Assembly (NCBI RefSeq): GCF_009797935.1
Contig: NZ_VOLC01000019.1
Span: forward strand, 62,001-126,000
Length of the DNA stretch: 64,000 nt
Direction: 5' to 3'
Origin: Lunatibacter salilacus
GTDB taxonomy: Bacteria > Bacteroidota > Bacteroidia > Cytophagales > Cyclobacteriaceae
In this document: piece by piece, positions 1 to 64,000 of the stretch
Position numbering within the stretch: the first letter of the stretch is position 1
Layout: every line of letters starts with the position of its first letter
Program-made: the position numbers and the translations under genes
Notes under the pieces: model-generated
What the model saw: only the letters and a program-made list of their open reading frames with translations
Told to the model about the DNA's origin: nothing
Databases searched by the model: none

Positions 1-2500
1 AAGTTTCCCAAAGAATGTCACTGGATACTTTCCGGAAGACATCAACGGTACCATACAGTTCCTCTCCAAAGAATCCAAAGTCAAATCCAATATTTGTCTG
101 TGAGGAGACCTCCCATTTGATACCTGGGTTTTGCAGCCGAACAAAGTTAATTCCCGGTGACACTGCTGAGTTGGCACCTGGTGTAAGTGCATAGCCGGAT
201 CCAGGACCGGTATTTACCGTCAGTAATTGTTGGGTAATATAGGAGGGAATATCCTGGTTACCAGTTCTTCCCCAACCCGCTCTTAATCGGAGATTACTCA
301 GTGACACCGCACTGCTTAGAAAGCTTTCATTGGAAATCTGCCATGCAGCGGAGAAGGATGGGAAATAGCCGTAGCGGTTATCAGCTCCAAATCTCGACGA
401 TCCATCCGCTCTCATTGTAGCTGTCAGATAATATTTTTCATCGTAGTTATAATTAATCCTACTGAAGTAAGATTGTAACTCATTTTCACTGGCTCCACCA
501 CCGGGTCTGTTGATCCCGATTGAGAGGTCAGATCCGATTCCGGGGTTTCTATATGCTTCGATTTCCGTAGTTGCGAAGTTATTAATACTCCAGAACCTGA
601 AGGAATTGTTGAATTTTTGATACGAATATCCTGCCAATACACTGAAATCGTGCTTTCCATCACCGAGCGAAAATCTGTAATTCAAGAAACTTTCTGTCAG
701 AAAATTGCCATTTTCCGTGGTAGCATCCTGCAACCGACCTCCTGGATGAGGTAGACGCTGTACCGTGTGCCTGCTAATCTGGCTTATTCGTGAACCTTGG
801 GAATTGTCCACAGCCACATTCAACTTGTATTCCAAGCCTTTGAAAATTTCAAAACCTACATCTATGTTACCTAAAACCCGATTGACTTTTGAGAATTCGG
901 TGTACATATCCATCATCATTAGCGGATTTATTCCCTCGGGGAAGAGGTAAGCAGAACCATCCGCATTTCGGGTGGGATAGGTTGGATTTGCGGTAAGTGC
1001 GTTAGACAAGGCATCACCGCCAACTCCGGCGTTGTCGCCAATGGGAGGGGAGTCATTTCGGGTGTTACTGGTAGTTAGGTTGATGCCGAATTTCAGACGG
1101 TCATTGATAAAACGTTGACTCATGTTCATTCGTGCGGTATACCGCTTCATCGAACTCTGCATCACGACGCCTTCCTGATCCAACGCACTGATGGAGGCAT
1201 AGAAATTTCCGTTTTTCGTGCCACCTCCATAGGAAATATTATGGTCATGCGTAAAAGCCGACCGGAATATTTCATCCTGCCAGAATGTGTTTGCAGGACC
1301 TATATTGTCGGGATCACCATATTGGTTGGTAAAATCCCTAAACTGCTGCGCATTGAGTACATCAATGGTTTTTGTAACTTGGGAAAAAGCAAAGCTGCTG
1401 CTATAGTTAAGTTTTGGCTCTGCGGCGTCCCCTTTTTTCGTTGTGATTAAAACTACCCCGTTTGCACCCCTAGAACCATAAATGGCCGTAGCAGAAGCGT
1501 CTTTCAATACATCAATGGATTCAATATCTGCCGGGTTAAGAAAGTTCAACGGGTTGGCTGGTGCTGAACCCGAAACGCCCAAATCTGCCCCACCGGTAGT
1601 GGAAGAAGCATTATCAAGCGCAACTCCGTCCACCACAAACAACGGCCCACTGCCACTCCTTACAGATCCTGGTCCACGGATGGTCATTCTGGAGGCGGCA
1701 CCAGGTTCTCCGCTTGTTGCCGTTACATTTACGCCGGCAATTTTACCCTGAAGCAATTGCTCCGGAGATACGATTACGCCTTTATTAAAAGCTTCTTCCT
1801 TCAAGGACCCGATTGATCCGGTAAGATCCGATCTTTTTTGCATCCCGTATCCCACGACTACGACTTCCTGTAAACTGGACTCATCCAGTTCCATGGTAGT
1901 TTCAATCACAGTCCGATTGCCCACCGGTACTTTTAACGCCTTGTATCCAATGAAAGAAATAACCAAAACGGCATCATCGGGTACTTCAAGAGTATAATTA
2001 CCATCTATGTCTGTAACTGTGCCCCTACTTGTACCGTCGATAGTTACGGTCGCTCCGGGTAGGGGATCTCCGTTTTCGTCCTTGACTGTGCCGCGGATAT
2101 TGATATCCACAATAGCTGGCAAATCTTCAATATTCTCCGACAATTTTATGGCATCAATACTATTATTTAATTGACGGAATCGGAGGGAGGTTTGCTTGGA
2201 AACATCCGACAAAAATTCCTCAACTGTTCCATCTTTTTTCTCCAAAAAAATAAGCGATCGCTTATCTATGTCTTTTTGGTCAAATGAAAATTGAAAGGGA
2301 GTTTGCTTCTGAATCATTCCAAAGAACTGATTCAAGGTCAGCGTCTCCCGGTCAATTTTAACATGTACGTCACTAATGGATTTGTACTGACCATTGACAT
2401 TGACGGCCAACACAAAGTTGAATATCAACAGTTGAACCACGAACCCATACAAGAAGTATCTGGACAACATATAAATTGTCTTTTGTAATTTTAATTTCAT
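1..2500 (-). CDS. SusC-like TonB-dependent receptor with STN domain, partial (3' end outside window)
   Basis: Outer-membrane TonB-dependent transporter of the SusC/RagA family. I translated it from the ATG at 2500; the frame stays open to base 1 (checked in phase at 1843, 1054 and 73), so about 833 residues are visible. Order: signal peptide (about 1-38), STN domain (about 45-112), carboxypeptidase-regulatory-like domain (RGTVKDENGDPLPGATV), the SusC hallmark VVVGYG near residue 215, plug domain, then barrel strands. The STN domain is the part that in family members signals to FecR, and a fecR/ECF sigma pair lies directly upstream on the same strand, so substrate-responsive auto-regulation is inferred. 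A susD partner would be expected beyond the left edge. Substrate unknown. Confidence 0.95.
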   Translation of the reverse strand, partial: MKLKLQKTIYMLSRYFLYGFVVQLLIFNFVLAVNVNGQYKSISDVHVKIDRETLTLNQFFGMIQKQTPFQFSFDQKDIDKRSLIFLEKKDGTVEEFLSDVSKQTSLRFRQLNNSIDAIKLSENIEDLPAIVDINIRGTVKDENGDPLPGATVTIDGTSRGTVTDIDGNYTLEVPDDAVLVISFIGYKALKVPVGNRTVIETTMELDESSLQEVVVVGYGMQKRSDLTGSIGSLKEEAFNKGVIVSPEQLLQGKIAGVNVTATSGEPGAASRMTIRGPGSVRSGSGPLFVVDGVALDNASSTTGGADLGVSGSAPANPLNFLNPADIESIDVLKDASATAIYGSRGANGVVLITTKKGDAAEPKLNYSSSFAFSQVTKTIDVLNAQQFRDFTNQYGDPDNIGPANTFWQDEIFRSAFTHDHNISYGGGTKNGNFYASISALDQEGVVMQSSMKRYTARMNMSQRFINDRLKFGINLTTSNTRNDSPPIGDNAGVGGDALSNALTANPTYPTRNADGSAYLFPEGINPLMMMDMYTEFSKVNRVLGNIDVGFEIFKGLEYKLNVAVDNSQGSRISQISRHTVQRLPHPGGRLQDATTENGNFLTESFLNYRFSLGDGKHDFSVLAGYSYQKFNNSFRFWSINNFATTEIEAYRNPGIGSDLSIGINRPGGGASENELQSYFSRINYNYDEKYYLTATMRADGSSRFGADNRYGYFPSFSAAWQISNESFLSSAVSLSNLRLRAGWGRTGNQDIPSYITQQLLTVNTGPGSGYALTPGANSAVSPGINFVRLQNPGIKWEVSSQTNIGFDFGFFGEELYGTVDVFRKVSSDILWET

Positions 2501-2591
2501 AATTTTGAAAGGTTTATTGGATTATTTCACTAAACAAGGTCTTTGCTTGCGGCTCATTCCCCAATGGTTATGCAAGCATTGACCGACACTG

Positions 2592-2622
2592 AGCCAACTG
2601 ATTTATTCAGTTGGCTTTTTTT
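2592..2622 (+). terminator. Perfect 10-bp hairpin with T-run on the plus strand, between susC and fecR
   Basis: Arms AGCCAACTGA (2592-2601) and TCAGTTGGCT (2607-2616) with a 5-nt loop, followed by about seven T on the plus strand. It has the form of a Rho-independent terminator for plus-strand transcripts, yet both flanking genes are on the minus strand. In the minus direction there is no T-run, so it would act as a stem-loop between fecR and susC, perhaps to stabilise or attenuate. Role inferred only. Confidence 0.55.
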
Positions 2623-2653
2623 AACTGGTGTTTTCCGGGTTTTTTTTCATGTT

Positions 2654-3706
2654 TTAAAATTTAATGGTTACCTGATTTTCATTTATTGTATATGTAAATT
2701 GTTCTATGTAAGCCATGCTTTCCAAGATATTATCCAATGTTTGTCGTTGATACTCTCCGGAATAATCCCATTTTCGGGTTGGATGATTTATAGTTTTAAC
2801 TTTGACCCCATACCAATTTTCAAGTGCATCAACTACTTCTATAAAACTTGCCTTTTTGAAAACTAACCAACCTTCTTTCCAGCCAATTTCCCGTTTCCAG
2901 TCGTAGGTTCCAATATCGGTTTTGTGGTTTTTTTCATCGAAAATTAATTGTTGTCCGGGTGCTAACCACTCATTGATAGCAGCATCAGGATGGGTGATTT
3001 GAACTTTTCCGGAAGCTAATGATACCTTGGTCTTTTGAGTTTGGCGGTCTCTATAGACCGTAAAGGAAGTGCCGACTGCCTTCGTCAAGAGTCCGGAGGC
3101 CGATACTACAAACGGCTGTAAACTATCTGAATGAACGTCAAAGAATGCTTCTCCACGTAGTGTGACTGACCTTTCATTCCCCTCAAACCTCTCAGGGTAT
3201 GAGATTTCTGTGGATGCGTTTAACCAAACCTCAGTTTTGTCAGGAAGAGTGATTTTCAATTTCTCTCCTTTTTTGGTTTTTCTAGAGACCCACTCCACAG
3301 CAATTGGCTCTGAGATTTTTTCTTCCAAGTTTGGATTACTGATCGTGTATAAAACTGCCGTTAAAAATCCGATGAATAAGACCGCCACTACCCGCTGAAA
3401 TTGGCTGAATCCATCCCACCCGAAATTGTTTGTTGGAGGATCAATATCTTTTTTAGGCCTCAACAAAAGAGTCTTTTTGTCATCCTGAAGGACTTTTAAT
3501 AGTATGTCCTGTTTCAGTTCTTTGGATGGTGAATCCATAGGTATTGACCTCATTCCCGACAATAGCTCACGGGCCAGCTTTACATCTCCTATCCGATCCG
3601 GATGGGCGATCATCCATTGCTTCCAAAAAGCATCCAGCTCTTCGTCGGGATTTTGTACCCACCGTACAAATTCCGCTTGGGATAAAAGTTCAATTACTGC
3701 GTGCAT
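2654..3706 (-). CDS. FecR-family anti-sigma factor
   Basis: Inner-membrane anti-sigma / sigma-regulator of the FecR type, 350 residues. The N-terminal cytoplasmic part (1-100) would hold the sigma factor. One transmembrane helix follows at about 104-122, then the periplasmic FecR domain (about 145-245, with the typical GEAFFDV and VGTSFTV motifs) and a C-terminal DUF4974-like/STN-like domain (about 272-350). The partner sigma factor is the upstream gene (start 4427) and the likely signal source is the STN-type SusC downstream. Start at the ATG at 3706; no competing upstream start. Confidence 0.93.
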   Translation of the reverse strand: MHAVIELLSQAEFVRWVQNPDEELDAFWKQWMIAHPDRIGDVKLARELLSGMRSIPMDSPSKELKQDILLKVLQDDKKTLLLRPKKDIDPPTNNFGWDGFSQFQRVVAVLFIGFLTAVLYTISNPNLEEKISEPIAVEWVSRKTKKGEKLKITLPDKTEVWLNASTEISYPERFEGNERSVTLRGEAFFDVHSDSLQPFVVSASGLLTKAVGTSFTVYRDRQTQKTKVSLASGKVQITHPDAAINEWLAPGQQLIFDEKNHKTDIGTYDWKREIGWKEGWLVFKKASFIEVVDALENWYGVKVKTINHPTRKWDYSGEYQRQTLDNILESMAYIEQFTYTINENQVTIKF

Positions 3707-3794
3707 GGGTCAGTCACATGTTTACAACTCACAAAGCCCTGGAATTGAAAAATGACATCTATTTTTTCGATTTTTTTTTGCCAAATTCAAGAAA

Positions 3795-4427
3795 TTAGCC
3801 TAAAATATCTCTCAAAAAATCCAAGGCCTTGTACACCAAGTTTCTTACCGACTTAATATTATCCAATTTCATAATCTCTTGAATTTGGGAATAGCTGAGT
3901 TCCTCAAAGAAAAAATAGTAAATAACCTCTTTTTTGCGGGGACTAAGCTGCTGTAGTGCCAAATTAATACGGTTTGCGATTTCCTCACTTATCTGCCGGT
4001 CAATCAACATTTGTTCGGGAGAAAAATACACGTCAAATTGAAATTCCTCGGGAAGTTGTTCCGTTTGATTGATCCATCGCTTTTCTTCCTTTACGATTTT
4101 CCGCTTAAGCGACTTAAATAGGTAAAATTTGATGTTATCCGTTCCTCCTAACGTGGCCCGGTTTTTCCTCAGGGATATAAAAAGATCTTGGATAATGTCT
4201 TTGAGAAATTGTTCCTGTCTGACAAATCTCCTCCCATATCGGTATAACTCATCAAAATAAGTTGAATAGATCGTGATAAACGCAGACTCATTACCCAACC
4301 TAAACGTATCCCACACTTCCCTATCACTGGATTTAGAATAACCGGAAGGAATGGGGTTGAAATTATCCCTCAAGAGTATGTTGGGTCTATTTTCCAAGGG
4401 GTAACTGGTTTGGTTGTGGGGTAACAT
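3795..4427 (-). CDS. RNA polymerase ECF-type sigma factor (Bacteroidota FecI/RpoE-like)
   Basis: ECF sigma-70 factor, 210 residues. Region 2 covers about residues 39-100 (DTFRLGNESAF, then FLKDIIQDLFISL); region 4 covers about 150-208 (LQQLSPRKKEVIYY followed by the helix-turn-helix SYSQIQEIM). It is the first gene of the sigma-FecR-SusC module on the minus strand, 88 bp before fecR. The first 35 or so residues are Pro/Asn-rich and poorly conserved-looking, so the true start could lie slightly downstream of the ATG at 4427. Predicted to activate the downstream susC when FecR is signalled. Confidence 0.92.
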   Translation of the reverse strand: MLPHNQTSYPLENRPNILLRDNFNPIPSGYSKSSDREVWDTFRLGNESAFITIYSTYFDELYRYGRRFVRQEQFLKDIIQDLFISLRKNRATLGGTDNIKFYLFKSLKRKIVKEEKRWINQTEQLPEEFQFDVYFSPEQMLIDRQISEEIANRINLALQQLSPRKKEVIYYFFFEELSYSQIQEIMKLDNIKSVRNLVYKALDFLRDILG

Positions 4428-4956
4428 GCCTTATCTCAAAGGTATAAAATTATTTTTAGTTTGGGTTATACCAAACATTAAATTATTACTAAGTCTTAAG
4501 CACAAACAATAGATGGATTTAACAGAAATTTTATATTAAAGACGATTTTTGACTAGTTTTTTCATTTAGAATTGTGTAGAAATATTCCAAACCCGATTTA
4601 GAAATGGGGATTTAAAAAGGTTGATTTTCAAGGAATTGAAGCCATTAAATGTGTTCTAAGGTTCAGAACGGCAGTTGTATCCATAAAAACATTGTAGATA
4701 ATCATTTGGAATTGACTTTAAAAAAGCCAACATTTAAATAGCCTTTCCTGTAAAAAGCATGTATTAACAAGTGAAACCCATCAAATTTCCGATCTATGTA
4801 ATCAAATTTCTATTTTTATTGCGAGGCATTTTCTCAAAAGTCCTATAAGATTGCATTTGGTCTCTGAATGAAACTTCTCAAGTTTTACTTATGGCTTTCT
4901 CTATTTACTGACTATTCTATTCAATTTTATAAATTTAAACGATCAACTTGATACGC
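4428..4956. other. AT-rich divergent intergenic region, no gene seen
   Basis: 529 bp between two divergently oriented transcription units. Very AT-rich with no convincing ORF or structured RNA. The only element I can point to is a TACCTTTG (minus strand, 4444-4437) that matches the Bacteroidota -7 consensus TAnnTTTG. It lies only about 10 bp from the annotated sigma ATG and has no well-placed -33 TTTG, so it is weak. Confidence 0.35.
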
Positions 4957-5661
4957 ATGAAACCTATTGTTCAAATTTCACTTGATTTAACCAATATTGA
5001 TGAAGCATTGGAAACAGCCGCAATGGCTCTTCGGGCGGGGGTAGATTGGCTGGAAGCCGGCACGCCTTTGATTCTGGCGGAAGGCCTACACGGTGTAAAA
5101 AAGCTCCGTGAAGCATTTCCAAATATCCCAATTGTAGCCGACTTGAAAACCATGGACGGGGGCTACCTGGAAGCGGAGATGATGGCCAAGGCCGGAGCAA
5201 ACTATGTGGTCGTCATGGCCCGTGCGCATGAAGAGACCATCAAGTGTGTTGTTCAGGCAGGAAAGGACTTTGGATGTCAGGTAATGGGAGATAACCTGGG
5301 CTGTCCGGACATGGTAGAGGGAGCTAAATTTTTGGAGGACCTGGGATGTGATTTTGTGATTCATCATATAGGTTATGACGAGCGTAGGGGTATAGCTGCG
5401 CAGGGAAAAAGGATGCCCAGCCCCATGGACCAGCTTCGTGAAGTGGTGGATGCGGTAAGTATTCCCGTACAGGCCGTAGGAGGGTTATCTCTGGAGCAGG
5501 CCATTGAGTGCCCCAAGTACGGTGCTCCCCTGGTAGTATTGGGTGCTCCACTTACCATCGATGCTGACGCCTTCAAAACCGCTGACGGAAATTTGGAAGA
5601 ATCCCTACGCATGATCTGCGAGGCAATTCACGCTTATGGAGATATCGCCATCAAAAAGTAA
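4957..5661 (+). CDS. OMPDC-suprafamily enzyme, 3-hexulose-6-phosphate synthase / 3-keto-L-gulonate-6-phosphate decarboxylase-like
   Basis: TIM-barrel lyase, 234 residues from the ATG at 4957; an in-frame TTG nine bases upstream is less likely. Visible catalytic set: E33, and D62-x-K64-x-x-D67 in VADLKTMDGG, which have the same positions as in UlaD, plus H136. The Arg139 used by ketogulonate-phosphate decarboxylase is Gly here, and HHIGYDERRG looks more like the hexulose-phosphate synthase loop. Chemistry is therefore aldol cleavage or beta-keto-acid decarboxylation through an enediolate. No 6-phospho-3-hexuloisomerase lies nearby, so a ribulose-monophosphate pathway is not supported; the neighbours (dehydrogenases, lactonase, isomerase) favour sugar-acid breakdown. 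First gene of the operon. Confidence 0.85.
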   Translation: MKPIVQISLDLTNIDEALETAAMALRAGVDWLEAGTPLILAEGLHGVKKLREAFPNIPIVADLKTMDGGYLEAEMMAKAGANYVVVMARAHEETIKCVVQAGKDFGCQVMGDNLGCPDMVEGAKFLEDLGCDFVIHHIGYDERRGIAAQGKRMPSPMDQLREVVDAVSIPVQAVGGLSLEQAIECPKYGAPLVVLGAPLTIDADAFKTADGNLEESLRMICEAIHAYGDIAIKK

Positions 5662-5690
5662 ACTAAGAACCCAAAATCAATACAGCAGCA

Positions 5691-6725
5691 ATGTCAATAG
5701 AAAAATCTAAAGCAGTAGTAAATTATGCCGAAACCAAGGGTTCGGTAGAAATTAGGGAATTGGAAGTACCCGTTATCGGTGAAACAGACATATTATTGGA
5801 GGTATCCAATGTAGGTGTATGTGGCAGCGACCTGCATCAGTGGACTTCGGACCATAGCTGGCCGGTAAATTATCCGGTGGTTCTTGGACATGAATTTGGA
5901 GGTATTATAGCCGATGTTGGAAGCCTGGTACAAGGTTGGAAAGTAGGGGATAGGGTGGTAAGTGAAACGGCCGCCGTAATCGATCCCCTGAATCCCATGA
6001 GTAAAATTGGCCTTTATAATTTAGACCCTACCCGTAAAGGCTTTGGATACGGGGTAAACGGTGCCATGACCCGCTATGTACGGGTGCCAGCCAGGTGTTT
6101 GCACCATGTTCCGGAAAATGTACCTTTCGAACAGGCCTGTCTTACTGAGCCTTCCTGTGTAGCATACAGCGCCGTAGTGGCTAATTCCCATGTGAAACCG
6201 GGTGATCGGGTATTGGTCATTGGTCCCGGAACCATTGGAATTCTTTGCGCATTGATGGCCAAACTAAACGGTGCCGAAGTGGCCATTTTGGGTTTGGAAG
6301 CAGATAGGGGAAGATTAAAAATCGCAGAACAATACGGGTGCACCGGACTGGTTGGAAATGCTACGGAATGGGCAAGAAGCTGGGATGGAATGGGTGCGGA
6401 CCTAATTGTGGATGCTGCTGGACATAGTAACACGCTACAAATAGCCATGGAAGCGGTGAGGCCTAATGGTCAAATCACCAAAGTAGGCTGGGGCAAACAG
6501 CCATGCAATTTCTCGCTGGATCCCATTGTGCAGAAGAATGTACGCTTACAGGGAAGCTTTAGCCATAACTGGCCCATGTGGGAAAAGGTAATTGCCATGA
6601 TGGCGGCTGGAATCCTGGATGTTAGACCCATAATCGGAGGGGTTTGGCCGTTGGAATCCTGGCAGGAAGCCTTTGAGAAAATGCACCATGGTGAGGTAGT
6701 GAAAAGTGTCCTTAAACCTTTTTGA
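5691..6725 (+). CDS. Zinc-binding medium-chain alcohol/polyol dehydrogenase lacking structural-zinc cysteines
   Basis: MDR family NAD(P)-dependent dehydrogenase, 344 residues, of the sorbitol/threonine dehydrogenase type. Catalytic zinc ligands are visible: C44 in GVCGSDLH, H67-E68 in GHEFGG, and a Glu in LTEPSC. The Rossmann motif is VIGPGTIG (about 176-183). The stretch that normally carries the four structural-zinc cysteines (about 95-120) has none; it reads GLYNLDPTRKGFGYG, where relatives have Cys before Pro. It likely oxidises a secondary hydroxyl of a sugar or sugar acid, giving the beta-keto intermediate used by the upstream lyase. It lies 29 bp after that gene and its stop overlaps the next start by one base. 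Confidence 0.9.
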   Translation: MSIEKSKAVVNYAETKGSVEIRELEVPVIGETDILLEVSNVGVCGSDLHQWTSDHSWPVNYPVVLGHEFGGIIADVGSLVQGWKVGDRVVSETAAVIDPLNPMSKIGLYNLDPTRKGFGYGVNGAMTRYVRVPARCLHHVPENVPFEQACLTEPSCVAYSAVVANSHVKPGDRVLVIGPGTIGILCALMAKLNGAEVAILGLEADRGRLKIAEQYGCTGLVGNATEWARSWDGMGADLIVDAAGHSNTLQIAMEAVRPNGQITKVGWGKQPCNFSLDPIVQKNVRLQGSFSHNWPMWEKVIAMMAAGILDVRPIIGGVWPLESWQEAFEKMHHGEVVKSVLKPF

Positions 6726-7519
6726 TGATGCGTTTAAAAGACAAAGTTATAGTAGTCACCGGCAGTACAACAGGTATAGGTAAAGCCATTGCCATTCGCT
6801 GCGTACAAGAGGGTGCCAAGGTTGTAATCCACGGATTGGAAGAAGATTGGGGAAGGCAGGTAGTGGAAGAGATTGGTAAGGAAAATGCAGTGCTGCATAT
6901 CGACGACTTGGAGGCAGACGGAGCTCCGCAACGGCTTATCGACAAAGCGATCCAAGTTTATGGAAAGTTGGATGGTCTTGTGAATAACGCAGCCATGGTG
7001 GTTTCGTCGAATATTAAGGACACTGATAAGGCCTATTTGGAAAAGGTGCTGGCGGTAAATACCATTGCCCCTTTTTTGTTGATTAAGGCTGCGCTTCCTT
7101 TTTTGGCCACCACAAAGGGTGCCGTGCTGAATATCGGATCTGTCAATGCTTGGAGTGGAGAGCCCAACCTGTTGGCCTATAGCATTTCCAAGGGAGGTCT
7201 GATGACCATGACCCGGAATCTGGGGGATACCCTTTTTAGGGAGCATGGAATTAAGGTAAATCAGATCAATCCGGGATGGGTCCTTACGGAAACGGAAATT
7301 CAACGGAAAAAGGAGCACGGACTTTCCGATACCTGGTATGAGGGGCTTCCTGATATGTATGCCCCATCAGGCAGGATCATTTTGCCCAAGGAAATTGCCG
7401 CTGCGGCTATTTTTTGGTTGGCTGATGAATCTGGACCTGTGACCGGTCAGGTGATGGATCTGGAACAGTATCCCATGATTGGAAGAAACCCTCCCAAGGA
7501 TACCAGTACTATTAAGTAA
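6725..7519 (+). CDS. SDR-family oxidoreductase (classical short-chain dehydrogenase)
   Basis: Classical SDR, 264 residues. Cofactor motif TGSTTGIG (12-19), NNAA (87-90), catalytic S139, Y152 and K156 (YSISK), and the NPGWV motif after beta-6. The ATG at 6725 overlaps the preceding stop (TGATG), which shows translational coupling; another ATG follows directly at 6728. Paired with the zinc dehydrogenase it may carry out a second oxidation/reduction step, for example C3 or C5 epimerisation through a keto intermediate. The exact substrate cannot be read from sequence. Confidence 0.9.
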   Translation: MMRLKDKVIVVTGSTTGIGKAIAIRCVQEGAKVVIHGLEEDWGRQVVEEIGKENAVLHIDDLEADGAPQRLIDKAIQVYGKLDGLVNNAAMVVSSNIKDTDKAYLEKVLAVNTIAPFLLIKAALPFLATTKGAVLNIGSVNAWSGEPNLLAYSISKGGLMTMTRNLGDTLFREHGIKVNQINPGWVLTETEIQRKKEHGLSDTWYEGLPDMYAPSGRIILPKEIAAAAIFWLADESGPVTGQVMDLEQYPMIGRNPPKDTSTIK

Positions 7520-7557
7520 AATTTTCAATTAAAGTTAAAAATAAATCAAGACTATAT

Positions 7558-8448
7558 ATGCCCAAATTAGCAGCATTTCCAAAGGCCTTTATGCAAGCTT
7601 TATGCAAAGACGGTACCATGAAAATAAGGGAATGGGTGGATCTCGCCAGTCAATTGGAAATTGAGGGGCTGGAATGGTATGCGGGATTTTTGGAAATGGA
7701 GGACAAAATCCGATGGCCGGAATTCCGCCAGATGGTTGAGGACACGGGAAAAACCATCCCCATGATGTGCTGTTCTCCGGATTTTACCCACCCGGACGCT
7801 TCTTTCCGTCAGAAGGAAATAGCAAAACAGAAAAATTGGATAGATATGACACATGTGTTAGGTGGAAGCTATTGCCGCGTATTATCCGGCCAAAAACGTC
7901 CTGAACTAACTATTGACGAGGGGGTAAAACTTGCAGCGGATTCAATTACGGCTTGCATCCCTTATGCCGAAGAGCGGGGAATTACCCTGATTTTGGAAAA
8001 TCACTACAAAGACGATTTTTGGGAGTATCCCGAATTTGCCCAAAAGATGGATGTGTTTTGTCAGTTAGTTGACAGCATTGACCATCCAAACTTTGGGGTT
8101 AACTACGATCCCAGCAACACCTTTCTAGCGGGTGAGGATCCTCTGGAATTATTGAAAAAAGTCTCCCATCGAGTAGTTACCATGCATGCCAGTGACCGGT
8201 ACCTGAAATATGGCACCATTGAGGATCTCCGCAATGAGGAAGGCGGAGCTGTAGGCTATGCCAAGCGGTTGAGCCATGGTGAAATAGGGAAGGGCATGAA
8301 TGACTATGATGCCATCTTTTCTGAATTGAAGCGGGTAGGTTTTGACGGCTGGATCAGTATTGAAGACGGTGTCGACGGCATGGATCAGTTGGAGCGCAGT
8401 GTAGCCTTTTTGCAGCGTAAGATTGCGACCTATTGGCCAAATAATTAA
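7558..8448 (+). CDS. Xylose-isomerase-like TIM-barrel protein (sugar phosphate isomerase/epimerase family)
   Basis: AP-endonuclease-2/xylose-isomerase-like TIM barrel, 296 residues. The expected metal-binding residues are in place: E147 (LILENHY), D184 (NYDPSN), H210 (TMHASD) and a C-terminal Glu in SIEDG, with SHGEIGKG before it. In relatives these bind Mn or Mg for isomerisation or epimerisation of ketoses through proton transfer. It follows the SDR after 38 bp in the same operon. Combined with an OMPDC-type lyase it resembles the UlaD/UlaE pairing, but no sugar kinase is nearby, so the substrate need not be phosphorylated. Confidence 0.85.
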   Translation: MPKLAAFPKAFMQALCKDGTMKIREWVDLASQLEIEGLEWYAGFLEMEDKIRWPEFRQMVEDTGKTIPMMCCSPDFTHPDASFRQKEIAKQKNWIDMTHVLGGSYCRVLSGQKRPELTIDEGVKLAADSITACIPYAEERGITLILENHYKDDFWEYPEFAQKMDVFCQLVDSIDHPNFGVNYDPSNTFLAGEDPLELLKKVSHRVVTMHASDRYLKYGTIEDLRNEEGGAVGYAKRLSHGEIGKGMNDYDAIFSELKRVGFDGWISIEDGVDGMDQLERSVAFLQRKIATYWPNN

Positions 8449-8468
8449 CTTTATTCAAAAACAGTAAA

Positions 8469-8495
8469 AACCCTCAAGGAGTAACCCTGAGGGTT
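8469..8495 (+). other. 8-bp inverted repeat between isomerase and lactonase genes
   Basis: Arms AACCCTCA (8469-8476) and TGAGGGTT (8488-8495) with an 11-nt loop, no T-run. Located in the 68-bp gap inside the operon and ending 21 bp before the next ATG. Probably an mRNA stem-loop that limits or protects expression of the last gene; a full terminator is unlikely. Confidence 0.4.
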
Positions 8496-8516
8496 ATGTA
8501 ATTAAAGCAGATTCTT

Positions 8517-9389
8517 ATGGAAGCTACCCTATTATACGATTGCCGATCCGAATTGGCAGAAGGTCCCCTTTGGCATGCAGCTTGGAACAGCTTTTTGTGG
8601 GTGGACATAGAAGGTGGACATTTATACCGGTATAGCTTACCAGACGGACAGGTCACTACTTGGGATTTTCCCCATAGGCTGACGATGGTGATCGAAGCTA
8701 CTGGAAACAAACTTCTCATGGCCTTGGATGCCAAGCTCGCCTTATTCGATCCAAAAACCGAATCCTTGGAATGGTTGCTTGATCTGCATCCGGATGATTC
8801 GTCTATGCGCTGCAACGATGGCGCCTGTGACCCGCAGGGAAGGCTTTGGGTCGGGACGATGAGCTTGGAAATGACTGAGGGAGCAGCATATCTTTATCGT
8901 ATCGGCATTGACAGGAAACCGCATCAGATGATTTCTAGCGTGACTATTTCTAATGGGTTATGCTGGTCTTTAGACGGTAAAACGATGTATTACATCGACA
9001 GTCCCACTCAAAAAGTGCAGGCATTTGACTTTGATCAACACACCGGAGACATTCGTTTTAAAAAGGACGTGATTTTGGTTCCTGAGGAGCTAGGTACGCC
9101 CGACGGCATGTGCATGGATGAAAATGGACTGCTTTGGATTGGCCACTATGGCGGATCGGGAGTGCATTGCTGGAACCCGGAAACCGGAAAATTGGTGGAT
9201 AAAATAGAAGTACCAGCACCCAACGTCACGTCCTGTGCCTTTGGTGGCACAGATGGGAAGCAGCTGCTTATCACCACTGCTAGGGAAAATATGAGCGACG
9301 AAAAACTGGCTGAATATCCATTAAGCGGTTCCGTATTCGCGGCAGAAATGCCTGTGAAAGGAGCCCCCGTTTATTCTGCCAATTTTTAA
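8517..9389 (+). CDS. SMP-30/gluconolactonase/LRE-family lactonase
   Basis: Six-bladed beta-propeller lactone hydrolase, 290 residues. The divalent-metal ligands of the SMP-30 family are visible: E15 (LAEGPLW), N146 (SNGLCWS) and D196 (TPDGMCMD), plus the substrate-side N100 in RCNDGACDPQGRLWVGTM. Cytoplasmic: no signal peptide. As the last operon gene it would open an aldonolactone to the aldonate that the upstream dehydrogenases and lyase could process. No clear terminator follows. Confidence 0.92.
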   Translation: MEATLLYDCRSELAEGPLWHAAWNSFLWVDIEGGHLYRYSLPDGQVTTWDFPHRLTMVIEATGNKLLMALDAKLALFDPKTESLEWLLDLHPDDSSMRCNDGACDPQGRLWVGTMSLEMTEGAAYLYRIGIDRKPHQMISSVTISNGLCWSLDGKTMYYIDSPTQKVQAFDFDQHTGDIRFKKDVILVPEELGTPDGMCMDENGLLWIGHYGGSGVHCWNPETGKLVDKIEVPAPNVTSCAFGGTDGKQLLITTARENMSDEKLAEYPLSGSVFAAEMPVKGAPVYSANF

Positions 9390-9404
9390 GGCTGTGGGAG
9401 AAAT

Positions 9405-9638
9405 TCAGAGGTGATGATTTGTTTGGGGATTTCGTTGCGTCATAAACTTTAAGACGGCTCTAAAACTAATCACAGTTGGATATTCCTGGTTGATGAATAA
9501 GCCGTTTTGGTCTAACGGTGTACCTGGCCAATCAGGTATAATTGTCCGCAAGGCTGGATTTGAGGTATATCTACTAACGGTTGGCATTTTTCTTTTAGCG
9601 TATAGCCGTTTAAGTAGGAGTAGTAATGCTGTCAACAT
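9405..9638 (-). pseudogene. Probable N-terminal fragment of a membrane-anchored MBL-fold metal-dependent hydrolase
   Basis: A 77-codon frame with a hydrophobic Leu-rich start followed by PDWPGTPLDQNGLFINQEYP and ending near FMTQRNPQ. I recognise this as resembling the lead-in segment of NAPE-PLD-like MBL-fold hydrolases, where a W-x-G-T/N-P-x-D-x-x-G-x-F-x-N pattern precedes the first metal motif. The HxHxDH core and the rest of the protein are absent. It sits between two converging units in an eroded region, so I read it as a truncated relic. Recognition is from memory and moderately uncertain. Confidence 0.4.
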
Positions 9639-9669
9639 TGTTGCTGAATTTTTTTTGGTTTAAAGAATG

Positions 9670-10491
9670 TTAGTGCCTTGCTATTTGTCCTGTCAACGCT
9701 GTAGGGGCATAACCGAACTGTTTTTTAAATGCAAACGAGAAATGGGATAAATTTTCAAAGCCAACTTCGTAACAAACCTCAATGGGCTTACTCTTTCGTT
9801 CCGCAAGTTGGTAGTGTGCCAATTCAAGCCGTTTTTGAGTCAGCCACCTTTGTGGGGTAATGTTATACGCATTCATAAAGTCCCTCTTGAAAGTAGTAAG
9901 ACTTCTTCCCGTCAAATAGCTGAACTTTTCCAGTGGCATATTGAACATATAATTTTTTTCCATAAAGCTGATCAAATTGGCTTTCTGAGGGTCGTCAAAG
10001 TTTGCCAACACGCTGTCAATTTCCGTATCAATGGTTCTTAAAATGCTTATTGCTTCCGTAATTTTTAGCAATGCTAGATTTTCCGGAAAAGGTTCTTTCA
10101 CATCAAAATACGGAACTAAAGAAGCAAGACAACTTTCAAGTAATGGGTGGTTCTTAAAAATGTGAATTTTTGGAACAGGAGTAATATTAGTTTTTACTTC
10201 TACCTTACTGTAAAAATTTCTTAGAATTTTCTCTGTTAAAAGCATTACGACTGTTTTATGCGGTAAGCCGTCCTTTGGATAATTGATAACTGTAGCAGGC
10301 TTGTTTCTTGGAATAAGAAAAATATCGCCAGTCCTAAACGTATGCGTTGCTTCAGCCTGCACAATTTTGGTTTCACCCGAAATGAACCAAATGAGCATGT
10401 GTTGGTCAAACACGATTTCCGTTTTGGAAAATTTATCCTCATAACAGGAAAGTTTTATTTCGGGTATCAGATGTTTTGATATGTGTTCCAT
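9670..10491 (-). CDS. AraC-family transcriptional regulator
   Basis: 273 residues. N-terminal cupin-like sensing part (about 1-160), C-terminal double helix-turn-helix (about 175-270) with LPLEKFSYLTGRSLTTFKRDF-type first HTH and the family signature PIEVCYEVGFENLSHFSFAFKKQFG in the second. It lies next to and in the same orientation as an SDR gene whose promoter carries a direct repeat typical of AraC sites, so that SDR is its likely target. Start at the ATG at 10491, preceded by an A/T-rich leader similar to the SDR leader. Confidence 0.92.
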   Translation of the reverse strand: MEHISKHLIPEIKLSCYEDKFSKTEIVFDQHMLIWFISGETKIVQAEATHTFRTGDIFLIPRNKPATVINYPKDGLPHKTVVMLLTEKILRNFYSKVEVKTNITPVPKIHIFKNHPLLESCLASLVPYFDVKEPFPENLALLKITEAISILRTIDTEIDSVLANFDDPQKANLISFMEKNYMFNMPLEKFSYLTGRSLTTFKRDFMNAYNITPQRWLTQKRLELAHYQLAERKSKPIEVCYEVGFENLSHFSFAFKKQFGYAPTALTGQIARH

Positions 10492-10556
10492 TTTTTAAAT
10501 TTATAAAGTAAAATTGTTTTGAAAATACACTTTTAAACAAATTGTCATTAAGTGAG

Positions 10557-10596
10557 TTGAATTTAGGTAGTTGCTCCTGCCACTACCTAAATTCAA
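10557..10596. repeat. Perfect 14-bp inverted repeat between araC-type gene and SDR
   Basis: Arms TTGAATTTAGGTAG (10557-10570) and CTACCTAAATTCAA (10583-10596), 12-nt loop, followed on the plus strand by TAATTTTTT. As a terminator it would serve plus-strand transcripts, but no plus gene ends here. In the minus direction it lies just after the aldehyde-dehydrogenase remnant and may be that lost gene's old terminator or a recombination scar. Confidence 0.6.
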
Positions 10597-10610
10597 TAAT
10601 TTTTTGATTA

Positions 10611-10711
10611 CTAATTAGCCATTACAGGAATTGAGATGGTTTTAATTTTATGATATTCTTCAAATCCCGCAACTCCATAACCCGTCCTATACCTGACTGT
10701 TTGTAACCACC
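10611..10711 (-). pseudogene. C-terminal remnant of an aldehyde dehydrogenase, frameshifted
   Basis: Reading minus from 10711 one frame gives GGYKQSGIGR, the near-invariant motif at the ALDH C-terminus. After a one-base shift the next frame gives GYGVAGFEEYHKIKTISIPV and a stop at 10611, which fits the usual ALDH ending (GLEEY..TK-like). No other ALDH sequence is present. The fragment overlaps the 3' end of the SDR gene in a different frame, so the SDR now borrows ALDH DNA for its last residues. Deletion joined the two genes. Confidence 0.6.
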
Positions 10712-11706
10712 TTATCGAACTGGAACTTTAAACCTGTTAGTTTTTCACCCAATTCCCACAAGCGTTTTGCTTTTGCTTCGTCTAAGGAATAGCGTTTTAC
10801 ACCATTTGACATTTCGGTGTCTGAAGCCAATGGAGCAATGTCGTTATCTTCACAATACACACCACCAATGTTGTGTAATTGTGGACTTGTAGCGCACCAT
10901 ATTGTTGTAGACGCACCTTGCGGAATGGTTTTAAGGGAAGCCGCAACTTCGGGCATCACATTTCCCTGTTCATCACAAAAGCCCATTTTCACGAACAATT
11001 CTAATGGAGCTTCCCTGCCTAATTCAGTTCCGCCTATAGAGCCGGGGTGTAAGGAATATGCCCTTACTCCAAATTCTTTGGCCCGATTGTCCAATTCAAG
11101 AGAAAACGAATTGACAGCAGTTTTTGATTGTCCGTAGGCTTGTAAGGTTTCGTATTCCCGATGTTCAAAATTCGGGTCGTCAAAATTGATAGGTGCGAAT
11201 TGATGTCCGTGGGAAGAAACGTTGATGACTCTGGCTCCATCCGCTTTCTTAAGCGCAGTCCAAAGTTTGGCCGTAAGTTGATACTGTGCTAAGTAATTTA
11301 CCGCAAATTGCGATTCTATGCCACGGCTGTCCCTTCTTAGTGGTACCCACATAATACCTGCATTGTTGATAAGCAAGTTTAATGGTCTGCCCGAAGCCAA
11401 AAACTTTTCAGCAAATGCGTCAATAGAAGTGGGATTAATCAAATCCATCTCTTCTATTTCCACATTCTTAATTCCTCGAAGATTTTTCTTTGCCTTTTCG
11501 ATGTCCCTTGCTGGAACAATGACGGTTGCACCCGCATTTGCAAGTGTTCTAACCGTTTCCAATCCAATGCCTGTGTTGCCTCCGGTTACAATGGCAGTTT
11601 TTCCTGAAAGGTCAATTCCTTTTATCACTTCTGTAGAGGTTGATTTTGGGTTGAAGCCAGAACCTATCGGTTTCTGTAAAGCCCCTTGATAATTGTTAGT
11701 TTCCAT
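10687..11706 (-). CDS. SDR-family NAD(P)-dependent oxidoreductase (retinol-dehydrogenase-like)
   Basis: 339 residues, longer than a classical SDR because of an N-terminal extension of about 30 residues. Cofactor motif TGGNTGIG (41-48), NNAG (114-117), Ser in NVSSHG (about 164), Y191 and K195 (YGQSK). The last ten or so residues (after KFQF) come from an out-of-frame aldehyde dehydrogenase remnant, so the native C-terminus was probably slightly shorter. Transcribed from a promoter with an AraC-like operator; the araC-type gene is downstream on the same strand. Substrate unknown; quinone/aldehyde/ketone reduction is typical for the family. Confidence 0.9.
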   Translation of the reverse strand: METNNYQGALQKPIGSGFNPKSTSTEVIKGIDLSGKTAIVTGGNTGIGLETVRTLANAGATVIVPARDIEKAKKNLRGIKNVEIEEMDLINPTSIDAFAEKFLASGRPLNLLINNAGIMWVPLRRDSRGIESQFAVNYLAQYQLTAKLWTALKKADGARVINVSSHGHQFAPINFDDPNFEHREYETLQAYGQSKTAVNSFSLELDNRAKEFGVRAYSLHPGSIGGTELGREAPLELFVKMGFCDEQGNVMPEVAASLKTIPQGASTTIWCATSPQLHNIGGVYCEDNDIAPLASDTEMSNGVKRYSLDEAKAKRLWELGEKLTGLKFQFDKVVTNSQV

Positions 11707-11741
11707 TTTTTAAATTGTTTTGTTAGATTAAATTGATAGGT

Positions 11742-11749
11742 CAAATGTA
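11742..11749 (-). promoter_or_regulatory. Predicted -7 element of the SDR promoter
   Basis: TACATTTG on the minus strand (plus strand CAAATGTA) matches the Bacteroidota -7 consensus TAnnTTTG. It lies 36 bp upstream of the SDR ATG. No TTTG is found at the -33 position; a direct repeat occupies the adjacent upstream region, which fits an activator-dependent promoter. Confidence 0.5.
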
Positions 11750-11769
11750 GCGCACACAAAAGCATATCA

Positions 11770-11809
11770 CTTTGTTTAAAAGTCCGAAGTTGCTTTGTTT
11801 AAAAGGCCG
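11770..11809. promoter_or_regulatory. Direct repeat, likely AraC-type operator upstream of SDR
   Basis: Two 17-bp copies, CTTTGTTTAAAAGTCCG (11770-11786) and CTTTGTTTAAAAGGCCG (11793-11809), one mismatch, 23 bp apart (about two helical turns). They sit about 20-60 bp upstream of the -7 element. Same-face direct repeats at this place are typical for AraC activators, and an AraC-family gene is two genes away. Confidence 0.55.
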
Positions 11810-12120
11810 GGTGACAGATCGGTAAAACCTAAAAAAATATTTGTACTAATCGCTGGGTATGTATAACGATCGTCTGCATTTCCTGGAATGGTTGGATTGC
11901 GTATCGGAGCAAAAACCAACTTGCAACATGTTAATTGGAAATAAAACCTTCTTGTATTTTTTTGCCATAGTAAAAATAAAAGTACGGCAGGGGCGGCTAT
12001 TGTGTAGAAAAGTTGTTAGTTGAGTTGTCAGACTCTGCTCAGAGATTCCTTTTTGCGTTCAATATGGGGATGGTTATAAAATGGGCATTATTGCGTTGGG
12101 AGAAAAATGCATCACAGATT
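11810..12120. other. Intergenic region without a supported gene
   Basis: About 310 bp between the SDR operator and the hairpin behind the GDPD gene. It contains one 54-codon frame (11859-12023, plus; begins MYNDRLHFLEWLDCVSEQ) that might be the first part of a lost gene, but I do not recognise it. Confidence 0.3.
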
Positions 12121-12164
12121 ACCTGTCCAAAGTTACCTCCGGATGGTGGTAACATTGGACAGGT
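12121..12164 (-). terminator. Long imperfect hairpin 12 bp after the GDPD stop
   Basis: Outer arms ACCTGTCCA (12121-12129) and TGGACAGGT (12156-12164), inner arms TTACC and GGTAA, joined by two pairs around one A/A mismatch: about 16 of 17 pairs with a 10-nt loop. Placed right behind the GDPD stop on the minus strand. The T-run is poor, so it is either a weak terminator or a 3'-end protecting stem. Confidence 0.5.
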
Positions 12165-12175
12165 AGATGTTGAGC

Positions 12176-12958
12176 CTATTTGTTTACCAATTCCAAAAGC
12201 ATTTCCGGTTCGTCGGTAGTGATAAACTCCACATTATTATCCAACAGCCACTCCATGTCTTCTTTTTTGTTTACCGTCCAGCAATTAACGGTCAATCCCA
12301 AATCATGGGCTTCTTGGATCCAATGTGGGTTTTCCCGCAGTACCCGAATATTATAGTCAAACCCAAAATAACCTTCATCCTTCAATTCCTGGGGAGTTTT
12401 GTCTCCCATCAAATAGGCCACATTGGCATCAGGATCCAGTTCGATGATTTTGCTTCCGATATGTTTGTCGAAGGTGATGTAATCCACCCACTTTTGGGCA
12501 CCCATCTTATGAACCATTTCCACGGCCTTGGTAGCCAGTTCCTGCCCCCTTTCTGTACTGATTTTGGAGGGTTTTACCTCCATGATGAGTTTTGTTTTAT
12601 TTTGCGACATCCCTTTTCGGAGCACTTCCTCCACGGTGGGCAGGCGCTCACCGTTGGGTAGCCTGAGGGCCAAAATTTGTTCGTATGTAGAGGTTTCCAT
12701 CACTAGACTATCATAATCTGCATCATGATTTAGGATCAGAATCCCATCGGCCGTCATCCAAACATCAAATTCGGACCCCATGCAGCCGATGTCAATGGCC
12801 TGTTTAAGAGAAGCCAGGGAGTTTTGGGGAAGGCCTTCGGCTTTCCAAGCACCGCGGTGGGCGATTACTTTGTTGTTAAGAAATGTGTCGGGTTCTGGCC
12901 CGCACCCCGCAAGTATCATTCCTACTATAAAGGTCATAAAAATAGAACTACGTGTCAT
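12176..12958 (-). CDS. Glycerophosphodiester phosphodiesterase, lipoprotein
   Basis: GDPD-family TIM barrel, 260 residues. Lipoprotein signal with lipobox ending at C19 (ILAGC). Catalytic and metal motifs: H34-R35 (IAHRGAWK), E63 and D65 (GSEFDVWMT), H78 (LNHDAD); later K in MEVKP. Hydrolyses glycerophosphodiesters released from phospholipids to an alcohol and glycerol-3-phosphate; the lipoprotein anchor places it in the periplasm or on the outer membrane. Monocistronic, followed by a hairpin at 12121-12164. Confidence 0.93.
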   Translation of the reverse strand: MTRSSIFMTFIVGMILAGCGPEPDTFLNNKVIAHRGAWKAEGLPQNSLASLKQAIDIGCMGSEFDVWMTADGILILNHDADYDSLVMETSTYEQILALRLPNGERLPTVEEVLRKGMSQNKTKLIMEVKPSKISTERGQELATKAVEMVHKMGAQKWVDYITFDKHIGSKIIELDPDANVAYLMGDKTPQELKDEGYFGFDYNIRVLRENPHWIQEAHDLGLTVNCWTVNKKEDMEWLLDNNVEFITTDEPEMLLELVNK

Positions 12959-13392
12959 GGATATAATATGGTATGTTGATAGATGAATAAAATTCGGTTA
13001 AATAGTTGGGGATTGCAAAGTGGATGGTTTAATTTAATGTGAATTAATCGTTGGACGGATATTTATTGATACTGGATATTAGTTGATATTCAGTAGAAAT
13101 ATAGTGGAAATACGGTAGATATATGGCCTAGGGCCGAAATATTGGATTTGATATTTGTTGATATTAGATACTAATTGATATTGAAAGGGGGGGGAATATT
13201 ACAAGATCCAAAAAACTAAAAAAATAGAATTCAGTAATAAACCAACGGATAGTAATGTTCTGTAGCTAAAAAGTCATCAGAATTAACAAGGGGATTTCAT
13301 TAATGACGTTTTTCAGAATAGCCCCAATCATGTAGTTGGAACCTTATCTTTGCGTGGATTTTAACGAGTTTTTCCAACATTGCATTTGAAAA
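12959..13392. repeat. Intergenic region carrying a GGCC-palindrome dispersed repeat
   Basis: 434 bp with no gene. Bases about 13060-13185 are rich in GATATT/TTGATATTAG words and contain GAAATACGGTAGATATATGG leading into GGCCTAGGGCC at 13125-13135. The same core (GGCCTACGGCC in a GAAATA..GTAGAAATAT context) recurs at 57115-57267, so this is one member of a dispersed family. A TATCTTTG -7-like element at 13345-13352 would have driven the truncated ATPase gene at 13393. Confidence 0.5.
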
Positions 13393-13494
13393 ATGTACAT
13401 CCCCCGAGACATCGATAAAGAGCTGGCAATATGGTGTTACGAAAAATCCGGAAAACCGTTGTTGGTCCGCGGTGCCCGTCAGGTAGGGAAATTA
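13393..13494 (+). pseudogene. N-terminal stub of a DUF4143/AAA_14-type ATPase, cut off in the Walker A motif
   Basis: Begins MYIPRDIDKELAIWCYEKSG and then KPLLVRGARQVGK, the start and P-loop of the large AAA ATPases that relatives continue as GARQVGKT(T/S). Here Walker A breaks after GK and unrelated sequence (LTQIYQL) follows. The frame happens to stay open into the downstream lipoprotein, making a 155-codon fused frame. A remnant left by deletion or insertion; not expected to be functional. Confidence 0.7.
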
Positions 13495-13542
13495 ACTCAA
13501 ATTTACCAATTGATCGCTATTTTTACACGTATAACTCTTACT

Positions 13543-13860
13543 ATGAAAATAAAATCAATAATTCTCGCCCTATTATTTCTTGCAGCTTTCACTTCCTGTT
13601 CAAACTATTTCGTTTCACGCTTGCGAAGCACAAATATGAATCAACTTGAACTGGGTATGTCCAAAGAACAGGTTACCGGAATTCTTGGCAAAGAATACAC
13701 AATTGCTGAGAAACGGATGGAAGGTGGAAACCAGATAGAAATACTTTCCTACCGCAATTCTCCGGAAACAGATGAATTTTACCAGTTTGTTTTTGTAAAC
13801 AATGAGTTGGAGCGATGGTATAGAGAGTTGATGCCTAGGTATGAAGTTAGGGAAAACTAA
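13543..13860 (+). CDS. Small lipoprotein with BamE/SmpA-like motif
   Basis: 105 residues from the ATG at 13543, chosen because a clean lipoprotein signal starts there (MKIKSIILALLFLAAFTSC, lipobox Cys 19). A longer in-frame start at 13393 belongs to an ATPase remnant. The mature part contains QLELGMSKEQVTGILGKEY, which matches the SmpA/OmlA (BamE-like) pattern of L-x-x-G-M-x-x-x-Q-V-x-x-x-L-G. Such domains are small outer-membrane-associated folds; a specific role here is unknown. It may now be transcribed from the lost ATPase's promoter. Confidence 0.7.
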   Translation: MKIKSIILALLFLAAFTSCSNYFVSRLRSTNMNQLELGMSKEQVTGILGKEYTIAEKRMEGGNQIEILSYRNSPETDEFYQFVFVNNELERWYRELMPRYEVREN

Positions 13861-14132
13861 GTCTTATAACGTCTAATGATAAATGGTTAATCGTTAACGG
13901 TTTTGTAGATTTAATCTTTGTGACTTCGTTGATTTTATCTTTTCCGGGTTCATAGCGCCACCCAAAATCAGCTAATAAATCAATTCGACCGTTTGCGGTT
14001 TTTTCCAGGTACAAATGGTTTTTCATAACCAAGATCAGACTGTAACTGCCTTAAAGTCCATCGTCATCGAATACATTCAATTTTCCATTGTAATAGTTAG
14101 CTGTCAATTGGCGGTCCTACTTCTAATTCATA
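13847..14132 (-). pseudogene. Possible decayed gene, not recognised
   Basis: The minus strand holds a 61-codon frame (13847-14032) with coding-like text (LYLEKTANGRIDLLADFGWRY). Just upstream in the same frame, after a TAA, is another plausible piece (RQLTANYYNGKLNVFDDDGL). Two in-frame stops further upstream close it. It overlaps the end of the lipoprotein gene by 14 bp. It could be a broken hypothetical gene or chance. The rest of the stretch to 14398 shows nothing recognisable. Confidence 0.3.
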
Positions 14133-14398
14133 AGACTGTTTTAGAAAGCAAAGGCAAACGCTTTCCCCTGAAAAAATAATTTGATGTTGTCGTGAACTGT
14201 TAAAGTATTTAGTGGCCAATTCTTTAATAAAAACGGGTTTTTAGCCCCGCATTAGGTAGATAAAAACTCCGAATCTTTCTAACTCACCTTTTCGGGTGGG
14301 ATTTATTCAAAAAAGTAAGCTATCTTTTATTTCCCTTTAATTTTCTTTGGATTATCAGCCAATCTCCTTAACTTAATCTCTGAAAATTATTGTGGCCT

Positions 14399-15412
14399 AT
14401 GAATACCCAGTTTGACACCATTCCTTTTGAAGCGCTGGACGGCTTCTCCTGTAATTTAAAGCATTTTATTTCACCGAACCCTACCAAGGGCCCGGTTTTG
14501 CTGGTTCACGGGGCAGGGGTGAGGAGCAATATTTTCAACCCTCCCTCCCAACAAAATATTATCCATATGCTGGCTGATGCAGGATATGACGTATGGTTGG
14601 AAAACTGGAGGGGAAGCATAGACTTGGCGCCAAACGAGTGGGACTTGGACCAAGTGGCGAAAAACGATCATCCTGCCGCGGTCCAAAAAATTACAGAACT
14701 GACCGGAAGTCAGGAAGTAAAAGCTATCATTCATTGTCAAGGGAGTACCAGTTTTATGATATCCGCCGCTTTGGGCTTATTGCCTCAGGTAAAGGTGATC
14801 GTAAGCAATGCGGTTTCCCTGCATCCGGTCATCCCCAAATTCTCGGTCTTCAAGCTTAATGTGCTGCTGCCAATTGTGGGTACCGTATTTAATTACCTAG
14901 ACCCGTCGTGGGGTATTGAAGCTCCAGACACGAAATCGAAGGTGATCAGAAAGGTAGTTCAGGCCACCCATTGGGAGAAGGATACGACGGTGGGGAAAAT
15001 GGTCAGTTTCACCTACGGTGCAGGCTGGCCTGCACTATGGGAACTGGATAATTTGGACAAAAAAACCATGGACTGGATTCAATACGAGTTTGCCCATGTG
15101 CCGATTTCTTTTTTTAGGCATATCCGAAATTGCGTCAAAAATGGAGTATTAGTACCATCGGGAAACGGTGAAACCCATTACGAGGTAACCCCCATGCAGA
15201 CCGATGCCCGCATAGTCCTGTTTGGTGGGGTAAAAAACAAATGCTTTCTGGCAGAGAGCCAGGTAAGAACATTTAATTATTTGGAGAAGGAAAAACCGGG
15301 TTTCCATAAATTATACTTAATGGAGAAATACAGCCATTTGGATATATTTTTTGGGAAAAATGCACACGTCGATGTGTTTCCACTGATGATAAATGAATTA
15401 GATAAAGGATAA
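14399..15412 (+). CDS. Alpha/beta-hydrolase-fold protein with Cys at the nucleophile position
   Basis: 337 residues from the ATG at 14399; a TTG nine bases upstream is less likely. The oxyanion motif VHGAG (37-41) and the strand-turn-helix IIHCQGSTSF are visible. Where lipases have G-x-S-x-G, this protein has H-C-Q-G-S, putting C113 at the nucleophile place. A late His in KYSHLDIFFG fits the catalytic base. First gene of the six-gene cluster; in other bacteria similar hydrolases accompany or are fused to cholesterol-oxidase-type GMC enzymes, and a GMC gene closes this cluster. No signal peptide. Likely acts on an ester or thioester of a lipophilic substrate. Confidence 0.85.
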   Translation: MNTQFDTIPFEALDGFSCNLKHFISPNPTKGPVLLVHGAGVRSNIFNPPSQQNIIHMLADAGYDVWLENWRGSIDLAPNEWDLDQVAKNDHPAAVQKITELTGSQEVKAIIHCQGSTSFMISAALGLLPQVKVIVSNAVSLHPVIPKFSVFKLNVLLPIVGTVFNYLDPSWGIEAPDTKSKVIRKVVQATHWEKDTTVGKMVSFTYGAGWPALWELDNLDKKTMDWIQYEFAHVPISFFRHIRNCVKNGVLVPSGNGETHYEVTPMQTDARIVLFGGVKNKCFLAESQVRTFNYLEKEKPGFHKLYLMEKYSHLDIFFGKNAHVDVFPLMINELDKG

Positions 15413-15418
15413 TAACTT

Positions 15419-16306
15419 ATGCCCCCAAAAAGAATCAAGCAATACACCGGAAGGTATGCCCTAGTTGATGGCATTCCCTATCAAATGCCCGTTCGGGCCG
15501 CCAATTCACCGGCGTTTTTAGCTGGATTTACCTGTGATTGGGAAAAAGCGAATGCGTTGCTTCCCGGAAATGAAATACATGCACTTAAATTACCCAACGG
15601 CAGGGCCATTCTTCTAATTACCGTCATCAATTATGTCGATACCAGCATCGGCAAATACATTGAATATAGTATAGCGATAGGGTGTACGAAAGGGAAGAAG
15701 CCAGCACCCCGGATATTGAATACAGTTTTTTTTAAATCCTATGGTACCGGACAGTATATTCTGGACCTGCCGGTTAGTTCGGAAATCTCGGTAAAAGGAG
15801 GCAAGGGTATCTGGGGCATGCCCAAGCATCAGGCCAATTTAGACTTTATCGATACCGAAGAGGCAGTGAGCAGTCAATATGAAAAGGACGGTTTATTTGC
15901 GTTCCGCATTGAAATCAAAAAACCTAAATCACCTTCTCTTCGGATTAAGATAGGCGCCACCAATTATTGCAGGTATAGAAATATGCTGATGGCCTCTTAC
16001 ATATATTTTGACACCAAAGCAGGAGTCAACCTCTTTGGAAAGGCCCAAGCCAAACTCTATATCGGAGATCATCCCAATGTGGCAATGCTGCGTGACATAG
16101 ATATCAACCCAGATCCCATGTTTACGGTATATATGCCTGCAGCAAACGGGATTTTGGATGATCATATGCAGTGTTGGTTTATGACTTACGATGAACCACC
16201 GGCTGCAATGCCAGAGGGATTTGAAAGTGTCTTTCATCTTGGCAACGGAGAAGAATGGTTGGCACCTCCCAGTATTGTGGATTACGAAAAATATGCCGTT
16301 AAATAA
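15419..16306 (+). CDS. Acetoacetate decarboxylase-like protein
   Basis: 295 residues. ADC-superfamily pattern: KYIEYSIAIGC, then EISVKGGKGIWGMPKHQA with K136 at the Schiff-base lysine position after G-x-P, and a C-terminal WxxPP-like ending. The family decarboxylates beta-keto acids or performs related imine chemistry. It starts 6 bp after the hydrolase stop, so the two are co-translated. Together with the GMC alcohol oxidase of this cluster it suggests oxidation of a hydroxy-acid to a keto-acid and subsequent decarboxylation; this is inference. Confidence 0.85.
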   Translation: MPPKRIKQYTGRYALVDGIPYQMPVRAANSPAFLAGFTCDWEKANALLPGNEIHALKLPNGRAILLITVINYVDTSIGKYIEYSIAIGCTKGKKPAPRILNTVFFKSYGTGQYILDLPVSSEISVKGGKGIWGMPKHQANLDFIDTEEAVSSQYEKDGLFAFRIEIKKPKSPSLRIKIGATNYCRYRNMLMASYIYFDTKAGVNLFGKAQAKLYIGDHPNVAMLRDIDINPDPMFTVYMPAANGILDDHMQCWFMTYDEPPAAMPEGFESVFHLGNGEEWLAPPSIVDYEKYAVK

Positions 16307-16327
16307 CATGTAACCACCAAACTAACT

Positions 16328-16786
16328 ATGGAAACTACAAAAAAAGGTCCTTTCTGGAAGCGCCACCTGCAGCTGTTGGTTGTGTTGATCTCAATTGTAA
16401 CCGTGGTTTTAGGGATTTTTCAATTATTGAATCCCCAAGCTGCCTTAGGAATGATGGGGAAGGGTGAAATCCTTCCTGTCACTGCCCATTATTTTTCCAT
16501 GTTGGGGTTTTTCATGATATTGTTTAATGGCATGGTGCTACATACGGTCTATGAAATTCAAACAAGCAAAACAATAATCTTGTGGGCAGCCCTACAAAAG
16601 GTCGGGGTGGCGGTTCTTGTATTTATCGGAATAATTGGCGGCCATTTTCATTTTACAGCCATAGGCGTAGCATTGTTTGATTTGTTTTCAGGAGTTATTT
16701 TCCTTTCGTATTTTGCCCAGCTTAATAAAGCGTCCTCCCATCCAAACCCCTTACAGACCAATGTTTCACCGACCGATATCGTCTGA
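16328..16786 (+). CDS. Four-helix integral membrane protein, function unknown
   Basis: 152 residues with four predicted membrane segments at about 15-34, 52-72, 82-103 and 108-128, separated by short loops; N-terminus basic (KKGPFWKRH), C-terminus polar. I do not recognise a family. It is 21 bp after the ADC-like gene and its 3' end overlaps the patatin start by 26 bp, so it is part of the same unit. It may anchor or provide substrate access for the soluble enzymes around it. Confidence 0.75.
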   Translation: METTKKGPFWKRHLQLLVVLISIVTVVLGIFQLLNPQAALGMMGKGEILPVTAHYFSMLGFFMILFNGMVLHTVYEIQTSKTIILWAALQKVGVAVLVFIGIIGGHFHFTAIGVALFDLFSGVIFLSYFAQLNKASSHPNPLQTNVSPTDIV

Positions 16787-18194
16787 GGAGATTCCACGTA
16801 GGGCGTTAATTTTGGCGGGAGGTGGAGTTAGGATAGCTTATCAGACTGGTGTTCTTCAGGCCTTGGAGGAGGAAGGGGTCGGTTTTCAACACGTGGATGG
16901 CACTTCTGGGGGTATTTTCAACACGGCCATGCTCGCAAGTGGGCACAGCGTAGGAAAGATGATGGATCGGTGGAGAAGCCTTCCCATGTCTTTTTTTGCG
17001 GCTGGAAGACCTTTTTGGGAATATTTCCGGCCACTTCGGATGTGGGGGTTCAGCGATGCCAAGGGAATCCGGAAAAAGGTGTTCCCCCATTTGGGAATAG
17101 ATATTTCATCCATCCGATCAGGAGGATTTCCGGCTAATTTCAACCTGTGTAACTTTACCACTAAACAAATTGAGGCCATACCAACCCGGGAAATTACGGA
17201 GGATCACCTGATTGCCGGGATATCATTGCCCATGCTAATGCCTGCGCTCCACATCAACGGATCTTGGTATATGGATGCGGCTTGGGTGAAAGATGCCAAT
17301 TTATTGGAAGAAGTGGAATTGGGGGCAACGGAACTCTGGTTGATCTGGGCAATTGGAAATTATCCCACTTACCTTAAGGGGGCCTTTCACCAATATGTAC
17401 ACTCCCTGGAAATGAGTGCCAACGGAGGGCTTTTTGAGGAACTTGAAAGGATAAAACTGATCAACAGGATTCGGAAGCTGGAAGGAAGGTCGGAGGGGGA
17501 ACAGGTAAAACTTCACCTGATCACATCTGTTTTTCCCTTGCCATTAGATTCAGAGTTGTTTCTCCAAAAAATTACAGCCCGTGATCTCATAAATCAGGGG
17601 TATGCAGACGGCAAGCGATATCTAACTAGTAGGAAGCCTGAAGGAGTTTCCCTTGACCATACAGTAACGCAGACCGAGGATGTTGGCGAAACCTGTGCCT
17701 TCCGTATGAAATATTCCGGTAAACTGATTTGGGATGGGCTTCCTAAGGATACCGTATTTTATGCCCTATTTAAAATATCCACAACTAAATTGGAAGAAGT
17801 CGCCATAGATTTGTTTTCCAGTATATATTTTGCTAAGTTGGACTTGGAAATACCGCTTTTTGCCAAAGAAGTATCCGTAAAACCTCATTTTGGCAATACC
17901 TTAGTCGAGGTAATTAGTGAAATGGTCCTTTCGGGGAAAATCTATCTGGTTCATACGAATTGGATACTTATGGGTCCTTGGTATCAGGTAGTTGGTTTGG
18001 ATTTTAAGGATGTCGCTGTTCGGATTTTCCCGAAAAATGAGATTTCTGAAAAGCCTGTAATCGAAGGAAAACTTTTCCAGTCATTTTGGGATAGGGTAAT
18101 GGCCTCATTTTTTACCTCAACCAAAGGGAAAGATGGTATGGGGGCGGGAATAAAAACGCGAATAAATTTATTACGAAAAATGATTCAGATATGA
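16761..18194 (+). CDS. Patatin-like phospholipase with long C-terminal extension
   Basis: 477 residues from the ATG at 16761, which leads straight into the patatin fold; a more upstream in-frame start (16677) lies inside the membrane protein gene. Oxyanion motif GGGVR (20-24), nucleophile S49 in GTSGG, catalytic D172 in YMDAAW (Asp-Ala-Ala where most patatins have Asp-Gly-Gly). After the patatin domain (to about 310) comes a 165-residue segment of unknown fold. Cytoplasmic serine lipase acting on membrane lipid or sterol ester is expected. Overlaps neighbours on both sides (26 bp and 4 bp). Confidence 0.9.
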   Translation: MFHRPISSEEIPRRALILAGGGVRIAYQTGVLQALEEEGVGFQHVDGTSGGIFNTAMLASGHSVGKMMDRWRSLPMSFFAAGRPFWEYFRPLRMWGFSDAKGIRKKVFPHLGIDISSIRSGGFPANFNLCNFTTKQIEAIPTREITEDHLIAGISLPMLMPALHINGSWYMDAAWVKDANLLEEVELGATELWLIWAIGNYPTYLKGAFHQYVHSLEMSANGGLFEELERIKLINRIRKLEGRSEGEQVKLHLITSVFPLPLDSELFLQKITARDLINQGYADGKRYLTSRKPEGVSLDHTVTQTEDVGETCAFRMKYSGKLIWDGLPKDTVFYALFKISTTKLEEVAIDLFSSIYFAKLDLEIPLFAKEVSVKPHFGNTLVEVISEMVLSGKIYLVHTNWILMGPWYQVVGLDFKDVAVRIFPKNEISEKPVIEGKLFQSFWDRVMASFFTSTKGKDGMGAGIKTRINLLRKMIQI

Positions 18195-19954
18195 AGTTTG
18201 AAAAGAAACCCATGGTCAATTGGTATGATCCCAAGCAGCTTGCGTTCACCGGCATGAAGACGGTTTTGTCCTCTGTATTTGGGAATTTTGCAGACCGTAG
18301 GGAAATGCAGGCAGCCTTAGACCAAGAAGTGAACCCTTTCGACTATTCCGATAAAAATGAAATGTGGTTTGATTTTGTCTCAGATTTGGGAGACGGATTC
18401 AACCCAACCTATACCTTGGCCCATACGCTGGCTCAGCCCTCCATTGAAGCGGAAGGAAAAACCTTGAAAAGGGGAGAATTTTTGGTGATGGGAGGAGATG
18501 AAATATACCCTACTCCGGAAACGATCGAATACGACAACCGACTGAGGGGGCCTTATTATGCTGCTTTCCCAAAGACAAAAGACAGTGATGAACATCGGCC
18601 GGACGTTTATGCCATTCCCGGTAATCATGACTGGTACGATGGGTTGACCAATTTCCTCCGACTATTTACGCAAGAAAGGTCATTGGGAAATTGGCAAACC
18701 CGGCAAACAAGAAGCTATTTTGCGATCAAGCTTCCTCATGATTACTGGTTGATAGCCATCGACGTACAATTAAATGCGGATATCGATTACCCTCAAATCT
18801 GTTACTTCAAAGAAATTGCCCAAAAACACTTTACTTCCTATACCAAGGTGATTTTGGTAACTGCGGAACCCGCTTGGGTCTATAAGTCCTTTGATCCGAA
18901 AAACACATCCTATGACAGGATAAAGTTTTTTATAGAAAGAGTTCTATTTGGGAAAGGGGAATCAAACTACGAAGATAAGAACAAAAGTATATCCGTAACC
19001 GCCATATTGACGGGTGACCTGCACCATTATGCCCGATATGAGGAGATCCATCCCGACAATCGGGTCCGCCAACTTATTACAGCGGGAGGTGGAGGGGCAT
19101 TCATGCATCCTACCAACACACTTCTCGATGAGATCGAAACGTTGGATGGAAAAAAGGCTCATTTGAAAGAAGTCTTTCCTTCAAAAGCAGATTCGGTTAG
19201 GTTAAGTCTCCTTAACCTTATTTTCCCTTATTTCAGTGTGACAATGTTATTATTTTTTGGGACTCTTCATGCATTTACCTCCTGGATCCTTCAGACCAAA
19301 CGTTATGCTAGCGGTGATACCATTATGGTCAGGCTCAGCGAAATTGATCTTTTTGACGGAGGGTTTGGAGCGTTTTTTTCAGCCATCACGGAATCATTAA
19401 GTCATAATCCGGGAGCCATTTTCCTAAATGTGCTGCTTTTTATAGGACTTATGGTATTTACTGACATCAAATCTTATAACGGAAAGTTAAACTATCTGGC
19501 AGGATTTGTACATGCCATCCTTCATCTTGTAAACTTATATGTGTTGTTATGGCTTTTTTCCCGAATAAACCTTTTTGAATTGGGACTGGCCTTGGATTCG
19601 TCGGGACAAGTGATCCTTTTTGTTGTAGAAATGATATTGGTAGGAGGTGTTATAAGTGGTGTTTTGTTCGGCATCTACCTGACATTTAGCGTTCTTGTGC
19701 TCAAAAACCACATTACTGAGGCATCATCTTCTTACCGTTGGGAAGGATATAAAAACTTCCTTCGTATACACCTCGATAAAGATGCCCTTACCATTTATCC
19801 TATTGGATTCAAGACAGTAGTCTCCGACTGGAAAAATATTGGAAGCGACGAGTCCCCAAAATTTAAGGGAAGCCCCGCTAAATTTTCAATTATAGAACCC
19901 CCCATTGTGATCAAACATGAAATCAAGCATGACGAAGAGCGAATCACACTGTGA
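18191..19954 (+). CDS. Metallophosphoesterase with C-terminal membrane domain
   Basis: 587 residues. Calcineurin-like motifs: D65-x-x-D68 (VSDLGDGFN), GGDEIYPT (101-108), GNHDWYDG (144-151), and TGDLHHY (about 277-283). Asp 65 is in SDLGDG rather than the common D-x-H, an unusual first metal motif. From about 340 to 515 there are several hydrophobic helices, so the catalytic head is tethered to the membrane. Start ATG overlaps the patatin stop (ATGA), showing coupling. The last ~13 codons (KHEIKHDEERITL) are made of repeat DNA that continues downstream. Substrate unknown; a phospholipid or polyprenyl phosphate is plausible. Confidence 0.87.
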   Translation: MKFEKKPMVNWYDPKQLAFTGMKTVLSSVFGNFADRREMQAALDQEVNPFDYSDKNEMWFDFVSDLGDGFNPTYTLAHTLAQPSIEAEGKTLKRGEFLVMGGDEIYPTPETIEYDNRLRGPYYAAFPKTKDSDEHRPDVYAIPGNHDWYDGLTNFLRLFTQERSLGNWQTRQTRSYFAIKLPHDYWLIAIDVQLNADIDYPQICYFKEIAQKHFTSYTKVILVTAEPAWVYKSFDPKNTSYDRIKFFIERVLFGKGESNYEDKNKSISVTAILTGDLHHYARYEEIHPDNRVRQLITAGGGGAFMHPTNTLLDEIETLDGKKAHLKEVFPSKADSVRLSLLNLIFPYFSVTMLLFFGTLHAFTSWILQTKRYASGDTIMVRLSEIDLFDGGFGAFFSAITESLSHNPGAIFLNVLLFIGLMVFTDIKSYNGKLNYLAGFVHAILHLVNLYVLLWLFSRINLFELGLALDSSGQVILFVVEMILVGGVISGVLFGIYLTFSVLVLKNHITEASSSYRWEGYKNFLRIHLDKDALTIYPIGFKTVVSDWKNIGSDESPKFKGSPAKFSIIEPPIVIKHEIKHDEERITL

Positions 19955-20206
19955 TGATTATCTGTCATGCGAGATTCCCTGCCTGTCGGCAGGCAGGTCT
20001 GGCCTTTGAAAAACAAAACATAAACAGATGAAATCGAGCATGACGCAGGCAACGCACGGAGGGATGATTATAATTGCGAGATTCCATGTGGCCATTAAAA
20101 AACAATTATAAACACATGAAATCGAGCATGACGTACCCGTCACACAAAGGGATGACTATCAACCATGCGAGATTCCATGTGACCCCTGAAAAACAATTAT
20201 AGACAC
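19915..20206 (+). repeat. Imperfect tandem repeat array of about 90-110 bp units
   Basis: Three units begin ACATGAAATCAAGCATGACG (19915), AGATGAAATCGAGCATGACG (20026) and ACATGAAATCGAGCATGACG (20114) and each runs through GGGATGA(T/C)TAT to GCGAGATTCC (ends 19978, 20085, 20176). A TGAAAAACA(A)..ATA..AC joiner links them. A fourth unit would start at 20205, where ACATGAAA provides the ATG of the GMC gene. The first unit includes the stop of the phosphoesterase gene. Such units resemble dispersed intergenic repeats of Bacteroidota. Confidence 0.8.
19978..19997 (+). repeat. CCTGCCTG/CAGGCAGG palindrome within the array
   Basis: 8-bp perfect arms with a TCGG loop (19978-19997). No T-run follows. 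It is inserted only in the first repeat unit, between GAGATTCC and the TTTGAAAAAC joiner. This GC-rich palindrome has the look of the dispersed short palindromes common in Bacteroidota intergenic DNA. Confidence 0.7.
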
Positions 20207-22546
20207 ATGAAAAAGCTCTCTAAACCACTCACTCACCTAAAGGAAAAGTACGACGTAATAATCATCGGATCAGGTTACGGAGGGAGCATAGCAGCCTCTA
20301 GGATGGCCCGTGCCGGCCTTTCTGTTTGCCTCCTGGAAAAAGGTAAGGAATTTTTACCAGGAGAATTCCCCAACACATTGAGGAAGGCTTCAGGGGAAAT
20401 GAACTTTATTCGGGGTAAGTCCCCGGGTATCAACCGCAACGGTCTGTACGAATTTACCATGGGTAACGGGATCAATGTATTCAAAGGCTGCGGATTAGGT
20501 GGAACATCCCTCGTTAATGCCAATGTTTCAATCCGGCCCGAACCCCGGATTATGGAAGACGCTGCCTGGCCCAGCGCCATCCGGGAAGATGTGGAAAGCT
20601 TCCATGAAGGGGTAGACAGGGCTTGGGAGATGCTTGTACCCAATCCCTATCCGGAAGGAAAAAACGGGTATCCGGTTCTTAAGAAAACCGATGCGATGCG
20701 TAAATCAGCCAAATTTATGTCGGAGCCTTTTCGGCTTTTGGATATCAATGTGACCTTTGAGGATAAGCAAAACCATGTGGGGATAAAGCAACCCAAATGT
20801 ACCAATTGTGGCGATTGTGTGACAGGATGTAATGTGGGAGCCAAAAACACCACTGCCATGAATTACCTGCCTGATGCTTTTAACCACGGGGCGGAAATTT
20901 TTACCGAGATAAATGTGCGTTATGTGGAGAGGCAGGGAGATTATTGGCAGGTATATTTTCATCCTGCGCGAATCGGAAGGGAAAATTTTGACGCACCTTT
21001 GATGTTTATCCGATCCAAAAATGTGATACTCAGTGGCGGATCGCTAGGTTCGACTGAAATCCTTCTCCGTTCGGCACAAAATGGACTTAAGGTTTCCCCT
21101 AACTTGGGAAAACGGTTTACCGGAAACGGAGATGTGCTTGGATTTGGCTATAACAACGACATACCCATCAACGGAATAGGTTTGGGGAGAAAAGGCACAG
21201 ATTCCATAGCCAATGTGGGTCCCTGCATTACCAGTGTCATTGATATGCGTGAACGCACTGATTTAGAATCAGGAATGACGTTGGAGGAGGGTACTGTTCC
21301 TGGCCCCATACGCTCCATTTTGCCTAAGGCCCTTATAGCATTTTCCCGTCTTGCGGGAAAGGATACGGACCGAGGGTTTATGGATTACCTGCGGGAAAAA
21401 TGGAGGGAAATCCGAAGCCTTGTTCTAGGTGCCTTTCACGGTGCTGTGAACCATACCCAAATTTACCTGGTCATGACCCATGACGATGGCAACGGGGAAA
21501 TGGTCCTTACCGACGGAAAACTAAGCATCAATTGGAGGGGAGTGGGCAAACAGGAAATCTTCAACAAGGTAAACGGTGAAATATTCAGCGCTACCAAAGC
21601 TCTCGGAGGCACCAAAATTCCGAATCCGACCTGGAACAAAATGATGAACTACGATTTGGTAACCGTACATCCACTTGGAGGCTGCGCTATGGGAGATGAA
21701 GCCCAGAGTGGTGTAGTGGACCACAAAGGACAGGTATTTGCCAGCACAGAGGGAAATGAACTCCATCAGGGACTATATGTGATGGATGGGGCGGTGATCC
21801 CGAGGCCGGTGGGTACCAATCCCCTGCTTACTATAAGCGGATTGGCGGAACGTAGTTGCAAGCTTATTGTGCAGGAAATGGGTTTGACCTTATCCTATTC
21901 CTTTAATCCGCCCCAGCATGCTGACAAGGAAACCTCTCCGGTTGGTACTGGCGTTCAGTTTACTGAAACTATGCGCGGATATTATGGGCCTGGAGAAACT
22001 GAAGATTATGAAACGGGATTTCAGATGGGCAAAAGCAGCCATTCTGAATTTGAATTTACCCTGACTATACAGACTGAAGATATAGATGCATTTGTGGCAG
22101 ATGAAAAGCATCAGGCCCGTATGATTGGTACCATGCTGGCTCCTGCCTTATCTCCTTATCCAATGACGGCCTTAAATGGGGTATTCAATCTGTTCATAGA
22201 TAATCCCCAAGCGCCAGACAGAAAAAAGATGAAATACACCGCGCAGTTGTACAGCCGGGAAGGTCAAAACTATTATTTTGAAGGATTCAAGGATATATTC
22301 AACGACAAAGGCTTAGATGTGTGGAAAGACACCACGACCTTGTTTATCACTATCTATGAAGGAACCGATTCAACTAGTAACCCTATCGGAAAGGGAAAAC
22401 TGGTCATTCGAATTGCTGATTTCATGCGTCAACTCCGAACTGTCAAAGCAATTCATGCCCGCAGCACCTCTGATGGGCTACGTGCGGTAAGCGCATTTGG
22501 TAAGTTCTTCGCCGGAAATGTATTTGAAACCTATTTTAAACTTTGA
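20207..22546 (+). CDS. Cholesterol-oxidase-type GMC oxidoreductase with ferredoxin-like Cys motif and C-terminal extra domain
   Basis: 779 residues, longer than usual GMC oxidases (about 500-580). FAD-binding IIIGSGYGG (18-26) and LLEKG; GMC active-site motif HPLGGCAMG with H488; end of the flavoprotein part near residue 565. Cys pattern C198-x2-C201-x2-C204-x3-C208 (KCTNCGDCVTGCNVGAKNT) resembles a 4Fe-4S site and is seen in this subfamily. Residues about 580-779 form an added beta-rich domain. Oxidises an alcohol on a sterol-like or other lipid substrate with FAD. Last gene of the cluster; its start codon lies in the repeat array, 252 bp after the phosphoesterase gene. Confidence 0.9.
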   Translation: MKKLSKPLTHLKEKYDVIIIGSGYGGSIAASRMARAGLSVCLLEKGKEFLPGEFPNTLRKASGEMNFIRGKSPGINRNGLYEFTMGNGINVFKGCGLGGTSLVNANVSIRPEPRIMEDAAWPSAIREDVESFHEGVDRAWEMLVPNPYPEGKNGYPVLKKTDAMRKSAKFMSEPFRLLDINVTFEDKQNHVGIKQPKCTNCGDCVTGCNVGAKNTTAMNYLPDAFNHGAEIFTEINVRYVERQGDYWQVYFHPARIGRENFDAPLMFIRSKNVILSGGSLGSTEILLRSAQNGLKVSPNLGKRFTGNGDVLGFGYNNDIPINGIGLGRKGTDSIANVGPCITSVIDMRERTDLESGMTLEEGTVPGPIRSILPKALIAFSRLAGKDTDRGFMDYLREKWREIRSLVLGAFHGAVNHTQIYLVMTHDDGNGEMVLTDGKLSINWRGVGKQEIFNKVNGEIFSATKALGGTKIPNPTWNKMMNYDLVTVHPLGGCAMGDEAQSGVVDHKGQVFASTEGNELHQGLYVMDGAVIPRPVGTNPLLTISGLAERSCKLIVQEMGLTLSYSFNPPQHADKETSPVGTGVQFTETMRGYYGPGETEDYETGFQMGKSSHSEFEFTLTIQTEDIDAFVADEKHQARMIGTMLAPALSPYPMTALNGVFNLFIDNPQAPDRKKMKYTAQLYSREGQNYYFEGFKDIFNDKGLDVWKDTTTLFITIYEGTDSTSNPIGKGKLVIRIADFMRQLRTVKAIHARSTSDGLRAVSAFGKFFAGNVFETYFKL

Positions 22547-22624
22547 GATTTTGAATGACCCATTTTATTCACCGGGGGAGCAAATTACATTTCGTTTCTT
22601 GAGAACTACATGCTTCTTCTGCGT

Positions 22625-25072
22625 TCAGTCTTCCACTACAAAGCTGTGTGATTGAAAGAGAGGTTGACCGTCTGTGGATATCCCTTCTACGATCACCCTG
22701 TATTTCCCAGGTGTATCAGCTGTATAAAAGGATAGTGTCCTGCGGGTTCCTGCGTTGAGGGCGATGTTTGGCTCCCAATAGATTGTACTTCTCCAATCGG
22801 GGTAGTCAAAGTAATCCGAATTGGACTCTTCATAGGTAGGGGAGTAAAACCTACGGGTCTTGGTATATCCTCCGGCAAGGTGCGTCATGATATGCTTACC
22901 CCGTTCTGGGTCCACTTCCTCAAGTTCGCCACCCCGGTGGGTAAAGAGTGCAATCACTCCGCCGCCGGCCCGGCCGCCGTAGATACCCGCTGAACCAGGA
23001 CCTTTAAGGATTTCAATCCGGCTTATGTCAAATTGATTAATACTTTGCATGGCTCCTTCACTGATGGGCATCCCATCTAATAGGTAGAGAGGTGTGCCCT
23101 GACCTCGGATTACTGCCCGAAATTCATTCATTCCAGTGCGGGTAACCTGAAGTCCAGCCACACGGCCTTGCAAGCTTTCGAGGATGTTTCCCGACGGAGC
23201 TACAGGCAACTGCTCCCTATTCAACGTTACGTCTGCCCGGCTATGTAGTCGAAAGGGCTCCATAATCTCCGCTCTTCCTTCAATGACGACTTCCTGAAGC
23301 AACACCTCCCTTAAATCCATACCAGCTATCGCCGACTCGGTAGCTTGAAAGCGCTCCTCAAAAGCTGTCTGGAAATACTCGGAAGATAAAGGTGGCGGCA
23401 GGGCAAGGTTTGGGCGAAGGACATGAGAACTTCGTGGGGGAGGGTCTTGCCGTGAAAGCATTGAAATTTCCACATCGGACCTATCTCCTCTGCTGTCCGA
23501 ACCCTGCACAACAACTTGAATCGTATCTCTAAAATAAAATCCCTGAAATCCAAAATAACCCTCCGCATTAGTGGAGGTGGTGATAAAGGTTTGGTACTGG
23601 TCCTTAAGATAAAGAAGAGTTTCGCCATCGGCTACAGGATCTCCATTGCTACGGGTAAGTCTTCCCCAAAGTGTCAGGTCTTGTTCTTGGGCAAAACGGA
23701 TTGCCGGATACTTAGATTCCATGATGTCTGTCCATTCAAAGGTACGCCAACCTTGAGTCATCATCAGTAAGCGAAGAGCCTCTTGATGTTCCCGGTCATC
23801 GGATTCAAAATAGTACCCCGGTGAGTGCACGCTTCCTTTGAGCTCTGAACTTAATAACAAATAGGTTAAGATATTTTCCTGGTCGGAGTGATATGGAACT
23901 AATTCCTCGGCGATCACTGCCATGGAAAGTTTCGCAGGTGTGTCGCTACCCATTGCGGAAAATTGTACTGACAGGTCTACTTTTTCCCTCGTGCCGTAGC
24001 TGGGTTTTTCAGTGCTTATGCTAATTTCGTGATTAGCATGAGGTTTTTTGAAAATTAGCCTTTCCGCAAGAGGTTCACCATTGTCGGTGGCTAGAGTAAT
24101 TCTAGAAATTCCGGAAGGAAATTGTGATTTGCTAAGGGAATGGTGGTAGTCTTCATCGGCTGATACCAGGAATGATTCAGCATGAATTAGTGTATCCGTA
24201 TTCATAATGACCAACCATATTTTTGGAATTTCGGAAACGTTGGTTCTTATGGCGATTTTCACTGAATCGGAATTTGAAACTTCATCCACCTCCATGGCAT
24301 AGCCTTCAGGCAGGGCTTTAGGTAGGCGGTATTCAAACATTTCACCATTCAAGCCAGGGATCTTAGCAATTAGTTGTGTGTTGGCTTCAGGTTGGACGGT
24401 AAATGATCCCGTGCCTTCATGCACATCAGAAAAAGTCAGGATTTCCTTTCCATCTCCGTCGATCAAACTTCCCTGAATGGACACTCCCTTACCCCAATGG
24501 TCCGTAGCTTTGAAAGCCACCACTTGGGATATGCCTTCAATTAGCTCCCCACCCTCAGGAAAAAATCGCATCTCTATTTCAGATTGTATTTCTTCTTCTC
24601 TGGTTGAAATGGTGTCAGATGTGGATATGATGGAAATTTCCCGTTGGAAAAAATAGGCTTCTCCAAAGTTTTTTTGCCAATGAGTGTGGGCGGAAAGCAC
24701 ATATGCGCCTGACGGCAGGTCGTCAGGCAGTAGTATGTCACCGAAAGTGGCACCATCCTCAATGGGAAGTGTTATGCTCTTAATCGGTTGATGGTTATTG
24801 TTTACTAAGTCTACATAGAGGACACCGCTTTTCTGAGAAGGTAGGAGTGAGGCCGCATCCACGACATATGCTGCCAGCCAAAGCGTCTCCCCAGGAAAAT
24901 ATTGCGTTTTATCCTGTTGGATATAAACCTTTTCAGGTCCATAATTGACCGAGTAAGTTTGTATGAAGTTTTTGATCCGTTCAGGATCAATTTGCACAGG
25001 AAGTAAATATGCACAAAAGGAAATACCTAGTGCAACACATGAGAACAAAACTGTTAAATAGAAACTTTTCAT
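22625..25072 (-). CDS. MG2-like / TonB receptor plug-domain protein without barrel
   Basis: 815 residues. Signal peptide (1-22), macroglobulin MG2-like domain (about 46-150; KVYIQQDKTQYFPGETLWLA), further beta-sandwich domains, and near the C-terminus a TonB-receptor plug domain (about 615-705; ILESLQGRVAGLQV, PLYLLDGMPISEG, IEILKGPGSAGIYGGRAGGG). It then ends with about 110 residues, too short for a 22-strand barrel. Such proteins are common in Bacteroidota but their role is unclear; cell-surface binding or assembly with a TonB transporter is possible. Single gene, convergent with the GMC cluster. Confidence 0.85.
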   Translation of the reverse strand: MKSFYLTVLFSCVALGISFCAYLLPVQIDPERIKNFIQTYSVNYGPEKVYIQQDKTQYFPGETLWLAAYVVDAASLLPSQKSGVLYVDLVNNNHQPIKSITLPIEDGATFGDILLPDDLPSGAYVLSAHTHWQKNFGEAYFFQREISIISTSDTISTREEEIQSEIEMRFFPEGGELIEGISQVVAFKATDHWGKGVSIQGSLIDGDGKEILTFSDVHEGTGSFTVQPEANTQLIAKIPGLNGEMFEYRLPKALPEGYAMEVDEVSNSDSVKIAIRTNVSEIPKIWLVIMNTDTLIHAESFLVSADEDYHHSLSKSQFPSGISRITLATDNGEPLAERLIFKKPHANHEISISTEKPSYGTREKVDLSVQFSAMGSDTPAKLSMAVIAEELVPYHSDQENILTYLLLSSELKGSVHSPGYYFESDDREHQEALRLLMMTQGWRTFEWTDIMESKYPAIRFAQEQDLTLWGRLTRSNGDPVADGETLLYLKDQYQTFITTSTNAEGYFGFQGFYFRDTIQVVVQGSDSRGDRSDVEISMLSRQDPPPRSSHVLRPNLALPPPLSSEYFQTAFEERFQATESAIAGMDLREVLLQEVVIEGRAEIMEPFRLHSRADVTLNREQLPVAPSGNILESLQGRVAGLQVTRTGMNEFRAVIRGQGTPLYLLDGMPISEGAMQSINQFDISRIEILKGPGSAGIYGGRAGGGVIALFTHRGGELEEVDPERGKHIMTHLAGGYTKTRRFYSPTYEESNSDYFDYPDWRSTIYWEPNIALNAGTRRTLSFYTADTPGKYRVIVEGISTDGQPLFQSHSFVVED

Positions 25073-25460
25073 GGAGAAGGTAGATTGAGTAAATATTCCT
25101 TGAAAAAGTTGGCGGATGGTAATGAGTTGATTTTACTAAATTATGTACGTATAGGATAGAAATAAATGACCAATTATTATGCCAGATTGAGTATCTGGAA
25201 CTTTCGCTCGACCAAAGGAAAACACACAAACCGTAAAAAATTATTTTAAATTTATAAAATCAAATTAAACCAATTAATATTTTACGTATAGGATCTTTAG
25301 TGGTTTCTTATTTAAATCAAAGATTAATATTCGGCCAATAATTAATTAATACCAAAAATAGAAATCTTAATTTTAAATACAAAAAATAGATTTTTTACGA
25401 CAGAAATGGTTATTTAAACGTATATTTGATAACTTTACAACTACTAACAATACCACCACC
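25073..25460. other. AT-rich divergent intergenic region with a promoter for the small lipoprotein
   Basis: 388 bp, extremely AT-rich. TATATTTG at 25421-25428 matches the -7 consensus TAnnTTTG and lies 32 bp before the ATG at 25461. The -33 side has only a T-run (25391-25396). Nothing else recognisable. Confidence 0.45.
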
Positions 25461-25730
25461 ATGAAAAAGCATTTATTGTTTATTCCTGATATTTTTTTAG
25501 TTATGTTGATCATTTTCAGTTGTGAAAGAATGGATCTGACTGAATGGAGGAATTCAACGGATAATTTCCCATACTCAAATCAAAATACAACAGACCTAAA
25601 TAAAGTAACTTTAGATAGCGTCAGTTCTACCCCGGATGTTGATATATGGAAAAATCATCGTGCCGTAAATCAGGAAAGGGCAAAAATCATTTTAGGTAAT
25701 TTTCGAATATTAGAAATTGGAGAGAATTAA
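25461..25730 (+). CDS. Small putative lipoprotein, unknown function
   Basis: 89 residues. N-terminal signal with basic start (MKKH), hydrophobic core and lipobox-like IIFSC (Cys 21). The mature part is polar, Asn/Asp/Ser-rich, with no recognised domain. A -7 promoter element precedes it at a normal distance. It is convergent with the MscS gene (35 bp between stops) and divergent from the MG2/plug gene. Possibly co-regulated with the latter, but nothing proves it. Confidence 0.6.
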   Translation: MKKHLLFIPDIFLVMLIIFSCERMDLTEWRNSTDNFPYSNQNTTDLNKVTLDSVSSTPDVDIWKNHRAVNQERAKIILGNFRILEIGEN

Positions 25731-25765
25731 TTGGTTGCAACGGTTTTTAGAACCAAGGCTAAATG

Positions 25766-26812
25766 CTATTTGTTTGTTGGAAAAATAGCTTTATCCGGAT
25801 ATTTCTTTAATTCAGCCATAATCACTTCGACCAATTTCCCCCTGACTTGGCCCGATTTCTTGGGTTCTACGAGATAGCGTAAAGTAACTTCTATCCAAGT
25901 ATTGGAGTGCGCGCGGAGGATCACCGCTGGATATTCATTCACATCCAGCGCATCAACAGGAGTCTCTGCCAATATTTTTTTAAACCTTGCCACCCGTCTC
26001 ACCATAGCTTTTCCAATCTCTCGCTCAGCGATACGTTGCACAGTATCTGTCACAAATTTAAAATCACTTCCATGGGACAAGTAAAAATTAAGCTCATTCC
26101 AAATAAATGGGAACAATGGCCAGGAGTAATTGTAAATATACTCATTGAATACTTTGGAATTTGCAAACCGAATTATCCGGCCACTTGGATGGTCTCCAGA
26201 TAGGTAATCTCCATTAAACTCCCATAGGGTGGTATCAATATAACTTACGTTTATTACATCGCCATATACGTTGCCAATCCGTATTCTGTCTCCAACATCA
26301 TATGGCTTTCGGATAAGTAGGTATATCCATCCAAAAAAACTTGTGAGGGGATTTTGCAGGGCCAGGCCCAATATAAGGGATACAATCCCAAAAGATACCA
26401 TTGCGGCGTACCAGTTGGCAAAAAGCAATGAAAGAACGATAAAGAAAACCAGGATGCCGGCAAATAAATCAGTAATGCGGTTAAAATTGAAGACAGTAGT
26501 CTCATTTCCAACTTTACGATTGACAATTTTTTTTAAAAGCCGGTTAGCCGTTAACACTAAACTAACAAACATTACCGCTAACACAACCCTTTGCACGGTA
26601 GGTATGTAATTGGCCGGTATTGGTAAATAGTCCTTAGCTAACAAAAAATAGAAAACCCCACATCCAACAAATAATATAGCTGTAGCTCCCAGAATAGGAG
26701 CCTCCCTTTTTAAAGTTTCGGAACTATCCTTTGGCAAGTTGATCGCATTCTCGTACAAAGCCCGTTGTACTTTTTCATCTTTTTTGATTTCTTCTAATTC
26801 TTTATCCTCCAT
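25766..26812 (-). CDS. MscS-family mechanosensitive ion channel
   Basis: 348 residues. Acidic cytoplasmic N-terminus, membrane helices at about 40-60, 70-92, 113-133 and the pore-lining helix at about 135-160 (SFGIVSLILGLALQNPLTSF). The conserved MscS beta-domain follows (YLLIRKPYDVGDRIRIGNVYGDV) with IRFANSKVF in place of the usual V-x-I-P-N-S motif. Opens on membrane tension to release solutes in hypo-osmotic shock. Monocistronic. Confidence 0.92.
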   Translation of the reverse strand: MEDKELEEIKKDEKVQRALYENAINLPKDSSETLKREAPILGATAILFVGCGVFYFLLAKDYLPIPANYIPTVQRVVLAVMFVSLVLTANRLLKKIVNRKVGNETTVFNFNRITDLFAGILVFFIVLSLLFANWYAAMVSFGIVSLILGLALQNPLTSFFGWIYLLIRKPYDVGDRIRIGNVYGDVINVSYIDTTLWEFNGDYLSGDHPSGRIIRFANSKVFNEYIYNYSWPLFPFIWNELNFYLSHGSDFKFVTDTVQRIAEREIGKAMVRRVARFKKILAETPVDALDVNEYPAVILRAHSNTWIEVTLRYLVEPKKSGQVRGKLVEVIMAELKKYPDKAIFPTNK

Positions 26813-26992
26813 TTTTAGAGCTATTTATAAAAGCGATTGTTTCGATAAATTCATGTCTGTGAAGATTTAAGTAAAAATAAGTGCTGACACTGTAGGCAAC
26901 AAGAATGCCAAAAAGATTTTTTCAATGAAGGACAAAGGGTTAGGATGAACGCTAATTTTTTGAAATTCTCAATACCCATATACCTAATATTT

Positions 26993-27029
26993 TGGAAAAA
27001 AAACAACGGCAGAATTTCTGCCGCTGTTT
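26993..27029 (-). terminator. Rho-independent terminator of the ThuA-epimerase-Gfo/Idh operon
   Basis: On the minus strand AAACAGCGGCAGAA (27029-27016) pairs with the arm at 27014-27001 (one G-U pair), followed by eight T (to 26994). It lies about 70 bp after the Gfo/Idh stop at 27098. Confidence 0.85.
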
Positions 27030-27097
27030 GGGATTGGTTAGGTAGGTCAATAGGTTGATAACGGATTCATGGGCAACTAACGCCGCTATAATTTCAG

Positions 27098-28213
27098 CTA
27101 TTTTTTAAATGTAAAGTCCGGGAGCGGTATGATTTCTCCACCCTTCATAGCTGATTCATGTGCCAGAATTCCAACACAGGTTATATTTGCAGACTGTCTT
27201 GCGTCGGGATAAGGGGCTCTTCCTTCTTCAAGTGCTGAAAGAAACTCATGTACCAAATGGGGGTGTGAACCTCCATGTCCTGCACCTTGAATAAAGGAAA
27301 GGTGCTGGTTGTCGTCCGAATCATAGACTCCCGCTGAGGTAAACGATGCGATCTCTTCTGGCAGTAAGTGGGCAAAATCAGGGATTTTCACTTTTTCGGG
27401 CTCCTCACCGGTATGGATCACGCTATCCTCATGCTCGATAAGCGTCCACTCAAATGATTTTTTAGAACCATAGGCATCGAAACTTTCCCTATACTGTCTT
27501 GCCGTATTGAAAAGAGAGCGGGTAACTTCGGCTGCCAAGTCGGAGTCCTTCAATTTGATATGACAGGTCTCAATGGCAAAGGGAGATCCGTATTTTTCAA
27601 TCAGGTTTTCATCGATTCTGCCGGAACCAAAGCAGGAGACATACTCTGCCTGCGCCTTCGGAAGAGCAAGTACGGGACCCACACAGTGGGTGGCATAATG
27701 CATGGGCGGCAAGCCTTCCCAATACCCAGGCCATCCGGCCATTTCCTGTTGATGGCTGGCTCTAAGGAATTGTAGTTTACCCATTTCACCTTTTTCATAC
27801 ATATCCTTGACAAAGAGGAATTCACGGCTGTAAATGACCGTTTCCATCATCATATAGGTAAGACCCGATTTCTCCGTTTCTTCTACTATTTGCCTGCATT
27901 CCTCTACAGTGGTTGCCATAGGGACGGTGCAAGCAACATGTTTTCCAGCCCTAAGGGCCTTTAAAGATTGCTCCGCATGAGCCTGAATGGGGGTATTGAT
28001 ATGAACTGCGTCGATATTTGGATCTTTCAACAACTCATCATAGTCGGTATATCTTTTTTCGATGCCAAAAGCATCACCGATTTCATTGAGTTTATCCTCG
28101 TTTCGTTGACAGATAGCATACATATTAGCCAGCGGGTGTTTTTGGTAGATGGGAATAAATTCCGCTCCAAAACCAAGTCCTATGATGGCTATGTTTATTT
28201 TTTTGTCGTTCAT
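27098..28213 (-). CDS. Gfo/Idh/MocA-family oxidoreductase, EKP-motif variant
   Basis: 371 residues. Rossmann motif IIGLGFGAEF (10-19) and the Gfo/Idh/MocA C-terminal beta-sheet domain. The catalytic lysine motif, normally C-E-K-P, reads C95-T-V-P98, so the Lys is Val; the later active-site His is present in HYATHCVGP. Members oxidise or reduce sugars with tightly or freely bound NAD(P). Last gene of the three-gene operon with the ketose epimerase-like protein (43 bp upstream) and the ThuA protein. The Lys loss suggests changed chemistry or a subfamily that uses another residue. Confidence 0.9.
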   Translation of the reverse strand: MNDKKINIAIIGLGFGAEFIPIYQKHPLANMYAICQRNEDKLNEIGDAFGIEKRYTDYDELLKDPNIDAVHINTPIQAHAEQSLKALRAGKHVACTVPMATTVEECRQIVEETEKSGLTYMMMETVIYSREFLFVKDMYEKGEMGKLQFLRASHQQEMAGWPGYWEGLPPMHYATHCVGPVLALPKAQAEYVSCFGSGRIDENLIEKYGSPFAIETCHIKLKDSDLAAEVTRSLFNTARQYRESFDAYGSKKSFEWTLIEHEDSVIHTGEEPEKVKIPDFAHLLPEEIASFTSAGVYDSDDNQHLSFIQGAGHGGSHPHLVHEFLSALEEGRAPYPDARQSANITCVGILAHESAMKGGEIIPLPDFTFKK

Positions 28214-28256
28214 AGTATATGTGTATTGTTGATTACTCTAAAACTGATTATGTTGA

Positions 28257-29114
28257 TCAAGAAGCCCATTCTTTTAGGAACTTTAATCCTTCCGACGCAA
28301 AGTCATCTTGGCTTTCAGCCAAAGGCCTCCATATACAGACAGCACCGGCCAATTCTTTGATTTCAGGGGTAAAACTTTCGATGGATACCGTTCCTTGGTA
28401 GTTGATTTTTTCCAACCCCCGTCGGTAATCCTCCCAACGGGTTTGTCCCGTACCGGGTGTTCCTCGGTAATTTTCGGAAACCTGCACATGTATAAGTTTC
28501 TCGCCCACCAATGTGATGGCATCTTCGATACTTCTTTCCTCGATATTCATGTGAAATCCGTCCAGCAACACTTTGGCTGCCGGGTGGTTGATGTCATGTA
28601 TTAGCTGCATCAAATCTGCGGCGTTGTTAATTAGGTCTGTTTCAAAGCGGTTTAAAGGTTCGAGTGCAATTTCCTGACCAGCGGATGCGGCCATTTTGCA
28701 AACGATATGTAAGTTGTTGACAGCTCTGTCCCATTCCACTCTTTTCTGTTCAGGAGAAAGCAGTCTGGCTTTGCCCACGGCAGAGTACATGGGGCCTGCG
28801 ACAAACTTGGCACCTAAAGCGGAACTGATGTCGAAGCATTTTTGGATATAGTCAAAGCTAGTTTGATGGAATGAAGGATCATCGTGAGTCAGGTCTCTGG
28901 ATGGACCAAAGGCCCCACAAATTACTGGCTTAAGATCATGCTGCATCAAAGCATTCTGAACTCCAGCCACATCGATAAGGTCAGGGTCCTCTACCGGAAT
29001 TTCCACTGCGTCAAAACCCATACCTTTAATTTTCTCAAATAGGGCAGGGGTGTCTGATTTAAAGGGAGATGTCCAAAGCCACGTCGTGACTCCAAAAGTT
29101 ACGTTTAAACTCAT
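28257..29114 (-). CDS. D-tagatose/D-psicose 3-epimerase-like TIM barrel
   Basis: 285 residues, sugar phosphate isomerase/epimerase family. Residue numbers fit the ketose 3-epimerases: E152 (LEPLNRFET), D185 (LLDGFHMNIEE) and E246 (SIESF) are metal ligands; position 211, His in the described epimerases, is Gln here (IHVQVSENYRGTPG). Mn-dependent C3 epimerisation of ketoses or related keto sugars is the family activity. It stands between the ThuA-dehydrogenase protein and a Gfo/Idh enzyme, a setting typical for 3-keto-sugar handling. No signal peptide. Confidence 0.88.
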   Translation of the reverse strand: MSLNVTFGVTTWLWTSPFKSDTPALFEKIKGMGFDAVEIPVEDPDLIDVAGVQNALMQHDLKPVICGAFGPSRDLTHDDPSFHQTSFDYIQKCFDISSALGAKFVAGPMYSAVGKARLLSPEQKRVEWDRAVNNLHIVCKMAASAGQEIALEPLNRFETDLINNAADLMQLIHDINHPAAKVLLDGFHMNIEERSIEDAITLVGEKLIHVQVSENYRGTPGTGQTRWEDYRRGLEKINYQGTVSIESFTPEIKELAGAVCIWRPLAESQDDFASEGLKFLKEWAS

Positions 29115-29192
29115 GTTATCTAGTTACTGGGTAAATCGACCTAAACACGGAATGTACTTGGGTCGACATGAAATTTTTAAAGTTAACAGGTT

Positions 29193-32100
29193 CTATTCCA
29201 CAATCATGATACCGTTCATGATTCTCCAGTGGCCGGGTACGGTACAGATGTACACATATTCCCCTGGAGTGTTGGGCGCCCGAAATACAAGTGATTCACT
29301 GGATTCGGGGTCAACAAGACGGGTAGCCGCAATTATTTCCGGCATTTTAGGAACGAAATTCATTTCAGCTCCATTTGGGTCCCTGGCTAACGCATCTGCG
29401 GCAGCACCTACTTTTTCCATGGTTCCTGGCATGGCGATTACCAAGTTATGCTGCATGAAGTCAGTATTTTCAAAGTCAATTGTCACTTCGTAACCTGCCT
29501 TTACCGTAAAGGTTGGTTTGTTAAATTTCATTTCATGTTGGATGACACCCATTTTGACAGTAACTGAGCCAGCGGCAGCATCTTCCTGTACGGGCTCTTG
29601 GCTCAAGGTGACACGCTGTTCCTCACCTGTAGGTTGAAGCAACCTTAAATACGACTCACGGGAATTCATGCGGCCTCTAAACCAAAATGGTCTAGGATAA
29701 TCACCTACCTGCTTATCCCCCTGATTATCATTTCCGATACGTACTCGTTCTGATGCTAGAGAAGTTGTAAAAAGGCCATTAGCATTTGTGGTGGCAACAG
29801 TTTTTTCGTTTATCAGCAAATTCATTGAACCATCTTTCAGAAGATTGGCCTGAACTACGAATTGTTGGGTGGGCAGATTACCCTTGGAATCAATTTTATA
29901 GGATCTACCACCTTGTTTGACCAACCAGTGTACAGCGTTATTCTGTACATAAAGGCTGTAGCCATTATCTACATCGCCCTGTGCCACGATAATGCCCTCC
30001 AATACGTCATCTCCTGATTTGCTGATAGTAGCCTTTAAGTGTATCTCCTTGTTTTCAATGGCAGGAGGAAAAGGAATTCCCGCTCTTCGGTCAAGGCTAT
30101 ATTGCTCCTGCACTAAACTTTTTGAAACACGTTCTGCAAGATTTAACAGCGAGTCCGGTTTTGTAATCTGTGCTACCTGTTTTACTTGATCTTCAAAGGA
30201 TTGGGGATGAGCCAACACGGCAGCAAACAAAGCTTGGGGAAGGTAGTCATCGGTATTATTTTCCTCCAAAAGGCTGGCATCAAGCAATGCTTTGCCTAAT
30301 CCCGCCAAAGGTGGCATATCCGCTACTGCCAATAACGCTGCCTTTCTGGTGTTTAAGTCCGCATCATTTACCAGGTTGGCGTCCAAAATGGCTTGAGCAC
30401 CGGCTTCGGTACGTGGTAGAACATGCACAGCGTTTTTCCGTACCCCGGCTGCTGTATGATTTAAGGCCTTATAAACTACTCGGTTTACCTTATCATTGGA
30501 TCCGTCAAGCATACCCAAACCATGAAGTGCCCACAAAGCATGCACGGCAGGGCTGTTTAAACCAATTTCATCGACCGAATTAGTATCTACCAATTTCAAC
30601 AGTTCATCAACAATTTCTTTATTCTGGTTTTCAACAATTAATCGTTGCGCAGTTCTTCTCCAGAACATGTTGTCGCTTTTCAACCCTGAGATTAGGTCCC
30701 TATTACTTGTAGGATCGATTTTAAACGGTTTGTATTCGGGAGCACCCTTATAAACTAAACGGTAGATCCTTCCGTGTTCTGAATCACGTAGGGGATTAAT
30801 ATATGCGTTGCCCTCTCCGTTTTCAAAACCTTGGGGGGTAGGATTGTGCTGTATGATAAAGTTATACCAATCTGCAATCCACAAAGCCCCATCAGGACCA
30901 ACTTCCGCATGTACCGGCGAAAACCATTCGTCGGAACTGGCTAGAATATTAAACCCATTTCTTTCCCTGAATCCAGAACCGTCTTTTTCGATTATTGCCC
31001 TGTGTAGTACCCTTCCAGTAGGTTCTGCGACAAAAGCAACTTTATTCCAGTAGGATTTAGGAAAACTTCTTGCAGTGTAAAGGTGGTGACCGGCTGCCGC
31101 TGTATAGCTTCCATGCCAGTCAACCTGCCGTAAATAGGGGGTTAAATGGGGCATGTCATAATGCGTGTCAATTCCGTGTGCCGCATTCACCGAACCGCCT
31201 TGGATTGGTCTTTTAACATATTTATTGTCCATAGCTAGATAGACACTATGTTGCCCGTTTGCAGTGGAGATAAACACGTCAAATTCCTCTGAAAACCCCA
31301 ACCCCCAGGTATTGTTGCTGGTGTTGCCCAAGAACTCAAAATCAGTACCATCCGGCTTGAATCGGTAAACGCCTTGGCTGAAATTAAAGGGCTTTCCATC
31401 AATTTCTCCATTGAATCCGGAATAACCCAATACACCCCAAACCTTGTTGTCAAATCCATACATCAGGTTGGAAGGACCAGCATGGGTATCACTCTTACCC
31501 CAGCCGGTGATTACAGTTTCCCGCAAGTCGGCTTTACCATCTCCATTGGTATCTTTGAAAAAGACAAAATCAGGTGCCATGGAAACCAATAAACCACCAT
31601 TTACCCAAACCATGCTGGTCGGGATATTTAAATTATCTGCAAAAACAGTAATTTTATCTGCCTTGCCGTCTCCATCGGTATCTTCTAACAGCTTGATGAG
31701 GTCATTGCCGCCATCTTTTCTTACTTCGTTGGGGTAGTCCTTTGTCTCGATGACATAAAGCCTGCCCTGATCGTCCCACGCCATTGCCATGGGGTTGATA
31801 ATGTCTGGCTCGGAGGCGAACAACTGCAACTCGAAGCCACCCGGAATTTGCACCAGTTTCATAGACTCTTCCGGTGAAAGGGGATGCTGGTATTTTGGAG
31901 CTGGATCCCTTCTTTCATAATTGGGTATTTCAGCCTCGCTGAATACCGGCACGGGAATATTGTAATCCATCACTTGTTGCACAACGTTTTCACCAACAGC
32001 CCAATAGACGCCATTGGCAACTAACGTATGAAAATCCGGTTTGCTCCAGGTGCGCTCATCATGGCCGTAGGCGGTGTAAAACACCCTTCCTTTTCCTTGC

Positions 32101-32693
32101 TCACGGACCCAAGTCCAAGGTTCCCGGTGGTCTCCCTCTACCCGTTCCATCAGGACGGTCATATCAGGATTCAGTTTACTGTGAACGTACGTTTCATCCC
32201 ATGTCTCAAATTCATTGACTCCCTGCATAATCTGGTGGGAGGGGTCAATAATATCAACAGTAAAGTCTCCTACTCCATGGGATTTGAACTGGCCGCCTAC
32301 AGTTTCCACGAACCAGTCCGAATTGCGGAAGCAAAAGGATGCACTGTGAAGGGGTATAAAGGCTTTTCCACCTTCCACATATGATTTCAGGGATTTTTCC
32401 TGCTCGGAGGTAATTTCATCGTGGTTGGCATAAATCATTACTCCATCAAAAAGAGCCAGATTGTTGTCGTTTAGATCATTGGGATCCGAAGTATAAGTGA
32501 GGTTGATTCCTTTTTGGAAAAGCGGCATGGCGAGCATGGGCATCAACTTTTCGGAATTGTGGTGCTGACTGTCGTGCCCCAGAAAAAGGATCTCTATCCT
32601 CCGCGGACCGTCCGATAGTCCAAGACGGGTGGCCTTATCTCCACAGGCAGCAAACAGCGCTGCGAAGATTAATATAAAACCGAGTTGTTTCAT
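29193..32693 (-). CDS. Multidomain secreted lipoprotein: ThuA, PVC-type dehydrogenase propeller, HEAT-like, concanavalin-like and cupredoxin domains
   Basis: 1166 residues from the ATG at 32693 (MKQLGFILIF..FAACGD, lipobox Cys); an in-frame ATG at 32714 only adds a basic heptapeptide. Order: ThuA-like domain (about 15-235), PVC-type dehydrogenase beta-propeller (about 275-655; several DTDGDGKAD-like repeats), HEAT-like helices (about 660-840), a beta-sandwich (about 880-1040), and a plastocyanin/azurin-type cupredoxin (about 1055-1166) with ligands His in MQHNLVIA and Cys, His, Met in YICTVPGHWRIM. No CxxCH haem motif was found. It probably oxidises a sugar outside the cytoplasm and passes electrons to copper. 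Confidence 0.9.
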   Translation of the reverse strand: MKQLGFILIFAALFAACGDKATRLGLSDGPRRIEILFLGHDSQHHNSEKLMPMLAMPLFQKGINLTYTSDPNDLNDNNLALFDGVMIYANHDEITSEQEKSLKSYVEGGKAFIPLHSASFCFRNSDWFVETVGGQFKSHGVGDFTVDIIDPSHQIMQGVNEFETWDETYVHSKLNPDMTVLMERVEGDHREPWTWVREQGKGRVFYTAYGHDERTWSKPDFHTLVANGVYWAVGENVVQQVMDYNIPVPVFSEAEIPNYERRDPAPKYQHPLSPEESMKLVQIPGGFELQLFASEPDIINPMAMAWDDQGRLYVIETKDYPNEVRKDGGNDLIKLLEDTDGDGKADKITVFADNLNIPTSMVWVNGGLLVSMAPDFVFFKDTNGDGKADLRETVITGWGKSDTHAGPSNLMYGFDNKVWGVLGYSGFNGEIDGKPFNFSQGVYRFKPDGTDFEFLGNTSNNTWGLGFSEEFDVFISTANGQHSVYLAMDNKYVKRPIQGGSVNAAHGIDTHYDMPHLTPYLRQVDWHGSYTAAAGHHLYTARSFPKSYWNKVAFVAEPTGRVLHRAIIEKDGSGFRERNGFNILASSDEWFSPVHAEVGPDGALWIADWYNFIIQHNPTPQGFENGEGNAYINPLRDSEHGRIYRLVYKGAPEYKPFKIDPTSNRDLISGLKSDNMFWRRTAQRLIVENQNKEIVDELLKLVDTNSVDEIGLNSPAVHALWALHGLGMLDGSNDKVNRVVYKALNHTAAGVRKNAVHVLPRTEAGAQAILDANLVNDADLNTRKAALLAVADMPPLAGLGKALLDASLLEENNTDDYLPQALFAAVLAHPQSFEDQVKQVAQITKPDSLLNLAERVSKSLVQEQYSLDRRAGIPFPPAIENKEIHLKATISKSGDDVLEGIIVAQGDVDNGYSLYVQNNAVHWLVKQGGRSYKIDSKGNLPTQQFVVQANLLKDGSMNLLINEKTVATTNANGLFTTSLASERVRIGNDNQGDKQVGDYPRPFWFRGRMNSRESYLRLLQPTGEEQRVTLSQEPVQEDAAAGSVTVKMGVIQHEMKFNKPTFTVKAGYEVTIDFENTDFMQHNLVIAMPGTMEKVGAAADALARDPNGAEMNFVPKMPEIIAATRLVDPESSESLVFRAPNTPGEYVYICTVPGHWRIMNGIMIVE

Positions 32694-32849
32694 TTTTTTG
32701 AGTTTATTGAGCATGCGTTAATTTAGTATAATAAGTGTAAAGATGATAATTATTGATGAGTCTTTCTCACTCTATTTTACCAAATTCTGACTGTATTTTA
32801 TCACGATAATGTAAAAATTACTATTTTTAACGCATTAAATGAGAGTGAT

Positions 32850-33725
32850 GTGAACAAACCATTTCAAAAATCGAAAATTCCTGGCCACATGGCATTTGTG
32901 GTGAGGGAATTAATTGCCTCTTCTTTCGATTCCAATTGGCATTTCCATCCCGAATACCAGCTATTCTTAGTGCTGGAGGGCAGGGGTACCCGGTTTGTGG
33001 GAGATAACATGAAACCTTTCAGGGAGAATGACCTGGTTTTTACAGGGCCAAATCTCCCCCACCTATGGCGAAATGATCAGGAATATTTCGATAAGTCCCA
33101 AAAATTAAAGACACATGGTATTGTGGTCTATTTCTCAGCGGATTTCATAGGTGAGGGATTACTTGAAAAGGAAGAATTTGAGGGATTAAAGCATCTGTTG
33201 CATCGTTCGGTGAGGGGACTGGAAGTAGATGGGGAAACCAACCGTGTGATCCGGCCCATGATGAAGAGGTTGCTGACCTTGAAGGGACTGGAAAGTATTA
33301 TTCACCTGTTAAGAATTTTGCAGTTAATGGTTGTTTCCAGGGATTGCCACCCCATTGTTCAGGCTGGATATACCAACCTGAACAAGGCTTCGGAAGAAGA
33401 CCGGATGAGCCAGGTCTATGATTACGTAATGGAGCATTTTAAGGAGGGAATACGGTTGGAAGATGTGGCTACACTTACGAATATGACAGTAAGCTCCTTT
33501 AGCCGCTATTTCAAGTCCCGTATGAATAAATCGTTTTCAGATTTTCTCTCTGACGTACGGATCAGTCATGCCTGCAAACTGCTTCATGAGGAAAGGATTA
33601 ATATCAGTGAAGTATGCTATGAAAGCGGCTTTAACACCCTTTCCAATTTTAACAGGCAGTTTAAGGACCGGATAGGGGTTACGCCTATGTCCTATAAAAA
33701 GGATTTTCAGCAGCGGTTTGGGTAA
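32850..33725 (+). CDS. AraC-family transcriptional regulator
   Basis: 291 residues, starting at GTG 32850 because no in-frame ATG lies upstream before a stop. Cupin-like sensor domain (about 15-110; HFHPEYQLFLVLEG) and C-terminal AraC HTH domain (about 185-288; two helix-turn-helices, ISEVCYESGFNTLSNFNRQFK). It is divergent from the ThuA-epimerase-Gfo/Idh operon with 135-156 bp between, so it likely controls that operon in response to a sugar. Confidence 0.92.
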   Translation: MNKPFQKSKIPGHMAFVVRELIASSFDSNWHFHPEYQLFLVLEGRGTRFVGDNMKPFRENDLVFTGPNLPHLWRNDQEYFDKSQKLKTHGIVVYFSADFIGEGLLEKEEFEGLKHLLHRSVRGLEVDGETNRVIRPMMKRLLTLKGLESIIHLLRILQLMVVSRDCHPIVQAGYTNLNKASEEDRMSQVYDYVMEHFKEGIRLEDVATLTNMTVSSFSRYFKSRMNKSFSDFLSDVRISHACKLLHEERINISEVCYESGFNTLSNFNRQFKDRIGVTPMSYKKDFQQRFG

Positions 33726-34150
33726 AATTATAAAATCAGGCCGTAAAATGGGTATAGCTTGGAATATGTGAACGAAGCATTTGGAAATGATGGCCTAAAC
33801 TCTTGGAGGGCAGTGACAAAATATAAACTTGCTTCTTTTGCATAAGAAATTTGTTTAAAATCTCTAAAAACATGAATAAGTTGATTTTTTCTTTTATTCA
33901 GCCAATCAAATTATTTAGAGCGGTATACCGGTCCAAGGTTTAAAGCGGTTTTTAGTATGGAGGAGGTTTTAAATTAATGTATTTATAGGTACTAGTCTCT
34001 TATCCTTTAAAGCCAAATATCTATGGATTATTTGGTTTGGTGTCATTTATATTTTTTAAAGTGCCGGAAAATTTAGAATAATAAATGTCATAATGTATTT
34101 TATTGTAAATTTTATATCCCTACTTTAGTGTCCAACCCAAAATAGCAATA
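33726..34150. other. AT-rich intergenic region upstream of the second sigma factor, nothing recognised
   Basis: 425 bp. No coding frame or strong hairpin. A TACTTTAG (34122-34129) differs by one base from the TAnnTTTG -7 consensus and sits 22 bp before the sigma ATG; it is only a weak promoter candidate. Confidence 0.3.
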
Positions 34151-34726
34151 ATGGAAAAAAGTTTACACCAACTTCGAACGGGACAGGTATGTGATGATTT
34201 TGAAAATTGGCAGAAAATCAGAAACAATGAACGTACCGGATTAGAAGCGATTTACAAGAAATATATTTCCCAGCTTTTTTCATTGGGTAGATCCATTGTT
34301 TCAGATGAAGACTTTGTAAAGGACTGTATTCAGGATGTTTTTTTGGACCTTTGGAAGTACAGGAATTCGATCAAAACGGTCGATAATTTTAAGTTGTATC
34401 TTTTTAAATGTTTAAGCCATAAAATTTACAGGCAAATAGAAAGCTCCAAAATGGAAAGGGGATTATTAGAACTTGAAAAATATGATGTATTGTATTTTTT
34501 AGAATCTGCCGAAAGTGATTTGATTAGAACCCAAATTGATCAAGAAAGAAGTTTTAAATTATCCAATGCCATAGATAAATTGCCTGCACGCCAGAGAGAG
34601 GTCATCCGGTACTATTTTTTCGATAGTTTTAGCTATGAGCAAATCGCTGAGGTTATGAAAATCAACGTTCAGTCGGTCTACACGTTGGTTTGGAAAGCCA
34701 TTTCAGGATTAAAGAAAAGCCTGTAA
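34151..34726 (+). CDS. RNA polymerase ECF-type sigma factor
   Basis: 191 residues. Region 2 at about 27-90 (GLEAIYKKYISQLFSLGRSIV, then VKDCIQDVFLDLWKYR) and region 4 at about 135-190 (LPARQREVIRYYFFDSFSYEQIAEVM). Opens the second sigma / FecR / SusC / SusD locus. Expected to be held by the FecR protein encoded 185 bp downstream and to drive susCD when the substrate is present. Confidence 0.94.
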   Translation: MEKSLHQLRTGQVCDDFENWQKIRNNERTGLEAIYKKYISQLFSLGRSIVSDEDFVKDCIQDVFLDLWKYRNSIKTVDNFKLYLFKCLSHKIYRQIESSKMERGLLELEKYDVLYFLESAESDLIRTQIDQERSFKLSNAIDKLPARQREVIRYYFFDSFSYEQIAEVMKINVQSVYTLVWKAISGLKKSL

Positions 34727-34911
34727 GGGAATTTTGTCGATAAATTTTTTTCTCAAATCCATTTCAAATTTGGCGAATATTTAAGCTTTAATTTACAGAT
34801 TTTTTAAGCGATGGTCATTTTTGTTTCCGCAACAATAAATTTCATTTTTTTTTGAAATTATAAGGATAGATTTTGTAGAAAACCTGCTCATATGTATTAG
34901 GTTTTAGAAAA

Positions 34912-35988
34912 ATGGATATAGCCAAATATACAGCTGAGGATTTTGTTTTGGACCCTTCCTTTAGGAGGTGGGTGGTAAATCCCGATGCCGAAACCAAAAT
35001 TGAATGGGAAGAGCTTCTGTCGAAAAATCCACATCAGTACGAAGCGGCGGAAATGGCTAGAGAAATTATCTTGAACCTTTCAATTAAAAACCATCATATA
35101 GAAAATAATCTAATATCTGAAATCTGGGAACAAATAGAGCGGAATCTGGATGTGGAAACGTCATTTGATTACAAGGTGGTTCCTCTCGATTCAAAAAGTA
35201 CTTTAGGGAAAAAGTCAAACAGAACTCCGTTTATCAATTTGAGCTTTTGGTGGGGAGTAGCCTGTTTTTTCATCGTATGTCTGACGTTTCTCTATTTATT
35301 TGGCCCGGTGGAGGAGGATGAAAAATTAGTAATATCTGAACCGAAAACTTATGTAGAGCGGATTACACCTCCGGGGGTAAAATCGAATCTCATGCTTTCT
35401 GACGGGTCCAAAATAATCCTCAATTCCAACAGTAAGCTGAAATTTAGGAAGCAGTTTGACTTGGACAAAAGAGAAGTGTTTTTGGAAGGGGAGGCATTTT
35501 TTGATGTGGTGGAGGATTCTCTTCGACCATTTATCGTAAATATAGGCCAGGTCAATGCCGTAGCTTTAGGTACCTCTTTTAATGTAAAAGCCTATAACAA
35601 ATCCAATATGGATATTGCACTGGTTTCGGGTAAGGTATTAATAGAAGACAGGGAAGGCGACAAGCCTTCTGTTTTATTGGTTCCGGGGCAGATGGCACAA
35701 ATTGGAAAAGGGACGTTGCAGGTAACAGACTTCGATAGAGATTTAATTCTTAGTTGGACAATAAAGCAGATTTTATTTAAAGAAACCCCGATAGACGAAG
35801 CCATTTTCTTGCTGGAAAACTGGTATGGTGTTAAAATTCATGTTTTCAACCGGCCTAAAAGCAAGGTGACCTTCTCCGGTAAATTTCAGGATGAAACATT
35901 GAAAAATGTCCTTCTTGGACTAAGCTATGTAGCAGGTTTCAATTTTTCAATCCATCAAAATGAAGTAAAAATTAAGTTTGACAATTAA
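34912..35988 (+). CDS. FecR-family anti-sigma factor
   Basis: 358 residues. N-terminal cytoplasmic part (1-110), one membrane helix (about 112-131), FecR domain (about 150-250; VFLEGEAFFDV, LGTSFNVKAY) and C-terminal DUF4974-like domain (about 285-357). Regulator of the ECF sigma factor just upstream; senses the STN domain of the SusC downstream. Same architecture as the FecR at 2654-3706. Confidence 0.94.
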   Translation: MDIAKYTAEDFVLDPSFRRWVVNPDAETKIEWEELLSKNPHQYEAAEMAREIILNLSIKNHHIENNLISEIWEQIERNLDVETSFDYKVVPLDSKSTLGKKSNRTPFINLSFWWGVACFFIVCLTFLYLFGPVEEDEKLVISEPKTYVERITPPGVKSNLMLSDGSKIILNSNSKLKFRKQFDLDKREVFLEGEAFFDVVEDSLRPFIVNIGQVNAVALGTSFNVKAYNKSNMDIALVSGKVLIEDREGDKPSVLLVPGQMAQIGKGTLQVTDFDRDLILSWTIKQILFKETPIDEAIFLLENWYGVKIHVFNRPKSKVTFSGKFQDETLKNVLLGLSYVAGFNFSIHQNEVKIKFDN

Positions 35989-36059
35989 TCTTTTAACCCG
36001 AAATAAATTGCTTATGAAGAAACGCCAATATTGAAAAAATAACCTAAGCTTATTTGACA

Positions 36060-36098
36060 GGGATTTTTGAAATATGTGGATAATATGTTAAAAATCCC
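36060..36098 (+). promoter_or_regulatory. Inverted repeat between fecR and susC
   Basis: Arms GGGATTTTT (36060-36068) and AAAAATCCC (36090-36098) with possible inner ATAT pairs. Located 71 bp after fecR and 57 bp before susC. Could be an operator, an mRNA stem that separates low fecR from high susC expression, or a partial terminator. The first locus also has a hairpin at the same gene junction. Confidence 0.5.
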
Positions 36099-36155
36099 GG
36101 CGAAAAAACCCGCCAGTCCATCAAAAAAATATACCCAATCAAAAAATGTAGAGAT

Positions 36156-39100
36156 ATGAAAAATCCTATACCGTTAGCCATTCATTTGGCCAAATTGTTT
36201 ACTTATGTTTTCTTAGTCCAGTTGGTGTCAGTGGGCTTGTTATTTGCTAACGACACACATGCTCAGATAAAGAACATTGAAGAAGTAATGATCAGTGTAA
36301 AGTTCCACAATACCAAAGTGGAGAGGGCATTTTCCCGGATTGAAAAGGTGTCTGGGTTCAATTTTATATACTCTGGAGAAGATTTGAAACAGCTTTCACC
36401 CATTACTATTGACGGTGATGAGACAAGAAGTTTGTATGAAATACTTCAAAACATCTCGTCACTAACAAAACTAGAGTTCCGACAGGTCAACAATAACATT
36501 CACGTCAGAGTAAAGGGGAAACCTATAGTTGAGGAAGTAGCCGTTGAAATGTCACAAGAAGCCGCAGCCTTTCCAATCACAGGGGTAGTAACCGACGAAT
36601 CCGGCGAATCTCTCCCTGGTGCTACCGTAATAGTGGAAGGGACAACCATTGGGACAGTTACCGATGTTGATGGTAAATTCTCTCTCGATGTAGAGCAGGG
36701 GGCTGTTTTGGTAATATCGTTTGTTGGTTTTGAAACCCAGAAAGTCACAGTTGGTGCCGCTACTACCTTAAACGTCCGGATGATCATGGATTCAAGATCA
36801 CTTGAAGAAGTAGTTGTGGTTGGATACGGTGAACAACGAAAAGTCACTTTCACCGGATCGGTGTCTTCGGTGGGAGGTGATGCTATCAGAACAGCTCCAG
36901 TCACCAATGTAAGCAATAGCTTGGTAGGTAGGCTTCCCGGTCTGAGTTCTGTAACCAGAAGTGGTGAGCCTGGAAATGATGATTCCACCATTCGGATAAG
37001 AGGGACCAACACCTTGGGTAATAACGGTGCTTTGATTGTAGTGGATGGTATACCAGGTAGGTCATTGGCCAGGATAGACCCTAATAGTGTGGAAAGCATA
37101 ACGGTTTTAAAAGACGCTTCTGCCGCTATTTATGGTGCCCAAGCGGCGAATGGGGTAATATTGGTTACTACCAAAAGAGGAAAAAGCGGAAAAGCAATCA
37201 TTGAAATAAACTCCAATCTTGGCTGGAACCAACCCACCGTGCTACCTGAAATGGCAAATGCGGAACAGTACCTCACCATGCTCAATGAGATAGATATGTA
37301 TAGGAACAGGCCAGTGAGGTTTACGGATCAGGAAATTAGTAATTTCAGGGAAGGCACAGACCCTTGGCTTCACCCTGATACAGATTGGTTTGGAGAAGTG
37401 CTTAGGCCTTGGGCACCTCAAAGTTACCATACCGTAACAGCTTCTGGGGGAAATGAGAGTATAAATTATTTCGTCATGTTTGGTGCTAAAGGCCAAGATG
37501 GTTATTATTATAATAGTGCCACCCGATACGATCAGTATGATTTCAGAAGCAACCTGGACGGAAAAATAAATGATTATATAAAAATCGGTTTTGATGTGGC
37601 CGGCCGACAGGAGGTAAGAAATTTCCCTACCCGTTCAGCAGGCAATATTTTCAGGATGATCATGCGGGGTAAACCAAATATGCATGCTTATTGGCCTGAC
37701 GGCAGTCCCGGGCCGGATATCGAGTATGGTGACAATCCATCTGTCATCACCACAGATGCCACAGGCTATGACCAGACCAATATGTACAATTTACAAAGTA
37801 CGTTGCGGTTGAATATAGATGCGCCTTGGGTAAAAGGCCTTTCCTTTAATGGAAACGTAGGTTTGGATCAGACGTTTACGATGCAAAAGAGATTCGAAAC
37901 GCCTTGGTTTCTATACTCTTGGGATGGAAATACACTTGGACCAGACGGAACACCTGAATTGGTCAGAGGACAAAGAGGCTTCAATGATCCCAGGTTAACT
38001 GAAAATATGGGTGCAGACAGGCAGCTGCTTGTCAACGGAATGCTTAATTACAACCGTACCTTTCAAAATGACCATTCCATGAGGTTAATGGTAGGTATGG
38101 AATCCCGGACTGGATATGGCAACACACTAAATGCATTCCGTCGATTTTTTGTTTCTACTGCGGTGGACCAAATGTTTGCGGGCGGGAATGCTGAAAGAGA
38201 CAATGGTGGATCTGCCTATCAAAATGCTCGGTTTAATTATTTTGGTCGGTTCAATTATGAGTTTCAGGAAAAATACCTGGCAGAGTTTGTATGGCGGTAT
38301 GACGGCTCTTACATTTTCCCACAAGGTAGCAGATTTGGGTTTTTTCCCGGAATTTCCGTCGGATGGAGGGTCTCCGAAGAAGATTTTTGGAAAGGATTCA
38401 TGCCTAATGCCGACCACTTTAAAATCAGGGCCTCATATGGACAGACGGGTAATGACCGGATCGATGAGTGGCAGTACCTAGCGTCCTACGGTTTTGGAAA
38501 TATCCCTTATATTTTTGGCGTTGACCAGGAGAACCAAGCACTTAGAGAACTCAGGATACCAAATCCAAACGTAACCTGGGAAGTGGCCGACCAGTATAAT
38601 TTTGGCGTTGAACTGGGTTTCTTCAACAGTCGCCTTACAGTAGAAGCTGATGTTTTCTACAATTATCGCTCACAGATCCTCTGGTGGAGAAATGCTTCTA
38701 TTCCAGTGTCTACGGGATTGACCCTTCCCCGAGAAAATATTGGCGAGGTATCCAACAGAGGCTACGAATTTATCACTACCTATAATGGAAACGCAGGTGA
38801 TTTAACCTATCAGATTTCTGCCAACGCAGGTTATGCCCTAAACAGGGTGGAATTTTGGGATGAATCTCCCGGTGCTCCTCAATATCAACAAACTACAGGC
38901 CGACCTATCCCGACCAATCCAAATAATCCCAACCAGGATCTTTTCTATCAATCAGTTGGAATCTTCAGGGATCAGGAACAACTAGATGCAACCCCACATT
39001 GGCCGGGAGCCAGGCCTGGGGACATCATATTTGAAGATGTCAATGGTGATGGTGTGATTGATGGAAATGACAGGGTGAGAAATGAGCGAAATAACATACC

Positions 39101-39566
39101 CAGGTTTACCGGGGGGCTGAATATGAGCGCACAATGGAAAGGATTTGACTTGTCCATTTTATTCCAAGGAGCTACTGGAGCAGTAAGATATGTCAGTACA
39201 GAATCTGGGGAAATAGGCAATTACTTAAAAGATTTTGCCGACAACCGATGGACGCCTGAGAATAGTAATGCCAATTTTCCACGCACTTTCAACAGGACCG
39301 ATGAATATTGGATGAATCAGCGAAACACATTCTGGCTCAACAGTACAGATTATGTTAGGTTAAAAAACCTGGAACTGGGTTATAATTTCCCGTCATTTAT
39401 TGCCAGTAAGTTGGCACTACAGAATTTCAGGGTTTACATCAGTGGCTTTAACCTTTTCACTTACGCACCCGACCTCAGGAATTTTGATCCGGAATCTGAC
39501 AGTGCTAGTGGACAAAGCTATCCCCTACAACGTGTGATCAACAGTGGTTTGACTTTAACCTTTTAA
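36156..39566 (+). CDS. SusC/RagA-family TonB-linked outer membrane protein with STN domain
   Basis: 1136 residues, full length. Signal peptide (1-36), STN domain (about 45-120), carboxypeptidase-regulatory-like domain (about 140-210; ITGVVTDESGESLPGATV), VVVVGYGEQRK (219-229), plug (about 232-350; RIRGTNTLGNNGALIVVDG) and 22-strand barrel ending in LTLTF. Imports a glycan or other oligomer together with the SusD lipoprotein encoded 4 bp downstream. STN plus the upstream sigma/FecR pair indicate trans-envelope signalling. Confidence 0.96.
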   Translation: MKNPIPLAIHLAKLFTYVFLVQLVSVGLLFANDTHAQIKNIEEVMISVKFHNTKVERAFSRIEKVSGFNFIYSGEDLKQLSPITIDGDETRSLYEILQNISSLTKLEFRQVNNNIHVRVKGKPIVEEVAVEMSQEAAAFPITGVVTDESGESLPGATVIVEGTTIGTVTDVDGKFSLDVEQGAVLVISFVGFETQKVTVGAATTLNVRMIMDSRSLEEVVVVGYGEQRKVTFTGSVSSVGGDAIRTAPVTNVSNSLVGRLPGLSSVTRSGEPGNDDSTIRIRGTNTLGNNGALIVVDGIPGRSLARIDPNSVESITVLKDASAAIYGAQAANGVILVTTKRGKSGKAIIEINSNLGWNQPTVLPEMANAEQYLTMLNEIDMYRNRPVRFTDQEISNFREGTDPWLHPDTDWFGEVLRPWAPQSYHTVTASGGNESINYFVMFGAKGQDGYYYNSATRYDQYDFRSNLDGKINDYIKIGFDVAGRQEVRNFPTRSAGNIFRMIMRGKPNMHAYWPDGSPGPDIEYGDNPSVITTDATGYDQTNMYNLQSTLRLNIDAPWVKGLSFNGNVGLDQTFTMQKRFETPWFLYSWDGNTLGPDGTPELVRGQRGFNDPRLTENMGADRQLLVNGMLNYNRTFQNDHSMRLMVGMESRTGYGNTLNAFRRFFVSTAVDQMFAGGNAERDNGGSAYQNARFNYFGRFNYEFQEKYLAEFVWRYDGSYIFPQGSRFGFFPGISVGWRVSEEDFWKGFMPNADHFKIRASYGQTGNDRIDEWQYLASYGFGNIPYIFGVDQENQALRELRIPNPNVTWEVADQYNFGVELGFFNSRLTVEADVFYNYRSQILWWRNASIPVSTGLTLPRENIGEVSNRGYEFITTYNGNAGDLTYQISANAGYALNRVEFWDESPGAPQYQQTTGRPIPTNPNNPNQDLFYQSVGIFRDQEQLDATPHWPGARPGDIIFEDVNGDGVIDGNDRVRNERNNIPRFTGGLNMSAQWKGFDLSILFQGATGAVRYVSTESGEIGNYLKDFADNRWTPENSNANFPRTFNRTDEYWMNQRNTFWLNSTDYVRLKNLELGYNFPSFIASKLALQNFRVYISGFNLFTYAPDLRNFDPESDSASGQSYPLQRVINSGLTLTF

Positions 39567-39570
39567 GACA

Positions 39571-41373
39571 ATGAAAAGCAACAAAACAATATATGCGATT
39601 TTGCTTGCCTTGGCAGTATGGGTGAGTTCTTGTAGTGAAGAATTTTTGGACCGCCAGCCGTTGGACCAGTATGCGGAAGTTGCGGTCTGGAACGATGAAA
39701 ATCTGATAGAGACATTCGTGAACAACATTTACTTTGCCGTTCCTCATGGATTCCATGCTTTAATGATGTCCAGCCTGGTGGATGAGTCCATGGCCGTATG
39801 GGATTGGGAAACCAGTAATGCCACCAAAAGTCTTATCAATCCAAGTTACTTGGGTGTTTGGGATGAAAATTTCTGGACAGGTAGAAGATATCAACAGATT
39901 AACTGGACAAATGGATTTAGGCAAATAAGAAACTGTAATATATTTATGGAAAAAATCGGCGATGCTGAATTTGCCGATGAAAATCTAAAAAGCAGACTTA
40001 TAGGAGAGGTCCATTTTTTACGGGCATTTATCTATCACAATTTACTATCCATTTATGGAGGTGTACCTTTGATAAAAGGGGCCTATGGATTGGGAGAAGA
40101 TTATGAACAGCCAAGAGCGAGCTATGCAGAGGTACTGGCATTTGTGGTAGAAGAAGCTGACAAAGCCGCCGAACTGCTACCCTTACAACAACTTGGGAGT
40201 AACATGGGCAGAGCTACCAAAGGAGCTGCATTAGCGATAAAAGCAAGGGCTTTGTTGTATGCAGCGAGTGACCTTTACCATAATCCCTCATGGGCACAGG
40301 GTTTTTCCCAACCTGAACTTATCAGTTTCACTTCCGGTGATCAGATGAGCCGATGGAGAGCCGCCAAAGATGCAGCAAGAGATGTCATGGATTTGGGATT
40401 GTATTCACTACATACCAGTGGCGAAGATCCATCTGAAAATTTCCAACAATTGTTTATATCTAAAGAAACTTCAGAAGACATTTATGTGAGGTTTTTGTTG
40501 CAAAGGGTACAGGAAAATTGGGATATTGGAGACCCTGGATTATTTAATGGACCCAATGGATATCATAACTGGGGTGGAAATACACCTATTGGGCAATTGG
40601 CAGATGATTTTGAAATGGCTGATGGTACCAAGTTTGACTGGAACAATCCCAACCATGCAGCCGATCCTTATGGTAGCCGAGACCCAAGGTTTTATGCTAC
40701 TTTTCTCTATGAAGGTGCACAATGGAGACAGAGGCCTGCGAATTTGAGGGATTCCGATCCTCAAGGGATTATCCAGGTAGGTCAATGGGAAAGGTACAAT
40801 GCAGCTACCAACCGGGTTGATATTGTCAATGGTTTGGATACCAGACAAGGCCCCATCGAAGATTGGAATGGTACGTACACAGGCTATTACCTCAAGAAAT
40901 TCATTGATCCAAACGTCGATCATCAGTACTTTAGACAAGAAGTTCCTTGGAGAGTGATGAGATACACTGAAGTGCTTCTTAATTATGTGGAAGCATGCAT
41001 AGAATTAGGTGAAGAAAGCGAGGCCAGAACTTACCTGAATATGATCAGAGAGCGGGCAGGTATGCCTCCTGTGACTGATTCTGGACAAGATCTAAAAGAA
41101 AGGTACAGAAATGAAAGAAGGGTGGAATTGGCTTATGAGGACCATCGCTATTTTGATGTGAGAAGATGGATGATTGCCCCCTCAGTTTATGGAGATGCCA
41201 CAGGAGTCAGGGTAAGGTATCAGTTACTGCCGGACAATACTACTTCCCCAAATCCGACCTATACTGTTATCAACGTTCAGGAAAGGGCATGGCAGGACAG
41301 GTCTTACCTTTTGCCAATAAAACTGGATGAAATGAACAGAAACTTCTCACTGATTCAAAATCCCCTTTATTAA
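39571..41373 (+). CDS. SusD/RagB-family nutrient-binding outer membrane lipoprotein
   Basis: 600 residues. Lipobox at VSSC (Cys 21), then the typical EEFLDRQPLDQY start of mature SusD proteins. N-terminal TPR-like SusD part includes LIGEVHFLRAFIYHNLLSIYGGVPL (about 142-166); the C-terminal part has YRNERRVELAYEDHRYFDVRRW (about 511-532), a strong RagB/SusD marker. Forms the lid of the SusC channel and binds the substrate on the cell surface. Directly follows susC. Confidence 0.96.
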   Translation: MKSNKTIYAILLALAVWVSSCSEEFLDRQPLDQYAEVAVWNDENLIETFVNNIYFAVPHGFHALMMSSLVDESMAVWDWETSNATKSLINPSYLGVWDENFWTGRRYQQINWTNGFRQIRNCNIFMEKIGDAEFADENLKSRLIGEVHFLRAFIYHNLLSIYGGVPLIKGAYGLGEDYEQPRASYAEVLAFVVEEADKAAELLPLQQLGSNMGRATKGAALAIKARALLYAASDLYHNPSWAQGFSQPELISFTSGDQMSRWRAAKDAARDVMDLGLYSLHTSGEDPSENFQQLFISKETSEDIYVRFLLQRVQENWDIGDPGLFNGPNGYHNWGGNTPIGQLADDFEMADGTKFDWNNPNHAADPYGSRDPRFYATFLYEGAQWRQRPANLRDSDPQGIIQVGQWERYNAATNRVDIVNGLDTRQGPIEDWNGTYTGYYLKKFIDPNVDHQYFRQEVPWRVMRYTEVLLNYVEACIELGEESEARTYLNMIRERAGMPPVTDSGQDLKERYRNERRVELAYEDHRYFDVRRWMIAPSVYGDATGVRVRYQLLPDNTTSPNPTYTVINVQERAWQDRSYLLPIKLDEMNRNFSLIQNPLY

Positions 41374-41387
41374 CTACCTTAAATCCG

Positions 41388-41404
41388 AAAACCTCGCAGG
41401 TTTT
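41388..41404 (+). repeat. Small AAAACCT-CGC-AGGTTTT hairpin after susD
   Basis: 7-bp perfect arms with a 3-nt loop, 15 bp after the susD stop. A weak terminator or a member of the short palindromes scattered in Bacteroidota intergenic DNA. Confidence 0.45.
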
Positions 41405-41522
41405 GTTGATAATCAGCTTGTTGTCCAAATTAAATGGGTAAAGTCTGGAAGGTGTTTCTTCATTAGAATCATCTGATTACATAAAAGTACTGCGGATTCT
41501 AGGAACTATAATAATTTAACCG

Positions 41523-41560
41523 AAAAAGGCTGGTCATCCCGAGATAACCAGCCTTTTTTT
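41523..41560. terminator. Bidirectional Rho-independent terminator between susD and aldo/keto reductase
   Basis: AAAAAGGCTGGT (41523-41534) pairs with ACCAGCCTTTTT (from 41547), 12-nt loop, T-run on the plus strand and A-run on the other side, so it works for both converging genes (susD stop 41373, reductase stop 41598). Confidence 0.9.
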
Positions 41561-41597
41561 AATAAAAAACGAACAGGGAAATCACCAACCGACTAAA

Positions 41598-42704
41598 TTA
41601 TTTCGGCCATGGTGCTTTTTCCGAAATCAGTTTTTTCTCAACCAATTCCTCCCAGAATTCCTGAGGAATTTTTACTTTCATGGATTCCACGTTTTCACGT
41701 GCCTGCTCCGGGTACCTTGTGCCTGGAATGACCGCGGATACAATGTCAGGAGCTGCCGAAAACTGTAAAGCGGCCGTTCTTAAGTCCGTGCCGTGTTTTT
41801 CGGCTAGTTCGCTCATTTTTTTCCGTTTCTCTTTGAAACCCTCCGGGATTTCTCCCCAGTAATCGTAGCGGTCAATTCCGGCAAGAAACCCGGCATTCAA
41901 TGGGGCACCCACCACTATGTTCACTCCTTTATCTTCACAAGCCGGAAATAACCTCTCCAAAGCGTCTTCATGGTACATCAGCGAATACTGAGTGGCCGAC
42001 AGACATACGTCGGGATCTGCGATTTTCAAGGTTTCCAAAATGGGTTCTATCCGGTTGACACCCAAGCCCCAGCCTTTAATCAATCCTTCCTCTCTCATCT
42101 TGGTCAACTCAGGCATGGCTCCTTCGGTGGCTACCTTGAAATATTCTTTCCAATTTTCCTTCATGTCTCCGTTATCGGGAGATAGATCGTGGATAAATAC
42201 GATGTCTATACTATTGATACCTAGGCGTTGGAGACTGTCTTCAATCGATCGGCGTATGCCTGATGCCGTATAATCGTACTCGTAGTCAAAAGGAGAGGCA
42301 TCCTTCCAAGTGTTGTACTTTGGTGGCTCCTTTGCGGCTTTTAATATCCTACCGACTTTTGTCGCAAGGATGTATTCTTCCCGCTTTTTGTTGTGGAGAA
42401 AGCGTCCAAAGCGACGCTCACTCAGGCCCAGACCATACCAGGGGGATGTGTCAAAAAACCTTACGCCGGCTTCCCAGGCTCCTTCCATTGCCTGTTGGGC
42501 CAGTTCATCCGTCGTAGGGCGGAAACCATTACCAATCGCCACACCGCCTAAACCAAAATTGGAAGGCAGATTTATGTTATTTAGTTTTGATCTTTCTTTC
42601 ATATCCGTACCGTTTTCAAAAGCAAACCCCGGCAAATAGGAGGCCATACCAGTGGCCATCCCCATTTGCAGGGACTTGCTTATAAATTTTCTTCTTGAGT
42701 TCAT
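41598..42704 (-). CDS. Aldo/keto reductase with Tat-like export signal
   Basis: 368 residues. N-terminal NSRRKFISKSLQMG resembles a twin-arginine signal, so it may act in the periplasm, unusual for this family. AKR tetrad visible: D85 and Y90 (FFDTSPWYG), K116 (ATKVGR), H172 (FIHD). The closest functional type I recognise is the D-threo-aldose/L-fucose dehydrogenase group (GLGLSERRFGRFL). Oxidises an aldose or reduces an aldehyde with NAD(P). Its neighbour across the terminator is the susCD locus, so a role in the imported sugar is possible but not shown. Confidence 0.9.
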   Translation of the reverse strand: MNSRRKFISKSLQMGMATGMASYLPGFAFENGTDMKERSKLNNINLPSNFGLGGVAIGNGFRPTTDELAQQAMEGAWEAGVRFFDTSPWYGLGLSERRFGRFLHNKKREEYILATKVGRILKAAKEPPKYNTWKDASPFDYEYDYTASGIRRSIEDSLQRLGINSIDIVFIHDLSPDNGDMKENWKEYFKVATEGAMPELTKMREEGLIKGWGLGVNRIEPILETLKIADPDVCLSATQYSLMYHEDALERLFPACEDKGVNIVVGAPLNAGFLAGIDRYDYWGEIPEGFKEKRKKMSELAEKHGTDLRTAALQFSAAPDIVSAVIPGTRYPEQARENVESMKVKIPQEFWEELVEKKLISEKAPWPK

Positions 42705-42885
42705 GTGAATTATGCTTTTAACTCTACTGATTTAAAATTAAAGTATTTTTGAGTTATTGGCAAAAATAAACTGTGTCAAATAATTTTTTGGTGGCGATCC
42801 GTGTATTTAACACGCCCTGTACCCACACGGGTATTAGATTTAAAAAAGCTGCGTTTTGACATAGAAAAATTCAAATTCCAGCAAA

Positions 42886-42919
42886 TAAAAAAAGCTATGA
42901 AACAGAATCTCATAGCTTT
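42886..42919 (-). terminator. Terminator of the tRNA-like RNA
   Basis: Minus strand AAAGCTATGA (42919-42910), 9-nt loop, TCATAGCTTT (42900-42891) and a T-run. It ends the RNA and separates it from the aldo/keto reductase gene downstream. Confidence 0.9.
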
Positions 42920-43103
42920 AGTCAATTAACAATAAACCCAAAATAACCTGCTGTAGGAGAAGGAGTCGAACCTCCACGGGGCAGTTAGGCAAAAACACGA
43001 GCTCGATGTTTGCTTTATCCTGAATTCCCCACCCCCGAGACCGGAGGGCATGTCTGCCAGTTTCATCATCCTACAGTATAAAAGACCATTTGTCTTTGTT
43101 TGA
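42887..43103 (-). ncRNA. Stand-alone structured RNA with tRNA-like domain (not a decoding tRNA)
   Basis: About 215 nt. After a consensus promoter the RNA has a 5' hairpin (AAAGAC/GTCTTT, 43097-43081). A 125-nt tRNA-like body follows (43075-42951): 7-bp acceptor stem TGTAGGA/TCCTACA, class-II D-arm-like AAACTGGCAGAC, anticodon-like stem CCCTC/GGGGG with loop CGGTCTC, a huge variable arm (GGGG/CCCC base, inner GCAAA..CGAG/CTCG..TTTGC), and a canonical T arm GGAGG-TTCGACT-CCTTC. A Rho-independent terminator ends it. U33 is G, no CCA is encoded and the length is about 40 nt above class-II tRNAs, so decoding is unlikely. I do not know a family for it; YrlA-like tRNA mimics are a thought. Confidence 0.65.
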
Positions 43104-43108
43104 TGTTT

Positions 43109-43140
43109 CAAAGGTAGCAGGTTGCCACCTAATTTGCAAA
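43109..43140 (-). promoter_or_regulatory. Consensus Bacteroidota promoter of the tRNA-like RNA
   Basis: Minus strand TTTG (43140-43137), 20-nt spacer, TACCTTTG (43116-43109). Both boxes match the TTTG / TAnnTTTG consensus at an accepted spacing. The start is expected at about 43103, some 28 nt before the tRNA-like acceptor stem. Confidence 0.75.
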
Positions 43141-43267
43141 TATTTCAATAAAAATATTTAAAAAATACATTATAATTAATAAAATTACATATATTATAGA
43201 TAATTCGTAATTTTGGATTTGGATCTTCTTTTGATATTGAAAAATCCGTAATCCAGTTTTCGCCTGT

Positions 43268-44491
43268 TTAGGCCCGATTTTGCTTCAAATCAGGAAGTCC
43301 CCATGTGACGAGACCCAATAATGGCAGAAAAGAACATATCAGAAAGACGAATTCTATGCTTGTCCTGTCAGCAAGATTACCCAGTAAGGCAGAGCCCAGC
43401 CCACCCATTCCAAAGGCAAAACCAAAAAACAACCCAGATATCATACCGACCCTTCCCGGTAGAAGTTCTTGGGCATAAACCAAAATGGCAGAAAAGGCTG
43501 AGGCTAATACCACACCGATCACAACCGACAGACCAATCACCCAATGCAACCCTACATGTGGTAACAAAAGCGTGAAGGGAGCAGCTCCCAAGATGGAAAT
43601 CCAAATGATGTATTTTCTGCCGTACTTATCACCCAAAGGGCCTCCCAAAAAGGTACCCGCCGCAATAGCCGCCAGAAACACAAACAGGTAAATCTGTGAT
43701 TGGGGGATGCTTACCTGAAATTTTTCAATCAGGTAAAAGGTGAAATAGCTGGACATGGAGGCCATATAGAAGTATTTGGAAAAAATCAGCACCAATAAAA
43801 TGCCAACCGATGCTTTTACTTGACGTTTGCTTAGATTTCGTGCTGTGATTGATTTCTTTGAAGATTTGATGGTAGATTCAATGGCTAGATAATTTTTGTA
43901 CCAAACCCCGACCTTGATTAATGCAAAAATGGCCAACAAGGCTCCCAAGGCAAACCAACGGATATTTCCCTGCCCATAGGGCATCACAACCACTGCCACC
44001 AACAAGGGTCCGATTGCTGACCCGGCATTCCCGCCAATCTGAAAAATAGATTGTGCCAGCCCCCGTCTGCCACCGGATGCCAGGTAGGCAACTCGGGATG
44101 ACTCTGGGTGAAATACGGAAGAACCCATTCCAACCAGCCCGGCGGCAAAAAGAACAATCCCATAACTTCCAGCAGATGCCAATAGGATCAGTCCTACCAA
44201 TGAAAACCCCATTCCCATAGCTAAAGAAAAAGGCTGCGGATGCTTGTCTGTGAAAAGGCCTACGAAGGGTTGTAAAAGAGACGCAGTAATCTGAAAGGTC
44301 AGTGTAATCAATCCTATCTGCGTAAAAGTCAGCAGATAATTCTCTTTCAATAGGGGATATACCGCAGGCAGTACAGACTGAACGAGATCATTGAGCAGAT
44401 GAGCAAAACTAATCGTAAACAGAATGGGATAAACTGTCGAATTGACTGCGGATACCGGTGCCGACGTGGCCGCTGTTTGGATTTTATTCAT
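43268..44491 (-). CDS. MFS transporter, fosmidomycin-resistance (Fsr) type
   Basis: 407 residues, 12 predicted membrane helices. Fsr-type features: FAHLLNDLVQSVLPAVYPLL near the N-terminus, GMGSSVFHPESSRVAY after helix 4, and QSIFQIGGNAGSAIGPLL. Proton-driven exporter of small polar compounds; fosmidomycin is only the namesake. It overlaps the M28 peptidase gene by 8 bp at its start, so both are co-translated, and it could export or import a product of the peptidase/NlpC set. Confidence 0.9.
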   Translation of the reverse strand: MNKIQTAATSAPVSAVNSTVYPILFTISFAHLLNDLVQSVLPAVYPLLKENYLLTFTQIGLITLTFQITASLLQPFVGLFTDKHPQPFSLAMGMGFSLVGLILLASAGSYGIVLFAAGLVGMGSSVFHPESSRVAYLASGGRRGLAQSIFQIGGNAGSAIGPLLVAVVVMPYGQGNIRWFALGALLAIFALIKVGVWYKNYLAIESTIKSSKKSITARNLSKRQVKASVGILLVLIFSKYFYMASMSSYFTFYLIEKFQVSIPQSQIYLFVFLAAIAAGTFLGGPLGDKYGRKYIIWISILGAAPFTLLLPHVGLHWVIGLSVVIGVVLASAFSAILVYAQELLPGRVGMISGLFFGFAFGMGGLGSALLGNLADRTSIEFVFLICSFLPLLGLVTWGLPDLKQNRA

Positions 44492-46589
44492 TGTTCAATA
44501 AGGTGGCTGCCTTCTTGATCTGGCCCGATAGGTGGTTGATAGCCGCCGCATAGGATTTATCCAATGCATTCAGGTTATCTGCGGATTTTCTTTCAATGTC
44601 GTACTGTATGGCCGGAAGTACCCAAGATGCATAGCCGCTAAATGGATCGGTAGACGCATAAAGCGACTTATACCACACTCCAAACGGCATACCTTCTTTC
44701 AGGATAAAAGCTTTTTCCCAAGTTAGCAGGGCTTGGTTAACCGCCTTTATTTGTTTTTTGGACAAGCTATTTGTGGCCAATTTTTGTTGCAGAACCTCAT
44801 TCATATGGTTGCTACTACTTGATAGGTTTTCTAAGGCAACTTTTACCCGACTAAAACCTTCGAAATCAGGGGAATATTCTTTTATTTGTTTTTTTGCGGC
44901 CTCAAAGTGGGTATTTAGATCTTTGGCATAGCGGGTTACCTGATAAGGGATGATGGTGGCGTTTGCCAAGCGCAGACTAATAATACCCACCCATTGCTCG
45001 ACAGTTCCCCCCATTTTAAAGGAGGGATCTGCAAATTTTTCATAGAAGTACAGGTCGTCATAGTTGGTATGGTAAAGCGTAGGACCTCCAGCGCCACCGC
45101 TGAGGGAAGGAATTCCCAAGTGCATATAGAATGCGATATGGTCAGATCCTCCTCCCAAGTTGCCCATAATCGGTTCTTCACCTGTACCCGCCCAGTTTGC
45201 GTAGATGGTCTCTTTGGAATCGGGTAGCGTTACTTCTTTCCCCGCAGCAGCCATGAGGTGTTTGAGGGTAGGGGAGGAAGAGCCTCTTACAGTCCTTCCG
45301 GATACGCCCGCATCGAAATTAAGGTAAGCAACGGCTTTTGCGGACAACTCTTCACGGAACTGTTCCACCCATTCGGTAGACCCTATTACCCCATGTTCTT
45401 CGCCATCCCAATGCGCAATTAGTATTGAGCGCTTGGGTCTATGCCCTGCCTGTGCGAGTTTTCCCAATGATTCGCTTAACGCAAGTAGCATCGCAGTTCC
45501 ACTGTTGGGGTCAGTAGCTCCGAAGGACCATGCATCGTAGTGACAACCCAAAATGATCCACTCATCCGGATATTCCGACCCTTTTATGGTACCCACCACA
45601 TTGTTAATGCGCACAAAATCTCTTTCCTGGGCTACCATTACACGCACCTGTAACGCTTCTCCTCCCTCGATGCGGTAGGTATAGGGCAAACCCCCTTGCC
45701 AGCCCGTTGGTACAGATTGGCCTTTCATTTCAGCAAATATTTCCTTTGCGGATCCATAAGGAATGGATGTCACGGGGATCGTTGGCAGTTGCGTTTCGGA
45801 AGGGTCCAGCCGCTTCACCTGTTTTTTACCGTCTAATGGCAATGCAGGTTCAAAAGGTGTAAGGGGATCTCCTGTAAAATCCTCCGTCATCAAGGAGCCT
45901 CTCTGTATGGAACTCTCGCTGTAGTAAATCCCCTCCGGGAATACCAGCCCTTTGGAGTAGCCACTGTCTCCCGGATCAGTATATATCAAAAGTCCGGCAG
46001 CGCCATATTGTTCGGCGAATTTGGCTTTATATCCTCGGAAATTCCCTCCATAGCGTGCTATTACGATTTTACCCTTTATAGAAACACCCAGTTCTTCCAG
46101 TTTTTCAAAATCTGCTTTGGTACCGTAATTGGCATAGACAACGCCTGCCGTCACATCTCCGGAGCCCGAGTAGGCATTCCAACCTTTCTTTAAATCAGGA
46201 TGACTGGAATAGGGATTTTCTGGGAGTACATCTTCCTGCTGATTTAGCGGAAGCCGACGGGGAGTAACGATCTCCACATAGGATTCGCCGGGATCCTTAG
46301 GCAGGTAGACGTCATAGGGATACGCCTGAACATCCCATCCGGCCTCCTCCATGGTTTTTTCCAGGTAGGCCTTTACCTTTTCGTTGGCGGCACTGCCAAC
46401 AACATGGGGTACTGAGCTGATGGTCTGCAAGTGAGATTTGAACCGTGAAAAGTCCGTCGCTCCCAAGAATTGCTGCTCCAAGTCCCGCTGGGGTAAAATT
46501 GAGTTTTCGCTAAAGCCAAAAGGAACGTCCTGCGCATGAACAAAGACAAATGTAAAAATTGATAATAAAGTGCAAAATACTCTTTTCAT
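44484..46589 (-). CDS. Secreted M28-family zinc peptidase (glutamate carboxypeptidase II-like)
   Basis: 701 residues. Signal peptide (1-19), PA-like insertion (about 110-320), M28 catalytic domain with co-catalytic zinc ligands H350 (GCHYDAW), D360 (TDPNSG), E397/E398 (WDGEEHG), D426 (LNFDAG), H507 (LYHTNYDD), and a C-terminal dimerisation-like helical domain (about 570-700). Domain order and length match human GCPII/PSMA. Cleaves C-terminal acidic residues or gamma-Glu linkages of peptides. 11 bp after the NlpC/P60 gene, which points to joint processing of murein-type peptides. Confidence 0.94.
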   Translation of the reverse strand: MKRVFCTLLSIFTFVFVHAQDVPFGFSENSILPQRDLEQQFLGATDFSRFKSHLQTISSVPHVVGSAANEKVKAYLEKTMEEAGWDVQAYPYDVYLPKDPGESYVEIVTPRRLPLNQQEDVLPENPYSSHPDLKKGWNAYSGSGDVTAGVVYANYGTKADFEKLEELGVSIKGKIVIARYGGNFRGYKAKFAEQYGAAGLLIYTDPGDSGYSKGLVFPEGIYYSESSIQRGSLMTEDFTGDPLTPFEPALPLDGKKQVKRLDPSETQLPTIPVTSIPYGSAKEIFAEMKGQSVPTGWQGGLPYTYRIEGGEALQVRVMVAQERDFVRINNVVGTIKGSEYPDEWIILGCHYDAWSFGATDPNSGTAMLLALSESLGKLAQAGHRPKRSILIAHWDGEEHGVIGSTEWVEQFREELSAKAVAYLNFDAGVSGRTVRGSSSPTLKHLMAAAGKEVTLPDSKETIYANWAGTGEEPIMGNLGGGSDHIAFYMHLGIPSLSGGAGGPTLYHTNYDDLYFYEKFADPSFKMGGTVEQWVGIISLRLANATIIPYQVTRYAKDLNTHFEAAKKQIKEYSPDFEGFSRVKVALENLSSSSNHMNEVLQQKLATNSLSKKQIKAVNQALLTWEKAFILKEGMPFGVWYKSLYASTDPFSGYASWVLPAIQYDIERKSADNLNALDKSYAAAINHLSGQIKKAATLLNNE

Positions 46590-46600
46590 ATATCAGACAG

Positions 46601-47767
46601 TTATTGTATTAGTCGGTCAACGCTCCAAAGATGCGCAGTTTGTTTGTTTCGTATACGTTTGGTGCGTAGATACCTGTCCAATTCATAGGCATCGTAATTT
46701 TCATCCTCGGGGTCAAAGCTGCTGATCCGGACCCTGCCACGGGAATGGATAAAGGAATTGTGTCCAATCCACATGCCGACATGTATGACCCGTTCCGGTT
46801 TGCCTTCTTCCGCGGGAACTCCAAAAAAAAGTAAATCTCCAACTTCCAAGTTTTCCCAGTTTTTGGAAACGTCAACCTCATCTCCTTCATGCACCTGCTG
46901 GGAGGCATCCCGGGGGATAATCATGCCGTTGAGAAAGTAAATGGTCTTGGTAAAACCGCTACAATCCACGCCTTTGGGAGATGTGCCACCCCAAAGATAA
47001 GGGACTCCCATCATGTCTTTGGCTGTGCGGATAAGGTTGTCATCTGAAAGCTCCCTACTTGCAAGCCATTCTCCGAATGGCAAGACCTCGTCTTTAGAAA
47101 CGTATCCCTTGCGCCCATCAGGTATTAACACACCAAAGTGCGAAGCAGTCTCTTCCAATTTTACCAGAATATTTCCAGCAGTTAGGTCGCTGATCATTTG
47201 ACCCGAGGAAGGACTATCATAGATGGCTCCAATCATCTCTGTACTTACCAATTTTTCGGCAGCGGTCCATTCTCCCATGGTGCTTTCGTTTTTAAGGGCA
47301 ATTCCGGCTGCATCTACCCAAGAGATGTAGCCCTCAGGAGTCTGGACAAGATACCAACTGCCTTCTTTTTTTAGCACGTTAAGCGGGGTTCCCATCAATG
47401 CCTGTGTGGCCAACTCGGCTGAGTGCTTCGGTTCCGAGCGGATATTTGCTACAGAAAGGGTGACTAGTGCGTGTATATTTCCTGCCAATTCAGCTGCCGG
47501 CAATAGCTGAATACTATCCGTATAATCAATTCCACGATCACTAAGCTTTGTAATTAATTCCCTATGGGCTTCCGGAAGGTTTGTTTCACCGATTAATACT
47601 CCATCAACCCAACTAATATCCCACATAGCGACTCTTTTATCAGGGGCATGGGCGGCTTTGAGGTCGCTTATGATAGCATTTACGCTATCATCCGTGGTAT
47701 CACCCTGACACCCAAAAGAAAAAACCATTACCCCGACACACAGGATACGAGTAAACATATTTTTCAT
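46601..47767 (-). CDS. NlpC/P60 peptidase with SH3-like domains, lipoprotein (YkfC-like)
   Basis: 388 residues. Lipobox FSFGC (Cys 20), two SH3-like domains (about 100-155 and 172-228), NlpC/P60 domain (about 240-360) with catalytic C269 (GVDCSGF), H329 (VIHVGMW) and H341 (SFIHS). This layout equals the gamma-D-glutamyl-L-diamino-acid endopeptidases of the YkfC type that work on free murein peptides. Upstream of the M28 peptidase and Fsr transporter in the same orientation. Intact catalytic triad. Confidence 0.93.
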   Translation of the reverse strand: MKNMFTRILCVGVMVFSFGCQGDTTDDSVNAIISDLKAAHAPDKRVAMWDISWVDGVLIGETNLPEAHRELITKLSDRGIDYTDSIQLLPAAELAGNIHALVTLSVANIRSEPKHSAELATQALMGTPLNVLKKEGSWYLVQTPEGYISWVDAAGIALKNESTMGEWTAAEKLVSTEMIGAIYDSPSSGQMISDLTAGNILVKLEETASHFGVLIPDGRKGYVSKDEVLPFGEWLASRELSDDNLIRTAKDMMGVPYLWGGTSPKGVDCSGFTKTIYFLNGMIIPRDASQQVHEGDEVDVSKNWENLEVGDLLFFGVPAEEGKPERVIHVGMWIGHNSFIHSRGRVRISSFDPEDENYDAYELDRYLRTKRIRNKQTAHLWSVDRLIQ

Positions 47768-47924
47768 TAAGAAAATGCGTTAGAATTTAAGCGGTTACTT
47801 TGGGTAGGTAAACCTGGAAAAGATTCAAAGAATTAATTTTCCGTCAATTAACAAATATACACCCCTTTATTAAAAAGGCAAGGGCGTAAACCCATCGAGT
47901 TTTTAAGCCAAAAACTTTATCCGC

Positions 47925-49220
47925 TTATTGCTCCAATCCAGGACTTCTTTCATTAAACTCTTGATAAAGCCTAATCTGACGGTTGGTCATCGGTATTTTG
48001 TATCCCTTGATAAACAAATGGCTGATTTGACTCCGGGGTTCAAAAGGATCTCCATCGGAAATGAAAAGATTGGCAAATTTCCCCTCTTCTAGGGAACCTA
48101 CCTGATCTGCTATTCCAAACATTTCGGCAGGGTGGATGGTGACAGCCTTTAACGCTTCTTCTATACCCATTCCGTATGCTGCGGCAAATCCGGCATGAAA
48201 AGGAAGATTTCGGACATTTTCAGCGTCATTGGTACGCAGAGCTACTTTTACGCCTGCTTTAGCCAATAAACCGGGATTAGTATAGGCGGCATCATATCGG
48301 TCAGATTGTCTGGTGGGTATGGTCAGAACTGGCCCGGTAATAACGGATAGCCCGGATGAGGCAATTTCCTCCGCAATCCTCCATCCTTCAGACACACCTG
48401 AAAGTATAGCTGTTACATTTTTATCTTGTACCCATTTAATCGCTCTCCGGATGTCTACAGCAGCATTGACTTCGATTAATAGGGTGATTTCCCCTGCAAT
48501 AACCTTGGACAAATGCTCCATCTCCGGGTAATAGTCAAGCGTGGCACCGGCAGATTTAAGCCGTTGATAGGTCACTGCCCTTTCCCAAATATCATCCAAC
48601 TTTTGTTGAGCTTCCTCGGCTTCTTTCTGAACCTTCTCGTCCGTTCTGTTATCTAAGGTGCTGGTTCTCGCACTACTGGGGAAATTCAGCAAAATTGCCT
48701 TGAAGCCTCCGTACATTTGATCAGGCGTGTATCCGTTCAGGTGAATAAGTGCGGCTGTGCCGGGAAACAATCCCCCCGATGGCAAAGCGATACTGCTTGT
48801 CACGCCATTTACCCGAGTTACAGGTATTGCAACGGAGTTTGGGTTAACTGCTGTCAATGCTTGCATGTTTGGCGTAACATTTCCGATCTCCATAAAATCC
48901 TGTGTTTCTGCCACAGAACTGACCTCTACCAGTCCCAATCTATTTCCGGAATCGATAAAACCGGGGTATACAAACTTTTCCGTGCAGTCTATTATTTGAG
49001 CATCAATTGAAGCTAGGTTTTTACCTATACGCTGTATCAATCCATCCACAATCAATAGGTCTGTATTTTCCTTCATCCCCTGGGTAACCGTTACCAGCGT
49101 GGCATTTTGGAGCAAAAATGTTCCCGTTTCAGGTTTCAAAAATTCCCCATCCTCCTGGGCTTGGCAGAAAATTGTAAACCCCAAAAAAAGAACTAGTAAT
49201 TTATATTTTAAGGCTTCCAT
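47925..49220 (-). CDS. Amidohydrolase-fold protein without metal ligands (predicted pseudoenzyme)
   Basis: 431 residues from the ATG at 49220, chosen because a signal peptide begins there (MEALKYKLLVLFLGFTIFCQAQ); an upstream in-frame start at 49307 would overlap the neighbour. Fold markers remain: N-terminal small beta domain, VYPGFID, and the C-terminal AVTIHPAEMFGIADQVGSLEEGKFANL. But the metal motif H-x-H after P-G-F-I-D is S-G-N, a later HCH pair is EVN, the SHVNEG His is LSGVSEG, and the usual metal Asp region is RTNDAEN. Third gene of the amidohydrolase trio, 55 bp after the active homologue. Likely a structural partner. Confidence 0.85.
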   Translation of the reverse strand: MEALKYKLLVLFLGFTIFCQAQEDGEFLKPETGTFLLQNATLVTVTQGMKENTDLLIVDGLIQRIGKNLASIDAQIIDCTEKFVYPGFIDSGNRLGLVEVSSVAETQDFMEIGNVTPNMQALTAVNPNSVAIPVTRVNGVTSSIALPSGGLFPGTAALIHLNGYTPDQMYGGFKAILLNFPSSARTSTLDNRTDEKVQKEAEEAQQKLDDIWERAVTYQRLKSAGATLDYYPEMEHLSKVIAGEITLLIEVNAAVDIRRAIKWVQDKNVTAILSGVSEGWRIAEEIASSGLSVITGPVLTIPTRQSDRYDAAYTNPGLLAKAGVKVALRTNDAENVRNLPFHAGFAAAYGMGIEEALKAVTIHPAEMFGIADQVGSLEEGKFANLFISDGDPFEPRSQISHLFIKGYKIPMTNRQIRLYQEFNERSPGLEQ

Positions 49221-49275
49221 GTCGAATTGTTTACTTTTCGTCCCTGTCCAGCTACTGGGCAAAGATCGACAAGAG

Positions 49276-50652
49276 TTAATGTCTGTGTTCAAATAAATTT
49301 CTGCCAAAATTGGTAAAATAAAAATCTACATTCTGCATGCAGTTGTGATCGTGTTCTTTAAGAAATATGGGCTCGATCAGTTCTGAAGGATTTATTTTTA
49401 ACCGTTGGTCGGCTTCGTCACTCGCTCTGTCAAAGTATTTGATTCCGTCAACAAATGTCATTTGCGGAATGGCATATATGGATAGTGGGTGATGGTCGAA
49501 TACTACCAAATCCGCCTGTTTACCCACTTCGATGGATCCTACGTAGGGGTCAATGCCCAATTGTTTGGCCGGATTGATAGTAATCAAAGCCAATGCTTCC
49601 TCGTCCGATAGTCCCCCGTATCGCTGGGATTTGGCTGCCTCGTGATATAGGTGGCGGATTACTTCCCCCGAATCTGAGTTGATCGAGGTTAAAACGCCAT
49701 TTTTGGTCAATACGGCGGCATTATAAGCTGTAGAGTAATAAACCTCAAATTTATATGCCCACCAATCGGAGAATATGGAAGCTCCCATTGTATGTGCGGC
49801 AAGTTCAGGTGCTACTTTAAACCCCTCGTTGACGTGTGAAAAGACAATCTTGTCTATGCCATATTCCCTGCAAACTTGGATAAGCATGTAAATTTCATCT
49901 GCCCTGTAGGAGTGGCAGTGGATAATTATCTCACCTGCCAGAATATCCTTTAAGGTTTCCAGTCGAAGGCTAAAGGCAGGTGGTACGGCGGTACTGTTTT
50001 TCTGAGACTTGGCCTTTTCATATTCTTCCCATACTCTTTTGTACTGAAGTGCCTCTTCGAAGCCATTTCGAATGACAGCTTCCACACCCATCCGTGATCT
50101 GGGTTGCATATTTTTGCCTCGCCCATGAACCCTGGTAGGATTTTCGCCGAGAGCAAATTTGATAGTTCTGGGTGCTTCTGTCATTCGGAGTGCCAAGGGA
50201 TCGGAGTTGCCATACCGTAGCTTCAACGTGACATTTTGGCCCCCAATGGCGTTTGCTGATCCGTGCATAGCGTGGGTTACCGTGACCCCTCCCGCTAGGG
50301 CTCGATAGATAGCCACATCGAAAGGGTCAATAACATCACCCATCCAAACCTCTGCTGTTATGGGACTGGTGGATTCGTTAATCGCTTCCAAGGCAATATG
50401 GGAATGTGCATCAATAATTCCCGGCATTATATATTTATCGGATGCGTCAACAACGGAAATATTAGCAGGTACTTTCAGATCGGGGCCAAGTTCTTTTATC
50501 TTTCCATTTTCTACCCAAATATCGGTGTGTGAAAGGGTGCCATTTGTGATGGTCAAAACCGTTCCATTTTTAATGACAAAGTCATTGGATTTGGTTTGGG
50601 CCATACCGAATAAAGGCACTACAAGCAAAAGAAAGTTTAGAAGATACTTCAT
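49276..50652 (-). CDS. Secreted amidohydrolase (imidazolonepropionase/dihydroorotase-like fold), metal site intact
   Basis: 458 residues. Signal peptide (1-19, FGMAQ). Metal motif H83-x-H85 (IDAHSHI), later His in IIHCHSYRADE and FSHVNEG, Asp in NSDSGE, and the C-terminal ALALITINPAKQLGIDPYVGSIEVGKQADLVVFD. Hydrolyses a C-N (or similar) bond in a cyclic amide, dipeptide or lactam in the periplasm. Start overlaps the upstream gene by 4 bp. Flanked on both sides by related proteins without metal ligands, so it may be the only catalytic subunit of a hetero-oligomer. Confidence 0.93.
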   Translation of the reverse strand: MKYLLNFLLLVVPLFGMAQTKSNDFVIKNGTVLTITNGTLSHTDIWVENGKIKELGPDLKVPANISVVDASDKYIMPGIIDAHSHIALEAINESTSPITAEVWMGDVIDPFDVAIYRALAGGVTVTHAMHGSANAIGGQNVTLKLRYGNSDPLALRMTEAPRTIKFALGENPTRVHGRGKNMQPRSRMGVEAVIRNGFEEALQYKRVWEEYEKAKSQKNSTAVPPAFSLRLETLKDILAGEIIIHCHSYRADEIYMLIQVCREYGIDKIVFSHVNEGFKVAPELAAHTMGASIFSDWWAYKFEVYYSTAYNAAVLTKNGVLTSINSDSGEVIRHLYHEAAKSQRYGGLSDEEALALITINPAKQLGIDPYVGSIEVGKQADLVVFDHHPLSIYAIPQMTFVDGIKYFDRASDEADQRLKINPSELIEPIFLKEHDHNCMQNVDFYFTNFGRNLFEHRH

Positions 50653-52313
50653 TGTTTGGGTTTGGCAGTTTTTGTGGCGTTGAAAGGAAAGCTTTCGTAA
50701 TCTCCAATGCGCATTGTTCCTGTTATGGAATTGTCCGAAACATCTCCCTCAACAGCAATAGTCAAGTCTTCACTGGCGGTTTTCACAACAAAAGTAAAAG
50801 CAATACGATTTGAAGATACTTTCAAATCATTAAGTGAAGAGGATATTTTACCTTTTCCCTGAGGATCATCATAGGAGATACTTCCTGTTGTCGTGCCTGA
50901 TTGGTAGCTGATTTCAAAAAAACCAGTAGCTGATCCAGATGCGGTTTCTGTATCATATTCCCAGTAAGAACCTTCTTCTTTTCCATTTTTGGAGGGTTTC
51001 TTAAGCGGATATTCGAACACATAACCATTGGCAATTACATATTTAACTTGTGAGTCATCGTTAAATAACGTGTCAGTTGTCAAAATGATATTGGCCATTT
51101 TACCGGGAGCTATTTCTCCCGTTATATTTTCTATGCCCAGCATTTTAGCAGGGTTTACGGTAAGCGCTGCCAAGGCGGCCTCATTCGATAATCCGTTTTT
51201 GAGCATCAACCGGATGTTATCGTAAAATTTATCTTTACCCAAATGCTTGGCCGTAAAGGCAAAGGGAATACCAGCTTTTTCATACTCTCCCGCCACCTTA
51301 AGTTTATCTATGTAGGCACTATTGATTTCTTCTATCTGCTCAGTTCTTTCTGTTTGTTGGACATCATCAGCAAATTCCTGATTGTTTTCATCAGGAAGGT
51401 TAAGCGACAAGACCACACCCGCTCCGGATTCTTTGATAGTTGTTATCAATTGACCCCCTTCATTAATGCCTGATAAAATCAGGGAAACTCCCTGTTCGCG
51501 TTGAATGGTAATTGCTCTTCTTGCGTCCAAGTCGGAGTTGATTTCAAAGAACAACGTCTTGTTTTTTTCAACTACCGGAATGAGGGATTGCAATACAATA
51601 TTGGAATCGGGAATTTTAATTCCTTGATTTGACGCGAAAATAACCTGATGGCGTGACTGTAAACGGGCATTTTCGAAGAGGTCTCTGAATTTGGCCATAA
51701 CTCCCAAGTTGGTAGCGGGGTACATACCTCCAATAGTGCTAAACTTGGCGTAGCGTGCCACATCTTTTCGTATTATCGTGTTGGATTCTGGTGGACCATA
51801 TACGACCAATCCGGTAGTTCCTGGCAGCATGCCCTGTCCCATCGGAACCTTATGGGCTACGGTGAAGCCGTTTTTTCTCCAATCAGCAATTTGGCTGTGC
51901 GATGGATTATAGAGGTCTAACACGTCAATGTGTGGATGAATGCCAGCTTGTATATCTGGAGGATTTGATGGGTCAAAATCAGCCTCTTTGTCTGGTATCG
52001 ACAATGCTCTGACCCCTGATTTGTTAGCCATGTCTATGAATCCAGGATATGCAAACAGGGAATCTCCAGGAATCTGAAAGGCTTCAGCAGAGCTGGGTAA
52101 TTTTCCTCCAACAGAAAGAATCTGCCCATCCTTGATCAGGATGTTTTGTTTTTGAATTATCTTGCCAGGCAAAGGGATAAGCGTAACGTTCGTTATTAGG
52201 TAGCTATCTGTAATTCTTTTTTGCCCGCTAGGATCACTTTGAGCATGGGCGAGGTTTACCGATATCAAACAAATAAAAAAGGATATGATATAACTATAGT
52301 TGAACTTGGACAT
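50649..52313 (-). CDS. Amidohydrolase-fold protein without metal ligands, with C-terminal beta domain (predicted pseudoenzyme)
   Basis: 554 residues. Signal peptide (1-25, NLAHAQ). The amidohydrolase fold is clear (FAYPGFIDMANKSG; ALTVNPAKMLGIENITGEIAPGKMANIIL), but H-x-H is M-A-N, HCH is FEINSD and the SHVNEG His is LSGINEG. About 110 extra residues at the C-terminus form a Gly/Ser-rich beta domain (from GSYWEYDTE). First gene of the trio, coupled by a 4-bp overlap to the active amidohydrolase. It may bind substrate or anchor the complex. Confidence 0.85.
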   Translation of the reverse strand: MSKFNYSYIISFFICLISVNLAHAQSDPSGQKRITDSYLITNVTLIPLPGKIIQKQNILIKDGQILSVGGKLPSSAEAFQIPGDSLFAYPGFIDMANKSGVRALSIPDKEADFDPSNPPDIQAGIHPHIDVLDLYNPSHSQIADWRKNGFTVAHKVPMGQGMLPGTTGLVVYGPPESNTIIRKDVARYAKFSTIGGMYPATNLGVMAKFRDLFENARLQSRHQVIFASNQGIKIPDSNIVLQSLIPVVEKNKTLFFEINSDLDARRAITIQREQGVSLILSGINEGGQLITTIKESGAGVVLSLNLPDENNQEFADDVQQTERTEQIEEINSAYIDKLKVAGEYEKAGIPFAFTAKHLGKDKFYDNIRLMLKNGLSNEAALAALTVNPAKMLGIENITGEIAPGKMANIILTTDTLFNDDSQVKYVIANGYVFEYPLKKPSKNGKEEGSYWEYDTETASGSATGFFEISYQSGTTTGSISYDDPQGKGKISSSLNDLKVSSNRIAFTFVVKTASEDLTIAVEGDVSDNSITGTMRIGDYESFPFNATKTAKPKQ

Positions 52314-52516
52314 ATTTCAATGGAAATGTAATTCAAAATAAAGCCAATACGTTGATAAAAAAAAGTGCTTAAATATTAATTATCCTACTAAGCGGAAGAA
52401 TGGCAAATTAACTACATGGATGTAAATACAATACACAGGTTGTACCCTGAATTGAATGAAGTGAATTATTTCTTATTGGCTTACGGCTCGACTATTTAAT
52501 CGGTTCAAATGCCACG

Positions 52517-52550
52517 TTTCGAAATTTTTATAAAAAAATATTTATATTTG
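52517..52550 (+). promoter_or_regulatory. Predicted promoter of the methyltransferase gene
   Basis: TATATTTG at 52543-52550 matches TAnnTTTG; TTTC at 52517-52520 is a one-mismatch -33 box at 22-bp spacing. ATG follows 21 bp later. Divergent from the amidohydrolase trio. Confidence 0.45.
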
Positions 52551-52570
52551 CAGGAAATTTTATAAAACAG

Positions 52571-53116
52571 ATGGGTAAAGGATCACTCTTCAAGGAGCTA
52601 TTTGTAAATATCAAAACTACAGGGGCAATCACTTTTAGCTCTAGACCGCTAGTTAATAAAATGTTATCATTTGCCGATTTTAAGGAAGCCAAAATTCTCG
52701 TCGAATTGGGAGGAGGAGACGGCAGCATCACCAGAGGTATCGTTGCAAGGATGGATAAAAGTGCCGAGCTTTTGGTTTTTGAGACAAGTAGAGTTTTTTG
52801 TGACAGCCTTGAAAGGGAATTCCCCCAAGAAAACGTAAAAATCATATGTGATTCTGCCGAACATTTGGACAAATACCTAGAAGGGAGACATGCGGATTTG
52901 ATTTTTTCCTCTCTGCCCCTGAGTTTGATTCCGAAAGAAGCCCGTAATGAGATCTACCGGAAAAGCAGTCAATGCCTTCAACCCAAGGGTCTTTTGATAC
53001 AAATATGCTATTCCTATTTATTGAAATTCCAGTATGCGCCATTTTTTAAACATATCAAAACTACCTTTACCCTTAAGAATTTTCCCCCAACCCTAATCAT
53101 GATTTGCCGCCCTTGA
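52571..53116 (+). CDS. SAM-dependent methyltransferase, phospholipid N-methyltransferase / KsgA-like
   Basis: 181 residues. GAITFSSRPLVNKML at the N-terminus, then motif I VELGGGDGSITRGI (44-57), acidic end of beta-2 near LLVFETS, and a DLIFSSLPLSLIP motif IV-like stretch. This combination is typical of PmtA-like phospholipid methyltransferases and relatives of rRNA adenine dimethylases. Cytoplasmic. Its substrate is not clear; membrane phosphatidylethanolamine is the best guess. Own promoter upstream; the radical SAM gene follows after about 40 bp. Confidence 0.82.
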   Translation: MGKGSLFKELFVNIKTTGAITFSSRPLVNKMLSFADFKEAKILVELGGGDGSITRGIVARMDKSAELLVFETSRVFCDSLEREFPQENVKIICDSAEHLDKYLEGRHADLIFSSLPLSLIPKEARNEIYRKSSQCLQPKGLLIQICYSYLLKFQYAPFFKHIKTTFTLKNFPPTLIMICRP

Positions 53117-53160
53117 TTGGACGCTGAGGAAATTCGCATCATTTTTGTTACCTTGTGATA

Positions 53161-54228
53161 ATGGGCGATGACTTATTAAAAGGCAGGGGTGCAAGGATTA
53201 GACCGAAAAACAGTTTTTCATCAACTGATCAAGTAACAGAATTCATAGAGGGAATAGATGAGCCGCTTCTTACCTCCAAGCCTACCACGGTATTTATTCC
53301 TACACAGGTCAGGCAGGCAATTAGTAAAAATGACAGTCCCGACCTTCCGCTTGATTATTCGGTAAATCCCTATCAGGGTTGTGAACACGGATGCATTTAT
53401 TGCTACGCCAGAAATAGCCATCAGTATTGGGGATATGACGCAGGGCTGGGTTTCGAAACACAGGTTTTGGTAAAAAAAGACATTGTCCATCAACTCCAAA
53501 ATGCATTTGACAAAAACGGATATGTGCCGAAGGCATTGATGCTTTCAGGCAATACCGACTGCTATCAACCTGCTGAAAGGACGTTTAAATTGACAAAGGG
53601 TATTTTGGAACTTTGCCTTAATGCCCGGCACCCTGTTTCAGTAATAACCAAAAACACTTTGATTTTCAGAGATATCGATATACTTCGCCAACTTGCAGAA
53701 AAGAGTCTGGTACATGTTTATTTTTCTATTAATCATCTTGATGTTTCATTAAAATCAATTTTGGAGCCTAGGACAGCTACGGCGGAAAAAAAAATGAACC
53801 TAATCCGGCAATTTTCGGAAGCTGGTATCCCTTGTGGTGTGATGATTGCTCCGATTATTCCCAGTATTAATTCCGAAGCTATTTCTTCTATTATGCGGTT
53901 GGCGGGAGAGGCTGGAGCTCGTAAAGCAGGTTACACTATCGTACGGCTAAACGGTCAGGTTAAAGATATTTTCCGGAACTGGCTTCAAACACACTATCCT
54001 GATAGAGAGACCAAAGTCATGCATCAGATAGCGGCCTGCCATGGTGGTCAGGAGAATGATACGGAATGGGGTAGACGTATCAAAGGCGGTGGTCCAATTG
54101 CCGATGCGATAAGGCAGGTTTTTCATATGGCCGAAAAAAAATATTTGTCAGGACGGGCTATGCCTGAGTACGACTATTCCAGTTTTAGGTCAAAAGGCCA
54201 ATTAAATCTTTTCGGGAAAGATGGTTGA
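53161..54228 (+). CDS. Radical SAM protein, PA0069 / SplB-like family
   Basis: 355 residues from the ATG at 53161; a GTG two codons upstream is possible. Radical SAM cluster motif C74-x3-C78-x2-C81 (YQGCEHGCIYCYA), preceded by LDYSVNPYQG typical of the PA0069 family, and LMLSGNTDCYQP (about 119-130). Cytoplasmic. Molecular substrate of the family is unknown. It overlaps the following DUF3253 gene by 8 bp, so the two are co-translated. Confidence 0.92.
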   Translation: MGDDLLKGRGARIRPKNSFSSTDQVTEFIEGIDEPLLTSKPTTVFIPTQVRQAISKNDSPDLPLDYSVNPYQGCEHGCIYCYARNSHQYWGYDAGLGFETQVLVKKDIVHQLQNAFDKNGYVPKALMLSGNTDCYQPAERTFKLTKGILELCLNARHPVSVITKNTLIFRDIDILRQLAEKSLVHVYFSINHLDVSLKSILEPRTATAEKKMNLIRQFSEAGIPCGVMIAPIIPSINSEAISSIMRLAGEAGARKAGYTIVRLNGQVKDIFRNWLQTHYPDRETKVMHQIAACHGGQENDTEWGRRIKGGGPIADAIRQVFHMAEKKYLSGRAMPEYDYSSFRSKGQLNLFGKDG

Positions 54229-54496
54229 TCCGTTGGAACAGGCTATATTTGAATTGATTCGTCAAAGAAAACCGAAATCTTTCTGTCCTTCGGAAGTAGT
54301 CCGATGGATTTATCCCGAAGACTGGAGGCATTTTATGCCTGATGTCCAAAAAACAATGATGGATCTTTATCGGAAAAGAAAAATTTCAATTACGCAAAAA
54401 GGAATACCCGTAGACCCAAACTTTTTACCCAAGGGGCCTGTTAGGATACAATCCAACGATATAAAAGATGACGCAATTACCGAAAACAATGATTAA
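54221..54496 (+). CDS. DUF3253-family protein
   Basis: 91 residues. Family pattern visible: IFELIRQRKPKSFCPSEVVR, DWRHFMPDVQ, RKISITQKGIPVDP and a GPVRIQ end. The fold is predicted winged-helix-like. Function unknown. It overlaps both neighbours (8 bp with the radical SAM gene and 29 bp with msrA), so the three form one translational unit. Confidence 0.88.
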   Translation: MVDPLEQAIFELIRQRKPKSFCPSEVVRWIYPEDWRHFMPDVQKTMMDLYRKRKISITQKGIPVDPNFLPKGPVRIQSNDIKDDAITENND

Positions 54497-55037
54497 TATA
54501 CCTGAAGGAAAAGAGGTTGCCACGTTAGGAGGAGGGTGCTTCTGGTGTACGGAAGCGGTATTCCAAAAGCTAAATGGGGTTGAAAGGGTTCAGTCTGGAT
54601 TTTCTGGAGGGCATATTGAAGCCCCTTCTTACAAGGATGTTGTGAATGGCACCACAGGACATGCAGAAGTAATCCATATTCTTTTTGATCCGGCGGCAAT
54701 TTCCTATGAGGAACTGTTAGAAATCTTTTTTGAAACTCATGATCCTACCACTTTAAATAGACAGGGAGCCGATGTTGGTCCCCAATACCGGTCTGCCATT
54801 TTTTATCACAATGAGTCTCAAAAAAATATGGCGGTGGAAAAAGTGGCTGAATTGGAGCAAAGTAACAATTATGAACAGCCGATAGTGACTGAGATAACTG
54901 AATTTTCGAATTTTTATGAAGCTGAAGATTACCACACGAATTATTTTGAACTGAACGGCACTCAGCCCTATTGTCAGTTTGTCATCCGTCCAAAAGTAGA
55001 TAAATTCAAAAAGCACTTTCGAGATAAACTGAAATAG
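54468..55037 (+). CDS. msrA: Peptide-methionine (S)-S-oxide reductase
   Basis: 189 residues. Catalytic C24 in LGGGCFWCTEAVF, with further markers GFSGG, GTTGHAEV, HDPTTLNRQGADVGPQYRSA and YHTNYF. Reduces the S-epimer of methionine sulfoxide in proteins; Cys 27 may act in resolving. It lacks an MsrB fusion and a signal peptide. Start at 54468 overlaps DUF3253 by 29 bp; an ATG at 54489 is an alternative. Repair function fits the redox-type neighbour (radical SAM). Confidence 0.96.
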   Translation: MTQLPKTMINIPEGKEVATLGGGCFWCTEAVFQKLNGVERVQSGFSGGHIEAPSYKDVVNGTTGHAEVIHILFDPAAISYEELLEIFFETHDPTTLNRQGADVGPQYRSAIFYHNESQKNMAVEKVAELEQSNNYEQPIVTEITEFSNFYEAEDYHTNYFELNGTQPYCQFVIRPKVDKFKKHFRDKLK

Positions 55038-55245
55038 ACGTTATAGTGGGTTGTTTAATTCTCTCTGATTGATTTAAAACGATGTGACCTCCTATGGACT
55101 TTTTGGTAAATCAAACAGCACCTGATAGCCAAACGGTATTTGAAACTACATAGAAACATAGTTCACATAGGGTTTTTCTTCTTGATTTTAATGAATATCA
55201 GTATTTGTTAGGTATAGGTATTACTTGAGATCTAATACCGAAGAG

Positions 55246-57093
55246 ATGATGGATTCCAGAAATCTATTTACCGTATTGGAACATGCTTTTTCCCTTCAGT
55301 TCGATAAAAGTCCCCAAGTGTTGAGTGAAATAGATTTGCTCGAAGGTATCGGACGACCTTTATCGTCGGTTTTACTCCATTATTTTGTACCTTTCGGTCA
55401 TTTAATTATAAGATTAGATATGAAAAGAACCAAGGCGCAACAATCCAGAGCCGCTATTGAGCGGCTGTACATTACCATGAGGCATTTGTTCACCAGGGGA
55501 TCTTACAAGCCCACTGGGATTTCCGGGGAATCACTTATTGATTCTCTTTTGATTTTAAGTCCGGAGATATATGGTTTTGTCACCGAAAATGAAAAAATTG
55601 AACTGGATGGCTTGTTGTATGTCATGGAGCGTCTACCGAGAGGGATAGAGGAATGTCGTTACATCCGGCTTATAAGTAGGGAGGGCTATGAAAATTCCGG
55701 GTTTTCCCCAATCATACCTGCTAAGCGGAAAAGAAATTGTTACCGGGTAGATGAGGATCAGATGTATGTGGAAATGACAAGGGGAAAAAGCGACATCTAT
55801 GATATTTTGACCCACCTGACGTTTTTGTTTATAGAATCAACAAAAATTGCCAGAAACAGCTTGGAGCAAAAATCCGGCACAAATCTCAATTGGGATATGT
55901 TGGAGCAGATAGTCGCAAAGGAGGAGCGGGATGAGGAATTTAACAAGGAGGCTGCCTGCTCTTATTTAAGTCATATTACTGGAAGGACTTACGAAGAAAC
56001 CCGCAGAGCGGTGGAAAAATTCGAAACTTCCAACCATACCAACAGCCTATTCTCCATAGTCTATCACCTTGGGCGTTTGTCGATACTGGAAATGCGGGAA
56101 GACAGAGACAGGCAAATTTCATTTTCAGCGACACTTCGGGAACGGGTTGGACACCACGTCTACGGGGAATTGTGGGCAAACCGCATCAAGACCGTATTAC
56201 AGGAGGAGGACCTTCTTGAGCGTCCTATTCATGTGATTAGTGCCAATTTACACAGCGTGATGAATACCATCTACGGACATCAGGCACTTGGACTAAACAC
56301 CTATGAAGCTATTGAAAAAGAAGTCATGGAAATTAGCTTACAGTCCAAGTCAAACAAATCAAGGGAAATTGAGGCATATGCTAACCATAATGGCATGATA
56401 CATTTGCCGGACACCTCCGGTACTAATATCGGTGTGCAAATTATCGATACCAACAAAATGAGTCGCGGAACCCTAATTCCTGGAGTACCAATACCAAAGG
56501 AGAATAAGAAAAAGCCGGTCATCGTCGTCATGGATTATGCGTTTGGGGAGCAGGCGTATGAATGTTTTGACGAATTGTTAAAGCCCTTCGAAGTGGATGA
56601 CAAGAAAATACCCTTGGACGTAATATCTGCCTCCATCATGGGTAAGGCGGGGATTCTTAAGGGAAACAAAGGGGATATTATGATCCCCAGCAGTCATGTT
56701 TTCGAGGGCACAGCGGATAATTATCCTTTCAAAAACGAACTTAAAAAAGAGGATTTTGAGGGATTTGGACTGGGAGTTTTTGAGGGACCCATGATTACCG
56801 TCTTGGGGACTTCCCTTCAAAACAGGGATGTGTTGCAGTATTTTATGGAATCTTCCTGGAAGGCTATTGGACTTGAAATGGAGGGAGCACATTATCAAAA
56901 GGCCATACAGTCATCCAGCAAAATCCGGAACAGTATCCGGAAAACTGTCAAAGTAGTCTATGCCTATTATGCCTCCGACAACCCGCTGGAAACAGGAGGA
57001 ACGCTTGCCTCCGGAGCCTTGGGGATGGATGGGGTTCGACCGACATATTTGATTACTTACAAAATATTGGAGAAGATTGGGGTTTTTAATTGA
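55246..57093 (+). CDS. Large conserved protein with nucleoside-phosphorylase/nucleosidase-like C-terminal domain
   Basis: 615 residues from the ATG at 55246; a TTG 21 bases upstream is in frame but less likely. The N-terminal 400 residues are mostly helical and unknown to me (SRAAIERLYITMRHLFTRG; HNGMIHLPDTSGTN). From about 420 on a Rossmann-like part follows: KPVIVVMDYAFGEQAYE, GKAGILKGNKGDIMIPSS and KAIGLEMEGAHYQKAI. The last two resemble the phosphate/ribose loop and the (M/L)EMEGA motif of PNP/MTAN enzymes. Cytoplasmic. It could cleave or only bind a nucleoside. No operon partner. Confidence 0.72.
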   Translation: MMDSRNLFTVLEHAFSLQFDKSPQVLSEIDLLEGIGRPLSSVLLHYFVPFGHLIIRLDMKRTKAQQSRAAIERLYITMRHLFTRGSYKPTGISGESLIDSLLILSPEIYGFVTENEKIELDGLLYVMERLPRGIEECRYIRLISREGYENSGFSPIIPAKRKRNCYRVDEDQMYVEMTRGKSDIYDILTHLTFLFIESTKIARNSLEQKSGTNLNWDMLEQIVAKEERDEEFNKEAACSYLSHITGRTYEETRRAVEKFETSNHTNSLFSIVYHLGRLSILEMREDRDRQISFSATLRERVGHHVYGELWANRIKTVLQEEDLLERPIHVISANLHSVMNTIYGHQALGLNTYEAIEKEVMEISLQSKSNKSREIEAYANHNGMIHLPDTSGTNIGVQIIDTNKMSRGTLIPGVPIPKENKKKPVIVVMDYAFGEQAYECFDELLKPFEVDDKKIPLDVISASIMGKAGILKGNKGDIMIPSSHVFEGTADNYPFKNELKKEDFEGFGLGVFEGPMITVLGTSLQNRDVLQYFMESSWKAIGLEMEGAHYQKAIQSSSKIRNSIRKTVKVVYAYYASDNPLETGGTLASGALGMDGVRPTYLITYKILEKIGVFN

Positions 57094-57114
57094 TATTTAT
57101 TCTATTGGATATTG

Positions 57115-57267
57115 AATGAAATAAAGTTGAAATACAGTAGAAATATGGCCTACGGCCGAAATATAGATTGCGGACGAAATCGGTTTGATATTAGTGGATA
57201 TTAGATATTGATAAATTTTTTTAATGAAATAAAGTTGAAATACAGTAGAAATATGGCCTACGGCCGA
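57115..57267. repeat. Two perfect 45-bp direct repeats with GGCCTACGGCC palindrome
   Basis: Copies at 57115-57159 and 57223-57267 are identical (begin AATGAAATAAAGTTGAAATA, end GGCCTACGGCCGA), 108 bp apart. Between them are TTGATATTAG-type words also seen at 13060-13185. This is the same dispersed family as near 13125. Lies behind the PNP-like gene and 96 bp before the LamG lipoprotein ATG. Confidence 0.9.
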
Positions 57268-57362
57268 TATACTGAAGAATAGAAACGTAATGGGGAGTAG
57301 TGCGGTTAATGGGAAAAATATTATTTTTACGAATAGTCAATAACCTACAACTTTCCTCCCTC

Positions 57363-58241
57363 ATGAAGCACCTCATATCCTTATTACTGATAACCTACTT
57401 TTTCCTGTCTGCCTGCCAGACATCCCAAGAGTCGGAAAAGATTTCGAAAATTACATCCATTGACGGATTAATTGCTCTTTGGGATTTTTCTGAAAATCCG
57501 GGGGAACCCAGAATGGCAAGGGGAGTGGGGGAGTTTCCACTTAGGGAAATGAAGGGCCCGGTGGAAAGGATCGCTGAAGGACCGCTATCCGGTTTTTCAG
57601 CTTCGATGAAGGATTCAGCTTACTTCTCTATCCCATATACAGAAACTGGACGCCTCAATATTCACGGTAAAAATCAAGGCGTTACTGTACTGGGTTGGGT
57701 AAATTGGGAAGGTAAAACTGGTTTTGTAGGAGGAATGTGGAACGAATACACCGATGGCGGCAAGCGTCAATACGGCCTTTTCGTCCATCTACCGCATTAC
57801 AATGGAGCCGAACAGGTTTGTGGCCATATTTCCTGGACCGGAAAACCTACACCTCCTTTCCCCTACAGCTCCGACTACTCAGCAAGCAAGGAGACTCTGA
57901 CCAAAGGCTCTTGGCACTTTGTAGCCTTTACCTATGAAGGAACCGAAATCCGGTCTTACCTGGACGGAAAATTTGAGGCCCGTGAACCGGAATTGATTCG
58001 CAATACTGCCGGATTTGATGGACTTCCGGATGGTGTTATAGAATCGAAAAACCCCTACTATTTTCCTGACGGTATGGGAGACAATGGCTCGGATTTTACC
58101 GTGGGCGCTGTGGTGCTTAGCCGTGGACTTGGAAATTTTTTCGAAGGCAAAATTGGGGGCTTAGCCGTGTTTGACAGGGCGCTGAGTGGGGAGGAAATTT
58201 TGGAAATCCACCAACTAACCATGACACCCCGACCATATTAA
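57363..58241 (+). CDS. LamG/concanavalin A-like lipoprotein
   Basis: 292 residues from the ATG at 57363, selected because the lipoprotein signal starts there (MKHLISLLLITYFFLSAC, Cys 18); an in-frame start at 57300 adds an unlikely leader. The mature part has the jelly-roll LamG pattern: VTVLGWVNWEG, GSWHFVAFTYEG, IRSYLDGKFEA, and IGGLAVFDRALSGEEILEIH. Such domains bind carbohydrates or act as part of glycan-degrading systems on the cell surface. It ends 3 bp from the stop of the convergent DUF6807 gene. Confidence 0.85.
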   Translation: MKHLISLLLITYFFLSACQTSQESEKISKITSIDGLIALWDFSENPGEPRMARGVGEFPLREMKGPVERIAEGPLSGFSASMKDSAYFSIPYTETGRLNIHGKNQGVTVLGWVNWEGKTGFVGGMWNEYTDGGKRQYGLFVHLPHYNGAEQVCGHISWTGKPTPPFPYSSDYSASKETLTKGSWHFVAFTYEGTEIRSYLDGKFEAREPELIRNTAGFDGLPDGVIESKNPYYFPDGMGDNGSDFTVGAVVLSRGLGNFFEGKIGGLAVFDRALSGEEILEIHQLTMTPRPY

Positions 58242-58244
58242 TTG

Positions 58245-59456
58245 CTATTTTTTGGGTAAAACAGTTACCTGAACCGGATCGGTTAGGTCAGCTTGAATAC
58301 TGGACAAAACGTTCGCATCCGGCTCTCCCTGATGTGCGTAATAGCGTACCTTGTTGTAGAATTTCTCCCCAGGTGCAATATAAAACTCCCCTTCAAACAT
58401 AGGCGAATACACCCAATATGGCATGGTGGGATGCACCCGTACAATCTGTGGATACCTGAAATTGTCCGGAAACCCGAATACGGTGACCCCTGCGTTTTCA
58501 CCTTCTACCAATCCATGGGCACTGACCCAACTTGCTTTGGTATGGTTGGCATCAGCGTTTGTTTTGCCTTCGCTTGTCTGAATTTTCCAGTCGTTTGTAT
58601 AATTAACACTGTCCACTATATTCCATTCCTTACTACCCCGAATCCCCATGCCACCATAGTGATATTCGACGATATAGAGAGTGTCTTGACTAGTGTTTAA
58701 TTGTTCTGAATATAGGTCAAACATAAAGTAGTCTTCCGTTGGATATACTTTGATTTCCCATTCTTCCTCCAGAACTTCACCATGCTTCAAGCTGATATGG
58801 CTCAACTTGGTTCGCAAGGTTGCGGTAAGAGTACCTTGGTCTGTTTCAAGTATATCCACATGCTCCACGGTTCCCGTACCCTGATGCTGGTTCCAGAAAT
58901 CAACTTTTTCTCCTTTATACATTGTATTTACCCAAGCGTTGAATATCGCGTGCTGATGTACGTGACCCGTAGGAAAATCATCTGTCAAAATCTGTCCGCC
59001 AGGACTATAGAGGGGATGAATCATGCCGCTACGCTTATAATAATCCGGCAATCCTTCCGCCGGGTAGGCCGTTTCGGCTTGATAGAAGAAAATAGGTTTT
59101 GATCCATAACTCACTTCTACTCCCTGATCGGTTTTATTAAGTTTGATGCCTTTTTCAACCTCAATAGCTCCGATTCTCAATTCAAAAACATTTGTTCCTT
59201 CTGATAAACTGGGGAGTAGGGCAAATAGCGACCCATCGGGTTGAATTTCCAAGGGACTTTTTTCACCAGTGGCTTTATCCAGCAGGTGATAGGCCAAGCC
59301 AATATCCAATTCTTTATCTATATTGAAAGAAATAGGCGTTTGCAGCCGGTTTTGCTTAGTCACAACTATTTCCAATTGAGCGATTGGATCTGAAGTGCAG
59401 GAAGCCAAAGAAAGACAAAAAAGAAAGCAGAGATAGCCGAAATTACGCATGGTCAT
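58245..59456 (-). CDS. DUF6807/PmoA-like family lipoprotein
   Basis: 403 residues. Lipobox SLASC (Cys 20). The family core is seen in MIHPLYSPGGQILTDDFP and TGHVHQHAIFNAW, then a long beta-rich part ending VRVHPTMPYWVYSP and NKVRYYAHQG. The family (once called methane-oxygenase PmoA, by name only) is widespread in Bacteroidota and Planctomycetes and frequently stands near sugar-degrading genes. Function unproven; a beta-sandwich sugar-binding or epimerase-like fold is plausible. Confidence 0.82.
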   Translation of the reverse strand: MTMRNFGYLCFLFCLSLASCTSDPIAQLEIVVTKQNRLQTPISFNIDKELDIGLAYHLLDKATGEKSPLEIQPDGSLFALLPSLSEGTNVFELRIGAIEVEKGIKLNKTDQGVEVSYGSKPIFFYQAETAYPAEGLPDYYKRSGMIHPLYSPGGQILTDDFPTGHVHQHAIFNAWVNTMYKGEKVDFWNQHQGTGTVEHVDILETDQGTLTATLRTKLSHISLKHGEVLEEEWEIKVYPTEDYFMFDLYSEQLNTSQDTLYIVEYHYGGMGIRGSKEWNIVDSVNYTNDWKIQTSEGKTNADANHTKASWVSAHGLVEGENAGVTVFGFPDNFRYPQIVRVHPTMPYWVYSPMFEGEFYIAPGEKFYNKVRYYAHQGEPDANVLSSIQADLTDPVQVTVLPKK

Positions 59457-59614
59457 TGGGTGGTGTTTGTAAGTTAATGCCTAAAAAATATTAGGCTAAC
59501 CAAAGATACACGGGAATTAGAAATCTTGTCAACTTTATATGGTAAATGGTTTAGAAGATGGTTAAAATTTTACCAAAATCAATTACCTTAGAAATCTAAA
59601 CTTCCTCTGTTCCC

Positions 59615-62479
59615 ATGATTTCATCAAAACAACTAGCCGTTTTCCAGCTTGTCAAATCTAAAAGTATACTGCTGCTCTTATTTCTTTTGCCGCTGTTCCC
59701 TATATCGGAAACGTTGGGACAACGGTCTTTGCAGGATACTGTTCCGCTTGATCCAAGGGTGACTACGGGCAAATTGGACAACGGTCTGCGGTACTATATC
59801 CAACATAACCCCAAGCCGGAAAACAAGTTGGAGCTGCGGCTGGCAGTAAATGCGGGATCGGTGTTGGAAGACGACTCTCAGCAGGGATTGGCGCATTTTG
59901 TTGAGCACATGGCTTTTAACGGTTCGGAGAATTTTGAAAAGAACGAATTGATCAGCTACCTTCAATCCATCGGTGTATCTTTTGGCAGCGATTTGAATGC
60001 GTATACCAGTTTCGACGAAACGGTTTATATTTTACCCATTCCCACGGACGATGAGGAAAAACTGCGCAATGGGTTTTTGGTATTAAAGGACTGGGCGGGT
60101 GGTCTGCTGCTGGAAGGGGAGGACATAGATGCCGAACGGGGAATTATCGTGGAAGAATGGCGAACCGGTCAGGGGTCGGATCAGCGGCTTCGGGATCAGT
60201 ACCTGCCTGTACTTCTAAAAGACAGCAAATATGCCGAAAGGCTGCCAATTGGCGAAATGGAAATTGTAGAAAATGCCGATTACGAAGAGTTGCGGAGGTA
60301 CTACCGGGATTGGTATAGGCCTGATAATATGGCTGTAGTAGCCGTCGGTGATGTTGCCCCGGAAAAGGTAAAGGAACTTATTGAATCTTATTTTTCGGAT
60401 TTAAAAAACCCTGTAGACGCCCCTAAAAGGACCAGCCATTCTGTTCCCATACAGGAAGAGAGTATGATCAAAATAGTTACAGACGAAGAGAGCCCCGGCA
60501 TACAAGTGCAGCTTTATTACAAACACGAGTCACAGCCTACGGTTACCGTAAAAGAGTATAAAAATAGGATTATCCGAACGCTTTATGGTGGAATGCTTAC
60601 GCAACGTTTGGATGAAATACGGCAAAAACCCCAAGCACCTTTCATCTATGCAGGGGCCCGTTATGGATCTTTTGTTCGAAGTTTGGACTTTTTTACTACT
60701 TCCGGTGCGGTAAGTACTGGAAATACCCAGGTGGGCTTGCAGGCATTTATCGTCGAAAATGAGCGTGCCCTCAGACACGGTTTTACAGAAGGGGAACTGG
60801 AGCGCGTAAAGCGTTCTTTGGCCAATAGTTCGGAGCGGTCTTTCAAAGAAATGGATAAAATGGAATCCCGCACCATGGTGGGCAGGTATGTGTCCCATTT
60901 CTTAAACCAAGGGTTTGCCGAAGGGGAGGCCATCCGATATGAGTTGTACCAGCAGCTACTGCCGGAGATTACCCTGGAAGAGGTTAATGCAATGGGAAGG
61001 GAACTTATTCGGGATATAAACAGGGTAGTAATTGTAACCGCTCCGGAAAAAGACGCCGAATCACTTCCCACCGATTCGGAGTTGTTGGCGTTGTTTGATG
61101 CAGTGGCCGATTTGGATATAGATCCCTATGAAGAAGGTGACTTACCGGAGGTGCTGCTCTCTCTGCTGCCTGAACCGGGCAAGGTTGTTGACCAATCTTC
61201 CAACGAGGCAGTCGATGTGACAAGCATGACGCTGTCCAACGGGATGACCGTCCATTTCAAGCCCACAGCCTTTAAAAATGACGAAATCCTATTTACTGGA
61301 AGTAGTAAAGGCGGTGCTTCCCTGTATCCTGATGAAGACCACTACTCGGCGAGTTATGCCAGTGTTCTGGTGAATGTTATGGGAGTGGGGGAGTTTTCCC
61401 CTTCCAATCTCCGCAAGGTTTTGGCTGGAAAAAACGTGTCCGTCACCCCGAATATCGGTACCTATGGAGAAAATATTTCCGGAAGTACCTCTCCCGGGGA
61501 CCTGGAACTTAGCCTCCAGCTTATCCACCTGTATTTTACAGCACCGAGGATGGATGAGGAATTGATTAACGTGTATTTTGAAAATCAAAGGAACCAACTT
61601 GCCAGTGCCCAAAGTAATCCCGACTTTCAGTTTAACAAACGCCTAAATGAAATCGTCAACGATGGAAACCTGAGGGGGATGGGTATCTATGATCCCGAAA
61701 AGTTGGACCTAGTTGACGTGGAAAGGGGATTGGAAATCTATAGTGACAGGTTTGCGAATGCGGCCAATTTCGAATTTCTTTTTACCGGAAATTTAGACTT
61801 GGAAACCATGGTGCCGTTGATAGAATTGTACTTGGGCAGTCTTCCGGGAGATCCAGTGGAGACGGATGATTTCCGGGATTTAGGCATCCGCATTCCCAGG
61901 GGCAGAACAGAGCGAATTGAAGTAGGGGTGGATGAAAAAAGTCAGGTAATACTCTATTTCAGCGGCCCTACAGAGTACACGCTAGAAAAATCGCAACAGC
62001 TTTCCTATTTGGGGGAAATCTTAACTATCAAACTAATAGAAACGCTCCGAGAGGAAATAGGGGGTGTATATGGAGTTGGTGCCCGGGGTGGTTTGTCAAG
62101 AACTCCAGAGGAATCCTTTAGTTTTTCCGTGAGTTTCCCTTGTAGTCCGGATAATGTGGAATCGCTTACCGAAGCCGTCTGGAAGGAGATCAAAAAGATT
62201 CAGGAGGAGGGACCGGAAGAAGCGGACCTGCTGAAGGTACGGGAAACAAAACGAGTTTCCCTGGCGGAAAATTTAAACCGAAACGCCTTTTGGCATTCCC
62301 AGATATCAGCGGCCATAACCAGTGGAATGCCGTTGGAGACTGTTTTGGGTGCCGCGGACCGGGTGATGCAGGTGACCTCCGAACAGGTTAAGGAGGTAGC
62401 CATCACATTTTTGACGCAGGAAAACCTGTTGGAAATTCAAAAATTCCCCTTATCAAAATCCCTGTCGACCAATGATTAA
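59615..62479 (+). CDS. Secreted M16-family zinc metallopeptidase (PqqL-like, two-domain)
   Basis: 954 residues. Signal peptide (1-36). First half holds the inverted zinc motif H94-F-V-E97-H98 with distal E174 ([12 protein letters not shown]). The second half (from about 540) is the homologous non-catalytic domain with the late RY-type region ([11 protein letters not shown]). Full-length pitrilysin-like periplasmic peptidase that degrades small peptides in a closed chamber. It overlaps the sialidase gene by 8 bp, so the pair is co-translated. Confidence 0.95.
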
Positions 62480-63623
62480 ACCCATCTTTACCCTGATTTT
62501 ACTACTTTTTGCGGATGTTCTTACCCCATGTTTTACGTTTGCTTCCAGTACTCCGGTAATTTCGGAAAAGCTGGAATTGTTTTCAAAAAACACCCACGGA
62601 TACCACACATTCCGAATCCCGTCTCTTATTGTCAGTACCAAGGGAACGGTGTTAGCCTTTGCCGAGGGAAGAAAGGAAAGCAGTTCGGATACGGGTGACA
62701 TTGATTTGGTATTGAGAAGGTCGGAAGATGGGGGGAAGACTTGGAGTCCGCTGAGTGTAATCTGGGATGATGGGAAAAATGTTTGTGGTAACCCCACACC
62801 CGTCGTGGATGAAACTACCGGAACGATCTGGCTGCTTCTCACTTGGAACCGGGGAGATGACCATGAGCGGGACATTATCGCCAAAAAAGCAACTGATACC
62901 AGGCGGGTGTTTGTTACATACAGCAATGATGACGGGCTGACCTGGGCTACCCCAAAGGATATTACCGCCACGACCAAAGATCCTTCCTGGGGTTGGTATG
63001 CCACCGGCCCGGGAATTGGAATTCAGGTAAAGCATGGGCCACATAAGGGGAGGCTGGTTATTCCCTCTGACCACAGTTACGATAGTGCGGACGGGACGGT
63101 GTCCGACGGAAATTTTGAATATGGGGCGCACGTGATTTATAGCGACGACCATGGCAAAACCTGGAAGTTGGGTGGGACAATCCGGCCTAAAATGAACGAA
63201 TGCCAGGTCATAGAACGGGCAGATGGGAATGGTACGCTGCTGATGAACATGCGTTCCTATTTTGGAAAAAATAGGAGGGCGCTTTCCCTCAGCGATGACG
63301 GAGGAATCTCATGGTCTGATCCTATGGAGGCTGTTGAGTTGGTTGAGCCGGTTTGTCAGGCTGCACTGATAAGATTTAAAGGAGATTGGATGTTATTTTC
63401 CAACCCCGCCAGTACCAAACGGGAGAATATGACCTTGCGGCTAAGCAAAGATGATGGCCGTACATGGCCCATTTCCAAAGTCCTGCATGCGGGTCCATCC
63501 GCCTATTCGGCCTTAGCCGTGTTGCCAGATGGGGATATACTCTGTCTCTTTGAAAAAGGAGACCAAAACCCCTATGAAAAAATCGGCTTGGTTCGGGTAA
63601 AATTTGATGAGTTGGTGAATTAA
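62472..63623 (+). CDS. Exo-alpha-sialidase (GH33-like), secreted
   Basis: 383 residues. Signal peptide (1-25), FRIP motif with R48, E65-G-R67, DIDLVLRRS (Asp in the active-site loop), and five Asp-boxes of the S-x-D-x-G-x-T-W type ([40 protein letters not shown]). Six-bladed propeller that releases terminal sialic acid or a similar sugar. Coupled to the M16 peptidase; together they could process glycoproteins or glycopeptides. Confidence 0.93.
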
Positions 63624-63821
63624 AAATTACCAATCAATGCTTATTATGAAAAAGCCTTAGTGAACTACGTTCCTATGTGGTAAAAATCCAGGTAGCTATT
63701 TTTATCCAGTTCGCTTTTCAAACTAACATAGCAATTTACTTCCCTAAATCCCTTCCCCATAGGAATTTCCACAAGAAATTAAGATATTAGAAACCTAAAG
63801 CCCAAATAAAAACAATTTCCT

Positions 63822-64000
63822 ATGGAACTCCCTCTTGTTACTGTTGATGCATTTACCGATATTCCTTTTACAGGAAATCCCGCCGGGATCTGCCTGCTTC
63901 CATGGGCAATCTCGGACAAAGCCATGCAGATGATCGCCGCCGAAGTGAACCTCAGCGAAACTGCATTTTTGGAAACAATTGGGGATCAGGAATACAACCT
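63822..64000 (+). CDS. PhzF-family isomerase, N-terminal part (cut by window edge)
   Basis: About 59 residues visible from the ATG at 63822. The family start VDAFTDIPFTGNPAGICLL is unmistakable, followed by MQMIAAEVNLSETAFLE with the conserved catalytic-loop Glu. PhzF-like proteins share the diaminopimelate-epimerase fold; the substrate of most homologues is unknown. No signal peptide; separated from the sialidase by about 200 bp with no other gene seen. Confidence 0.9.
   Translation, partial: MELPLVTVDAFTDIPFTGNPAGICLLPWAISDKAMQMIAAEVNLSETAFLETIGDQEYN

Follow-up and report, generated by a model that had tools for sequence, protein, structure and literature searches.

What is the role of an RNA gene that has the body of a tRNA but, as an earlier note put it, no usable anticodon? 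The question is raised by a minus-strand locus in the window, the whole 64,000-nt stretch of DNA analysed here, which belongs to contig C10 of the 6.8-Mb genome of Lunatibacter salilacus (G000). The gene is flanked by two ORFs, named by eye from their translations, of which one resembles an aldo/keto reductase (41598-42704) and the other an MFS-type transporter (43268-44491); a SusC/TonB-type and SusD-type ORF pair (36156-41373, plus strand) precedes the locus and looks by eye like ordinary glycan-uptake genes. The parts listed in the earlier note are all present, and all on the minus strand. A Bacteroidota-type promoter, TTTG-N20-TACCTTTG, spans 43109-43140 (TTTG at 43140-43137, 20 nt, then TACCTTTG at 43116-43109), and the motif TAnnTTTG lies at most 130 nt upstream in 37 of the 46 family members chosen for a promoter check. 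A 5' leader hairpin follows (AAAGAC/GTCTTT, 43081-43097; sequence and folding), and then the RNA body of 125 nt including G73 (42951-43075), which matched the covariance model described below with 142.1 bits. Its perfect 7-bp acceptor stem joins TGTAGGA (43069-43075) to TCCTACA (42958-42952), with G73 at 42951 and an encoded C74 at 42950 completing the 3' strand (42950-42958). The D arm (ATG...CAT, 43050-43066) has GG18-19 in its loop, and the anticodon arm (CCCTC-CGGTCTC-GGGGG, 43032-43048) places G33 at 43042, G34, U35 and C36 at 43041-43039 and C38 at 43037. An oversized variable arm (42978-43030) and the T arm (GGAGG-TTCGACT-CCTTC, 42959-42975) complete the body, and the gene ends in a predicted intrinsic terminator (42891-42919), with a 13-pair stem and then a run of U; one such prediction was made at the locus against a shuffle mean of 0.2. 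The earlier observation that CCA is not encoded is accurate, but G73-C74 is, as C74 also is in ordinary tRNA genes of this genome as printed.

That the gene might prove to be an ordinary tRNA or a known Rfam family, an outcome the earlier note had allowed for, did not come about for the window copy. ARAGORN found no tRNA anywhere in the window, a search of the window against Rfam 15 at gathering scores gave no matches, a search of the locus at E<=10 returned no tRNA family, and RF00005 placed none of the 36 tRNAs it found in the L. salilacus genome at the RNA loci. The folding energy of the single sequence lends the body little support (z of -1.3, or -3.1 with flanks); the real evidence is covariation. 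In a model-fitted alignment of 104 distinct rows, which leans toward the model because it was fitted to it and which includes two poor rows (one cut, one of 28 bits), 99.1% of helix cells were paired against 92.1% in shuffles, and 15 of 24 pairs showed two-sided change against 6.9, a number reached in none of 500 shuffles. Sliding the partner strand by one to three columns lowered pairing to 61-69%. In the MAFFT alignment behind the model, 98.9% were paired and six pairs changed on both sides against 4.1, a value reached by 15 of 500 shuffles. The outer D-stem pair, for example, is A-U in 60 rows, U-A in 19, G-C in 12 and unpaired in 12. The RNA therefore has the covarying 7-bp acceptor stem, T arm and GG-bearing D arm of a tRNA-like acceptor, and the earlier description of a self-contained, conserved tRNA-like RNA whose acceptor and T-arm pairs covary in homologues is borne out.

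The extra length comes from a variable arm with a covarying 4-bp stem (GGGG 43030-43027 with CCCC 42981-42978 in the window copy), a conserved internal loop (GGATAAA 43020-43014 and CTAAC 42988-42984) and a hairpin of free length, which here carries an apical palindrome, CGAGCTCG, at 43005-42998. An intron-containing tRNA is thus unsupported; with introns allowed, ARAGORN made one call among 30 family loci, an intron-containing tRNA-Arg at L017 on the RNA's own strand. One member, an 83-nt match in genome G048 (L081, 4034-4116, minus strand), lacks the long arm and has A34, and keeps U35, C36 and C38; the arm is therefore dispensable for the core of the family. An optional motif near GGGTTGACCAC recurs inside the variable arm at L055-L059, L065, L070-L075 and many phage loci.

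The family is widespread. BLASTN with 251 nt hit 46 of 59 relatives, where a few hits were short and chance-like, and showed genomes with several copies and, in places, tandem arrays. A covariance model built from 39 members (MAFFT alignment) was positive in 45 of the 59 at E<=1e-14, with up to six copies per genome, and in one relative (G050) the copy is truncated where a contig ends. L. salilacus itself has five members at this threshold, namely the window copy and copies on contigs C11 and C22 with identical model scores, one on contig C68 and a more diverged one on C11; copies match one another over 277-322 nt, and one pair over 523 nt; a mobile element was considered as the reason and set aside. 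Partial copies on contigs C44 (288741-288828, L035), C15 and C33 retain only the 3' end and part of the terminator, and in G009 a decayed-looking relic beside an asnC-like gene (L388, 1127-1242, minus strand) keeps the acceptor and T arm around an unrecognisable anticodon arm. In a phylum sample the listed family members scored at least 70.8 bits and the next matches 62.5 bits or less; the seven of these next-best matches that were checked were ordinary tRNA-Leu. A second model, built from naturally short members, was applied to 295 genomes from the class, of which 50 reached at least 60 bits; with G148, which was clear with the first model only, 51 genomes are counted as RNA-positive, and the remainder may include a few more positives because the second model alone was run there, save for genomes also in the phylum search. 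A pattern scan reported at least 119 loci; of the 80 listed, the model confirmed 79 as carrying a member, the exception (L180) being labelled Streptosporangiaceae. Hosts among the matches listed included Mucilaginibacter, Pedobacter, Chitinophaga, Hymenobacter, Cyclobacterium, Algoriphagus, Dyadobacter, Spirosoma, Saprospiraceae and one MAG labelled Ignavibacteriales. The RNA is thus spread over several families of Bacteroidia as well as phages, and the suggestion that it is specific to Bacteroidota holds in that it has so far been met almost only there and in their phages. It has no Rfam 15 entry, as judged from a scan of the window copy alone, and no published description was found at title and abstract level, a search outside which subscription papers mostly fall.

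What the RNA may do is best approached through the bases that it holds and those that it leaves free. Loop bases were counted in 102 distinct members (108 BLASTN or model matches minus four duplicates and two rows shorter than 75 nt), which are not independent events because the set is weighted toward family f1. U35, C36 and C38 were present in all 102, G34 in 98 (A or C in four) and C32 in 82. Position 33, in contrast, was T in 65, G in 28, A in six and C in three, and position 37 was T in 93, C in seven and G in two, so the U33 and purine 37 of decoding tRNAs are not kept; the G33 stressed in the earlier note is present in the window copy and is not a trait of the family. Because the loop contributes to BLASTN and model scores, though it is not required, members whose loops differ could have been overlooked. 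The first pattern scans, bacterial and viral, force R34, T35, C36 and C38, and their loop counts were therefore not used, their acceptor-end counts being unaffected. G73 and C74 occurred in 106 of 106 rows of at least 75 nt, and U1-A72 and G2-C71 were unvarying in 103 of 103 countable rows; position 10 varied between A, U and G, and G1-C72 was absent.

These bases point to particular partners. The five strong aspartate determinants given in the portion of PMC9976931 used here are G73, G34, U35, C36 and C38, and the RNA would present all five to AspRS; the same source tabulates G10 for Bacteria and terms G1-C72 and G2-C71 crucial, and of these G10 and G1-C72 are missing. The serine, leucine and glutamine sets in its table fit less well. 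U1-A72 is recognised by bacterial GatCAB (PMC4206432, in excerpt), so that the acceptor end would suit this amidotransferase also; among L. salilacus tRNAs as printed, U1 is found in tRNA-Asn and tRNA-Gln only. Compared with the tRNA-Asp of its own genome, the RNA shares C32 (in the 82 members above), G34, U35, C36, C38, G73 and G2-C71, and differs in not keeping U33 and purine 37, in U1-A72 instead of G1-C72 and in its class II body. That body resembles tRNA-Leu overall and in the D loop, and the nearest non-member matches checked are Leu tRNAs, whereas G73 replaces A73 in every row and U1-A72, the GUC loop, the free position 33 and a usually much larger variable arm set it apart. The RNA therefore appears chimeric in identity, its anticodon loop being of aspartate type and its acceptor end of asparagine/glutamine type, on a tRNA-Leu-like body. 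The claim of no usable anticodon stands in so far as the RNA is apparently non-decoding, but the loop is not degenerate and keeps the bases that AspRS reads, which points to aminoacylation and not to the scaffold role that had been suggested.

The distribution of GatB is consistent with such a substrate. GatB was present in 226 of the 295 class-sample genomes, in 51 of 51 with the RNA against 175 of 244 others (p 6e-7), and within families f22 and f23 in 10 of 10 RNA-positive and none of five RNA-negative listed genomes (p 3e-4); these statistics, which ignore kinship, come from an overlap compared by hand, where absence of GatB in G179, G572, G075 and G172 means that they are missing from the listed positives. 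At least three class IIb synthetase matches were found in 32 of 32 genomes tested, RNA-positive and RNA-negative alike, and in four of these genomes (three positive, one negative) the third match was identified as AsnRS, so GatCAB is not the sole route to Asn-tRNA there. The AspRS of L. salilacus is of the bacterial type.

A second association is with a divergent Lrp/AsnC-type gene (Pfam AsnC_trans_reg in three examples). In E. coli, AsnC is encoded divergently from asnA, an asparagine synthetase gene, and responds to asparagine. The AsnC-like gene lay near the RNA, always divergently, in 40 of 64 genomes with loci examined (52 loci, some places fetched twice and with flanks often of 1.5 kb only), at 108-217 nt in 39 of them and at 1,644 nt in one. 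Among neighbouring ORF clusters present in at least three loci it alone recurs across distant clades; other neighbours are clade-specific (fadD/sufB, frr/pyrH and trmB/ogt-like, named by eye, with SufB confirmed). Of the 59 relatives, 45 have both an AsnC ortholog and the RNA, one the RNA only, five AsnC only and eight neither (Fisher p 5e-6, again ignoring kinship), where G050 counts as RNA-positive, G009 as negative and G038 as AsnC-positive although its 154-bit match may be a paralog. By coordinates the gene adjoins an RNA copy in 32 of the 46 RNA-positive relatives, and it is somewhere in the genome in 45; the RNA-positive exception is G041, which, with the five relatives that have AsnC and no RNA, speaks against the link. 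In L. salilacus it is on a contig other than that of the window.

One explanation for these data, which we regard as quite plausible if still short of probable, is that the RNA is a non-decoding carrier that is charged with aspartate by AspRS and amidated to asparagine by GatCAB. AspRS would load the RNA through its aspartate bases; GatCAB, reading U1-A72, would then convert the bound aspartate to asparagine, which in a hypothetical last step would be freed or passed on, and the AsnC-like regulator would control the amount of RNA. A GUC RNA carrying asparagine would not be expected to insert it at aspartate codons, given that U is not maintained at position 33, that a purine is rare at position 37 and that the variable arm is bulky. 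A carrier unable to mistranslate is the simplest reading of a pattern in which AspRS bases are held, ribosome bases are free, the acceptor end is of GatCAB type and GatB and AsnC track the RNA. In the known transamidation pathway, which shares the U1-A72 mark, the carrier is the decoding tRNA-Asn (GUU) and a non-discriminating AspRS is needed (PMC4206432, in excerpt), whereas this carrier would have an aspartate loop, suit an ordinary AspRS and not decode. Several points count against the proposal. G10 and G1-C72, the latter of which helps to place the acceptor end in E. coli AspRS, are absent; G34 and the non-purine at 37 have their few exceptions; and ordinary tRNA-Asn here also has U1-A72, so that a relaxed AspRS could use it instead. 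The 175 RNA-negative genomes with GatB indicate that GatCAB does not need the RNA, this enzyme might serve tRNA-Gln, and the AsnC-like protein scored 176 bits against an AsnC cut-off of 227.

The same aspartate determinants, the missing G1-C72 and G10 and the AsnC association would also fit an RNA that binds AspRS via its anticodon loop without being productively charged, a decoy or sensor that adjusts Asp-tRNA or AspRS in concert with AsnC. We consider this unlikely, though worth keeping in mind, as the G73-C74 acceptor end is kept in every counted row and the invariant U1-A72 and the GatB association would be left unexplained.

Phages also carry the RNA. A viral pattern scan reported at least 120 loci, and of the 80 listed 77 matched the model with at least 66 bits, two were cut by a contig end and one had no match. 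Among the matches listed, U1-A72, G73 and C74 were found in 68 of 68 distinct phage RNAs and G2-C71 in 67; in a scan with the loop unconstrained, whose pattern fixes stem bases, GUC and C38 were found in 26 of 26 distinct phage members, with T, C or G at position 33 and T at position 37 except for one C and one A. Some phage members match over 97-102 nt only, and an INPHARED search with one phage member gave no match. The RNA lies near terminase and portal genes at L320 and near polymerase and endolysin genes at L288, and on several large phage contigs it sits among up to 26 tRNA/tmRNA genes, with tmRNA in three of the 15 contigs examined. The viral tmRNA genes are at L303 (1363-1749), L313 (5143-5517) and L314 (3393-3776), and L303 and L313 have 24-25 tRNA genes. 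tmRNA, which shares some of these arrays, is also a tRNA-like acceptor that does not decode by an anticodon, but the RNA has no reading frame and has a full cloverleaf with anticodon arm. A kissing-loop homodimer was rejected for the bacterial members, as variable-arm palindromes of at least 6 nt are at chance (61 of 102 against 57.9 expected; pattern-found members, 52 of 103 against 62.9). In phage members, which are related sequences, they reached 49 of 54 against 38.0, and 41 of 54 against 14.3 for at least 8 nt; a long palindrome that differs between contigs stands soon after GACCAC in many of them (L292, L275, L243, L313 and others), and dimerisation of these RNAs is possible.

Another possibility, which we judge rather improbable, is an aminoacyl donor for a non-ribosomal product such as a lipid, peptide or cell-wall modification, of which the non-proteinogenic tRNA-Gly of Staphylococcus, with its class I body, is the known type. 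That tRNA is likewise withheld from translation as an amino-acid donor, because it binds EF-Tu weakly and has lost GG18-19 according to part of PMC4052509, whereas the RNA keeps GG18-19. An acceptor end of tRNA type on a body ill-suited to decoding and the presence of several copies in a genome, up to six, would suit a donor, but inspection by eye of the ORF clusters in at least three loci revealed no transferase-like gene, and a place in phage tRNA arrays better suits translation supply. Charging by SerRS through G73 and the long variable arm is very unlikely. The available part of PMC9976931 does count G73, G2-C71 and a large variable arm among serine determinants, yet the bacterial serine set as given there names no anticodon base, and U35, C36 and C38 are invariant. 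C72 is never found (A72 in 103 of 103), C11-G24 occurs in nine of 103 only, and the armless member of G048 still keeps the three loop bases. Almost negligible is a mimic of the kind once suggested, bound by Ro60/Rsr like the tRNA-mimicking bacterial Y RNA YrlA, or a dedicated tRNA for RqcH tailing: mimicry, tmRNA alongside the RNA in some phage arrays and NFACT_N in 53 of 59 relatives would fit, but both were rejected on their distributions, as TROVE occurs in seven of 59 relatives with no Ro60 gene in the L. salilacus genome, and NFACT_N is absent or weak (G316, G218, G234; E 4e-5 to 7e-4) in RNA-positive genomes of f22, f23 and f26 and matches well in many RNA-negative ones.

Bacteria with AsnRS, GlnRS and GatCAB, including some Bacteroidetes, can be devoid of both AsnA and AsnB, and may make asparagine on tRNA-Asn (PMC4206432, in excerpt). 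In such bacteria the RNA would offer another carrier beside tRNA-Asn. A wider and more speculative proposal, which we hold to be possible, is that this is a tRNA gene family for amino-acid biosynthesis and not translation, an orthogonal carrier that would link a discriminating AspRS to GatCAB without Asp-to-Asn mistranslation, under an asparagine-sensing regulator, and borne by large phages beside their tRNA sets, in some cases with tmRNA. To our knowledge, no earlier tRNA gene family has been set aside for such a purpose. Even without a mechanism, a conserved and often multi-copy RNA of many Bacteroidia and phages with no Rfam 15 entry is a gap in genome annotation. If the carrier reading is true, it would explain how Bacteroidota with AsnRS and GatCAB make asparagine without a relaxed AspRS, and would mean that a cell can uncouple the identity by which a tRNA is charged from its ability to decode; the RNA would be a natural orthogonal tRNA scaffold, and one that matters, as large phages bring their own copy.
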